From an uncultured Spirochaetales bacterium (GTDB taxonomy: Bacteria; Spirochaetota; Spirochaetia; Sphaerochaetales; Sphaerochaetaceae), in assembly GCA_949295675.1 (NCBI GenBank), contig CASFMA010000058.1, forward strand, positions 1 through 35,663: DNA of 35,663 nt, in the 5' to 3' direction. Under the pieces are notes generated by a model. That model saw only the letters and a list, made by a program, of their open reading frames with translations, was not told where the DNA came from and searched no databases. Of this stretch, positions 1 through 35,663 are shown piece by piece. Each line of letters starts with the position of its first letter. Within the stretch, counting starts at the first letter, position 1. The position numbers were made by a program, and so were the translations under genes.

Positions 1-613
1 GAAACTGTATCGGCGATATCCCAAGCGAAGAGGAGAAGATCCTCAGGCATTCCCGCTCGGAGACAAATGCTGTCTCCGCTATATCCTTGAGATGTATGCC
101 CTCGCCGCTGTGGTCCTTTATGAAGCTCATCATCCTCTGCAGCCTCCTGTCCTGCTCCCATGTCATCTCACTGGACACTGCCCTCTCCCTGAAAAGGGCG
201 AGCATGACCGAGGATATCAGTATCGAAGCCTCCATCTGATAGAGGTATCCATGTTCCGCGATGACAATGTAGGCTTCATCTATCTTCCTTGCTGATGTAG
301 CCGATATGGAGATGAACGAAGGGCATGAGGATATCAAAGGGGCGAAATCCATGATTCCGCAAGCAGCGAGCGCTGACGTCTGGAAGAATACTGAACGGAT
401 GACCGCGCACCCATCAGCTGCCATGGCGTTCGAAATGGCATATGGAGGGATGAACGCTCCCTCCCCTTCCCTGAGGGTGAAGACCTGGGAACCATCAGAT
501 CCTATAAGCCGGACAGAGCCGGAAAAGGCAAGAAGAAGCTCTGATTCAGGACGCAGGTTCCATCCGCTTTCAAGCTTTTCCGTGAGCTCCTTCTGGGAAC
601 AGCTTATACCCAT
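1..613 (-). CDS. AraC-family transcriptional regulator, 3' end cut by window start
   Basis: An open frame runs on the minus strand from an ATG at 613 to the window edge without a stop, giving about 204 residues. A GGAGG lies just upstream of the ATG. The first ~110 residues look like a cupin-type ligand-binding domain, with a segment containing REGEGAFIPPYA. The last ~35 residues read as the first half of an AraC/XylS helix-turn-helix (HLKDIAETAFVSERECLRIF). The second half of the DNA-binding domain lies outside the window. The gene is divergent from the MFS transporter at 695, with about 80 bp between starts, so local control of that transporter is plausible but inferred. The effector is unknown. 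Confidence 0.82.
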   Translation of the reverse strand, partial: MGISCSQKELTEKLESGWNLRPESELLLAFSGSVRLIGSDGSQVFTLREGEGAFIPPYAISNAMAADGCAVIRSVFFQTSALAACGIMDFAPLISSCPSFISISATSARKIDEAYIVIAEHGYLYQMEASILISSVMLALFRERAVSSEMTWEQDRRLQRMMSFIKDHSGEGIHLKDIAETAFVSERECLRIFSSSLGISPIQF

Positions 614-682
614 CTCATCCTCCTTGGCGGTTTTCCTATAAAATATGCCGATATTCTGCTCAACTCAACCGTTTATTGTCGA

Positions 683-688
683 TATAGT
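683..688 (+). promoter_or_regulatory. -10 element of MFS gene, leaderless geometry
   Basis: TATAGT sits exactly six bases before the ATG at 695, so transcription would be expected to start at or next to the A of the start codon. No Shine-Dalgarno is visible. The -35 region (around 660-665) matches consensus poorly. Confidence 0.5.
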
Positions 689-694
689 GTAATC

Positions 695-1858
695 ATGCTG
701 ACTATCTTGCTCATTATCGTGATATACATTGCGTTCATATCATTAGGACTACCTGATTCAATGCTGGGAGCCGCGTGGCCAGTCATGTACCATGATCTGT
801 CAGTCCCCGTCTCATATGCAGGATTCGTAAGCATGACAGTATGCTTCGGCACAGTCGTAAGCAGCATAAACTACTCAAAGCTGTCAAGGCGCTTCAATAC
901 AGAGTCGATAACGATAGCAAGCGTTGCAGCCACCGCAGCCGCCCTGCTGGGCTTCTCAAGAGCCTCATCATTCGGGCAGATCATCGCACTGGCTCTTCTC
1001 CTGGGCCTTGGAGCTGGAGCTGTTGATGCAGGCCTGAACAACTATGTGGCGCTCCATTTCAAGGCAAGGGCGATGAATTTCCTGCACGCATCATGGGGGC
1101 TTGGGACGCTTGTCGGGCCGTTCCTGCTCTCATATCTCTTCTCTCATGGTATGAGTTGGAGGCTTGGCTATACGGCAATTGGAGCAGCGCAGTCCTGCAT
1201 AGTTCTTCTCCTGATCATCTCAATCCCTCTCTGGAGGGCAAACAGGAATGTTGGAATAGAAGCAGAGGAAGATAAGAAGGAAGGTCTGTCTGCAAGAGAA
1301 GCGCTCAGATGTCCTGGAGCGATAGCGGCTCTTATAGGATTCTTCTCATATTGCTCAATGGAGAACACGGCGATGCTGTGGAGCGCCACTTTCCTTGTAA
1401 GCGCAAGAGGATTCTCGGAAAGCCTTGCTGCAAGCAGTGCGGGCCTTCTTTTCTGGGGAATGACAGTCGGCAGGATAATCGCCGGGCTGGTAAGCGACAG
1501 GCTTGGCGACAGCCGCATGATACGCATAGGAGAGATCCTCATAGCCATGGCTTCCTTGCTGCTTATAGTGATGCCTGAGGATATGAGCGCAGCCATGCTG
1601 TTCATGCTGGGCGTCGGCTTCGGACCGATATACCCCGCAATGATACATCAGACCCCTGACTATTTCGGGAAGAACGCATCAGCTGCGATAATCGGGCTTG
1701 AGATGGCCTCAGCTTACGTTGGCTCGATGTTCATGCCCACCGTATTCGGTGCGCTTGGCAGGGCAACGACAATGGCCATTCTTCCATTCTTCGTGCTTTT
1801 CTTCACAATCCTGAACACGGCAGCAATAGAAGTGAAGAAGAGAAGAAGATCCAGATAA
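695..1858 (+). CDS. MFS-family transporter, 387 aa
   Basis: This is a major facilitator superfamily integral membrane protein. The N-terminus (LGLPDSMLGAAWPVM after a first hydrophobic stretch) is typical of MFS permeases grouped with sugar or drug exporters. About 11-12 hydrophobic segments can be seen. A charged central loop (around residues 190-205, rich in Glu/Lys) separates two halves, and the second half carries a GRIIAGLVSDRLGDSR motif, the usual MFS loop signature. The ATG at 695 is chosen because the preceding sequence is non-coding and the conserved N-terminus begins there. The substrate cannot be read from sequence. It is divergent from the AraC-type regulator and convergent with the methyltransferase gene downstream. 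Confidence 0.88.
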   Translation: MLTILLIIVIYIAFISLGLPDSMLGAAWPVMYHDLSVPVSYAGFVSMTVCFGTVVSSINYSKLSRRFNTESITIASVAATAAALLGFSRASSFGQIIALALLLGLGAGAVDAGLNNYVALHFKARAMNFLHASWGLGTLVGPFLLSYLFSHGMSWRLGYTAIGAAQSCIVLLLIISIPLWRANRNVGIEAEEDKKEGLSAREALRCPGAIAALIGFFSYCSMENTAMLWSATFLVSARGFSESLAASSAGLLFWGMTVGRIIAGLVSDRLGDSRMIRIGEILIAMASLLLIVMPEDMSAAMLFMLGVGFGPIYPAMIHQTPDYFGKNASAAIIGLEMASAYVGSMFMPTVFGALGRATTMAILPFFVLFFTILNTAAIEVKKRRRSR

Positions 1859-1863
1859 TGAGA

Positions 1864-1886
1864 AAGGCCATCAGTCCGATGGCCTT
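1864..1886. terminator. Hairpin between convergent genes
   Basis: A perfect 9-bp stem (AAGGCCATC / GATGGCCTT) with a 5-nt loop lies between the MFS stop at 1858 and the methyltransferase stop at 1891. It probably serves both strands. The T tracts on either side are weak. Confidence 0.55.
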
Positions 1887-1890
1887 GCTG

Positions 1891-3582
1891 TCAGTTATCG
1901 TTTTCATCATACTTCTGGACTTCCGTGTCCTTCAGCCAGAAGTAATCGTTCGTATCACGCCTCTTAGTCTCATGGAAATCATCATATCCATAAGGCTTCG
2001 GAGGTGCTTTCCTTCTCTTCTCATCCCTGCCGAATGGCCTGCGGTCAGAGCCGTCCGCACCATAGCGAGGAGGCCTGCGGTCCGAAGAGAAGCGATCAGA
2101 GCGGTATGCCCTTCCAGTCTCGTTGTCCCAATCATCCCTTCTTCTGTCTGAGAACCTTGGGCGGTAATCATCACGGTCGGAGCGATAGCGGGGCCTGTCA
2201 TCACGGCGGAAGTCCCTGTCCCGGTCGCTGTAGCGAGGGCGGTCATCACGATAGCGGGGACGATCATCATAATCGCGGTAACGAGGCCTGTCATCACCTC
2301 TCCTTCCATCCCTGTAGTCATCGCGGTAGCGTGGTCTGTCATCACGATAGCGAGGCCTGTCATCACGGCGGAAATCCCTGTCCCTGTCACCGTAGCGGCC
2401 ACCTCTGTCCCTGTCATCACGCCTCGGATACCCTCGTCTGTCATCATCCCTGAAACGAGGTCTGGCATCTCTCCTTCTCTCAGGACGTCTGCCGTCATCC
2501 CTTCTTTCCCTTCTCTCTTCCCTTTTCTCTGTCTCAGGCTCATTCACGCCTGCTTCAGCGTCGATTGAAAGACGCTCAATCTTCTCTTCGTCCATAACTC
2601 TCTTCTTTCTCTTCGTCGCGGCGGCCTTCACTTCCTTCATATCCGCCACCTTCTTCATCCACCAGACCCTGAGCGCGTTACGCTTTGCCGAGAATCCCAG
2701 AGCCCTCACCTCATCAGTAATCTCCATTATCTTCCAGTACGGCTTCAGCTTTTCCTTCGAGAAGACAAAGCCGGAGATATTCTCAGAGAAAAGCAGACAT
2801 CCGCCAGGTGCAAGCACATTTGATATCATCCAGAGATATCTGAGGTAGTCCCGCCCGACATCGAAATCATCTGCCTTGTGCGAGTTGGAAAAGGCCGGGG
2901 GATCGAATATGACTATATCGAACTTGAGCCCTTCTTCCACGCATCTTCCGAGATAGCTGCCGGCATCCTCTGCGATGACGCTGTACTTAGCCTCATCAAG
3001 GAAGCCATTTGCCACAAGATTCCTTCTTGCCCATGCAGAGTAAACATTCGACAGGTCCACGCTGGCAACGGACTCGGCACCGCCTGCAGCAGCATAGACA
3101 GAGAAGGATCCGGTATATGAGAAAAGATTGAGCACCCTCATGCCTCTGGACATATCCCTGATCATGCGCCTTGTGTTCACATGATCCAGGAAAAGCCCTG
3201 TATCGGCATATTTCCTCAGCTCGCACTCAAAGGAAAGACCGCTTTCAAGGACATTGACGACAAGGCTGTCATCCCCCTTCTCATGCTGTTCCCTTCCCTC
3301 TCTCTTCTTCCTCTGCACGTAGATGATCTTATCATTCTCTATGTAGAGGAACCTTGACACAAGATCCTTCATGACAATTACATCATCATCGCTCATGCCA
3401 CCATCGGCATAATCGACTATGCGCGCATACTGCCCGAAAAGCTCGACCGTAACGGGAAAAGCTTCCATGTTCCTGTCATACACCCTCGATACCGTGGACT
3501 CCGTCTCCTTCATCCATCTGTGGGCGTCAAGGGCATTCTTCTTGAGGATCTTCGAAAAATCCTTCTTATCGATTTCTAGCAT
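1891..3582 (-). CDS. RlmK-like 23S rRNA methyltransferase with Arg/Asp-rich C-terminal tail
   Basis: This is a SAM-dependent class I methyltransferase resembling the C-terminal (RlmK, m7G) half of RlmKL. It has the characteristic segment ADTGLFLDH, motif I LNLFSYTGSFSVYAAAGG (about residues 151-168, numbered from the ATG at 3582) and the catalytic-site motif DPPAFSNS (about 227-234). The THUMP domain and RlmL half of gammaproteobacterial RlmKL are absent. After about residue 350 comes an unusual ~190-residue low-complexity tail rich in Arg, Asp, Tyr and Pro, built on repeats of RPRYRDD and RDRDFRRDD. It ends in a less repetitive C-terminus (FWLKDTEVQKYDEND). Such tails are known from RNA-binding proteins, so RNA tethering is inferred. 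An in-frame TTG three codons upstream (3591) is an alternative start; the ATG is preferred. The exact rRNA target is unproven. Confidence 0.8.
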   Translation of the reverse strand: MLEIDKKDFSKILKKNALDAHRWMKETESTVSRVYDRNMEAFPVTVELFGQYARIVDYADGGMSDDDVIVMKDLVSRFLYIENDKIIYVQRKKREGREQHEKGDDSLVVNVLESGLSFECELRKYADTGLFLDHVNTRRMIRDMSRGMRVLNLFSYTGSFSVYAAAGGAESVASVDLSNVYSAWARRNLVANGFLDEAKYSVIAEDAGSYLGRCVEEGLKFDIVIFDPPAFSNSHKADDFDVGRDYLRYLWMISNVLAPGGCLLFSENISGFVFSKEKLKPYWKIMEITDEVRALGFSAKRNALRVWWMKKVADMKEVKAAATKRKKRVMDEEKIERLSIDAEAGVNEPETEKREERRERRDDGRRPERRRDARPRFRDDDRRGYPRRDDRDRGGRYGDRDRDFRRDDRPRYRDDRPRYRDDYRDGRRGDDRPRYRDYDDRPRYRDDRPRYSDRDRDFRRDDRPRYRSDRDDYRPRFSDRRRDDWDNETGRAYRSDRFSSDRRPPRYGADGSDRRPFGRDEKRRKAPPKPYGYDDFHETKRRDTNDYFWLKDTEVQKYDENDN

Positions 3583-3591
3583 CCGGGGCAA

Positions 3592-3620
3592 ATATTACGA
3601 AAATACGGGATGAAAGACAA
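3592..3620 (-). promoter_or_regulatory. Promoter of methyltransferase gene
   Basis: On the minus strand there is TTGTCT (-35, 3615-3620), a 17-nt spacer, then TAATAT (-10, 3592-3597). The ATG at 3582 follows nine bases later with no ribosome binding site, so the leader would be only 2-3 nt. Confidence 0.5.
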
Positions 3621-3632
3621 CAACCTTGTCAT

Positions 3633-3662
3633 TTGTCGTTTCCATGTTTTTTCATGTAGAAT
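3633..3662 (+). promoter_or_regulatory. Promoter of 155-aa hypothetical gene, leaderless geometry
   Basis: TTGTCG (3633-3638), an 18-nt spacer and TAGAAT (3657-3662) are followed by exactly six bases and the ATG at 3669. The intervening CAGGAT contains an AGGA, but too close to the start for a normal ribosome binding site. The promoter is divergent from, and almost abuts, the methyltransferase promoter. Confidence 0.5.
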
Positions 3663-3668
3663 CAGGAT

Positions 3669-4136
3669 ATGGAAATAAATGATACAGCTCAGTTCATCAA
3701 GGAACGAGAGGAGAGGCTGGGAAGCAGGATACGGTACAGGACATACTGCACATGGTATGCCCGCATCGGACACGAGAAAAGGGAGTATGGTGTGTTCCTG
3801 TACACAGACGGCAGGACAATGGCTTATGAGGATTTCGACAGGGAACCTCAGATCCTCGGCATACCGATAAAGAGGAGGAACAAGGAGAAATACGAGAAGC
3901 TTGAGGTATCATTCCCTGTTTCCTCCATAGCATCGATTGACCGCACCTCGCTGAAGGATGCTGAAAAGGCGTTCGACGCAAGACGGGATACAGCAAAGAG
4001 CGCAGGGCTCTTCTCCCGTCTGTTCCGCAAGCTTGTGACCAGGATTATGCTTGATGACGGAACTGTGCTATTCTTCGAGATGATGGACCACAAGGATTTC
4101 CTGAAAAGAATAGAAGAATTCAAGGAGGAGCTATGA
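3669..4136 (+). CDS. Conserved-looking hypothetical protein, possible bacterial PH-like fold
   Basis: This is a 155-residue, charged, soluble protein with no signal peptide or membrane segment. I do not recognise the family. The pattern of short beta-type stretches (GVFLYTDG, KLEVSFPVSSIASIDR, KLVTRIMLDDGTVLFFEM) ending in an amphipathic helix (DFLKRIEEFKEEL) resembles bacterial pleckstrin-homology/GRAM-like domains; this is inference from pattern only. The stop overlaps the start of the phosphohexomutase gene by four bases (ATGA), so the two are translationally coupled and their functions may be linked. Confidence 0.7.
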   Translation: MEINDTAQFIKEREERLGSRIRYRTYCTWYARIGHEKREYGVFLYTDGRTMAYEDFDREPQILGIPIKRRNKEKYEKLEVSFPVSSIASIDRTSLKDAEKAFDARRDTAKSAGLFSRLFRKLVTRIMLDDGTVLFFEMMDHKDFLKRIEEFKEEL

Positions 4137-5476
4137 GCGCATTCAAGGCTTATGACATCAGAGGCATATGGGGAGAGGATATCAATGAGGAGCTGTGCTA
4201 CCGCGTAGGCTACTTCATCCCTGCCCTGCTATCGTCGGACCATGTCGTCGTCGGACGGGATATAAGGCTGTCATCGGACAGCGCGCATGACGCGCTGGTC
4301 AAAGGCATACAGGACAGCGGTGCCGATGTCTGGGATATCGGGTTGGCCACGACGCCTATGGTATATTTCTCAACTGTATTCCTGAAAGCGGACGCCTCTG
4401 TGCAGATAACGGCTTCCCACAACCCCGCGAAGTATAACGGACTCAAGATAAGCCGCACAGGCGCTGTCCCGGTGGGCGGTGAATCAGGGCTGAAAGAGCT
4501 TGAGAGGATGTGCAGGGAAGAGAAGATCACCGTTGCAACAGAAAGAGGCAGGATCATAGACAAAAGCGCTGTCAGGGATGACTACATAGCATTCCTCAAG
4601 CCATATGCAGCAGCTATCGGCAACCTGAACATAAGCATGGACTGCTCGTTCGGCATGGCCAACCTGATCGCAAAGGACATATTCGGAAGCAGCGTACACT
4701 ACATCTACGATCACTTTGACGGCACATTCCCTGCCCACGAGCCGAATCCTCTCGAAGTCAGGAACTGCGAGGATATCTCAAGGGAAACAACAAAGAACGC
4801 ATCAGATGTCGGCGTCATCTACGACGGCGATGCGGACAGGGTCATGTTCATAGACGAGAAAGGACGCTTCATACAGCCTGACTACATAACAGCTGTGATC
4901 GGGAAGTATTATCATGACAAGGGAAGAGTCGGAAACGCCCTGCAGGACATAAGGACATCACGATCCACGACTGAATACCTGGAAGGCCTTGGCTTCCACG
5001 TCACGACATGGAAGGTAGGACATGCCTTTGCGAAGATGAAGATAAGGGAGCTTGATGCTGTATTCGGCGGAGAGCTTGCGGGCCACTACTACTTCAAGGA
5101 CTTCTTCTGGTGCGACAGCGGCATGCTCGCATCGCTTCTTGTCCTCAATGTCGTCTCAGAGCTCAAAAAAGAAGGAAAGACGCTCTCATCGCTGATAGAC
5201 TCAATAGTCCGCTACAGCAACAGCGGAGAGATCAACTTCCGCCTTGAGGAGAAGGACAAAGCCATAGCAGCACTCTATGAGAAATACGTCACAAACGGAC
5301 AGCCAAAGGTTGTAATGGACTTTGATGGATACAGGATCGAATATGACACATGGTGGTTCAATGTGCGAAAGTCAAACACCGAGCCGTATCTCAGGATAGT
5401 GGCAGAGGCAAGGACAAGGGAAGAGCTTGAGGAAAAGCTCGGAGAGATAAAGGGTATAATAGGAAGCTTTTCCTGA
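4133..5476 (+). CDS. manB: Phosphomannomutase/phosphoglucomutase
   Basis: This is an alpha-D-phosphohexomutase, 447 aa, interconverting hexose 6- and 1-phosphates for nucleotide-sugar synthesis. All four family signatures are visible: the phosphoserine loop TASHNP (93-98, Ser95), the metal-binding loop DGDADR (231-236), the sugar-binding loop GGELAGHYYF (312-321) and the C-terminal phosphate-binding loop with SNTEP. The sugar loop resembles bacterial PMM/PGM enzymes of dual specificity. Translation is coupled to the upstream hypothetical gene by an ATGA overlap. galE follows 57 bases later, so the pair feeds UDP- and GDP-sugar pools. The choice between mannose and glucose as main substrate is not decided by sequence. 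Confidence 0.92.
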   Translation: MSAFKAYDIRGIWGEDINEELCYRVGYFIPALLSSDHVVVGRDIRLSSDSAHDALVKGIQDSGADVWDIGLATTPMVYFSTVFLKADASVQITASHNPAKYNGLKISRTGAVPVGGESGLKELERMCREEKITVATERGRIIDKSAVRDDYIAFLKPYAAAIGNLNISMDCSFGMANLIAKDIFGSSVHYIYDHFDGTFPAHEPNPLEVRNCEDISRETTKNASDVGVIYDGDADRVMFIDEKGRFIQPDYITAVIGKYYHDKGRVGNALQDIRTSRSTTEYLEGLGFHVTTWKVGHAFAKMKIRELDAVFGGELAGHYYFKDFFWCDSGMLASLLVLNVVSELKKEGKTLSSLIDSIVRYSNSGEINFRLEEKDKAIAALYEKYVTNGQPKVVMDFDGYRIEYDTWWFNVRKSNTEPYLRIVAEARTREELEEKLGEIKGIIGSFS

Positions 5477-5506
5477 TGCGTGCTACACAAAAAAGATGTT
5501 AGGTTG

Positions 5507-5512
5507 TAGAAT
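5507..5512 (+). promoter_or_regulatory. Possible -10 element of galE
   Basis: TAGAAT lies 21 bases before the galE ATG, followed by a GAGAGG ribosome binding site (5522-5527). No good -35 is visible, so galE may also be read through from the mutase gene. Confidence 0.3.
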
Positions 5513-5533
5513 CAGAAGAAAGAGAGGTTAAAA

Positions 5534-6514
5534 ATGAGAGTTCTTCTTTTTGGCGGAGCCGGATATATCGGCACGCATGTGGCTATGGCATTCCTCGACA
5601 GAGGTGACACAGTTGGCATCTATGACAATCTTTCGACAGGACTGAGAAGCAATGTGCCTGACAAGGCTGAGTTCTTCGAGGGCGATATCCTCGACCGCGA
5701 CCGTGTTGCAGAGGTTCTATCAAAAGGCTGGGACGCTGCTGTCCATCTAGCAGCTTTCAAGGCAGCCGGAGAGTCAATGGTGAAGCCTGAGAAATACAGT
5801 GAGAACAATATCACGGGATCGCTCATCATAATAATGGAATGCGAGAAGCATGGATGTATGAACTTCATCCTCTCATCTTCCGCAGCGACATATGGAGAGC
5901 CTAAGTACCTTCCTATAGATGAGAAGCATCCTACATCGCCTGAGAACTACTATGGATACACGAAGCTCTGCATAGAGGAAAACCTCAAGTGGTATTCAAA
6001 GCTCAAGGGAATGCACTTTGCCGCCCTCAGATACTTCAATGCTGCAGGCTATGATACAGAAGGAAGGATGCTCGGCCTGGAAAGGAATCCTGCGAACCTG
6101 CTGCCTGTGATCATGGAAGCTGCTTGCGGGATGAGGGACTGCATAAAGATCTTCGGAACTGACTACGACACCCCTGACGGGACATGTATCCGTGACTACG
6201 TTCACGTATCGGACCTGGCAGACGCGCATGTGGCTGCAGCTGACTACATAATGAACAACAAAGAGGACCTCATCGTGAACCTCGGCTCAGAGAACGGGAT
6301 ATCCGTAAGGGAGATGGTAGAGGCAGCCAGACGCATCACAGGTCAGCCGATTCCATCCGAGGATACAGGACGGAGAGCCGGTGACCCTGCGAAGCTCGTA
6401 GCATCTTCAGCACTTGCCCATGAGAAGCTCGGCTGGACAGCAAAGAGATCAGACGCAGACACTCTCATAGCCTCGACATGGCGAGTGTATCAGGCGAACC
6501 TCAAGAAGAACTGA
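5534..6514 (+). CDS. galE: UDP-glucose 4-epimerase
   Basis: This is an extended short-chain dehydrogenase/reductase, 326 aa, interconverting UDP-glucose and UDP-galactose with tightly bound NAD. The N-terminal Rossmann motif is GGAGYIG (7-13). The catalytic triad is present: Ser in the SSSAATYGEP segment, then Tyr140 and Lys144 in YYGYTK. RYFNAAGYDTEGR and the GDGTxxRDYxHV-like segment (here PDGTCIRDYVHV) are typical GalE signatures. Length is close to the usual ~330-340. A GAGAGG ribosome binding site sits six bases before the ATG. It follows the phosphohexomutase gene, consistent with nucleotide-sugar supply. An intrinsic terminator follows. Confidence 0.95.
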   Translation: MRVLLFGGAGYIGTHVAMAFLDRGDTVGIYDNLSTGLRSNVPDKAEFFEGDILDRDRVAEVLSKGWDAAVHLAAFKAAGESMVKPEKYSENNITGSLIIIMECEKHGCMNFILSSSAATYGEPKYLPIDEKHPTSPENYYGYTKLCIEENLKWYSKLKGMHFAALRYFNAAGYDTEGRMLGLERNPANLLPVIMEAACGMRDCIKIFGTDYDTPDGTCIRDYVHVSDLADAHVAAADYIMNNKEDLIVNLGSENGISVREMVEAARRITGQPIPSEDTGRRAGDPAKLVASSALAHEKLGWTAKRSDADTLIASTWRVYQANLKKN

Positions 6515-6521
6515 CATACAG

Positions 6522-6549
6522 GGCTGCCCGAAAGGGTGGCCTTCTTTTT
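6522..6549 (+). terminator. Intrinsic terminator after galE
   Basis: An eight-bp stem (GGCTGCCC / GGGTGGCC, two G-U pairs) with a GAAA tetraloop is followed by TTCTTTTT. It is placed eight bases after the galE stop. Confidence 0.85.
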
Positions 6550-6612
6550 ACATCAAATTCACGACCCTATTTTGCGCATAACAGCAAAATCTTCATTATC
6601 TTATTCTAATTA

Positions 6613-6641
6613 TTGAAATTAGCTTATACATCAATTATAGT
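6613..6641 (+). promoter_or_regulatory. Sigma70-type promoter of dpaL
   Basis: TTGAAA (6613-6618), a 17-nt spacer and TATAGT (6636-6641) form a near-consensus promoter. The predicted start is about 11 bases before the ATG, with GGAG at 6649-6652 as ribosome binding site. The leader is therefore very short. Confidence 0.7.
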
Positions 6642-6658
6642 ACACAGCGGAGTTTGAT

Positions 6659-7894
6659 ATGAAACTTGATTTCGACTACATAATCTATGACAAGCTTGCA
6701 AAGGACAACAGCAAGGCAAAGGAGCTTTTCAGCATCGAGACAGCAAGAAAGGCCATGAAGTTCCACAGGGAGATCCCTGGATACAAGATGACACCGCTCA
6801 GGGCTCTTCCGAACCTGGCACAGATGCTCGGGATCGGCGGCATATACATAAAGGATGAGGCCCAGAGGCTTGAGCTCAACAGCTTCAAGGTGCTCGGCGG
6901 CTCATACGCAATCTCAAGATACATCCAGAAGAAGCTTGGCCTCACAGACGAAGAGACAACTTATGACTACCTTGTCTCCGAAGAGTGCCACAGAAGGCTT
7001 GGTGATATAACGTTCGCAGCTGCAACTGACGGCAACCACGGCAGGGGGATTGCATGGGCATCCATGAAGCTGAGGCATAAGTGCGTCATATACGTGCACA
7101 AGGAGACATCGCAAGCCAGGATCGATGCCATCAGGAGATATGGCGCAGATGTGCATGTCATCGACGGAAACTATGACGATGCAGTCCGCATCATCGCAGA
7201 GGATGCCAAGAAGAACAACTGGACAATCATAAGCGATACATCCTGGGATGGCTATACTGAGATTCCGACCTGGATAATGCAGGGCTATACGACAATGCTG
7301 CTGGAATCCCAGGAGCAGCTTGCAGGAATGGGCATAACAAGGCCGACCCACGTCATCGTGCAGGCAGGAGTCGGTGCGCTTGCAGCATCTGTCGTAGGCT
7401 TCTACTCTGCCCTCTTCCAGGACAATCCGCCTGTATTCATAGTCGTTGAGCCTGATAAAGCCGCGTGCATATTCGAAAGCATAAAGGCAGATGACGGCAG
7501 CTGCCACAGCGTAAAGGGAGATCTCGATACGATAATGGCAGGACTTGCCTGCGGAGATCCATCACCGATAGCCTTTGATGTGCTTTCCCACAACGCGAAC
7601 TTCTTCCTTTCTGTTCCTGACTACATCGCAGCCCGTGGAATGAGGATACTCTCATGTCCTCTGAAGGGAGATCCGTTCATGATCTCCGGCGAGTCAGGCG
7701 CAGTCCCGCTTGGAGCGCTCTACTCAGTGCTTACTGACAAAGGCGATGAGGAGCTCAGGTCAAGGATGAAGCTTGACAGCAATTCGCTTGTGTTCATGGT
7801 CAACACAGAAGGAAACACAGATCCAAAGCATTTCAGGCAGATAATCTGGGATGGCTGCGATCCTGTTCCGCATGAGTTCCGAACAAGACGTTGA
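6659..7894 (+). CDS. dpaL: Diaminopropionate ammonia-lyase
   Basis: This is a fold-type II PLP enzyme, 411 aa, cleaving 2,3-diaminopropionate to pyruvate and ammonia through 2-aminoacrylate. The PLP lysine is in NSFKVLGGSYA (Lys77, the same position as in the E. coli enzyme YgeX). The TDGNHGRG segment (123-130, Asp124) holds the acid/base Asp used for the D-isomer in the family, and a glycine-rich phosphate-binding segment (QAGVGALAASVVG) follows in the C-terminal half. The gene has its own promoter and no partner gene, unlike E. coli, where ygeX sits among ygeW/ygeY. The 2-aminoacrylate it makes is a classic substrate of RidA, encoded at 11.1 kb here. Confidence 0.93.
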   Translation: MKLDFDYIIYDKLAKDNSKAKELFSIETARKAMKFHREIPGYKMTPLRALPNLAQMLGIGGIYIKDEAQRLELNSFKVLGGSYAISRYIQKKLGLTDEETTYDYLVSEECHRRLGDITFAAATDGNHGRGIAWASMKLRHKCVIYVHKETSQARIDAIRRYGADVHVIDGNYDDAVRIIAEDAKKNNWTIISDTSWDGYTEIPTWIMQGYTTMLLESQEQLAGMGITRPTHVIVQAGVGALAASVVGFYSALFQDNPPVFIVVEPDKAACIFESIKADDGSCHSVKGDLDTIMAGLACGDPSPIAFDVLSHNANFFLSVPDYIAARGMRILSCPLKGDPFMISGESGAVPLGALYSVLTDKGDEELRSRMKLDSNSLVFMVNTEGNTDPKHFRQIIWDGCDPVPHEFRTRR

Positions 7895-7969
7895 GCATAA
7901 TTTCTTATTGTTGCCAGGCGTTTCTCAGATTTTCGAAAGCAAACGTGGACAATTTCCAGCAATAGCAAT

Positions 7970-7991
7970 CCCCAAGGTCAAAGCCTTGGGG
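7970..7991. terminator. Perfect inverted repeat downstream of dpaL
   Basis: CCCCAAGG, a 6-nt loop and CCTTGGGG form a perfect 8-bp hairpin, 76 bases after the dpaL stop and 20 bases beyond the end of the phage remnant. There is no T tract on the plus strand, so termination is uncertain. It marks the border of the accessory patch. Confidence 0.4.
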
Positions 7992-8010
7992 AACCATGCT
8001 TGATACCGCA

Positions 8011-8181
8011 TCAGATACGTGATAAACCCTGCACTGCCATTGATTCTATAGTACCGACAGCACAGCCGAACTTAGGCACTGTCACGCATTCCTCGTCATT
8101 AACCTTCTCGCCCTTGAATAAATGGTCGAGGTCTCCAAGAACCCGCACATGTCCGAAGGCCTCAAGATAGCCAGACAGAGC
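8011..8181 (-). pseudogene. C-terminal fragment of an unidentified protein, fused to the tape-measure remnant
   Basis: In a frame different from the tape-measure gene, a 56-codon open stretch runs from just after a TAG to a TGA at 8011. It has no start codon. It reads as plausible protein (YLEAFGHVRVLGDLDHLFKG, then a segment ending AVQGLSRI), with good codon use. It looks like the C-terminal end of a longer gene joined to the tape-measure start by deletion. I do not recognise the family. Confidence 0.4.
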
Positions 8182-8890
8182 CTATCTTCTCCAGCTTCCC
8201 GGTGTCAGTATCAGCGATAGCCGCAGCCATATCGCCATAGGTGCCTGCGACTTCAGCAAGAAGAAGCTGCTGCGCTTCATAGAGGCCATTCTGTTCCTGG
8301 ACTTTCTTTATATTCTCAGCCTGCTTTTCTGTAAGCTGTATTCCCTTCTCTTTCAGGGATTCAATCTCGCCTACTGGATCCGCAAGTGCCTGAGCCAGAT
8401 CATGTACAGCACCGATTGCATCATCCCCGATTGCTACAGCCATATCAAGGACTGTTTTGATAGCCTCTGGCAATGTCTCTCGGCTTATCTTCCTTGTCGC
8501 TATAAGCATCTGCTCTACAGCAATGATCTCCTGATCAGTATATGTGGTGGTCTTCGAGAAAGCATCCGCAAGATCCAGAAGCTCTCCTGTCGACATACCG
8601 ATGACATTCTGTGTAGCACGAAGGGTAGCTTGAAATTTACGCTCTGCAAGCTCCTGGGCTGAATAGGCTGTAACGAGTTCAGCTCCAGCTCTTGCAACAA
8701 CACCGATTGCTTTGGCTACAACTCCAGCAGCTGTTGTAATGGCAGCGAACCCAGCAGCGACAGAAACAAATGATCTCCTTGTCTCCTCGCTTTCTTTCTG
8801 CAGTTGATCAAGCTTCTGCTTGATAGACTGAATACCCGCAACAGCCTGCTGAGTATTTGCTGAAATTTGGATTGCAATATTAGATGCCAT
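8162..8890 (-). pseudogene. Phage tail tape-measure protein, N-terminal remnant
   Basis: The 242-residue product starts MASNIAIQISANTQQAV and continues with a helical, Ala/Gln-rich region (VAGIQSIKQKLDQLQKE), a hydrophobic stretch (about 45-75) and the AxxxGVS-like tape-measure helices (LDLADAFSKTTTYTD, ALADPVGEIESLKEKGIQLT). The ending DTGKLEKIGSVW is the point where tape-measure proteins usually continue for several hundred residues; here a stop follows at 8162. The protein is therefore truncated and probably non-functional. It is preceded, in normal phage order, by a small membrane protein and a tail-assembly chaperone. The ATG at 8890 has a weak AAGG upstream. Confidence 0.72.
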
Positions 8891-8914
8891 TATCTGCCCT
8901 TGTCAGGCAGAATG

Positions 8915-9022
8915 TCAGAAAATAAAAATGAAAAGGAAGACAATCGGCCAAAAAAGGATACAGCCAATAATAAAGGCTATTCCTAATTTCCCACCAAATT
9001 CAAAATCATCTTTCCAACTCAT
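8915..9022 (-). CDS. 35-residue single-span membrane protein in the phage remnant
   Basis: An ATG at 9022 opens a 35-codon frame: a short charged N-terminus (MSWKDDFEFGGK) followed by one long hydrophobic segment up to the C-terminus, with Trp-Pro in the middle. The stretch is more AT-rich than its surroundings. No clear ribosome binding site is seen. It sits between the tail-assembly chaperone and the tape-measure gene. Its function is unknown, and it may be a relic. Confidence 0.4.
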   Translation of the reverse strand: MSWKDDFEFGGKLGIAFIIGCILFWPIVFLFIFIF

Positions 9023-9053
9023 AAGTTTATTTTAATCTGACTATTCTCTGCCG

Positions 9054-9641
9054 TCAAATCGTCACTTTTGGATGGTAGAACCTGTCAAGCGGCTCTAGGA
9101 TATCCACCACCTCTACAAGCCTTTCCGAATTCAATGCCCATGAGAGCCATAGGATATGCCCTTTCTCTTGTATCTCTGATAGAAGCCGATTGCGGAGAGT
9201 GCATCCTCATCAGAGATCTTGCTGACTATCTCAGATGCCCTTATCCACTCCCCGGTCTTCAGCTTTACCATCCTCTTCTCATCAAGCGTGTCATAATCAG
9301 CCGTGTAGCCTTCAGCAAGAAGAGCATACGCGGCCATTATCAGTTTTTTCAGAGTCAGACAGGACTGCGGCCTTCATGATCTCTGCCACGACCTTCCCGA
9401 CAAGCGGGTATGTGCCAGGAAGAGCCACGACCGTATCAGCCTTCACACCATCCTTCCAGCCCTCTATCTCCGAGGATGATATGGATGTCGTAAAGGCCTT
9501 GAAGACCTCTGTATCCTTAAGGTCCTTGTTGCCTCTGAAGACTGTCTCAACCTCCTCAGCTGTCGGCACATTGAATACGGCCGTCGCATCAACACCGAGG
9601 AAGGAAACACTGATTGTTCTATTTCTTGAAATCGTAATCAT
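9054..9641 (-). pseudogene. Siphophage tail-assembly chaperone (G/GT type), interrupted by two frame changes
   Basis: The first frame starts at the ATG 9641 behind AGGTGG and encodes about 109 residues (MITISRNRTISVSFLG..., with SISSSEIEGWKDGVK in the middle), ending at 9312. A second frame continues as IMAAYALLAEGYTADYDTL and stops at 9131; the two overlap at a run of six A (9344-9349 on the plus strand as T). A third frame picks up at about 9190 (ILWLSWALNSERLVEVVDIL) and ends at 9054. The position directly before a tape-measure gene and the overlap of frames fit phage lambda G/GT-like chaperones, which use programmed frameshifting. The second frame change more likely reflects decay. Confidence 0.5.
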
Positions 9642-9714
9642 ATCAACCACCTACCCCTGCAGGCTTTATCCCAAGCTCGCCTGTTTCCTGGAATTACAGC
9701 ACTCATAGCCAAAC

Positions 9715-9839
9715 TTATGGCTCAACAGCTGTGACAGCAACTTGCTTTCCACCAGTTATTGTGATGGTCAATGGTATCAAATATAATCAACCTGCGTTGC
9801 TGTATCAGTATCCTCACCTGTATCTATAGAGATCTGCTT
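9715..9839 (-). pseudogene. Fragments of a phage major tail protein C-terminus
   Basis: Two short frames join across an indel: ISIDTGEDTDTATQVDYI, then PLTITITGGKQVAVTAVEP ending in TAA at 9715. Read together they look like the last ~40 residues of a tail tube protein. It lies immediately upstream of the tail-assembly chaperone, the usual phage order. No start codon or longer frame remains upstream. Confidence 0.4.
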
Positions 9840-9889
9840 TTAAGAGTAGCATTCTTCTTTCACCTAACTGTCATCTCATTTGGATTTTC

Positions 9890-9918
9890 TTGACCGTATT
9901 TAACCAATGGTTTACTAT
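9890..9918 (+). promoter_or_regulatory. Promoter of the higB-higA pair
   Basis: TTGACC (9890-9895), a 17-nt spacer and TACTAT (9913-9918) lie upstream of an AGGA ribosome binding site (9925-9928) and the higB ATG at 9935. Confidence 0.55.
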
Positions 9919-9934
9919 ATCTGCAGGATAGTGG

Positions 9935-10216
9935 ATGATACAGACGTTCAAGGATAAGGAAACAGAGCAGGTCTATAGTGGTTTTGCCCAGAGAAGGCTG
10001 GCTCCTGACATAGCGAGACGTGCATTGCACAAGCTCATAGCGCTCAATGAGGCTGAATCCATCACTGATCTGCGCATTCCCCCTAGCAACAGGCTCGAAC
10101 AGCTGAAAGGCGACAGGAAAGGGCAATATTCGATAAGGATCAATATGCAATATCGGATCTGCTTTTCATGGAAGGACGGGAACGCATACGACGTCGAGAT
10201 CGTGGACTATCATTGA
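9935..10216 (+). CDS. higB: HigB-family toxin of a type II toxin-antitoxin system
   Basis: The 93-residue RelE-superfamily mRNA interferase of the HigB subgroup matches the family in length and layout: an N-terminal MIQTFKDKETEQVYSG, a helical middle (ARRALHKLIALNEAESI), DLRIPPSNRLEQLKGDRKGQYSIRI in two parts, then RICFSWKDGNAYDVEIVDYH, the standard HigB C-terminus. In the family such toxins cut mRNA on the ribosome and are neutralised by HigA encoded just downstream. The AGGA at 9925-9928 is a good ribosome binding site. The gene looks intact. It lies on the opposite strand from the phage remnant and beside it. Confidence 0.88.
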   Translation: MIQTFKDKETEQVYSGFAQRRLAPDIARRALHKLIALNEAESITDLRIPPSNRLEQLKGDRKGQYSIRINMQYRICFSWKDGNAYDVEIVDYH

Positions 10217-10228
10217 GGAAGAGAGGAT

Positions 10229-10532
10229 ATGAAAGACACATACAAGATAGATCTTGGGACATTTGGCGATTATCTCAACGAGGAATGGATGGAACCGGCT
10301 TCATCTCTCTGCATACAGGCTATCCAAAGACCTTGGCATATCTGCGACCGCACTCGGTAAGATACTCAAGGGAAAGAACCGGATGAGCGACGAAGTGTGT
10401 TGGAAGCTTGCAAGGTATTTCGGAACGAGCCCGAACTTCTTCCTCAAGGTGCAAGCCGAATTCTCCAGAAGGAACAAGGAAGCGGAGTTCCGTGCAGAAA
10501 CAGCGAATCTCCCTGTTTACAGGTGGACTTGA
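10229..10532 (+). pseudogene. higA: HigA antitoxin, frameshifted in the N-terminal third
   Basis: A GAGAGG ribosome binding site precedes an ATG at 10229, 12 bases after higB. That frame reads MKDTYKIDLGTFGDYLNEEW and hits TAA at 10358-10360. From about 10305 the +1 frame carries the rest of a HigA: LSAYRLSKDLGISATALGKI, the xre helix-turn-helix, then RYFGTSPNFFLKVQAEF, ending at 10532. Adding one CT unit to the CTCTCT at 10305-10310 restores a single ~100-residue frame, so loss of one dinucleotide is the simplest cause. A shorter product could start at an ATG at 10254 in the intact frame, but its first ~18 residues would be abnormal. Whether antitoxin activity remains cannot be read from sequence. 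Confidence 0.78.
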
Positions 10533-11088
10533 TGTACACTTCACATAATAACATCCACAATGCACTTTGAATAATTGATATCGCCGTTCTCATCTGCATT
10601 TTGGCGAGGTCGATATCGCATCTTAAATCTTTGGATGCGGCTATCGGTCACGGAGCAACAGGATTCCATCATAACTCATATTGCATCATGAACCACAGCT
10701 CAAAGCCGCTCCTGTTTGCTGTCAAGATACCTGAATATGAATACAGATTCTTGGCTAATTGAGCCAACGCCATAGACAGTCGCTTATTCATATCTTTTCC
10801 AGAGACATCGCAGCATGTATTCTTCTTATTGCCCACATCTGAAAAACTCCGAGGACAAACGGATGCTTTATATCTTTCCAAACCTAAGATTAGCAGACAT
10901 TCCTGTTCTGCATGAATACCGGACAAGAAGATAACCCCAAAGGGAATCCCTCGGATGCACTCTTATGCACATCTGAGGGATCATTGCAAATAATCATCAT
11001 AGCTGACCAATAACCATAGCCGGTTGCTTACAAGGCAAGATCACATGGAGACATGCCATATAGCAGAGACACTCGCCTACAGCAATGA
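10533..11088. other. 556-base stretch without a supportable gene
   Basis: Between the higA end and ridA I find no frame that looks like a real gene. An 85-codon minus-strand frame at 10669-10926 has no ribosome binding site and no recognisable motif. A strong hairpin lies at 10946-10981. The stretch is the right-hand flank of the accessory patch and probably holds decayed sequence. Confidence 0.5.
10946..10981. terminator. Long hairpin downstream of ridA
   Basis: ATCCCTCGGATG and CATCTGAGGGAT form a 12-bp stem (one G-U pair) around a 12-nt loop. It lies about 110 bases past the ridA stop on the minus strand. No U tract follows, so it may be a rho-type or bidirectional terminator, or an RNA-stabilising hairpin. 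Confidence 0.4.
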
Positions 11089-11472
11089 TCAGGCAAGCGC
11101 TATGACCTCAATCTCAACCTGTACATCCTTCGGAAGCTTCTGCACGGCTACTGCCGAACGGGCAGGAAGGACAGGAGCTGAAGCGAAAGCCTCTGCATAG
11201 ACTTCATTGACAGCTGCAAAATCATCCATGTTCTTCAGGAATACAGTTGCCTTGACAACCTTCGTGATATCAGAGCCCGCGGCACTGAGGACTGCATTGA
11301 TGTTCCTGAATACCTGCTTTGCCTGATCTGCGGCATTTCCTTCCACGATGCTCCCTGTTGAAGGATCTATAGGGATCTGGCCTGATGCGAATATCATCCC
11401 ATTGACCTTTACAGCCTGGCTGTATGGTCCTATAGCAGCAGGGGCTGCCTTTGTCTCGATTCTCTCAATCAT
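11089..11472 (-). CDS. ridA: RidA-family enamine/imine deaminase
   Basis: This 127-residue YjgF/YER057c/UK114 family protein is a cytoplasmic trimer that hydrolyses reactive 2-aminoacrylate and other enamines released by PLP enzymes. Typical features are AAPAAIGPYSQAVKVNG, FASGQIPIDPSTG, the active-site Arg105 in PARSAVAV and Glu120 in VQVEIEVIA. Length is standard. Its start overlaps the HAD phosphatase stop by four bases (ATGA), so it is the last gene of the operon. The same operon encodes a PLP aminotransferase, and DpaL nearby makes 2-aminoacrylate, so the context fits the known role. Confidence 0.95.
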   Translation of the reverse strand: MIERIETKAAPAAIGPYSQAVKVNGMIFASGQIPIDPSTGSIVEGNAADQAKQVFRNINAVLSAAGSDITKVVKATVFLKNMDDFAAVNEVYAEAFASAPVLPARSAVAVQKLPKDVQVEIEVIALA

Positions 11473-12128
11473 ATTTCTCCTCCGTTTATAGACTGGACAT
11501 ATCCATAGATTCCGTCAGTATCATCAGCATACGGGATATCACCGGCATCAGAGCAGGAAGAGAAGCCAAAGCCATACCGAACTGCAAGGAAAGGCGTCCC
11601 GGCATCTTCCGCGCCTTTCAGGTCATTGAGGGTATCGCCAACCATAAGCACTTCATCGCTTCCTATTCCAAAATCCGATATACACAGCCGTATGATATCA
11701 CCTTTAGTGCGGTTCTCCGCTTCATTGGAACCATGGATTGAGTCAAACAAGCCATCCACTCCAAGGTTCTGAAGGCAAAGATGCACAAGCTCCTCACCCT
11801 TGAAAGTCGCAACGCCTGTCCTGATGCCAAGAGCCCTCAGCTTCAGGAGAAGCTCCTTCATCCCGGGATACAGGCTCATCATGCGGTATCCCCTTTCAAG
11901 ATACTCCTTCCTGTATATCCTCAATGCGTCATCAATCAATGCAGGATCAAGATCGAACGCAATCCTGAAACAGTCCCTCAGCGGCGGACCGACAAATTTC
12001 CGAAGGTCGCTTTCCCCATACTCCTTGGCATCACCTAAGGCTCTTACCGTATATAAGGCTGTATGGAATATACCCTCGGATGAATCAGCAAGCGTCCCAT
12101 CGAAATCAAAGACCACACCCTTAATCAT
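11469..12128 (-). CDS. HAD-superfamily phosphatase, phosphoglycolate-phosphatase-like
   Basis: This is a 219-residue HAD hydrolase with an alpha-helical cap. Motif I is VVFDFDGTLADS (nucleophile Asp8, acid/base Asp10), motif II lies in RTGVATFKGEE, motif III is a Lys in the EAENRTKGD segment, and motif IV is VGDTLNDLKGAEDAG. The start is placed at ATG 12128 (MIKGVVFDF), because an upstream in-frame start at 12152 lies inside the preceding gene and adds non-homologous residues. The start overlaps the inositol-phosphatase-family stop by eight bases, and the stop overlaps ridA. The substrate is not determined; phosphoglycolate or a nucleotide/sugar phosphate are the usual ones. Confidence 0.85.
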   Translation of the reverse strand: MIKGVVFDFDGTLADSSEGIFHTALYTVRALGDAKEYGESDLRKFVGPPLRDCFRIAFDLDPALIDDALRIYRKEYLERGYRMMSLYPGMKELLLKLRALGIRTGVATFKGEELVHLCLQNLGVDGLFDSIHGSNEAENRTKGDIIRLCISDFGIGSDEVLMVGDTLNDLKGAEDAGTPFLAVRYGFGFSSCSDAGDIPYADDTDGIYGYVQSINGGEI

Positions 12129-12894
12129 CCAGCAGCTCCAGCACGCGTTCATGCACAGCCGATGATGTTGCGACTATATCCATGGAGGATTCATCATCAG
12201 AAAGAAGCGTGATCCTTCCGCCAGCCTCCCTTACTATCATGATGCCCGCGGCACAGTCATATATATGAAGGCCAAGCTCATAGTAGGAAGTACAGCGGCC
12301 ACAGGCGACATAGCATAAAGACAGAGCAGCAGACCCGATTGACCGCATGTCAGAGAAAAGCTCATAGAACCGCCTCATCTGCACCATATATCCATCCATG
12401 CGAAGATGGTTCCTGTGAGGAGGGACAAGAAGCGCAAGCGTCTCAGACACGTCTTCCCTCTCATCGGTGTGGATCGGTGAGCCATTGAGGAAAGCACCTT
12501 CTCCGCGGATCGCGGAAAAGACCTCGCTCTGCCTGGGAACAGCAACGATACCGAATGCAATGCCATCTTCGTCCTCATATGCGATCGAGATCGTATAGCA
12601 TGGGAACGATGACATGAAATCAACAGTCCCGTCTATAGGATCTATTATCCAGCGCCTAGAATGGCCGGAGACCCCTCCATACTCTTCACCAAGAATCTGG
12701 TCATCTGGGAACTCTTCCGATATTATTGACCTGATGAGCTTCTCAGACATGCTGTCTGCCGCTGTGACATAGTCATTGCATCCCTTGAAGCTCACATCAG
12801 ACCTGAGGCCCTCATGCGAAAGGAGAAAAGAGGAAGCCTCATCTGCAGCCCTGCGTGCAGCTTCAAATCTCCTATGCAGCTCTTTCCTGTCCAT
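12121..12894 (-). CDS. Inositol monophosphatase-family phosphatase
   Basis: This 257-residue Mg/Li-sensitive sugar phosphatase carries the family metal sites: GEEYGG (69-74), WIIDPIDGTVDF (with DPIDGT at 85-90) and the C-terminal YDCAAGIMIVREAGG signature. The start is set at ATG 12894 (MDRKELHRRF), two bases after the stop of the acidic-repeat gene and behind AGGGGA. A longer frame reaches into that gene and is not supported. Members act on inositol phosphate, NADP(H), 3'-phosphoadenosine phosphates or fructose 1,6-bisphosphate; the sequence does not decide between them. The following HAD phosphatase is translationally coupled. Confidence 0.88.
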   Translation of the reverse strand: MDRKELHRRFEAARRAADEASSFLLSHEGLRSDVSFKGCNDYVTAADSMSEKLIRSIISEEFPDDQILGEEYGGVSGHSRRWIIDPIDGTVDFMSSFPCYTISIAYEDEDGIAFGIVAVPRQSEVFSAIRGEGAFLNGSPIHTDEREDVSETLALLVPPHRNHLRMDGYMVQMRRFYELFSDMRSIGSAALSLCYVACGRCTSYYELGLHIYDCAAGIMIVREAGGRITLLSDDESSMDIVATSSAVHERVLELLDD

Positions 12895-12896
12895 GC

Positions 12897-15800
12897 TCAC
12901 TTTCCCCTTGCTATAAGCTGTTCTCCGACTATGCGGCATATCTTCCAGTTCGAAGGAGAGAAGGAGGATGGCGTAATCTTCCTCTCCTCTGCTGAAAGCA
13001 GGATGAAATCATCATCGAAAGAGAGGACGAGAGCATTCCATGAGCCTGCATGGCGGGAATACATCACAGCACCGGCATTGTTCAGGATCTCCTCCCTGCG
13101 AATATCGTCCATGACGACTTTAGGAGTGGCTATGAGTATGGAAAGGGAATAATCGAAGATCGAGAACATCTTGTCCTTCCCATCTTCTTTCTGCCTGTTC
13201 CAGCTTCTTCTTATGACATCCTCAAGATATGACTGCATATCAGGGCCAGATGAACGTATGAAGTCAACAAACGTACTCTTTGCCCCGACTTTCGCTGCAA
13301 TATCCTTAAGCACGCCAGAAAGATCAGAGAAATCATCTGCAGCAGTGCCGTCCCCATTGCCGACCATCACGAAAACAGAGCCTTCCCCGCTCCCATCATC
13401 TGAACGCTTGATGACCCCACGGTCAACCATATCTGAAACATTATCCGCATCAGTATGCTCTGAAACGGTATCATCAGCATCTTCTCCGCCATCTGATGAG
13501 ACATCTGCCATGGCAGCTCTTTCAGGTTCGGCATCAGGAGTTTCCGAAGCAGCCTCAGGGCTGCATGCAGCTTCCTCAGCATCTTCCGATCCATGCTCAA
13601 TATCGCTATCAGGAATCATGCTGCCATCTTCAAAGATGGTCTCTGAGGACTCCTCTATACCTTCGTCAATATCGGAATCAGCTGCAGCGCTCTCTTCTGC
13701 ATCGTCAAGGGAAGATTCAGGGCTGCAAACGGCTTCCTCTGCATCTTCCGGTCCCTGCTCAATATCGCTATCAGGAATCATGCTGCCATCTTCACTGATG
13801 GTCTCTGATGACTCCTCTATACCTTCATCAATACCGGAATCAGCTGCAGCGCTCTCTTCTGTATCGTCAAGGGAAGATTCAGGGCTGCATGCAGCTTCCT
13901 CAGTATCTTCCGGTCCCTGCTCAATATCACTGCCATCTTCGCTGATAGCCTCTGGATTCTCCTCAGCCTCATGATCATCATCTGCAGCATCGCAAGACAC
14001 TGAATCGGCAGAGGATTCTTCACATCCAATAGAAGAGGCTTGGGTATCATCAGGATACTCTTCATCTTCAGAGGTTTCATCGCTTTCATAAATCGCAGTT
14101 GGAACGTAATCATCAGAAGAAGATTCCTGATCCATAGGTTCATGCACTGATTCAGGAGCAGCTGACCAGTCTGGAGCCTCTTCTTCATGTCGGGCTTCCT
14201 GCTCCTTTATGTAAGCAGTCGCGAAATCAGAAGCTTCAGACTCTTCCTCCTCATACTCAGCTTCCTCCTCCTGGCTTACCTCTTCTGTCTCCAATTCAGA
14301 TTCTGTCTCCTCTTCCGGGTTATCGAAGAGCCCCTCGAAGAGGTCAGCCTGATCACTGTCGTAAGGGCTTTCCTTCTGATAGAGATCTTCCTTCTCTACC
14401 TCATCATAGAGCTCTTCATCCTCTATCTCATCCTCATCATCAGGAGGCAGCACATCGCCTTCCTCATAGCTGTAGTCGTCATCATCCAGCTCTTTCTCGT
14501 ACTCATCAGCTTCTGCATCGCTTTCCTCATCTTTCTTTATGAGCTCGCTTGTAAGCTCATACTTATCCTGAAGCCTCCTGATCTCCTCCTCGCTGGGAGA
14601 GACCTGATGGTACTCAGGAAGTGGAGATTCATCCAGGGCCTTCTCCTTCTCAGCGATGGCCTTCGCCTTCTCGTCATCATCCTCCCTGTCATACTCATAC
14701 TCGTCTGAGATCTCATCATCGACATCATCGACAACTTCCTTGTCATCGATATCATCCTCATCAAGGTAATCAAGTATCTCAGTCTTCTCAGGAAACTCCA
14801 GCGAACCGAATATGGTACGGTGGAACTCTTCCCTTCCTTCTGGGGAATTCGCTGCCTTTATAAGATAGTAGACAGATGATGAGAACACGCCATCGCTGAC
14901 AAGCTCAAGCGGATCAGAGCTGTCAGGATCGAGTATCAGCAGCTTATGCCCGTCCTGAGGCTTCACATGCTTGTCCTCTTCATGCTGGTGCACCCTTGAT
15001 TCATAAAAGGCAGGATTCTCTACAGCATTGACCTCCGTGACCGATGAAAGTATCGAGATATCAACCTTGTTTCCATCGAATGAATAAACGCCAACCGTAT
15101 CAGTCTCAGAGAAAAGCAGCCTGCATGCAGCAGCTGCTGCCGCACTGTCACGAAGATAAAGTCCGGCATTAAGTGCCAAGATGCGCTGGCCATATGAAAG
15201 TATATGGGACTGGACAAATGAGAAATACATCGAGCCGAACCTGACAAATGGAAAGACAGTTGCCGGCCAGAGTCCTTTCCTCAGGTATTCGCTGATATCC
15301 AAAGAGCCGATAGGCCTTGAAAGCGACTGATAGACATCGCTTGGAAGATCAGCCGCGAACTCCGGACGGAACAAGTCAAAATCATCACGCCTGCCCTGCA
15401 GGTCACGGACACGCATCTCCCACTTGTTCTCACGGACTATCTCATCGCGGATATCATCATCAGAACGGCCGGAATCGCCTTCCTCTGCCCTTTTCCTGGC
15501 CATAAGCAGAAGCATCTCGGCCTTGTAGACAGAAAAATCCTCAGAAAGCTTATCGATGCCTTCAAGCCCATATACAGCGATCTTCTCTATCCCGGAAACA
15601 AGCGTCCTCAGATCTGTCCCGAACTTCTCCTTTATGATCTTCTCATCATCAAAGGCATAGCCATACCAAAGGCATGCGTATTTCTCTATAGACCCGTGGC
15701 TCTCTTCTGGCGGGAAGAACTGTGCTGTGAGGACCGCACGATAGCTCTCAGCGTTCTCTTCAGAGACAAGGCCGCTCCTGACAGCATAGACAGTATAGCT

Positions 15801-16178
15801 TTCTATATATCTCAGGAGCCTCTTGACTGTATCCTCAGCAAGCGACAGCACCCTGTTCCAGTCCTTCTGCTTTATATCGCGGTTGGTAGAAGCTGGATAG
15901 GAGGTATCGTAGAGCGTTGACTGGAGGATAGACTGAAGCAGGACAGGAAGGAGATGGGCATACAACCCCTGGAATTCGTCCCGGTTCTTCGTCCGTGATA
16001 TGCGCCTCTCTTCCCAGGCTGCCATCTTAAGCATCTCAAGAGGATGATAAGGCCTCATCGTCTTCGCGATATTCTTCATATCCAGCCCCAGATAGTTCAG
16101 GGCTTCCTGCATGTTCTTCTCAGCTTTCTCCCTGGACATCGCAGCAAGGGATGAAAAGTCGGCAAACAATGAGTCCAC
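12897..16178 (-). CDS. 1093-residue acidic repeat protein of unknown function
   Basis: I do not recognise the family. Three parts are visible. Residues 1-470 are a mixed, folded-looking region that starts helical (MSREKAEKNMQEALNYLG) and has a hydrophobic patch (WPATVFPFVRFGSMYFSFV). Residues 470-930 are an extremely acidic, low-complexity region (mostly Asp, Glu and Ser), including two and a half 54-residue tandem repeats. Residues 930-1093 form a second folded-looking domain (VFVMVGNGDG, SIFDYSLSILIATPKVVMDD, ALVLSFDDDFILLSAEE). There is no signal peptide or membrane span, so it is probably cytoplasmic. The start is GTG at 16178 behind a strong AAGGAG. It lies between a PLP aminotransferase gene (18 bp upstream) and the inositol-phosphatase-family gene (2 bp downstream), so it is cotranscribed with metabolic enzymes. 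Confidence 0.85.
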   Translation of the reverse strand: MDSLFADFSSLAAMSREKAEKNMQEALNYLGLDMKNIAKTMRPYHPLEMLKMAAWEERRISRTKNRDEFQGLYAHLLPVLLQSILQSTLYDTSYPASTNRDIKQKDWNRVLSLAEDTVKRLLRYIESYTVYAVRSGLVSEENAESYRAVLTAQFFPPEESHGSIEKYACLWYGYAFDDEKIIKEKFGTDLRTLVSGIEKIAVYGLEGIDKLSEDFSVYKAEMLLLMARKRAEEGDSGRSDDDIRDEIVRENKWEMRVRDLQGRRDDFDLFRPEFAADLPSDVYQSLSRPIGSLDISEYLRKGLWPATVFPFVRFGSMYFSFVQSHILSYGQRILALNAGLYLRDSAAAAAACRLLFSETDTVGVYSFDGNKVDISILSSVTEVNAVENPAFYESRVHQHEEDKHVKPQDGHKLLILDPDSSDPLELVSDGVFSSSVYYLIKAANSPEGREEFHRTIFGSLEFPEKTEILDYLDEDDIDDKEVVDDVDDEISDEYEYDREDDDEKAKAIAEKEKALDESPLPEYHQVSPSEEEIRRLQDKYELTSELIKKDEESDAEADEYEKELDDDDYSYEEGDVLPPDDEDEIEDEELYDEVEKEDLYQKESPYDSDQADLFEGLFDNPEEETESELETEEVSQEEEAEYEEEESEASDFATAYIKEQEARHEEEAPDWSAAPESVHEPMDQESSSDDYVPTAIYESDETSEDEEYPDDTQASSIGCEESSADSVSCDAADDDHEAEENPEAISEDGSDIEQGPEDTEEAACSPESSLDDTEESAAADSGIDEGIEESSETISEDGSMIPDSDIEQGPEDAEEAVCSPESSLDDAEESAAADSDIDEGIEESSETIFEDGSMIPDSDIEHGSEDAEEAACSPEAASETPDAEPERAAMADVSSDGGEDADDTVSEHTDADNVSDMVDRGVIKRSDDGSGEGSVFVMVGNGDGTAADDFSDLSGVLKDIAAKVGAKSTFVDFIRSSGPDMQSYLEDVIRRSWNRQKEDGKDKMFSIFDYSLSILIATPKVVMDDIRREEILNNAGAVMYSRHAGSWNALVLSFDDDFILLSAEERKITPSSFSPSNWKICRIVGEQLIARGK
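13545..13943 (-). repeat. 162-bp tandem repeats within the acidic protein gene
   Basis: Two full and one partial copy of a 162-bp unit encode 54-residue repeats with DIEQGPED near the start, then CSPESSLDD, SAAADS and DEGIEESSET. The copies begin at residues ~751, 805 and 859. Copies differ at few positions, which points to recent duplication and possible copy-number variation between strains. Confidence 0.85.
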
Positions 16179-16196
16179 GGCGCACTCCTTGTAATT

Positions 16197-17405
16197 TCAG
16201 TCAGAAAGGCCCATTACAGTACGTCTGTAAGCCTTCAATCCTTTCTCCAGGCACTTTGCTGCCATCACAAGCTCATTCTCGTTCAGGACATATGCGAACC
16301 TTGCCTGGCTCTTGCCCAGCCCCTTGGAGACGTAGAAGTCCTCTGCTGGAGCAAACATCACAGTATTCCCTTCATAGGAGAAATCACGAAGCATGAAAAG
16401 AGCAAAGCGCTCCGCATCATCAACAGGCAGATCAGCGACGAAATAGAATGCGCCTTTCGGCAAGCTGCACCTGACGCCTGGGATCCTCTGCATGTTGGAT
16501 ATCAGCACATTGCGGCGCCTCTCGTATTCAGCCCTTACATTCTCGACATACTCATCAGGAGCCGTAAGCGCAGCAGCTGCCGCAACCTGCTCGACGACCG
16601 GAGGGCAAAGGCGTGCCTGCGAGAGCTTAAGGACAGAATCAATTACTTCCTTATTCCTTGTGACTATCGCACCGATTCTCGCGCCGCACATGCTGAAGCG
16701 CTTCGAGAATGAATCGACGCAGATGACCCTGTCCTGATAATCGGAGAAGCTCAGGACGGAAGTGAACGACTTACCGTCATAGCAGAACTCCCTGTACACC
16801 TCATCAACAACAAGGAAGATATCATGCTTCCTGCAAAGCTCAAGAAGTCCCCTGAGTTCCTCGGTTGAATATACATGGCCAGTAGGATTATTAGGAGAGC
16901 AAAGCATTATGCCCATTGTCTTCTTGTTGATCTTCTTCTCGAAATCAGCGATTGACGGAAGCACGAAGTTATCATCAGAGGACGATGTCACAGGACGCAG
17001 CGTGACCATTGCCATGTTTGCGAACGTAGCTACGTTTGTGTAGAAAGGCTCCGGGATGATGAACTCATCAAATGGATCGCAGAGCGTCGTGAGCACGAAG
17101 AGGATTGCCTCAGAACCTCCCGTCGTTATGAGGATATCATCCTCAGACAGCGAGAGGCCGTACTTCTTATAGTATGACAGGAGCGCACGCCGAAGATAAA
17201 GCTCTCCTTCCGAGATGCCATATGCGATTATGTCATCATTATAGCCCTGTATGGCCTTTATAGCCTCTACAGGGGTCTTGATATCAGGCTGCCCGATATT
17301 CAGATGAATCACATGGATGCCTTTCTTCACGGCATCCCTTGCATATGGAACCAGCTTCCTTATAGGAGAACACTGGAACCCCGAAATCCTGTTTGACATC
17401 TGCAT
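16197..17405 (-). CDS. Class I/II PLP-dependent aminotransferase
   Basis: This 402-residue fold-type I aminotransferase is of the aspartate-aminotransferase type. Visible are NIGQPDI (substrate loop), TTGGSEA (PLP phosphate contact), CSPNNPTG (169-176), DEVYREF (201-207, the Asp pairing with the PLP ring nitrogen), the Schiff-base Lys235 in DSFSKRFSMCGARIG, and a C-terminal Arg in SQARFAYV. The ATG at 17405 has GAGG seven bases upstream. It starts 10 bases after the PRPP synthetase stop and is followed by the acidic protein gene 18 bases on. The amino-acid specificity (aspartate, alanine or aromatic) is not readable. Confidence 0.9.
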   Translation of the reverse strand: MQMSNRISGFQCSPIRKLVPYARDAVKKGIHVIHLNIGQPDIKTPVEAIKAIQGYNDDIIAYGISEGELYLRRALLSYYKKYGLSLSEDDILITTGGSEAILFVLTTLCDPFDEFIIPEPFYTNVATFANMAMVTLRPVTSSSDDNFVLPSIADFEKKINKKTMGIMLCSPNNPTGHVYSTEELRGLLELCRKHDIFLVVDEVYREFCYDGKSFTSVLSFSDYQDRVICVDSFSKRFSMCGARIGAIVTRNKEVIDSVLKLSQARLCPPVVEQVAAAAALTAPDEYVENVRAEYERRRNVLISNMQRIPGVRCSLPKGAFYFVADLPVDDAERFALFMLRDFSYEGNTVMFAPAEDFYVSKGLGKSQARFAYVLNENELVMAAKCLEKGLKAYRRTVMGLSD

Positions 17406-17415
17406 AGTGCGCCTC

Positions 17416-18699
17416 TTAGTCTGTTATGGAGCTGTCCTGGATGAGCGGAGCTTCCGGATTTGCCTGCGATGAGTCGATAAGCTTCTGTATGAACTTGCGG
17501 TTCTCAAGCAGCGGGGAGATCGAGCGCCCATGATGAAGCCTTGATATGACACGCGCGAAAAGCTCTGTGACATCGGCCTGGACGAACCACTCCTTCTCAA
17601 GCAGCTCCTTTCCCTGATACACCGCATTCGTGCCTATGATCCTCCAGAACACGCCTTCCTTGTAAGCAGCATCGAAGTTCTCGATGGCGTTTCCATTGAA
17701 GAAAGGAAGAGAAACCATGCAGATGATCCTCTTCGCGCCTCTGTTCATAAGCTCGCGCATAGCTATGATCATGGTGCCGCCTGTAGCGATCATGTCATCA
17801 GCCATTATGACTGTCTTGCCCTTTACATCTCCAAGAAGGTTTATGCTCTTTATGTTCGAATGCTTCGCATCCTTTGACACAACGGAGTAATCACGCTCCT
17901 TGTACAGCATTGCAAGAGGCCTGTGGAGACCCTGTGCATAGAACTTGTTCCTCGAGACAGCGCCTGTATCAGGAGATACGACAACGATATCAGGATCAGA
18001 GAAATCTATAAGCTTCCTGAGCGCGATAAGCGTCTGGTATGAGCCATGGAGGTTTTCAAGATGGCAAGTCGTGAATGCGTTCTCGATCTCCCTTGAATGG
18101 ATATCAAGCGTGATGATCCTCGCAACCCCGAGATTCTCGCAGAAATGCGCGAACATGGAAGCTGTCAGAGCCTCTCTCCCGGCTTTCTTATGCTGCCTGG
18201 CATATGGATATGTAGGAAGTACAAGCGTGACGGACTCTGCACCCGCGAGCTTCACGGCATGGATCGTCGTGAAAAGGAACATCAGGTGATCATTCACAGA
18301 AAGCGGCTGAGGTGTCTCAAGGCCTGCGACCTTTATCGGGGCATTGTTGGAGACATCATGCACTATATAGACATGCAGCCCCCTCACCGGATCGATGATC
18401 TCTGCCTTTTCCTCGCCGTTTGCAAACCTGGTGTACTTGACGTTTATCGTCATGTCAGGGCAATGGAAAGCAGTGGGGAGCTTTCCTGCAGGAATCTTCC
18501 TGCTGTCCAGGTCATCTGTGAGCGTAACGAACTTGAGAAGTTCCTCGGGACTCATGTTATGACGCTTCGTCAATGCTTCTGAAAGCTTCTCATAACGGTC
18601 TATATACAGACGCCTGAGGTGCTTCACGACCTTACCTGTGAAATACTCGCTGCCTGGACCTGCGATGATTCCAAGCTTGTGGGGTTTGATGATGCTCAT
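17416..18699 (-). CDS. prs: Ribose-phosphate pyrophosphokinase, divergent long form
   Basis: It makes PRPP from ribose 5-phosphate and ATP for nucleotide, His and Trp synthesis. At 427 residues it is about 110 longer than the usual ~315. The PRPP-binding loop is present as VIMADDMIATGGTM (DDMIATGGT at 301-309, canonical DDMIDTAGT). RFANGEEKAEI (91-101) replaces the usual RFSDGE segment, and the DLH motif appears as LDIHSREIENAF (His201). The extra length lies mainly in an N-terminal insertion (about residues 25-85) and a C-terminal extension. The start is placed at ATG 18699 (MSIIKPHKLG), where the gene-like sequence begins and a promoter sits directly upstream. It is the first gene of the six-gene unit ending at ridA. 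Confidence 0.85.
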   Translation of the reverse strand: MSIIKPHKLGIIAGPGSEYFTGKVVKHLRRLYIDRYEKLSEALTKRHNMSPEELLKFVTLTDDLDSRKIPAGKLPTAFHCPDMTINVKYTRFANGEEKAEIIDPVRGLHVYIVHDVSNNAPIKVAGLETPQPLSVNDHLMFLFTTIHAVKLAGAESVTLVLPTYPYARQHKKAGREALTASMFAHFCENLGVARIITLDIHSREIENAFTTCHLENLHGSYQTLIALRKLIDFSDPDIVVVSPDTGAVSRNKFYAQGLHRPLAMLYKERDYSVVSKDAKHSNIKSINLLGDVKGKTVIMADDMIATGGTMIIAMRELMNRGAKRIICMVSLPFFNGNAIENFDAAYKEGVFWRIIGTNAVYQGKELLEKEWFVQADVTELFARVISRLHHGRSISPLLENRKFIQKLIDSSQANPEAPLIQDSSITD

Positions 18700-18705
18700 A
18701 TGGTC

Positions 18706-18734
18706 ACTGTAATGTAATGATGTGCCTTTGGCAA
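18706..18734 (-). promoter_or_regulatory. Promoter of the prs operon, leaderless geometry
   Basis: On the minus strand there is TTGCCA (18729-18734), a 17-nt spacer and TACAGT (18706-18711), then exactly six bases and the ATG at 18699. No ribosome binding site is present. Confidence 0.55.
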
Positions 18735-18988
18735 GGATTCTTAAAAGGATAAAAGTCCTACCAATACACAATGTCTAATATTAATTCTTTACATGCACTT
18801 AAATTAAAATAAAACATCATTTAATGCAAAAAAGATTGGGGATAACACTTGCTGAAAAGGTAGCCGCTTTCCTTTATCAATCAAGGAAACCATGCAGACG
18901 GCAAAACTGGACTTCGCAGATCAATGATCCATCATCACAATCCAAGCCCATACTCAGATAGGGTTATAAGGACACCTTCATCGCGTTA
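18735..18988. other. Non-coding stretch upstream of the prs promoter
   Basis: This region, with the adjacent repeats, forms a 443-base gap between prs and argH. It is locally AT-rich at 18770-18830. A 45-codon plus-strand frame at 18824-18961 lacks a ribosome binding site and homology and is not called. I see no RNA gene. Confidence 0.4.
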
Positions 18989-19044
18989 TTATCGCCGGAA
19001 TTTTATCGCCGATAATTTATCGCCGGTACTTTATCGCCGATTCT
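18989..19044. repeat. Four tandem 14-bp repeats
   Basis: Four exactly phased 14-bp units share TTATCGCCG: TTATCGCCGGAATT, TTATCGCCGATAAT, TTATCGCCGGTACT and TTATCGCCGATTCT. Units 1 and 3 continue with G and units 2 and 4 with A, giving a 28-bp higher-order period. They lie 255 bp upstream of the prs promoter and 99 bp past the argH stop. They may be regulator sites or a small satellite. Confidence 0.9.
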
Positions 19045-19142
19045 CACTGATGAGCATTCTTTGAGCAGCAAGGAAATGCCAAATCACCTGATTCAAGATT
19101 CTCATCAATTGCGGCATATGACATACAGGAAACGGATGATTC

Positions 19143-20510
19143 TCAGATTATCACTTCGCTGATTCCAGGGATGAGTGATGAATATACAGATGAAAGATGC
19201 TCCATCTTCGCGCTGCACAGGCCCTCAAGCTCCGACAGCCACTTCTCATCCTTCTCTATCCCAAGATTACCTGCTGTACCTATTGAAGTCCTCTTGCTGA
19301 GGGATGCGACAGGATCCTCCCCTTCTACTTTATCGAGGTTGAGCCCTACATCCTTGTAGCTGTCACGGAAGTTGCCGCCTGAAAGGACTTTCTCCATCAC
19401 CCTGTCAGTAGCATAAAGCTCGGGAGTGCAGGCCGCTATGAGCCTGTCTGGATGCACCTCAAGCTTCGATATCATCTCGCTCATTATCAGAAGAAGCTCC
19501 TCAGTGCTTCTGAATCCCTCTATGAGAGGCTCCTTCGTATCCTGGAAATCCCTGTTGTAGCCTGAGGGCAGAGCCTTGATTATCGACTTGACGCGCATCG
19601 AGCAGGATGCGATCAGCGCAGTCCTTGACCTGGCAAGCTCAAGTCCATCAGGATTCTTCTTCTGCGGCATTATGGAGGAACCTGTGCACAGTTCCCTTGG
19701 CAGTGAGAAGTATCCGAACTCAGGAAGAGTGAAGAGCATGAGATCCTGCGCGAGCTTCGATACCGTCAGGGCAAGATACTCAGCATGATCAAGGAAGATA
19801 GCCTCGAACTTCCCCCTTGAGTTGTTCGCATAAAGCACATTGTTCTGGACACGGGAGAAACCCATGAGGGATGATGTATATTCCCTGTCAAGCGGAAGCG
19901 TCACACCATATGATGCGGCAGAGCCAAGCGGGGACTGGTCCAGGACCTTATAGAGATCAAGAAGCATCGCTGTCTCTTCCTCCACCTCCTCTGCAAAGGA
20001 AAGAGCCCAGAGAGCGACTGAAGACGGCATGGCTATCTGCATATGCGTACGCCCAGGCATCGGCACTGAGACATTCGCCTTGGCCAGGTCTATGAGAGAT
20101 GAGGCAAAGCCGACGGCAGCAGATGAGAGCTTGAGCACAGCTTCCCTCATGTACAGCCTCAGAGCGGTCTGGACCTGGTCATTGCGGCTGCGCCCTGTAT
20201 GGATCTTCTTCCCGACTGTGCCTGATCTCTCTGTCAGGAAGCCTTCGATTGCTGTATGGCAGTCCTCATCTGAAAGCTTTATTGGAAATGAATTGCTCTT
20301 TCTCATGGCAGCGATCTCTGAAAGCCCTGAAAGAAGCATATCAAGCTCATCTTCAGAAAGTATCCCTATCCTGCAGAGCCCTCTTGCATGGGCCGCAGAG
20401 CCTATAAGATCCGAAAGCACAAGCTCCTGGTCATACACATAATCATTACGTACGGTAAAATGCTCCATCATGGAATCGAGGGTATAGTTTTTCTGCCAAA
20501 GTTTAGCCAT
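19143..20510 (-). CDS. argH: Argininosuccinate lyase
   Basis: This 455-residue fumarase/aspartase-superfamily enzyme catalyses the last step of arginine synthesis (argininosuccinate to arginine plus fumarate). Landmarks are IHTGRSRNDQVQT (103-115), GRTHMQIAMP with catalytic His156, and the superfamily signature GSSIMPQKKNPD (277-288) with the catalytic serine. Length is standard (450-470). The ATG at 20510 begins MAKLWQKNY. A GATAAT sits nine bases before it and no ribosome binding site is visible, so a very short leader is likely. argG is not in the window. The lipoprotein gene is divergent from it. Confidence 0.95.
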   Translation of the reverse strand: MAKLWQKNYTLDSMMEHFTVRNDYVYDQELVLSDLIGSAAHARGLCRIGILSEDELDMLLSGLSEIAAMRKSNSFPIKLSDEDCHTAIEGFLTERSGTVGKKIHTGRSRNDQVQTALRLYMREAVLKLSSAAVGFASSLIDLAKANVSVPMPGRTHMQIAMPSSVALWALSFAEEVEEETAMLLDLYKVLDQSPLGSAASYGVTLPLDREYTSSLMGFSRVQNNVLYANNSRGKFEAIFLDHAEYLALTVSKLAQDLMLFTLPEFGYFSLPRELCTGSSIMPQKKNPDGLELARSRTALIASCSMRVKSIIKALPSGYNRDFQDTKEPLIEGFRSTEELLLIMSEMISKLEVHPDRLIAACTPELYATDRVMEKVLSGGNFRDSYKDVGLNLDKVEGEDPVASLSKRTSIGTAGNLGIEKDEKWLSELEGLCSAKMEHLSSVYSSLIPGISEVII

Positions 20511-20567
20511 AGTCGGAAGATTATCAGAAAAAGCGTCATAATCATAGACTCACGGCGTATATATAGC

Positions 20568-21512
20568 ATGAAGCTTCTGCTTGTGATCTCACTGATACTG
20601 GTCGTGCTTTCGGGATGCCCTATGGGAATGGGAAGGGTCTATGACTCATTCCAGGGGCAGGACAGGACACTTCCCCGGATACTTTCATACGGGCTGGCCG
20701 ACAATGCGTCATTCACAATCGTATATGACAAGGTGGTCTATATAAGCGATGCGGAGCTGGACAGGGAAAAGCTCAGCTACAACGCAGAGGGAACGATATT
20801 CACCATACCTCTCGGCATAATGCTCGGAAGGGGCGAAAGAAGGATCCTGTCAGTCACTGCAGAGGATATGATCGGCAACACGCTCAGATCATCGTTCATC
20901 CTAGTCGGCAGGAATCCAGATATACCTGCGGCTGTCATAAACGAGGCATCAATACAGGGGACAGGCGATGCTCCTGACAGGATTGAGCTGCTGTTCCTCA
21001 GCGAAGGCAACACGGCAGGCCTTGCTCTCTCTGACGGAGGACGGGAAATGTCAAACCACACATTCACGTTTCCTGATATAGAGGTAAGGACCGGGGATAT
21101 GGCGGTGATATACTGGAACTCAGAGCATACCGGCCCTGATACGATAAATGAGAATGGCTATACAGCATATATCCTGGATGGCGGAAGCGATAAGACTCTC
21201 TCTGGGACGAACGGTGCAATCATCCTGTACAAGGAGGAAGGAGGAGAGATCATGGACGGGATAGTATATACGAACGGAGAGAACCCGGATGCTGATGGGT
21301 ACGGAAACAACATAACGCGGGAAGCGGCCCTCATTCTCATTGAAGAGGGAGAATGGGGCGGAGAGCCTGTGGACTCAAGCCTTGTCACATCAAGCAGGGT
21401 GCTTGCAAGGATACCTGGAGGATGGGACACGAATACCTGTGATGACTTCTTCACCACAGAGCCAAGGAAGTCGACGTTCGGCTACCATAACCAGTACTTC
21501 CCATATGAATGA
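20568..21512 (+). CDS. Lipoprotein with a lamin-tail domain
   Basis: The 314-residue product starts with a lipoprotein signal peptide: MKLLL, a hydrophobic core, and the lipobox LSGC with Cys17 as the lipidated residue. Residues ~33-115 look like an Ig-like beta domain (SYGLADNASFTIVYDKVVYI, then RRILSVTAEDMIGNT). Residues ~121-290 match the lamin-tail domain pattern: VINEASIQG, DRIELLFLSEGNTAGLALSD, TFTFPDIEVRTGDMAVIYW, then TLSGTNGAIILY and DGIVYTN. In bacteria such domains occur in surface and exported proteins, often beside nucleases. An in-frame ATG 60 codons upstream is rejected because the signal peptide starts at 20568. It is probably anchored in a membrane facing the periplasm or surface. 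Its role is unknown. Confidence 0.82.
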   Translation: MKLLLVISLILVVLSGCPMGMGRVYDSFQGQDRTLPRILSYGLADNASFTIVYDKVVYISDAELDREKLSYNAEGTIFTIPLGIMLGRGERRILSVTAEDMIGNTLRSSFILVGRNPDIPAAVINEASIQGTGDAPDRIELLFLSEGNTAGLALSDGGREMSNHTFTFPDIEVRTGDMAVIYWNSEHTGPDTINENGYTAYILDGGSDKTLSGTNGAIILYKEEGGEIMDGIVYTNGENPDADGYGNNITREAALILIEEGEWGGEPVDSSLVTSSRVLARIPGGWDTNTCDDFFTTEPRKSTFGYHNQYFPYE

Positions 21513-21513
21513 T

Positions 21514-21539
21514 GGGACAGGAGACTGCACTCCTGCCCC
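21514..21539. terminator. Hairpin between convergent lipoprotein and nrdB genes
   Basis: GGGACAGGAG and CTCCTGCCCC form a 10-bp stem with one mismatch around ACTGCA. It fits between the stops at 21512 and 21548 and could terminate both strands. There is no clear T tract. Confidence 0.5.
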
Positions 21540-21547
21540 TATGCCGA

Positions 21548-22591
21548 TCAGAGATCGTCAACAATGGCAGCCGATTTCGCGTATGCTGTGCTCCTTGCCT
21601 CAAAGAAGTCTGTCTTGACCATGTTCGCATTCGAATACTGCGATACCCATGCCATATCATCAGGCTCCTTCTCAAAGCCTGGATAGAGCGGCTCAAAGCC
21701 TATGCTCTGCCATCTGAGATTGCCCAGATAATGTATGTAATCCGAGACCATCTGCCGTGTCAGCCCCGGGATCTCGTCACCGATCACGTACTCTCCCCAT
21801 GCAGCCTCCTGCCTCACACCCTCTTCCATCATCTCCTTGTATACGGCGATGCGGTCAGGAGTGAAAAGCTCAGGCTCTTCCTTCTTAAGCTCAAGTATTA
21901 TGTTCCTGAAGAGCCACAGATGGGTATTCTCATCACGGTTTATGTACCTGATCTCCTGGGCAGATCCCGGCATCTTCCCGTTCCTTGAGAGATTGTAGAA
22001 GAACATGAATCCGGAATAGAAGTAAATCCCCTCAAGGATGAAATTGGCGACAAGCACCTTCATCAGATGGAAGAGATCCCTGTTCTCGATGAAATCGTTG
22101 TAGCAGCTGCCGATGAACGTGTTGCGCCTGAGAAGATGCTCATCTGTCTTCCACTGGAACAGGATGTCATTGCGCTCGTCGGGAGAGCATATGGTGTCAA
22201 GCATATATGAATAAGCCTGGCTGTGGAGACACTCCTGGAAAGTCTGGATATGAAGGCAGAGCCCTACCTCGTTCGCGGTGATGTAATCTGTCACATTCGG
22301 AAGGTTCGCTGTCTGGAGGCTGTCAAGGAAGACAAGGAATGAAAGTATCTTGTCATAAGCCTTGCGCTCTGATGGCAGCAGATGATGATAATCCTTGAGA
22401 TCCTGTGCGAGATTTATCTCCTCAGGAATCCAGAAATTGTTCATTGCCTGCCTGTACCAGTCCGATACCCAGCCATACTTCATGTTATTGAAGTCATTGA
22501 GATTGGTTGTATTGCCTCCAACCATCCTTCTCTTCTCGACTTCTGTATCGCCATTGGGATTGAACAATGGCTTCCGTCTCAGTTCTTCCAT
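21548..22591 (-). CDS. nrdB: Ribonucleotide reductase class I beta subunit
   Basis: This 347-residue radical-generating subunit reduces ribonucleotides together with NrdA. The di-metal ligands can be placed: Asp90 (FLDSLQ), Glu120 and His123 (FQECLHSQAY), Glu187 (ILEGIYFYSG), Glu221 and His224 (RDENTH). The radical tyrosine is Tyr127. The C-terminal tail ends AAIVDDL, as expected for docking to the large subunit. The start is ATG 22591, behind a perfect AGGAGG, eight bases after the nrdA stop. The ten-residue upstream extension is rejected because it overlaps nrdA. No nrdI or nrdH is present, which argues against class Ib. Confidence 0.93.
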   Translation of the reverse strand: MEELRRKPLFNPNGDTEVEKRRMVGGNTTNLNDFNNMKYGWVSDWYRQAMNNFWIPEEINLAQDLKDYHHLLPSERKAYDKILSFLVFLDSLQTANLPNVTDYITANEVGLCLHIQTFQECLHSQAYSYMLDTICSPDERNDILFQWKTDEHLLRRNTFIGSCYNDFIENRDLFHLMKVLVANFILEGIYFYSGFMFFYNLSRNGKMPGSAQEIRYINRDENTHLWLFRNIILELKKEEPELFTPDRIAVYKEMMEEGVRQEAAWGEYVIGDEIPGLTRQMVSDYIHYLGNLRWQSIGFEPLYPGFEKEPDDMAWVSQYSNANMVKTDFFEARSTAYAKSAAIVDDL

Positions 22592-22599
22592 GATGCCTC

Positions 22600-25116
22600 C
22601 TAGCTTGAACAGCTCTCGCACTCATCTACCTCAAGGCTTTTCGAGCGTATGTAATATATAGTCTTCACATGGCACTTTGAAGCAAGTATATAGAGATCCA
22701 GCACCTGCCTCATAGTATAGTCATTTGTTATATAAAGGTTCATTGACTGGGCCTGGTCAATATGACGCTGCCTTATTCCCTCTGCCCTGACTGACCAGCT
22801 CTGGTCAATCTGGTACGCGCTCTTGTAGTACCACCATGTAGCGCTTGAGAGTTCAGGAGCTGTGCGGGGAAGCATGCTCCCCTTCTTCTCCTCATAGAAG
22901 AACCGCTTCATGACAGGATCCACTCCGGCTGTAGTGCCTGTGAGTATCGAAGTGGATGAAGTCGGGGCGACTGCGAGAAGATACGCGTTGCGCATACCGC
23001 GCTCATGGACCTTCCTTCTGAGAGCTTTCCATTCATCGGAATCATAGCCGCGCCTCTCAAAATACAGACCTGTATCCCATTCAGATCCTCTGAAATAGGC
23101 ATATGATCCTTTTTCAGCTGCAAGCTCAGAAGATTCCTCTATAGCGGCATAGGCAATTGTCTCGAAGACCTCATCAACGAACTTCAGATGCTCATCGCTC
23201 TCCCATCTTATGCCGTTCTTCGCAAGCATGTGATGATAGCCTGATACACCAAGTCCTATGGACCTGTACTTATCATTGGTGATCCGTGCGTATGGCACAG
23301 GATAGAAGTTAAGGGTTATCACATTGTCAAGGGCACGCACGACAGTCCTTACAAGAGACGAAAGCCTGTCCTTGTCCCTCACATCGACATTGCCCAGGCA
23401 GATGGATGCAAGATTGCAGACAACGAAATCACCTGGCTTCGTCTTCTGCACTACGACGGTATCGCCGTCTTCTGTCGTTATCTCGGCATCCTCAGCGACA
23501 ATCTCCGACATATTCTGCGCGATTTCCGTGCATAGGTTGGATGAATATATCATGCCCTTATGCTTGTTGGGATTCATCCTGTTCACCTCATCGCGGTTGA
23601 ATGTGAACGGAGTGCCTGTCTCAACGGCGCTCTTGAGGATGAGGCGTATAAGATCCTTCAGCACAATCGAACGCTTGGATATCCTGCTGTCACGCACGCA
23701 GTCAAGGTATCTTTCTGTCCACTCGTCGCCATAATAGTCCTCCAGATGATACCCCTTGACCGTGAATATCTCATGCGGGCACATCATATGCCATGGCTGG
23801 TCAAGGTTCTCCTCGCAGAGCTTCCAGAAATAATCCGGATAGCAGATCGCAGGGAATACATCGTGCGCCTTCATCCTGTCATCGCCGTTGTTTGTCCTGA
23901 GGTTCAGGAACTCAGGCAGGTCCTTATGCCAGACATCAAGATATACAGCGACAGCCCCTGCCCTGACTCCCAGCTGGTCAACTGCGACTGCCGTATCGTT
24001 CACGAGCCTTATCCAGCGTATGACGCCTCCGGCTGCTCCCTCGAATCCCCTTATCGAAGAGCCATTTGCCCTGACCTTCCCGAAATACAGCCCCATTCCG
24101 CCTCCGAACTTGGAGACTTTCGCGAAGTTGTCTATCGACCTGTAGATCCCGTCAAGGGAGTCTGGCACGGTATCGATGAAGCAGGATGAAAGCTGATGGA
24201 TTGGCTTGCGCGCATTCGCAAGTGTCGGTGTAGCCATGGTGACTTCCATCTTCGAGAGCATGTCATAGAATGCCTTCACATAGCCAAGCCTCTCATTCTT
24301 CTCCGGAAGAGCGAGGTGCAGCGCTATGCCAAGGAACATCTCCTGCGGCGTCTCAAGCACCTCATGGTGATGGGAATGTATCAGATAACGCCTTATCAGG
24401 AGATCAAGGCCTGAATATGTGAAGAGCTTGTCACGCTCGTTGTCAATGAATGACGCCGCTTCATCTATCTCAGCCTTGGAATAGCCTTTCAGTATATAGT
24501 CCCCATACAAGCCCTCGGCTGTGAGATACTGGATCTTCTCATGGAAGCTTGAGATGTTCTTGTCGGAAAGCCTCGCGGAAAGCTCCTTGTGGAACGAGAA
24601 GAGAAGGAAACGGGAGGCTATGAACTCCCATCGGGGAGCCTCTGGGCGGGTAAGCTCAACAGCAGCCCTGGTTATGGCCTCATACTTGTCACTCTCCCCC
24701 ATATCCTCCTTCGAGAATGAGATGAACTTATCAGCAAGGACAGAAAGCGAGTAGCAGTCCTCCGGGAAATCCCTCTGTATGCCTGAAAGCACCTTTGACA
24801 GCGCATCATCATCGAAATGGCAGAGTATCCGGGCTCTTTCATTCCTCCTTGCCGTACGCTCATTGCGGAAAAGGATATAGTTCTTGGCAGCCTGGAACTG
24901 GCCGGAAGCCATCAGAGCCTCTTCAGCCCTGTCCTGTATTTCCTCAACACTCCATGGCTTTCCCTCATCAAGCTCCGCTGCGATCTTTCCGGCCAGAGAA
25001 GCTGCAAGAGCTTCAGGATAGCCCTTGCCTGTGCTGTCCAGCGCCTTCTGCAGCGCACATTCGATCTTTGCAGGATCAAAAGCCTCCAGATGCCCGTCTC
25101 TCTTTATTATTTCCAT
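22600..25116 (-). CDS. nrdA: Ribonucleotide reductase class I alpha subunit
   Basis: This 838-residue catalytic subunit begins with an ATP-cone domain (about 1-90, starting MEIIKRDGHLEAFDPAKIE), which normally gives dATP feedback inhibition. The catalytic core has the LSSCFIDTVPDS segment, IYSSNLCTEIAQ with the C-x-E catalytic pair, and NLASICLGNV with a redox cysteine. The C-terminus carries the mobile C-x-x-C (Cys833 and Cys836) that passes electrons from thioredoxin or glutaredoxin. It is cotranscribed with nrdB. An NrdR box and promoter lie directly upstream. The ATG at 25116 has only a GGGG before it. Confidence 0.95.
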   Translation of the reverse strand: MEIIKRDGHLEAFDPAKIECALQKALDSTGKGYPEALAASLAGKIAAELDEGKPWSVEEIQDRAEEALMASGQFQAAKNYILFRNERTARRNERARILCHFDDDALSKVLSGIQRDFPEDCYSLSVLADKFISFSKEDMGESDKYEAITRAAVELTRPEAPRWEFIASRFLLFSFHKELSARLSDKNISSFHEKIQYLTAEGLYGDYILKGYSKAEIDEAASFIDNERDKLFTYSGLDLLIRRYLIHSHHHEVLETPQEMFLGIALHLALPEKNERLGYVKAFYDMLSKMEVTMATPTLANARKPIHQLSSCFIDTVPDSLDGIYRSIDNFAKVSKFGGGMGLYFGKVRANGSSIRGFEGAAGGVIRWIRLVNDTAVAVDQLGVRAGAVAVYLDVWHKDLPEFLNLRTNNGDDRMKAHDVFPAICYPDYFWKLCEENLDQPWHMMCPHEIFTVKGYHLEDYYGDEWTERYLDCVRDSRISKRSIVLKDLIRLILKSAVETGTPFTFNRDEVNRMNPNKHKGMIYSSNLCTEIAQNMSEIVAEDAEITTEDGDTVVVQKTKPGDFVVCNLASICLGNVDVRDKDRLSSLVRTVVRALDNVITLNFYPVPYARITNDKYRSIGLGVSGYHHMLAKNGIRWESDEHLKFVDEVFETIAYAAIEESSELAAEKGSYAYFRGSEWDTGLYFERRGYDSDEWKALRRKVHERGMRNAYLLAVAPTSSTSILTGTTAGVDPVMKRFFYEEKKGSMLPRTAPELSSATWWYYKSAYQIDQSWSVRAEGIRQRHIDQAQSMNLYITNDYTMRQVLDLYILASKCHVKTIYYIRSKSLEVDECESCSS

Positions 25117-25131
25117 GTATACCCCGCTATG

Positions 25132-25160
25132 AATATGGCTATAGATAAATTGCTACACAA
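25132..25160 (-). promoter_or_regulatory. Promoter of nrdAB
   Basis: On the minus strand there is TTGTGT (25155-25160), a 17-nt spacer and CATATT (25132-25137). The -35 lies inside the NrdR box, so bound repressor would block polymerase. Confidence 0.5.
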
Positions 25161-25170
25161 TATATTGCGT
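25155..25170. promoter_or_regulatory. NrdR box
   Basis: ACACAATATATTGCGT matches the 16-bp NrdR consensus ACACWATATATWGTGT at all but one position. NrdR is the zinc-finger/ATP-cone repressor of ribonucleotide reductase genes. A second, degenerate match (9 of 16) lies exactly 31 bp away at 25124-25139, over the -10, which is the usual spacing for paired boxes. Confidence 0.8.
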
Positions 25171-25199
25171 ATGAACATATCAGATAATCCAGCAGAGCA

Positions 25200-26540
25200 T
25201 CAAGCATCATATTCCCTGCGCCGGGAATATATGTAATAAGATAGATTGATGAGTATGCCGAATACTGTCGCAAGAGGAGCGGCAAGGCCTATCATCGAAA
25301 GGCTTGGATCAGGCTGCACCGACATAATGTAAGCGACAGGCAGCCTCACGAGGAATGTCTGCAGGAGGGACTGTACCATCACGAAAAGAGTCTTGCCGTG
25401 ACCGCTGAAATACCCCATGAACGAGAAAAGGATGCTTGTTACGACAGCCTCGGGAGCAAAGCCTCTGAGATACTCTGCAGAACGTGCTATGACGCTTTCA
25501 TCTGATGAGAATATATTCGAGATGCCATGGCCGAAGAAGAATGCCAGGCAGAACATAAGGCAGCCTACAGCGGCCCCAAGCGCCATTCCTGTGGCCATCG
25601 TGCGCCTGGCCCTGTCCTCCCTTCCTGCCCCGACGTTCTGCGCTATGAACGAAGAAAGCGACTGCATTATCGAGGAGGGGATGAGCATGACAAATGTGAC
25701 GATCTTGTTAGCAACGCCATAGCCTCCGGACGCAGCAAGCCCGATGTTGTTTATGAATGCGATAAGCGCCAGGAACGATATCTGCGTCATAAGCTCCTGA
25801 AGAGCGATCGGAGAGCCGATCTTCAGGAACGAGACAAGCTCACGGCTGAACCTCAGATCCTTCAATGACAATGTGAAGGGAAGATTCTGCTTCCTGAGTA
25901 TCAGGAGGGAAAGGACAACCGACAAAGCCTGCGCGCCAACTGTCGCGATAGCCGCACCTGCCTGATCCATATGGAATATGGCTATGAGGATGTAATCACC
26001 GATTATGTTTGCTACGCACGCAATAGCTACGAATATAAGCGGAAGCCGTGAGTTTCCTATGCCCCTGAGTATGCAGCTGATGACATTGTACGCGATTATG
26101 AAAAGTATGCCGCCCCCGCAGATCCTCACATATGAGACTGTATTCCCTACAGCTTCCTCAGGTGCCTGCATCAGCCTTGCGGCAGGCTCAGCGAATACTA
26201 TAAGAAGAATCGTAAGCAGAACACCGATGATCAGGAAGAAAAGAATGGCAGAACCTATCGTGCGCCCGGCCTTTTCTGCATTTCCGCTGCCGATGCTGGT
26301 GCCTATTATCACAGTTATGCCAGAAGCCAGTCCCGTAAGGACGAATGTCACAAGGTTTATTACGCTGCTTCCTGTCGATACTCCTGACAGCCCCTCGGTA
26401 GTGCCGAACCAGCCGACTACAAGGACATCAACTGCGCCATATGCAGCCTGCAGCACGAGAGCGCCGAGGATCGGAAGCATGAAACGTATAAGCTTGCCGG
26501 TTATCCGGCCCTGGGTAAAATCTGATACTGTATTTTCCAC
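25200..26540 (-). CDS. MATE-family efflux transporter
   Basis: This is a 446-residue multidrug and toxin extrusion protein with about 12 membrane spans in two halves. Typical MATE features are ITGKLIRFMLPILGALVLQ at the start, ASGITVIIGTSIGSGNAEKA in the second and third spans, and QNVGAGREDRARRTM in the second half. It probably exports cationic compounds using Na+ or H+. The start is GTG at 26540. It has no nearby ribosome binding site, but a promoter whose -10 ends six bases before it. The stop lies 84 bases upstream of the nrdA start, so nrdAB could be read through. Confidence 0.9.
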   Translation of the reverse strand: MENTVSDFTQGRITGKLIRFMLPILGALVLQAAYGAVDVLVVGWFGTTEGLSGVSTGSSVINLVTFVLTGLASGITVIIGTSIGSGNAEKAGRTIGSAILFFLIIGVLLTILLIVFAEPAARLMQAPEEAVGNTVSYVRICGGGILFIIAYNVISCILRGIGNSRLPLIFVAIACVANIIGDYILIAIFHMDQAGAAIATVGAQALSVVLSLLILRKQNLPFTLSLKDLRFSRELVSFLKIGSPIALQELMTQISFLALIAFINNIGLAASGGYGVANKIVTFVMLIPSSIMQSLSSFIAQNVGAGREDRARRTMATGMALGAAVGCLMFCLAFFFGHGISNIFSSDESVIARSAEYLRGFAPEAVVTSILFSFMGYFSGHGKTLFVMVQSLLQTFLVRLPVAYIMSVQPDPSLSMIGLAAPLATVFGILINLSYYIYSRRREYDA

Positions 26541-26546
26541 AGAGGG

Positions 26547-26575
26547 ATGATAACACCCCTCCGGGAATGATTCAA
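26547..26575 (-). promoter_or_regulatory. Promoter of MATE gene, leaderless geometry
   Basis: TTGAAT (26570-26575), a 17-nt spacer and TATCAT (26547-26552) are followed by exactly six bases and the GTG start at 26540. A small GAGGG/CCCTC inverted repeat overlaps the -10. Confidence 0.55.
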
Positions 26576-26615
26576 TACATCATAACTTCATGCAATATTT
26601 ACAATTGGTTAACAG

Positions 26616-26635
26616 ATGGCCGGTTGACCGGCCAT
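26616..26635. terminator. Perfect hairpin after the LarA-like gene
   Basis: ATGGCCGGT, a TG loop and ACCGGCCAT form a perfect 9-bp stem three bases after the LarA-like stop. The U tract is poor. It most likely ends the LacI-LarA operon. Confidence 0.6.
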
Positions 26636-26638
26636 TTG

Positions 26639-28075
26639 TCAGTCTGCCATGCAGAGATGAACAGCAGCCTTCGTGAATGTCTGAGGAAGAGCGAGGATAT
26701 TCGGGTTTTCCGGAAGATACTTCTTCATCGCGTCCTCAAGTGCGCTCTCGAATGTAGGCCTTGTCTTCATCCCCATGCCCCTGGCATATCCCGGATCCTG
26801 GGCTCCGACTACATAGATCGCTGATGTGTTCATCTCAGCGATATGAGCAGAGCTTATCATCGAGAAGCCATGGAATGGATGGAACGCATTCGTGAACCTG
26901 TATTTCCTGATATACTCCTCATTTGTGGCATAGTACTCACCAAGCCTGTTCATATCAGGAAGGGTGTTCATCCTGTCGTGCTGGAAATCCTCATACATCT
27001 GCCTTGTATATGGCCAGAGCTCATCATGGAAATAGCCATTGCAAAGCGATGAGCAGATTATCACGCACCTGTCGCTCATTATCCTCTTGTGCCTTACCAC
27101 CTGGGCGCTTATGGCTTGCATGAGCATTATGGGATTCGTTCCCATTCCCTCTCCGTAGTGGAAGAACTGCGGCATGCCGAATACAAGGACATCATACTTC
27201 TTCTTTGCCCAATGGACATATGTGCGCTTATCGGCATCGACCCATGAAAGCGGCATCATCTCCTTTGCGTATCCAGACCAGATAGAGATCTGGCGGCTCT
27301 TCGTGTCGAGGACAGCATCGCAGCAGAAGAACTTCTTGCCCATCATCTTCTCCATGTGCATGCCGATCTCATTGAACTTGGTGCGCATGAGGGACTCTCC
27401 GGATACAGGAGTGAAGTCAGGGCGGTGCATGACCTCGGGAACATGGTGTGATGCTATGCTGCGCCAATGCGTTATCCCGGTAGCGCAGTGCTTGTAGCCA
27501 CCGGAGTATCCTCCGTAAGGGTTGCCCTGCACATGGCCTATGAGGATAGCGACATCTGAATCATAGACATACTTGTTCATGAGGACAGGATCTCCCCTGT
27601 CTGTGACGCCGAGGTCGACAAGGTGGTCATAATCCTCGCTGTCATGGTTTATGATCTGATGAGTCGGATAGAACTCATTGAACAGATCTGCTCCAAGGAC
27701 ATTGCGTATCTCCTCTATGGTATTCTTCCTGTGCAGCCCGTTTGAGCAGATCAGGAGGATGTCCTTCTTCTCAACGCCAGCCTTGTAAAGCTCGGAGATG
27801 ATCAGAGGAATGGCTATCTTCCTGTGGCTTGTCTTCTGCTCTCCGCCCTTGACCCTGTCAGGGAAGACGATCGTCACCTTGCTTCCTTTGTGGGCAAGCT
27901 GGTCAAGCCTCTCCATTCCGATCGGGTTTCGGATGGACTTGAGAGTCTCTTCCACAAGCTTATCCTCGGGGATACATGGCGGATCTGGCACAGTCTCGCC
28001 AGGAATGAACACATCTGTGCTGTCAGGGAGCTCTGCGCTCATCAGTCCCTGTCCATATTCGAAATCAAGCTTCAT
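26639..28075 (-). CDS. LarA-superfamily (lactate racemase-like) protein
   Basis: The 478-residue protein has the LarA N-terminal domain (DUF2088). LarA enzymes racemise or epimerise 2-hydroxy acids using a nickel-pincer nucleotide bound to a lysine. SNGLHRKNT (His115) aligns with the first catalytic His of LarA, and YSGGYK with Lys195 aligns with the cofactor-binding lysine. The position of the second catalytic His appears to be Asn185, by my motif alignment. The substrate is therefore unlikely to be plain lactate; sugar acids and other hydroxy acids are known for the superfamily. It is last in the LacI-PFK-NagB-aldolase-TIM operon, and its start overlaps the TIM stop by four bases. No larBCE maturation genes are in the window. 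Confidence 0.82.
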   Translation of the reverse strand: MKLDFEYGQGLMSAELPDSTDVFIPGETVPDPPCIPEDKLVEETLKSIRNPIGMERLDQLAHKGSKVTIVFPDRVKGGEQKTSHRKIAIPLIISELYKAGVEKKDILLICSNGLHRKNTIEEIRNVLGADLFNEFYPTHQIINHDSEDYDHLVDLGVTDRGDPVLMNKYVYDSDVAILIGHVQGNPYGGYSGGYKHCATGITHWRSIASHHVPEVMHRPDFTPVSGESLMRTKFNEIGMHMEKMMGKKFFCCDAVLDTKSRQISIWSGYAKEMMPLSWVDADKRTYVHWAKKKYDVLVFGMPQFFHYGEGMGTNPIMLMQAISAQVVRHKRIMSDRCVIICSSLCNGYFHDELWPYTRQMYEDFQHDRMNTLPDMNRLGEYYATNEEYIRKYRFTNAFHPFHGFSMISSAHIAEMNTSAIYVVGAQDPGYARGMGMKTRPTFESALEDAMKKYLPENPNILALPQTFTKAAVHLCMAD

Positions 28076-28920
28076 CTGCTTCCTCCTTCCTTTCCATTCA
28101 TATAGAGATCAATTATCCTCAGATACTCATCTGGGTAGAAGCCAATCTCACCGGAAAAGCGCGTAAGGGCAATAAGCCCTCCATCAATCTCATCAATGGA
28201 TGAGAGCATCCCGGCATTCTCCTCCTTGAGCCCTCCGCCATAGACTACAGGGATATCCCCAAGCACGCTCTTCACAAGGCGGGCGACCTTCTCGATATAC
28301 TCCTTGCCTGCAGGTGTCTTGCCCGGTCCGATCGACCATACTGGCTCGTAGGCTATGACGACAGATGAAAGATCAGCCCCGTCAAGGCCTATCTCAAGCT
28401 GCTCCGATATGACCTTGTCCCACTCATCAAGCTCCGTATCCTTCTCACCGCAGCAGTAAAGCACCTTCAGTCCTCTCTTCTGAGCTGCCTGCACTTCCTT
28501 GGCAAGGATCCTGTTCACGGCTTTCCTGTCATGGCAGCCGCCCAGAAAGAGAAGCTCGTTCTTATCATTCCTCTCTTCGCAGTGACCTATGATCGTATGC
28601 GTGCAGCCTATCGCGGCCATGGCTGAGGCAGGGCGGTTTGTCGTAAAGGCGCCAAAGTTCCCGCCGATCTCAACATCGGCCCTGTATACGCCCTGGCATC
28701 CTATGGAAAGAAGCTCAGGATCGGCTGCCTTCACTGCATCAACGATCCCGGACTCTGGATAGAAATGGACGAATTCAGCCTTTCCCCTGTATTTTCCAAG
28801 GGAAGGAACAACCTGCCTGACGATCTCAGGGGCATATGACGAGGCTTCGGCAATCCTGTTGACACCTCCCATCGAGGCAGGGACATCGAACCGCTTGAAA
28901 TTCACATAGATGTGCTGCAT
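28072..28920 (-). CDS. Divergent triosephosphate isomerase-family enzyme
   Basis: This 282-residue TIM-barrel isomerase is about 30 residues longer than usual. Catalytic residues are kept: Asn7 and Lys9 in NFKRF, His113 in GHCEERN and Glu192 in AYEPVWSIGPG, followed by loop 6 (GPGKT). Sequence around them differs from housekeeping TIMs: NFKRF for NWKMN, GHCEER for GHSERR, YGGG for YGGS. It may isomerise dihydroxyacetone phosphate/glyceraldehyde 3-phosphate. The family also contains erythrulose-phosphate isomerases used in erythritol-type pathways, so a C4 substrate is possible. The start overlaps the aldolase stop by one base and the stop overlaps the LarA-like gene by four. Confidence 0.85.
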   Translation of the reverse strand: MQHIYVNFKRFDVPASMGGVNRIAEASSYAPEIVRQVVPSLGKYRGKAEFVHFYPESGIVDAVKAADPELLSIGCQGVYRADVEIGGNFGAFTTNRPASAMAAIGCTHTIIGHCEERNDKNELLFLGGCHDRKAVNRILAKEVQAAQKRGLKVLYCCGEKDTELDEWDKVISEQLEIGLDGADLSSVVIAYEPVWSIGPGKTPAGKEYIEKVARLVKSVLGDIPVVYGGGLKEENAGMLSSIDEIDGGLIALTRFSGEIGFYPDEYLRIIDLYMNGKEGGSR

Positions 28921-30074
28921 CAGATGCCCTCCTTGCGATAGGCTTCGGCCATCTCGTCAAGCGTCCTGATCTCGACCTTCGAAGCCTTGCCGACCTGTCC
29001 GAAATCAACAACAAGCTTCCCGACAACCTCCTTCACGCCCTTCTCTATAAGCTCTGTGATAGTCTCAACAGCCTCATTCGGCACATTGCCGTACATGACT
29101 GTGTCCATGATAGGAGGAAGATAGAAACGAGGGTCGAATGCCTTTGGATTTGACTCCATTATGTGCCAAATCCCGTTTATGCGGCTGTCCTCCCTTGCAC
29201 TCTTGCTGCCCACGAAATATTCCCTGATGTTCCTTGTGACAGCAAGGCGGATGTCAGTATCGACATTGATCTTGCCGATGCCGCAGTGGGAAACCTCGAT
29301 AAGCTGCTCTAGAGGAATCCCAGCTGCCCCCTGGATATCGCCGCCAAGGGCATTTATCTCATCAACGATATACTTCGGCACTGTGGATGACCCATGTGAT
29401 ACAAGAGTTCCTTTTATCCCCTCATGGAGCATGCACTCCTTCACGGCAATCGCTATCTCCTTGCGGACGGCAGGATGCGCGCCCTTGTTCGCTCCGTGCA
29501 TGGTCCCGTAGCTTATAGCGAGCGCATCGACCTTCGTTGCCTTGAAGAACCTTATCGCATCCAGGGGATTGGTATATGTCGACCCCTCAGAGAAGACATG
29601 GTCCTCAACTCCTGCAAGCACTCCAAGCTCCCCTTCCACGCTCACTCCACGCTCATGGGCGTATTTCACGACTTCCCTTGTCAGCTCTATATTCTCTTCC
29701 AGAGGAAGCGAAGAGCCATCGATCATGACTGATGTGTATCCACCGTCGATGGCGGCCTTCACGCTTGCAAAATCGCGGCCATGGTCGAGATGAAGTGCGA
29801 CAGGAATCGGGGAAGAGACAGCAAAGCGCTTGACTGCATCGGCTATGTTTTTTGCGCCTTTTATCTTGTCCTCGACAGTCGCGTTCATGAAGTCAGTGCG
29901 GCCGCCCATGAATCCATTCGCGAGGTCAGCACCCTGCAGTATTGCCGGTGAGCGGAACATCTCATGGACCTCTATGACAGCCTTTGCCTGGCAGACTGCA
30001 TTGACGTTGAAAGCACCCTGCGCGTAATCATATTTCTCTGTAGCGTCCAGTATGGGACGAAGCGGAATAAGCAT
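28920..30074 (-). CDS. Class II fructose-bisphosphate aldolase-family enzyme
   Basis: This is a 384-residue zinc-dependent aldolase, longer than the ~285-residue GatY/KbaY type. Catalytic Asp97 and zinc ligand His98 lie in HLDHG, zinc ligands His193 in SYGTMHG and His227 in VSHGSS; GKINVDTDIR (267-276) binds the substrate phosphate. It presumably cleaves a ketose bisphosphate (fructose 1,6-, tagatose 1,6- or similar) into DHAP and an aldehyde. A strong AGGAGGAG precedes the ATG at 30074. It lies between the NagB-like and TIM genes. The extra C-terminal ~100 residues (after about 285) are unusual in the short family. Confidence 0.9.
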   Translation of the reverse strand: MLIPLRPILDATEKYDYAQGAFNVNAVCQAKAVIEVHEMFRSPAILQGADLANGFMGGRTDFMNATVEDKIKGAKNIADAVKRFAVSSPIPVALHLDHGRDFASVKAAIDGGYTSVMIDGSSLPLEENIELTREVVKYAHERGVSVEGELGVLAGVEDHVFSEGSTYTNPLDAIRFFKATKVDALAISYGTMHGANKGAHPAVRKEIAIAVKECMLHEGIKGTLVSHGSSTVPKYIVDEINALGGDIQGAAGIPLEQLIEVSHCGIGKINVDTDIRLAVTRNIREYFVGSKSAREDSRINGIWHIMESNPKAFDPRFYLPPIMDTVMYGNVPNEAVETITELIEKGVKEVVGKLVVDFGQVGKASKVEIRTLDEMAEAYRKEGI

Positions 30075-30083
30075 AACTCCTCC

Positions 30084-30893
30084 TTAGAAAGCTGGCTCGG
30101 AAGCCACGTTGTTCGAGATTATCATGGCATCTGGATGATTCTGCAGAAGCGTGACAGGGAAGTGGCCTGACGGCTCTGAGAATATGGCCTGGCGTATGAC
30201 AGACCTGTGCCATGGGCGGAAGACACCAAGCCTAACCTTCCGTGCTGACAATATCTCCTTCATGCCGATTGTCACAGCATATTCAGGCATGGCGTCGATT
30301 GCCCCGTTGAGGTCCCCGATGGCATTTGCGGTACGTGTCTCGCGGCTCATCTTTATCACCCTCGTCTCACGGGTCGCGAATTCCTCGGCGCTGACTTCCT
30401 CAGCCTCGTTGAATGCGAGATGACCGTTTATTCCGATTCCGCCGAATGCGATGTCTACCTTGCCAAGCTCTTCGATCACGCGTCCGATCTTCCCAGTGTC
30501 CTCAGGATCGGGGAAAATCCTGGCGCTTTCCGGAACATTGAGCGTCTCAGGTATCCTGGAATAGATATTCCTTTCCATGAAGCCACGGAAAGAGAGCTTG
30601 TCCGAAGGATCTATCCATTTCCTCTCTGCCGTAAGATATTCATCCATATTGATGAAGACGCAGTCCTTCAGCGACAGCTGCCTCTCGTTGACGAGACGCA
30701 CGAAGATAGGATACTGGCCAACAGGTCCCACAGGGACTATGAAGACAGTCTTCTCGCCTTTCCTGTTGTTCTCCTCTATGGCTTCCACCATCTCAAGCGC
30801 AAGCTCATAGAATACCTCTCCGCTGTCTCCCAGGAGCTTGACAGGGATCTTCCCAGCAAGCAGACCTTCCCTGTCTGTCGAATAATAACTCAT
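30084..30893 (-). CDS. NagB-like sugar-phosphate isomerase/deaminase with altered catalytic Asp
   Basis: This 269-residue protein of the glucosamine-6-phosphate deaminase/isomerase family has MDEY (83-86, Asp84) and GIGINGHLAFNE (153-163), with His158 and Glu163 matching the E. coli catalytic His143 and Glu148. The third member of that triad, Asp141 in E. coli (DGH), is Asn156 here (NGH). Activity on glucosamine 6-phosphate is therefore uncertain; an aldose/ketose isomerase role on another sugar phosphate is plausible. Its start overlaps the PFK stop by four bases and the aldolase starts nine bases downstream. No nagA or amino-sugar transporter is present. Confidence 0.85.
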   Translation of the reverse strand: MSYYSTDREGLLAGKIPVKLLGDSGEVFYELALEMVEAIEENNRKGEKTVFIVPVGPVGQYPIFVRLVNERQLSLKDCVFINMDEYLTAERKWIDPSDKLSFRGFMERNIYSRIPETLNVPESARIFPDPEDTGKIGRVIEELGKVDIAFGGIGINGHLAFNEAEEVSAEEFATRETRVIKMSRETRTANAIGDLNGAIDAMPEYAVTIGMKEILSARKVRLGVFRPWHRSVIRQAIFSEPSGHFPVTLLQNHPDAMIISNNVASEPAF

Positions 30894-32062
30894 AATGCAC
30901 TCTCCTTGCTCTGCAATGATATAAAAGACGGGCCAAGCGGACCTGTCAGTGGCTTTGCATAGTCCATGAAGCTCTCGCTTACATCGTAGTTGTCAGCATC
31001 GTAATACTCATCAGGAAGAGTCCTGGCCTGGAGTATCTCATCCGAGATATCAGAGACCGCGGTCTCAGCCTTGTAAGGATCAGATGATATGCGCCGTATG
31101 ATGCTCATCGACGCGGTACGCCCAGAAAGAGCTGCACGCACAGATGCCCTTCCGCACTCGACAGCCTCGGCCCTGTCTATATCGCTCTGCCATGCTATTG
31201 AGGCTCGTCCGAGTATGCCAGGCTTCTCAGAACGGGCCTTGATGCCAAGCTTCTTCACAATCAGCGATGCAAGATGCGATGAGACATCACCGAAATAGAC
31301 ACTGCGGTCTGTCTGGAATATCGGCTCGACTATAGGCGTGCCATTGCTGTAGCGGAGCCCCTCGCTGGCGACTATGACGACACCACCCTTCTCCTTGTGT
31401 ATCTTCTCCACGCGCGAGAGGAAAGCCTCTTCATCAAAGGCGCTCTCCGGAGGAAGTATCATATCAGGACCAGCTGATCCATAAAGCCTCGAAAGCGCTG
31501 ATGATGCGGTTATCCACCCGGCATCGCGGCCGAATGCCTCGATCACGACAGCATGTATAGGAAGCCCGTTGACATCTTCCACAGCTTCCTTCACCGATGC
31601 GGCTATATAGCGCGCGGCAGAGCCGAATCCCGGGCTGTGGTCAGTGACTGAAAGATCATTGTCCATCGTCTTCGGCGTGCCGGTGACTGTTATACCGGCT
31701 GTATCGCATGCGAATGCAAGCTTGCGGCAGGTATCCATAGTGCCATTCCCGCCTGTCATGACGCAGTATGCAGCATCAAGCTCGGAGAGCGCATTGCGTA
31801 GCCTCAGATAATCCTCAGGCTCCAGATGGTCACGTCCAGTGCCGATTGCAGACCCAGGTGTACGCTCAAGCGCATCAAGCTCAGCATCGGAAAGCGAGCC
31901 AAGGTCGATGACATCCTTTGCCAGCAACCCTTTCACGCCGAAGCGCGCACCATAGACACGCCCGTCAAATCCCTCATCCCTGAGCTCCCTGAGCGAACCT
32001 GCAAGGGATGCGTTTATCACGGCAGTAGGGCCGCCTCCATGTATAAAAACAATATTCCTCAA
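30890..32062 (-). CDS. Phosphofructokinase-family enzyme, ATP/PPi donor ambiguous
   Basis: The 390-residue PFK-A superfamily kinase has GGGPTAVIN (9-17), GGNGTMD (104-110), PKTMDND (130-136, catalytic Asp134) and DHSPGFGSAARY. In E. coli ATP-PFK the donor-determining positions are Gly104 (GGDGS) and Gly124 (PGTIDN); PPi enzymes have Asp and Lys (GGDDS, PKTIDN). Here they are Gly and Lys, a mixed pattern also seen in some ATP-dependent long forms, so the donor cannot be fixed. It would phosphorylate fructose 6-phosphate or a related ketose phosphate for the downstream aldolase. Starts and stops overlap LacI and NagB-like neighbours by four bases each. Confidence 0.88.
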   Translation of the reverse strand: MRNIVFIHGGGPTAVINASLAGSLRELRDEGFDGRVYGARFGVKGLLAKDVIDLGSLSDAELDALERTPGSAIGTGRDHLEPEDYLRLRNALSELDAAYCVMTGGNGTMDTCRKLAFACDTAGITVTGTPKTMDNDLSVTDHSPGFGSAARYIAASVKEAVEDVNGLPIHAVVIEAFGRDAGWITASSALSRLYGSAGPDMILPPESAFDEEAFLSRVEKIHKEKGGVVIVASEGLRYSNGTPIVEPIFQTDRSVYFGDVSSHLASLIVKKLGIKARSEKPGILGRASIAWQSDIDRAEAVECGRASVRAALSGRTASMSIIRRISSDPYKAETAVSDISDEILQARTLPDEYYDADNYDVSESFMDYAKPLTGPLGPSFISLQSKESAL

Positions 32063-33069
32063 CTTCTGACCTCCGTTGATTCTCTCTCTATAAGACTATA
32101 TGGGATGTTTATCCGTATTGGATAGCTGCGCTCATTCAGGCACCTGTCCACTATTATCTTTGCCGCAAATCGCCCAAGCTCCTCAGCGAAGACAGCGAAT
32201 GTCGTAAGCGATGGCTCAAGGAAAGCAGAAGCCTCTGCGTTGTCAAAGCCTGTGAGCATCACATCCTCTGGGACCTTCAGCCCTTTCTCGTTCAAAGCCT
32301 TCAGGACGCCGATCGCCGTATTGTCATTCGCAGCTACGATAGCGTCGGGAATGGTTCTCTCAAGGAGCCTGATAGTGCCTTCATACCCTTCCTGAGGCGA
32401 AAGATGGACACTTTCGAAGACCGCGCCGTCCCGGCTTATGCCCACGCTGTCCAGCCCTTCGAGATAACCGCGGAAACGATGTTCATTGAGGACCTCAGGA
32501 GTATCGGCAGGGCCTACATAGGCAATAACGCGCCGCCCCTTCCCATAAAGATGGCGGACAGCATCTGCCATGCCGGCCTCCGCATCTGATATCACCTCAT
32601 CCATGCCACCTATGCTGTTAAGGCCCGCATAGATGAGAAGAGGGACGCGCTTGCGTATCTCCATTATCAGCTCATCGGAGCCACGGCCGAGGATTATGGC
32701 GGCATCAAGGCCTTCAAGGGACGAGAGGAAGGAGCTATCTGATGATGCGATGACGGAATATCTTATGTTGTACTCTTCCGCCAGCCGTCCTATCTCATGC
32801 TCAATGCCAGAAAGGATCTTCTGGAAGAATTCAGACGCGAGGCTCTCATGGTCAGAGAGGAATATAGCATCAAGGGTTATGGGGATACGTGCCTTGCGGA
32901 TGCTTTTCGTGCGGCTTTCTATGAACCCAAGCTCATGGGCGACCATCAGCACGCGCCTGGATGTCTCCTCGCTAGGCTTGCGGCTTGTGTCACCTGAAAG
33001 GATCCTTGATACTGTCGATACGGAAACGCCGCTTCTCTCTGCTATTTCCTTTAGTGTTACCTTTCCCAT
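32059..33069 (-). CDS. LacI-family transcriptional regulator
   Basis: The 336-residue regulator has a LacI helix-turn-helix at its N-terminus (VTLKEIAERSGVSVSTVSRI, residues 4-23) followed by a hinge, and a periplasmic-binding-protein-like sensor domain (from about 62; for example GRRVIAYVGP and PDAIVAANDNTAIGVL). It is first in the six-gene operon with four-base overlap onto PFK, so it likely autoregulates the operon in response to its sugar. Inverted repeats that could be operators lie just upstream at 33085-33096 and 33150-33165. The effector is unknown. Confidence 0.9.
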   Translation of the reverse strand: MGKVTLKEIAERSGVSVSTVSRILSGDTSRKPSEETSRRVLMVAHELGFIESRTKSIRKARIPITLDAIFLSDHESLASEFFQKILSGIEHEIGRLAEEYNIRYSVIASSDSSFLSSLEGLDAAIILGRGSDELIMEIRKRVPLLIYAGLNSIGGMDEVISDAEAGMADAVRHLYGKGRRVIAYVGPADTPEVLNEHRFRGYLEGLDSVGISRDGAVFESVHLSPQEGYEGTIRLLERTIPDAIVAANDNTAIGVLKALNEKGLKVPEDVMLTGFDNAEASAFLEPSLTTFAVFAEELGRFAAKIIVDRCLNERSYPIRINIPYSLIERESTEVRS

Positions 33070-33084
33070 CTCTCCAACTTTTTG

Positions 33085-33096
33085 GATATGAATATC
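33085..33096. promoter_or_regulatory. Inverted repeat upstream of lacI-type gene, possible operator
   Basis: GATATGAATATC has 5-bp arms around two bases. It lies 16 bases upstream of the LacI-type start, between it and a -10-like TAGAAT (33102-33107). Autorepression here is plausible but inferred. Confidence 0.35.
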
Positions 33097-33149
33097 TCGT
33101 TATTCTACAGCTAGTTTACCACTCTTTCTCAATATTGCAAGGAGAAAAT

Positions 33150-33165
33150 ATCCAAATTATTGGAT
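33150..33165. promoter_or_regulatory. Inverted repeat, second possible operator
   Basis: ATCCAA, four bases and TTGGAT form 6-bp arms, about 54 bp centre-to-centre from the first repeat and at the end of the MATE gene. A TTGAGA (33127-33132) could be a -35 for the TAGAAT, though the 19-nt spacer is long. Confidence 0.35.
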
Positions 33166-34499
33166 TACCTGAGCCAGCTTTTGCGGAAAATATACGAGGC
33201 AAAGAAAGCTGAAGAGACAGCCCAGGTTATGGGATAAGCTGCATAAACTATCATGATATCATGATGGAAAAAAAGCGCGGCAGTGACGAAAGCGACACGG
33301 ACCAGGCACCATGAGACAAGCAGCACAAGCATCGGGACAAAAGCCTTCCCCACGCCACGCAGCATGCCGGCGCTGCCATGCGAGATAGCCACAAGAAAGT
33401 AGAAGAAAGCCTCGATACGGGCCTGGCGCGTACCATATCCGATCACCTCAGGATCAGAAGAGAAAAGGCCTACGATGAATGGCGCGAAGATGAAGAGCAA
33501 GGCTCCGGCGGCTTCTGCGACCACGATATTCATCGCCATCCCCTCCACAGCGCCTTTCAGCAGCCTCTCCCTGTTCCCGCTTCCTGAGACCTGCGCGACG
33601 AATGTGGTGAGGGCCAGGGAGAACGATGTGATAGGAAGGAGCACGAATCCCTCTATCTTGGCATAGACGCCGAATCCGGCGATGGCAGCTGCCGGAAATG
33701 TGTTCACAGATGACTGGATCACAGTATTCGCGAAGCCGACGATTGAGTTCTGCAGGCCTGACGGCAGTCCAAATCTGATTATCTCCCCCAGTCCTGCCTT
33801 ATCAATTGATATAGACCGCAGCCTTATGCTGATACCGCCATCGCCTCTGATCAGGCGGATGAGGCACAGCAGGGAACTGGCAGCCTGCGATATTATGGTT
33901 GCGAACGCAGCAGACCATACGCCCCATCCGAAAGCTCCGATGAAGACTATGTCAAGCACGATGTTAACGGCAGATGATATGATCAGATAATAAAGAGGAT
34001 GGCGGCTATCGCCGAGCGCATTCATTATCCCCATCAGCACATTGTACATGACGGAGAAGAATATGCCTGCGGAATATACCCTGAAATATGACGCGCTTAT
34101 CGGAAGAAGATCGCTAGGCGTGGATATCCAGATGAGGATATGGCGTGTGAAGGCGACCGCAAAGGCCGTGATGATCGCACCGGCGGCAAGGCCGAATGCG
34201 ATATCTGAATAAACGGCTTTCTCAAGCCTCTCGCCGTCCCCTGCCCCATATGCGCGGGATATAACGACACCTGCACCGACGGCAAGGCCATTGAAGAAAC
34301 CGACCATCATGAATATGAGGGAACCAGATGAAGAGACTGCGGCGAGAGCATCCGAGCCAAGGAAGTTGCCGACAATAAGCGTATCGGCAGCATTATAAAG
34401 CTGCTGGAACAGGTTCCCAAGGAGCAAGGGGAATGTATAGGCAAGTATATTCCTTACGATAGGGCCTGATGAGAAATCGATGATATCTGTTCCTGCCAT
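33165..34499 (-). CDS. MATE-family efflux transporter (second copy)
   Basis: This 444-residue transporter has about 12 spans. Typical are GPIVRNILAYTFPLLLGNLF, QQLYNAADTLIVGNFLG and VAVGAGVVISRAYGAGDGERLEKAV-like segments, and a second half with ITSFSLALTTFVAQVSGSG. The sequence fits the bacterial NorM/DinF-type MATE group and is only distantly like the copy at 25.2 kb. The start is set at ATG 34499 (MAGTDIIDFSSG). A TTG six codons upstream falls in the promoter. The -10 TATAAT ends seven bases before the ATG and no ribosome binding site is present. The substrate is unknown. Confidence 0.9.
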   Translation of the reverse strand: MAGTDIIDFSSGPIVRNILAYTFPLLLGNLFQQLYNAADTLIVGNFLGSDALAAVSSSGSLIFMMVGFFNGLAVGAGVVISRAYGAGDGERLEKAVYSDIAFGLAAGAIITAFAVAFTRHILIWISTPSDLLPISASYFRVYSAGIFFSVMYNVLMGIMNALGDSRHPLYYLIISSAVNIVLDIVFIGAFGWGVWSAAFATIISQAASSLLCLIRLIRGDGGISIRLRSISIDKAGLGEIIRFGLPSGLQNSIVGFANTVIQSSVNTFPAAAIAGFGVYAKIEGFVLLPITSFSLALTTFVAQVSGSGNRERLLKGAVEGMAMNIVVAEAAGALLFIFAPFIVGLFSSDPEVIGYGTRQARIEAFFYFLVAISHGSAGMLRGVGKAFVPMLVLLVSWCLVRVAFVTAALFFHHDIMIVYAAYPITWAVSSAFFASYIFRKSWLR

Positions 34500-34506
34500 A
34501 CTGGCG

Positions 34507-34534
34507 ATTATAGGCAAAGAATCAAGTGTTGCAA
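34507..34534 (-). promoter_or_regulatory. Promoter of second MATE gene, leaderless geometry
   Basis: TTGCAA (34529-34534), a 16-nt spacer and a consensus TATAAT (34507-34512) are followed by seven bases and the ATG at 34499. Confidence 0.6.
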
Positions 34535-34553
34535 TATTCCTGCAGGCAAAAGC

Positions 34554-35213
34554 CTACCACACTATAGGTTTCTGCCCCGTGCTGGCCAGGAAATCATTGC
34601 AGGCCTTGAAGTGCCCATTGCCGAAGAATCCACGGTAGGCGCTCAACGGGCTTGGATGGGCAGATTCCAAGATCAGGTGGTTCCTGCCGGAGATAAGGGC
34701 TTTCTTGCTTCTGGCATAACTGCCCCAGAGCATGAAGACCTTTGGCCTCTCATCCTCCCCAAGGGCTTTTATCGCATTATCTGTAAAGATCTCCCAGCCC
34801 TTTCCCGAATGCGATGCTGCACGGTGGGCGACGACCGTAAGGGTGCTGTTAAGAAGAAGGACGCCCTGCCTTGCCCACCTCGTGAGGTCGCTTGACCATG
34901 GCCCCTGCTCCACGCCTTCATTCATTATCTCAGTGTGGATATTCTGCAGAGATGGCGGCTCCTGCGTCCCTTCGCGCACGGAGAAGGAAAGCCCCATGGC
35001 CTGCCCAGGCTCATGGTATGGATCCTGTCCGACTATGACCACCTTCGTATCGGCAAAGCTTGTAAGGGTGAACGCACGGAATATCTCATTCATCGGAGGG
35101 AAAACTGTCTTGCTGAAATACTCAGACTTGAGGAACCTGCGGAGCTCCAGGTAATAAGGCTTGTTCTGCTCTATGTCAAAAAGCGGCTGCCAATCATTTC
35201 CGACATTTATCAT
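34554..35213 (-). CDS. ung: Uracil-DNA glycosylase, family 1
   Basis: This 219-residue base-excision repair enzyme removes uracil from DNA. Both family-1 active-site motifs are intact: GQDPYH (62-67, catalytic Asp64) and HPSPLSAYRGFFG, containing the catalytic His and the minor-groove Leu region. VLLLNSTLTV carries the uracil-binding Asn. Length and N-terminus (WQPLFDIEQNKPYY) are typical. The gene follows a GNAT-family gene by 12 bases but also has its own promoter-like sequence ending six bases before the ATG. Confidence 0.95.
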   Translation of the reverse strand: MINVGNDWQPLFDIEQNKPYYLELRRFLKSEYFSKTVFPPMNEIFRAFTLTSFADTKVVIVGQDPYHEPGQAMGLSFSVREGTQEPPSLQNIHTEIMNEGVEQGPWSSDLTRWARQGVLLLNSTLTVVAHRAASHSGKGWEIFTDNAIKALGEDERPKVFMLWGSYARSKKALISGRNHLILESAHPSPLSAYRGFFGNGHFKACNDFLASTGQKPIVW

Positions 35214-35219
35214 GCAAGC

Positions 35220-35249
35220 ATTATCTCAGCAAGGTAAGCCTTTCTGCAA
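35220..35249 (-). promoter_or_regulatory. Internal promoter of ung, leaderless geometry
   Basis: TTGCAG (35244-35249), an 18-nt spacer and GATAAT (35220-35225) are followed by exactly six bases and the ATG at 35213. It overlaps the end of the GNAT gene. No ribosome binding site is visible. Confidence 0.45.
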
Positions 35250-35663
35250 TATGACAGGGCGCTCATATGCCAGCTTTCTGCTGCCCTCAAACAAGACATA
35301 TCCTGTATGGACGAAGCCAAGCTTGCCAAGAAGATGCTGCATTATCGGATTGGCACTATCTGTATCCATACGTATCGACATAGCACCGCGTTCCGCAGCT
35401 ACCCAATCAAGAGCCTCTACAATGGCCGAGAACAAGCCCTTCCCCCTCGAGCTGTCAGACAATGCAATGCGGTGGACAGCTATATATGGGCCATCTGACA
35501 GCCACTTTCCATCTATGCTGCAGTAAGTCTCATCGAAGTCAACGACAGCAAGGTAGCCGATAATAGAGCCATCAAGGACAGCCTTGTATCCTATTCCCTC
35601 GGCTATATCACTCTCGATCAGCGAAGGAGACGGATAGCCGCCTGCCCACTGCATATTGCCATA
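35226..35663 (-). CDS. GNAT-family N-acetyltransferase, 5' end cut by window end
   Basis: The frame is still open at the window edge (codons for YGN precede the first Met), so the true start lies outside. About 145 residues are visible. QWAGGYPSPSLIESDI is the usual N-terminal GNAT segment. HRIALSDSSRGKGLFSAIVE contains the acetyl-CoA-binding R/Q-x-x-G-x-G/A motif (here SRGKGL), and GKLGFVHTGYVLFEG is the C-terminal acceptor-side motif. The substrate is unknown; small amines or ribosomal protein N-termini are typical. It is the upstream neighbour of ung. Confidence 0.85.
   Translation of the reverse strand, partial: YGNMQWAGGYPSPSLIESDIAEGIGYKAVLDGSIIGYLAVVDFDETYCSIDGKWLSDGPYIAVHRIALSDSSRGKGLFSAIVEALDWVAAERGAMSIRMDTDSANPIMQHLLGKLGFVHTGYVLFEGSRKLAYERPVILQKGLPC

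Follow-up and report, generated by a model that had tools for sequence, protein, structure and literature searches.

The window (the whole stretch of DNA that was analyzed, 35,663 nucleotides of contig CASFMA010000058.1 from the uncultured Spirochaetales bacterium GCA_949295675.1, a genome assembly of 130 contigs that is 78% complete) encodes a stand-alone RlmK-like methyltransferase, read from an ATG at position 3582 of the minus strand, in which the catalytic core is followed by a predicted helix and linker, a long mixed-charge region and a conserved C-terminal motif (Table 1). A second gene, coding for a protein with a predicted PH-like fold, diverges from the first across a shared upstream region. 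Elsewhere in the window, a 1093-aa protein without a Pfam family (12897-16178, minus strand) contains a long acidic low-complexity region, and its gene a 162-bp tandem repeat at 13555-13928 (91% matches). A 242-aa fragment resembling a prophage tail tape-measure protein (8162-8890, minus strand; Pfam TMP_2, 4e-14) is perhaps a prophage remnant.

Table 1. Features of the methyltransferase gene and its divergent neighbor, in window coordinates
Feature	Position	Strand	Basis
Whole gene, stand-alone RlmK-like methyltransferase with tail, 563 aa (stop codon 1891-1893)	1891..3582	-	
RlmK-type methyltransferase core, residues 1-312	2647..3582	-	Pfam PF10672, PDB 3v97, Foldseek, AlphaFold2
Predicted helix and linker, residues 315-341, ends MDEEKIERLSID	2560..2640	-	AlphaFold2 helix 315-340
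Arginine-enriched mixed-charge, Tyr/Phe-containing disordered region with RPRYRDD-type repeats, residues 352-521	2020..2529	-	
Tandem repeat, 21 bp x 2.5, 83% matches	2317..2368	-	TRF
Conserved C-terminal motif KPYGYDxFxxTKxRDxxxxFWLK, residues 522-563	1894..2019	-	
Shared upstream region between the two divergent genes, 86 bp	3583..3668	.	
Divergent neighbor, 155 aa, no Pfam family, predicted PH-like fold	3669..4136	+	Predicted model, Foldseek, VIA-align

An RlmK core alongside a complete RlmKL

In Pfam searches, the 563-aa protein matched Methyltrans_SAM (PF10672, 1.5e-24) and the related Cons_hypoth95, and THUMP, the RlmL domain and UPF0020 were all absent from the ORF, so that it fails as a THUMP-containing RNA-modifying enzyme. 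Residues 7-308 aligned with PDB 3v97 (E ~1e-44) over residues 394-699 of that structure only, and 3v97_A was also the top Foldseek match of the predicted core (E 2.4e-27), for which AlphaFold2 gave block means of 81 to 99, that is, high confidence, across residues 1-340. The protein likewise fails as a bifunctional RlmKL, with the THUMP and RlmL halves absent, only positions 395-702 of the 704-position NCBIfam profile (NF008748) aligned, and a score of 242.7 bits against a cut-off of 466. It also fell below the cut-offs of the NCBIfam models for RlmI-type 23S rRNA methyltransferases, namely RlmI (75.1 bits versus 712), the C1962 methyltransferase (55.2 versus 575) and the C2499 methyltransferase (101.6 versus 650). 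Both marks of an RlmK-type domain, the Methyltrans_SAM/RlmK fold and the DPPxFSNS motif (here DPPAFSNS, residues 227-234), were found. Among 115 RlmK domains, 33 positions are at least 97% conserved, including D176, D227-P228-P229, S232, S234 and N268, which we take to be cofactor and catalytic positions. The core is thus an RlmK by sequence and predicted fold, with the catalytic positions intact and, as an enzyme alone, ordinary.

The sequence-only reading had noted that the RlmK part occurs here without THUMP or RlmL, and Pfam, NCBIfam and PDB 3v97 confirm this for the ORF; the genome itself, however, has both. A 744-aa RlmKL is encoded by another gene (L049:2056-4287), with RlmL_1st, THUMP (2.9e-19), UPF0020 and Methyltrans_SAM recognized by Pfam and an NCBIfam RlmKL score of 779 bits against the cut-off of 466. 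Across the genus, a second match lies in an RlmKL-length frame in 35 of 36 genomes, the window's own included and G028 being the exception, where domain content was checked in the window's own genome only and frame length was used for the others. Compared with E. coli RlmKL (YcbY; PDB 3v97, 3v8v), with whose RlmK domain it has the fold and the catalytic motif in common, the protein lacks the fused RlmL and THUMP parts, has diverged at 14 otherwise conserved positions, carries an added tail, and occurs alongside a real RlmKL.

A tree built from 101 RlmK domains places the 15 tailed rows together with one tail-less member, L159, in a single clade (100/100), with L060 and L039, Spirochaetia without this tail, as nearest sisters; the genome's own RlmKL sits apart, in an 18-row, all-fused set (100/99). 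By this phylogeny, the 563-aa protein is a diverged second RlmK of Spirochaetia, paralogous to the RlmKL of the same genome. The placement of L159 is less sure owing to its long branch and unusual composition; with the tree read as drawn, L159 would have lost the tail. Of the 14 positions at which the tailed clade departs from a residue conserved to at least 85% among 74 other RlmKs (for example D38N, Y100H and K235H/R, the last adjoining the catalytic motif), some are also altered in tail-less Spirochaetia relatives. These changes fit a separate substrate or stage, short of proof.

The protein might instead be a redundant copy of the RlmK half of RlmKL (m7G2069), a reading compatible with any view of the tail and one that we consider rather unlikely. 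The fold and catalytic positions, the same as in RlmK, speak for redundancy; the age and separateness of the clade, the 14 shifted positions with K235 next to the catalytic motif, and the retention of the gene together with RlmKL speak against it, although co-existence as such would also be compatible with a redundant enzyme.

Among named organisms, tail-bearing relatives include Sphaerochaeta sp. MAG3 and Spirochaetales MAGs, hence our designation of the family as Sphaerochaeta-like. The core was present in 55 of 60 relatives; among 119 family genomes, 110 had a match at E <= 1e-40. Of the latter, G345 and G352 have RlmKL only, and 103 of the remaining 108 have open frames (stop to stop) of at least 420 aa; shorter frames occur in G291, G374, G397, G429 and G430, that of G374 running off its contig. 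Forty of the family loci found at this threshold were read individually. When 92 loci were classed, six were tailed family loci and the other 86, fused or stand-alone, ended no more than 26 residues past the aligned core, in a set drawn largely from the best 80 matches, so that more distant RlmKs may have tails. Tail-less stand-alone RlmKs were found in other Spirochaetia, Bacteroidota, Planctomycetota and Proteobacteria. Most simply, the tail would have arisen once, in one Sphaerochaeta-like family.

A mixed-charge tail that looks selected as protein

Segmentation places the mixed-charge segment at residues 352-548, the last 27 of these 197 residues being part of the conserved end. The segment consists of 34% R, 24% D, 3% K, 4% E and 13% aromatic residues, with FCR 0.64, NCPR +0.09 and kappa 0.08, and AlphaFold2 gave pLDDT below 50 for nearly all of residues 364-563. 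The RPRYRDD-type tail of about 190 residues described from the sequence is real and far beyond chance, at 57% R+D in the best 197-residue stretch versus a median of 12%, the extreme among 592 stop-free stretches of that length sampled from the six frames of the window.

A short linker motif separates core from repeats in many members. Within the genus it resembles ERLSxD, and in several other genera it is acidic/hydrophobic and [DE]xLxLxW-like; the pattern search for it matched some members and missed others. In several other genera (L153-L158, L167, L174, L177, L192), the R/D region follows a long acidic stretch, so that the tail as a whole is first acidic and then mixed-charge. Two deep members of the genus, L037 and L038 (from G021 and G020), have short lysine-rich tails in which the end motif is kept as LPYGMD. 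Most of the family otherwise has R/D-type tails; close relatives thus do possess the repeats, whose absence there the sequence-only reading had listed as evidence against itself. It had also listed tail-less homologues with the same activity; as judged from sequences alone, tail-less homologues do exist.

That reading further raised the possibility of a tail that binds RNA directly in place of the THUMP domain found in RlmKL. The ORF does lack THUMP, and the segment has a clear net positive charge in 62 of 67 proteins, both in keeping with the idea. As stated, it was rejected: a complete THUMP-bearing RlmKL is present in the same genome and RlmKL-length second frames in nearly all genomes of the genus, tail-less stand-alone RlmKs occur in several phyla, and the charge of the tail is well mixed and near neutral. 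In the available part of PMC11194073, moreover, the L and K domains of E. coli RlmKL are described as able to work as individual enzymes, and RlmK and RlmL are said to exist separately in other bacteria. The tail is thus probably no substitute for an absent RNA-binding domain, and we regard such a replacement as improbable.

Across 67 proteins, the mixed-charge segment has median fractions of 0.29 R, 0.03 K, 0.18 D, 0.075 E and 0.11 aromatics (range 7-15%). The median charged fraction is 0.58, net charge +0.07 and kappa 0.09, and in 65 of the 67 the charges are spread more evenly than in the average of 200 shuffles, with the reservation that R/D repetition alone lowers kappa and that the segment finder favors R and D. 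The ratio R/(R+K) avoids this bias because it uses no segmentation: in all 66 proteins compared, the tail has a higher value than the core (median 0.84 versus 0.50). Core GC3, which ranges from 0.15 to 0.80, correlates with R/(R+K) of the core (rho 0.41, p 7e-4) but not of the tail (rho 0.13, p 0.30); these correlations treat related species as independent, apart from a set thinned to 33 sequences (<70% core identity), in which rho was 0.40 (p 0.02) for the core and 0.00 for the tail. Between species, in-frame tail composition is closer (mean JS 0.074) than that of the two off-frames (0.110 and 0.107; 65 proteins). The unit RPRYRD is written with four different codon spellings, so recent copying of DNA does not suffice to explain the repeats. 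Because the arginine preference is independent of GC3, the codons varied and the charges evenly mixed, the tail looks to be under selection as protein rather than accidental. The lysine-rich short tails of L037 and L038 and the tail-less L159 count against arginine and length being indispensable.

A tolerated, functionless low-complexity expansion by DNA slippage would account for unit sequences and lengths that differ widely among genera and for the short tandem DNA repeat in the gene, a 52-bp tract that is the sole DNA-level tandem repeat reported there by TRF. We consider this very improbable given the synonymous codon variety of the repeats, the in-frame compositional similarity, the GC3-independent arginine preference, and a frame kept into the conserved end in 67 of 71 family loci. 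Chance or a mistranslated repeat was rejected on the conservation of the end motif, the extreme R+D content, the in-frame JS values and the GC3-independent arginine.

Alternatively, the R/D region might be a flexible spacer only, with the conserved end motif, and the linker, tethering the enzyme to a partner. From residue 321 to the end, the tail ranges from 101 to 646 aa (median 254; 66 proteins) while the end motif is kept, and its repeat units vary by genus, as would suit a spacer; yet a preference for arginine over lysine whatever the GC, aromatics at about 11% and even charge mixing are not required of a mere spacer, and we find this reading unlikely. What stands of the earlier interpretation is thus a conserved, disordered R/D tail, apparently selected, on an enzyme of the rRNA methyltransferase type, with a composition comparable to that of eukaryotic R/D domains; the replacement of THUMP does not stand.

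The C-terminal motif and the divergent PH-like neighbor

The distinct C-terminal end noted from the sequence is real and conserved in the family. The motif KPYG[YF]D, around P[YF]G[YFM][DEG], occurs in 67 of 71 family loci (66 by pattern and L186 by eye), the 71 being 70 loci from family genomes plus the named contig L059; a 72nd locus, L061, lies outside the tailed clade. The motif is missing from four of the 71 loci: L025 and L028, which are cut by contig ends, L159, which has no tail, and L185, with a frame that stops at 313. Searched with a profile of the end motif, 16 family genomes each yielded a single strong match, in every case in the methyltransferase gene, with the next best match at E 0.02, and eight genomes outside the family had nothing below E 0.4. 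Against 296 genomes of the phylum, the A1 end-motif profile matched 10 below E 1e-3, all of the Sphaerochaeta-like family. In G310, the match lies in a 130-aa frame, probably the rest of a split methyltransferase gene, on a contig other than that of the core; a second match in G300 (E 6.4e-4) looks spurious, its 95-aa frame overlapping a longer, gene-like frame. PDB contained no match to the profile up to E 10, and AlphaFold2 predicted neither a structure for the motif nor docking onto the core, from an alignment in which 5 of 67 rows carried the motif.

Searches with the tail found this gene as the sole match in its own genome up to E 10, and nothing outside it below E 1e-3 in 20 genomes (best other match E 0.002, in G277); such searches are insensitive to low-complexity sequence and may have missed other R/D tails. 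No title or abstract describing this protein or tail was found in a literature search whose coverage excluded most subscription journals.

A QPYGRD motif resembling the KPYGYD end was observed in the R/K-rich C-terminal tails of the first four family helicases read (L241, L242, L243, L244), presumably of the DbpA-type DEAD-box class. In a survey of that class, PYG.[DE] occurred in two of six family helicases, with FYGRD in one more, and in none of 21 non-family frames read, three of the 30 survey loci giving no frame. In G014, G021 and G277, the methyltransferase keeps the end motif and the helicase is without PYG.[DE]. An end motif common to the methyltransferase and DbpA-type helicases may be entertained as a weak lead from these sequences. 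In four other DEAD-box helicases (L247-L250), the low-complexity tails have in common a stretch like TLEERMAYYKKEF / SLEERLAYYKQQY and a C-terminus resembling KKGFFARLFGKK, perhaps for docking or membrane binding.

The divergent 155-aa protein matched no Pfam or other sequence family. Its model (mean pLDDT 87, from 9 rows) gave a best Foldseek match at E 9.7e-4 and TM 0.47, and VIA-align scores up to Z 10.4 (rmsd 2.8 over 101 residues, 11% identity); the top structural matches were PH-domain chains such as BTK, GRK2 and Lam6, with Dcp1a bound to a proline-rich sequence also among the VIA-align fold matches. The predicted structure thus places the protein in the PH superfold, a shared fold that shows no function. 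In eukaryotes, short proline/aromatic motifs are recognized by PH folds of the EVH1/Dcp1 type.

A homologue of the 155-aa gene lies upstream of the methyltransferase in 27 of the 34 genus loci with at least 600 nt of upstream sequence and in 13 of 13 other loci of a 23-row set of the tree (split 99/92), with which L054-L059 were counted because they are tailed and in which L054 and L055 are contigs already counted; in distinct clade loci, the window included, this amounts to 38 of 45. Beside other RlmK or RlmKL genes it was found at none of 75 loci. The orientation is divergent in all 40 loci with a match, and the intergenic gap is at most 201 nt except in L040, L044 and L061 (491-747 nt). All seven clade loci without an adjoining copy are in the genus: the gene is about 2 kb off in G007 and G016 and on another contig in G009, G018 and G023, and G025 and G029 were outside the homologue search. 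Eight genomes of families f34 and f52 have homologues with no detectable RlmK within a flank of about 1.5 kb, so the pairing is not universal, and the gene also accompanies tail-less clade members, so that the pairing is not explained by the tail alone. Promoter and terminator scans found sites no more frequent than in shuffles.

Candidate function of the tailed enzyme

Taken jointly, the data are best explained, tentatively and at somewhat less than an even chance, by an active stand-alone RlmK paralogue with a tail that acts through its composition and an end motif that docks. We infer the activity, RNA target, concentration on ribonucleoprotein particles and docking partner as follows. The gene product would be an active RlmK-type rRNA methyltransferase, a diverged paralogue kept beside the normal RlmKL, and its most likely substrate would be a 23S rRNA base, probably guanine, methylated in the course of 50S assembly at a site or stage left uncovered by RlmKL. 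Within one Sphaerochaeta-like family, the enzyme would have gained the disordered tail. Its R/D/Tyr region may contact ribonucleoprotein particles, or itself, weakly, at many points and with balanced charge, so that the enzyme becomes locally concentrated on assembly intermediates, and the conserved KPYG[YF]D end would be a short linear motif docking on one specific partner.

R/D domains of this type are known as arginine-enriched mixed-charge domains and found in nuclear speckles, according to the part of PMC9324279 available, in which phase separation was absent for an alternating D/R peptide but present for a blocky one that had affinity to RNA, and accumulation rose with net positive charge. 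Since the tails are evenly mixed and weakly positive, the behavior of the alternating peptide in that excerpt (PMC9324279) leads us to expect weak multivalent association with ribonucleoproteins rather than a tight RNA clamp; the same result also counts against the composition-acting tail of our preferred explanation. Like the eukaryotic domains, the tail is made mainly of R and D, near-neutral to slightly positive, with interleaved charges; unlike them, it is bacterial, sits on an rRNA methyltransferase, and contains about 11% aromatics and a conserved C-terminal motif. There are parallels in bacteria. As described in the accessible portion of PMC13269538, Rho of Bacteroides thetaiotaomicron is likewise an RNA enzyme with a charged disordered region, in which short conserved motifs control condensation, although that region, likened here by description, is K/E-rich and N/Q-rich rather than R/D-rich. 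The C-terminal region of RNase E, from what is available of PMC4435900, is also disordered and non-catalytic, and its microdomains recruit partners; RNase E is a different enzyme whose partners are known, whereas here there is a candidate only.

By analogy, and as a bacterial counterpart of the eukaryotic speckle/nucleolus principle, an rRNA methyltransferase might enter a ribosome-assembly condensate via an R/D domain selected for its composition, with the terminal KPYG[YF]D read by the adjoining PH-fold protein as its dedicated partner, a scenario that we regard as improbable.

The finding looks to be a family-specific, selected-looking tail with a docking-like end, on a paralogous RlmK linked to a PH-fold gene. 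Should the tail act as its conservation suggests, it would provide a target for two uncharacterized things, a second RlmK-type methylation in spirochaetes and a PH-fold protein. The tailed family, with sister families that have the same enzyme without a tail, a single tailed clade and a conserved candidate partner gene, would then also be a natural setting in which to study, in bacteria, how arginine mixed-charge domains selected for composition serve ribosome assembly.

Follow-up and report, generated by a model that had tools for sequence, protein, structure and literature searches.

Known clients of the bacterial sliding clamp DnaN are mostly polymerases and mismatch-repair proteins, together with a few others. 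Clients such as DnaE, DinB, ImuB and RecB share a short Q-x-x-L-F peptide in which an anchoring Gln and a hydrophobic pair are conserved. The consensus of this motif, QL[S/D]LF, has been revised to Q-aliphatic-x-[L/M]-[F/L], and the clamp motif of Pol III is quoted as QADMF (PMC13254535). A peptide of this type, QADLF, which fits the revised consensus and lies one residue away from the Pol III motif, is found in a 1093-residue protein encoded in the stretch of DNA analysed here (35,663 nucleotides, hereafter the window), which comes from an uncultured Spirochaetales bacterium whose assembly (GCA_949295675.1) is 78% complete. Unlike the described clients, however, this protein has no recognised catalytic domain such as a polymerase or a helicase, carries its motif mid-protein in a 480-residue acidic linker, and is restricted to one bacterial family. 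Two other described systems bear a likeness to its N-terminal half, namely the PD-(D/E)XK nucleases (McrC, EndoMS/NucS, the TIP26 fold) and the anti-phage protein Upx (PDB 9wuf).

We propose, with a probability of about 0.6, that the protein is a Sphaerochaetaceae-specific genome-maintenance factor recruited by the clamp, its acidic linker serving as a tether. Such a vertically inherited factor would dock on DnaN via the QADLF peptide in its disordered linker, and the linker, self-repelling and also repelled by DNA, would form a long tether holding both folded ends near the DNA-loaded clamp. There, the N-terminal half (helices followed by a nuclease-like fold that lacks the canonical Lys) and the small C-domain would engage DNA or protein partners during replication or DNA repair; DNA binding, regulation of client exchange and end protection are conceivable tasks. 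The protein is thus pictured as probably an accessory of replication or repair and not as an enzyme of metabolism, and the fact that its neighbour genes are metabolic counts against a role at the clamp.

The gene begins with a GTG codon preceded by AAGGAG, and its product has three parts (Table 1). The earlier note on this DNA, made from the letters alone, had described two folded ends and a long acidic middle, and this was borne out: modelled alone by AlphaFold, the ends reach a mean pLDDT of 92.1 (residues 1-463) and 92.7 (residues ~955-1093) and have an ordinary composition (16% and 15% acidic), and the 480 residues between 466 and 945 contain 39.4% D+E and 4.2% K+R, giving a net charge of -169. 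The near-identical 54-residue repeats that it reported are likewise real according to TRF, and its statement that there is no signal peptide agrees with our inspection by eye of the N-terminus (MDSLFADFSSLAAMSREKAEKN).

Table 1. Coordinates in the window of the 1093-residue protein, its parts and its neighbours.
Feature	Positions	Strand	Basis or remark
RidA	11089..11472	(-)	
HAD-family phosphatase	11469..12152	(-)	most constant neighbour
IMPase-family phosphatase	12121..12894	(-)	tightly coupled, downstream; probable own start ATG 12894, 257 aa
Three-part protein, 1093 residues (N-domain, acidic linker, C-domain)	12897..16178	(-)	ORF, translation
C-domain, residues 955-1093	12900..13316	(-)	AlphaFold model, pLDDT 92.7; alignments
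Acidic low-complexity linker, residues 466-945, probably disordered	13344..14783	(-)	composition
54-residue tandem repeat in unconserved second linker half	13555..13928	(-)	TRF: 162-bp period (54 aa), 2.3 copies, 91% match
Sliding-clamp-type motif QADLF, residues 610-614	14337..14351	(-)	Gln610 invariant in 33/33 rows; consensus PMC13254535
Linker island, residues 536-547	14538..14573	(-)	invariant Tyr540, near-invariant Ile547
N-domain, alpha/beta part, residues 340-460, PD-(D/E)XK-like fold	14799..15161	(-)	weak fold matches, residue counts
N-domain, helical part, residues 1-300	15279..16178	(-)	AlphaFold mean pLDDT 92.1 for 1-470; conserved in genus alignment
Class I/II aminotransferase, PRK07568 type	16197..17405	(-)	
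Ribose-phosphate pyrophosphokinase prs, PRK06827 type	17416..18771	(-)	

The N-domain was present in 35 of the 36 genomes of the window's genus first searched, and every one of the 33 rows of the genus alignment has the acidic linker, variable in length and 34-45% D/E, so the architecture is more than a chance feature. The three-part protein recurs across most genera of the Sphaerochaetaceae, and we take this family as its range because its named relatives are Candidatus Ornithospirochaeta, Spirochaetales and Sphaerochaetaceae MAGs, and Sphaerochaeta. Sampling of other families of the class or phylum gave no N-domain beyond borderline hits that we attribute to chance, and phage, plasmid and viral-contig collections held no relatives of the protein. 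Other candidates were discarded: a phylum-wide search with the C-domain gave weak hits to GGDEF/EAL proteins (L149-L152) from a different family of the class, in which the GGDEF loop reads KKDKMFRI, a resemblance judged coincidental; a second weak hit, in G014, is YicC; and the ~610-aa gene found at the same place in genera lacking the protein encodes an epimerase of polysaccharide synthesis and is no divergent copy. Within the family, the architecture varies: the N-domain is shorter in rumen clades, some proteins consist of linker and C-domain only (249-419 aa), and in the L108 lineage the N- and C-parts lie on separate ORFs.

The linker is not uniform. Up to about residue 640, the genus alignment contains conserved peptide islands (DEYEYD at 492-497, Tyr540 with Ile547, and 607-617), with Tyr540 and Gln610 as the only invariant linker positions in the 33 rows; these islands, above all the clamp-type motif, had been missed by the earlier note. 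Between residues 650 and 945, there is almost no position-specific conservation and the charge is kept. Composition and lack of conservation together suggest that the linker is probably disordered. Its length evolves through repeat expansion, as in a Sphaerochaeta-type copy (L126, 5701-8910), where it is largely made of dozens of EPIAEP-like hexapeptide repeats. Of the functions first suggested for the acidic middle, that of a spacer survives, since residues 650-945 drift and keep their charge, but the binding of basic proteins or metal ions found no support here.

These same properties might be read differently: the acidic tract itself could be what acts, pulling basic proteins off DNA or off the clamp as a DNA mimic or a histone-like decoy, and the folded ends would do no more than position it. 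The net charge, a composition kept while the sequence drifts, and a length maintained by repeat expansion (the 54-aa repeats here, the EPIAEP runs in L126) would all suit such a role, comparable to that of the acidic tail in RNA polymerase delta. However, L130, a complete genome, keeps both folded ends and has almost no linker, and the sequence of the peptide islands in the first half is constrained, which makes this reading improbable in our eyes.

A tether docked on the clamp, as we prefer to see it, directs attention to the peptide around Gln610. In the window, it reads DQADLFEGLF, and among relatives we find DPDQLTFFDELF, DPDQLDFLDLL, GQLYLFDD and GQLALFDD. The motif is kept by every intact copy from the window's genus. 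In most members of the genus, the fourth residue is Phe (QL[DTNS]F[LFM]), a form outside the strict consensus, and five further genomes of the genus all have QL[DNST]FL or QSDLF. Eight further genomes of the sister genus (g29) are divided between QLSLF (four) and QL[RMVK]LF (four), two g36-type copies have QFSLF, and Sphaerochaeta mostly has EQPSLF or EQPNLF. The Gln is absent from rumen and short-form clades (LYSSSSLFDE, DPYSGESLFS) and from the g37-type copies L125 and L131. Because several clades thus lack it and L130 has almost no linker, clamp docking would not be universal in the family.

Counts reinforce the notion that the peptide is a genuine motif. A clamp-type regular expression matches 45 of the 64 linkers, where per-linker shuffles predict 0.7, the 64 being relatives and not independent sequences, and placing the motif label on the C-domain tree requires 6 changes compared with 16.4 in shuffles, a degree of clustering that kinship makes likely. 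For this reason, we base the argument on a Gln and a hydrophobic pair that stay fixed while the sequence around them drifts. Among the 27 genes of the window (10,526 residues), QADLF is the only consensus match. Established client types of the same family carry closely similar peptides, mostly QLSLF, QISLF, QMSLF, QPELF, QLELF, QPDLF and the like: GQ[LMI][SA]LF in DnaE, QPELF, QLELF or QMELF in DinB, and QPDLF or QLELF in ImuB-like proteins. The DinB of the window's own genome has QGEFF, again with Phe at the fourth place.

On the side of the clamp, neither dnaN nor dnaE gave a hit in the window's 78% complete assembly, and the binding pocket was therefore checked in relatives. DnaN of eight of them keeps T172, G174, L177, P242, V247, M362 and P363, positions which we take to be those of the pocket from the E. 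coli DnaN sequence. A full-text literature search combining Sphaerochaeta with the sliding clamp returned nothing useful. Taken for itself, docking on DnaN appears likely. We put forward more tentatively, at somewhat below even odds, that the protein represents an undescribed replisome-associated factor of a single bacterial family, docked on the clamp, with a pseudo-nuclease-like N-terminal half, an acidic tether of 350-700 residues and a C-domain of unassigned fold, and kept in almost all genomes of the genus. If true, this would be a new type of replisome accessory, a lineage-wide client with a huge acidic tether and without a recognised enzymatic domain, and a large unannotated Sphaerochaetaceae protein that also occurs in cultured Sphaerochaeta would gain a directly testable hypothesis.

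As to the folded ends, the earlier note had recognised neither, and HMM and structure searches agree in that no named family covers the N- or the C-terminal end. Searches of Pfam, NCBIfam, PHROG and PADLOC, with the ends or entire relatives as queries, gave nothing credible for either end, PDB sequence profiles produced designed-protein noise only, and comparison of the N-domain with viral structures yielded nothing significant. In the AlphaFold model, the N-domain is helical to about residue 300 and alpha/beta thereafter. Its residues 340-460 show several weak fold matches (Z 3.5-5.8) to TIP26, McrC, DdmD, Nt.BspD6I, AF2093 and EndoMS, with D373 and E382 roughly at the catalytic acids, such that D373-E382-x-N384 occupies the place of D-E-x-K; that these matches are nucleic-acid enzymes speaks for a genome-maintenance role. 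Position 373 is D or E and position 382 mostly D or E in the genus rows. In contrast to PD-(D/E)XK nucleases, however, Asn384 replaces the canonical Lys in 33 of 33 genus rows, leaving the catalytic D...(D/E)-x-K incomplete, and the candidate acids (373, 382) are not kept in Sphaerochaeta rows. Because of these two departures, the N-domain probably lacks nuclease activity.

Among solved structures, the N-domain is matched best by Upx (9wuf), with model residues 27-467 aligned onto residues 28-450 of the chain, collinear across both the helical and the alpha/beta part (306 residues, rmsd 9.1) and 2.8 Z above the next row; its Z of 9.1 falls in the range below ~13 that can arise by chance for helical parts, and Foldseek assigns E = 0.77. 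An anti-phage protein with an Upx-related nuclease or sensor domain would account for this match, but we consider it very unlikely. As to sequence similarity, PADLOC, whose library may or may not include an Upx model, gave no match at E up to 10. The gene is a chromosomal core gene with constant downstream neighbours rather than a mobile one, and the lysine of D-E-x-K is N384 in all genus rows. We know of no counterpart of the acidic linker or the C-domain in Upx, on whose structure or function a full-text literature search returned nothing useful.

The C-domain is modelled as three helices followed by b-b-a-b-b-a, and alignments show it to be strongly conserved, with the signature GKDKMFxI...NNAGAVMYS...W. 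Foldseek candidates (GNAT acetyltransferase, TSEN15, DinG) reached a best E of 0.079, and the VIA candidate Prp8 Jab1/MPN a best Z of 5.1, accompanied by several other MPN-fold rows. Because all of these matches fall below the level that can be trusted, we claim no fold for this domain. Since the matches of the N-domain are weak as well, neither end can be given a secure fold, which counts against the preferred reading.

The earlier note had placed the gene in a metabolic operon. The neighbours are as described: the stop codon of the aminotransferase gene lies 18 nt upstream, the ATG of the IMPase gene 2 nt past the stop, and this spacing suggests co-transcription. Other genomes share the arrangement, the usual order in the genus being prs-aminotransferase-gene-IMPase-HAD, often followed by RidA, and its IMPase/HAD part is widely kept. 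However, prs and the aminotransferase do not always accompany the gene, and elsewhere they persist together without it. In Sphaerochaeta, IMPase-HAD-RidA stays downstream and prs/aminotransferase are displaced; in rumen clades, HAD alone follows the gene and prs/aminotransferase are often on the opposite strand. The IMPase gene is not adjacent in L109, L110, L113, L115, L117-L119 and L121-L124, and MFS transporter, AAA/DUF4143 and MscS genes are variably inserted upstream. In genera of the family that lack the protein, prs and the aminotransferase stay paired and are followed by unrelated capD- and nusG-like genes. Because the neighbours vary between clades, the tie to the metabolic genes, above all to the upstream ones, is loose, and the metabolic operon is probably only the neighbourhood of the gene.

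These gene orders bear on another possibility, that the Q-x-x-[LF]-[FL] peptide docks on a partner other than the clamp, for example a neighbouring enzyme, and that the protein is a scaffold of the metabolic operon. IMPase and HAD genes do follow nearly all full-length copies at tight spacing, the other conserved islands, such as the Tyr540 region, may point to more than one partner, and a peptide containing LF persists even in the clades that lack the Gln. We nevertheless regard a scaffold as unlikely: the peptide varies according to the known clamp-motif rules, including exact QLSLF, in forms common to DinB, DnaE and ImuB of these genomes, the IMPase gene is absent from the gene's side in several clades, and prs/aminotransferase are inconstant.

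Several minor observations concern the wider surroundings. In a number of relatives (L023-L027, L029, L030, L034 and others), a single ~340-aa ORF matching HAD takes the place of HAD and RidA, an apparent HAD-RidA fusion. An orphan 242-aa ORF of the window (8162-8890, minus strand) matches a phage tail tape-measure protein (PF06791, phrog_27166); no other phage genes were seen nearby, and it is perhaps a prophage remnant. Between prs and purB, a 14-bp tandem repeat is present in 3.6 copies (18989-19039). Finally, the product of 20388-21512 (plus strand) has no Pfam match, and its gene, conserved but unannotated, stays beside purB and prs throughout the genus and the family.
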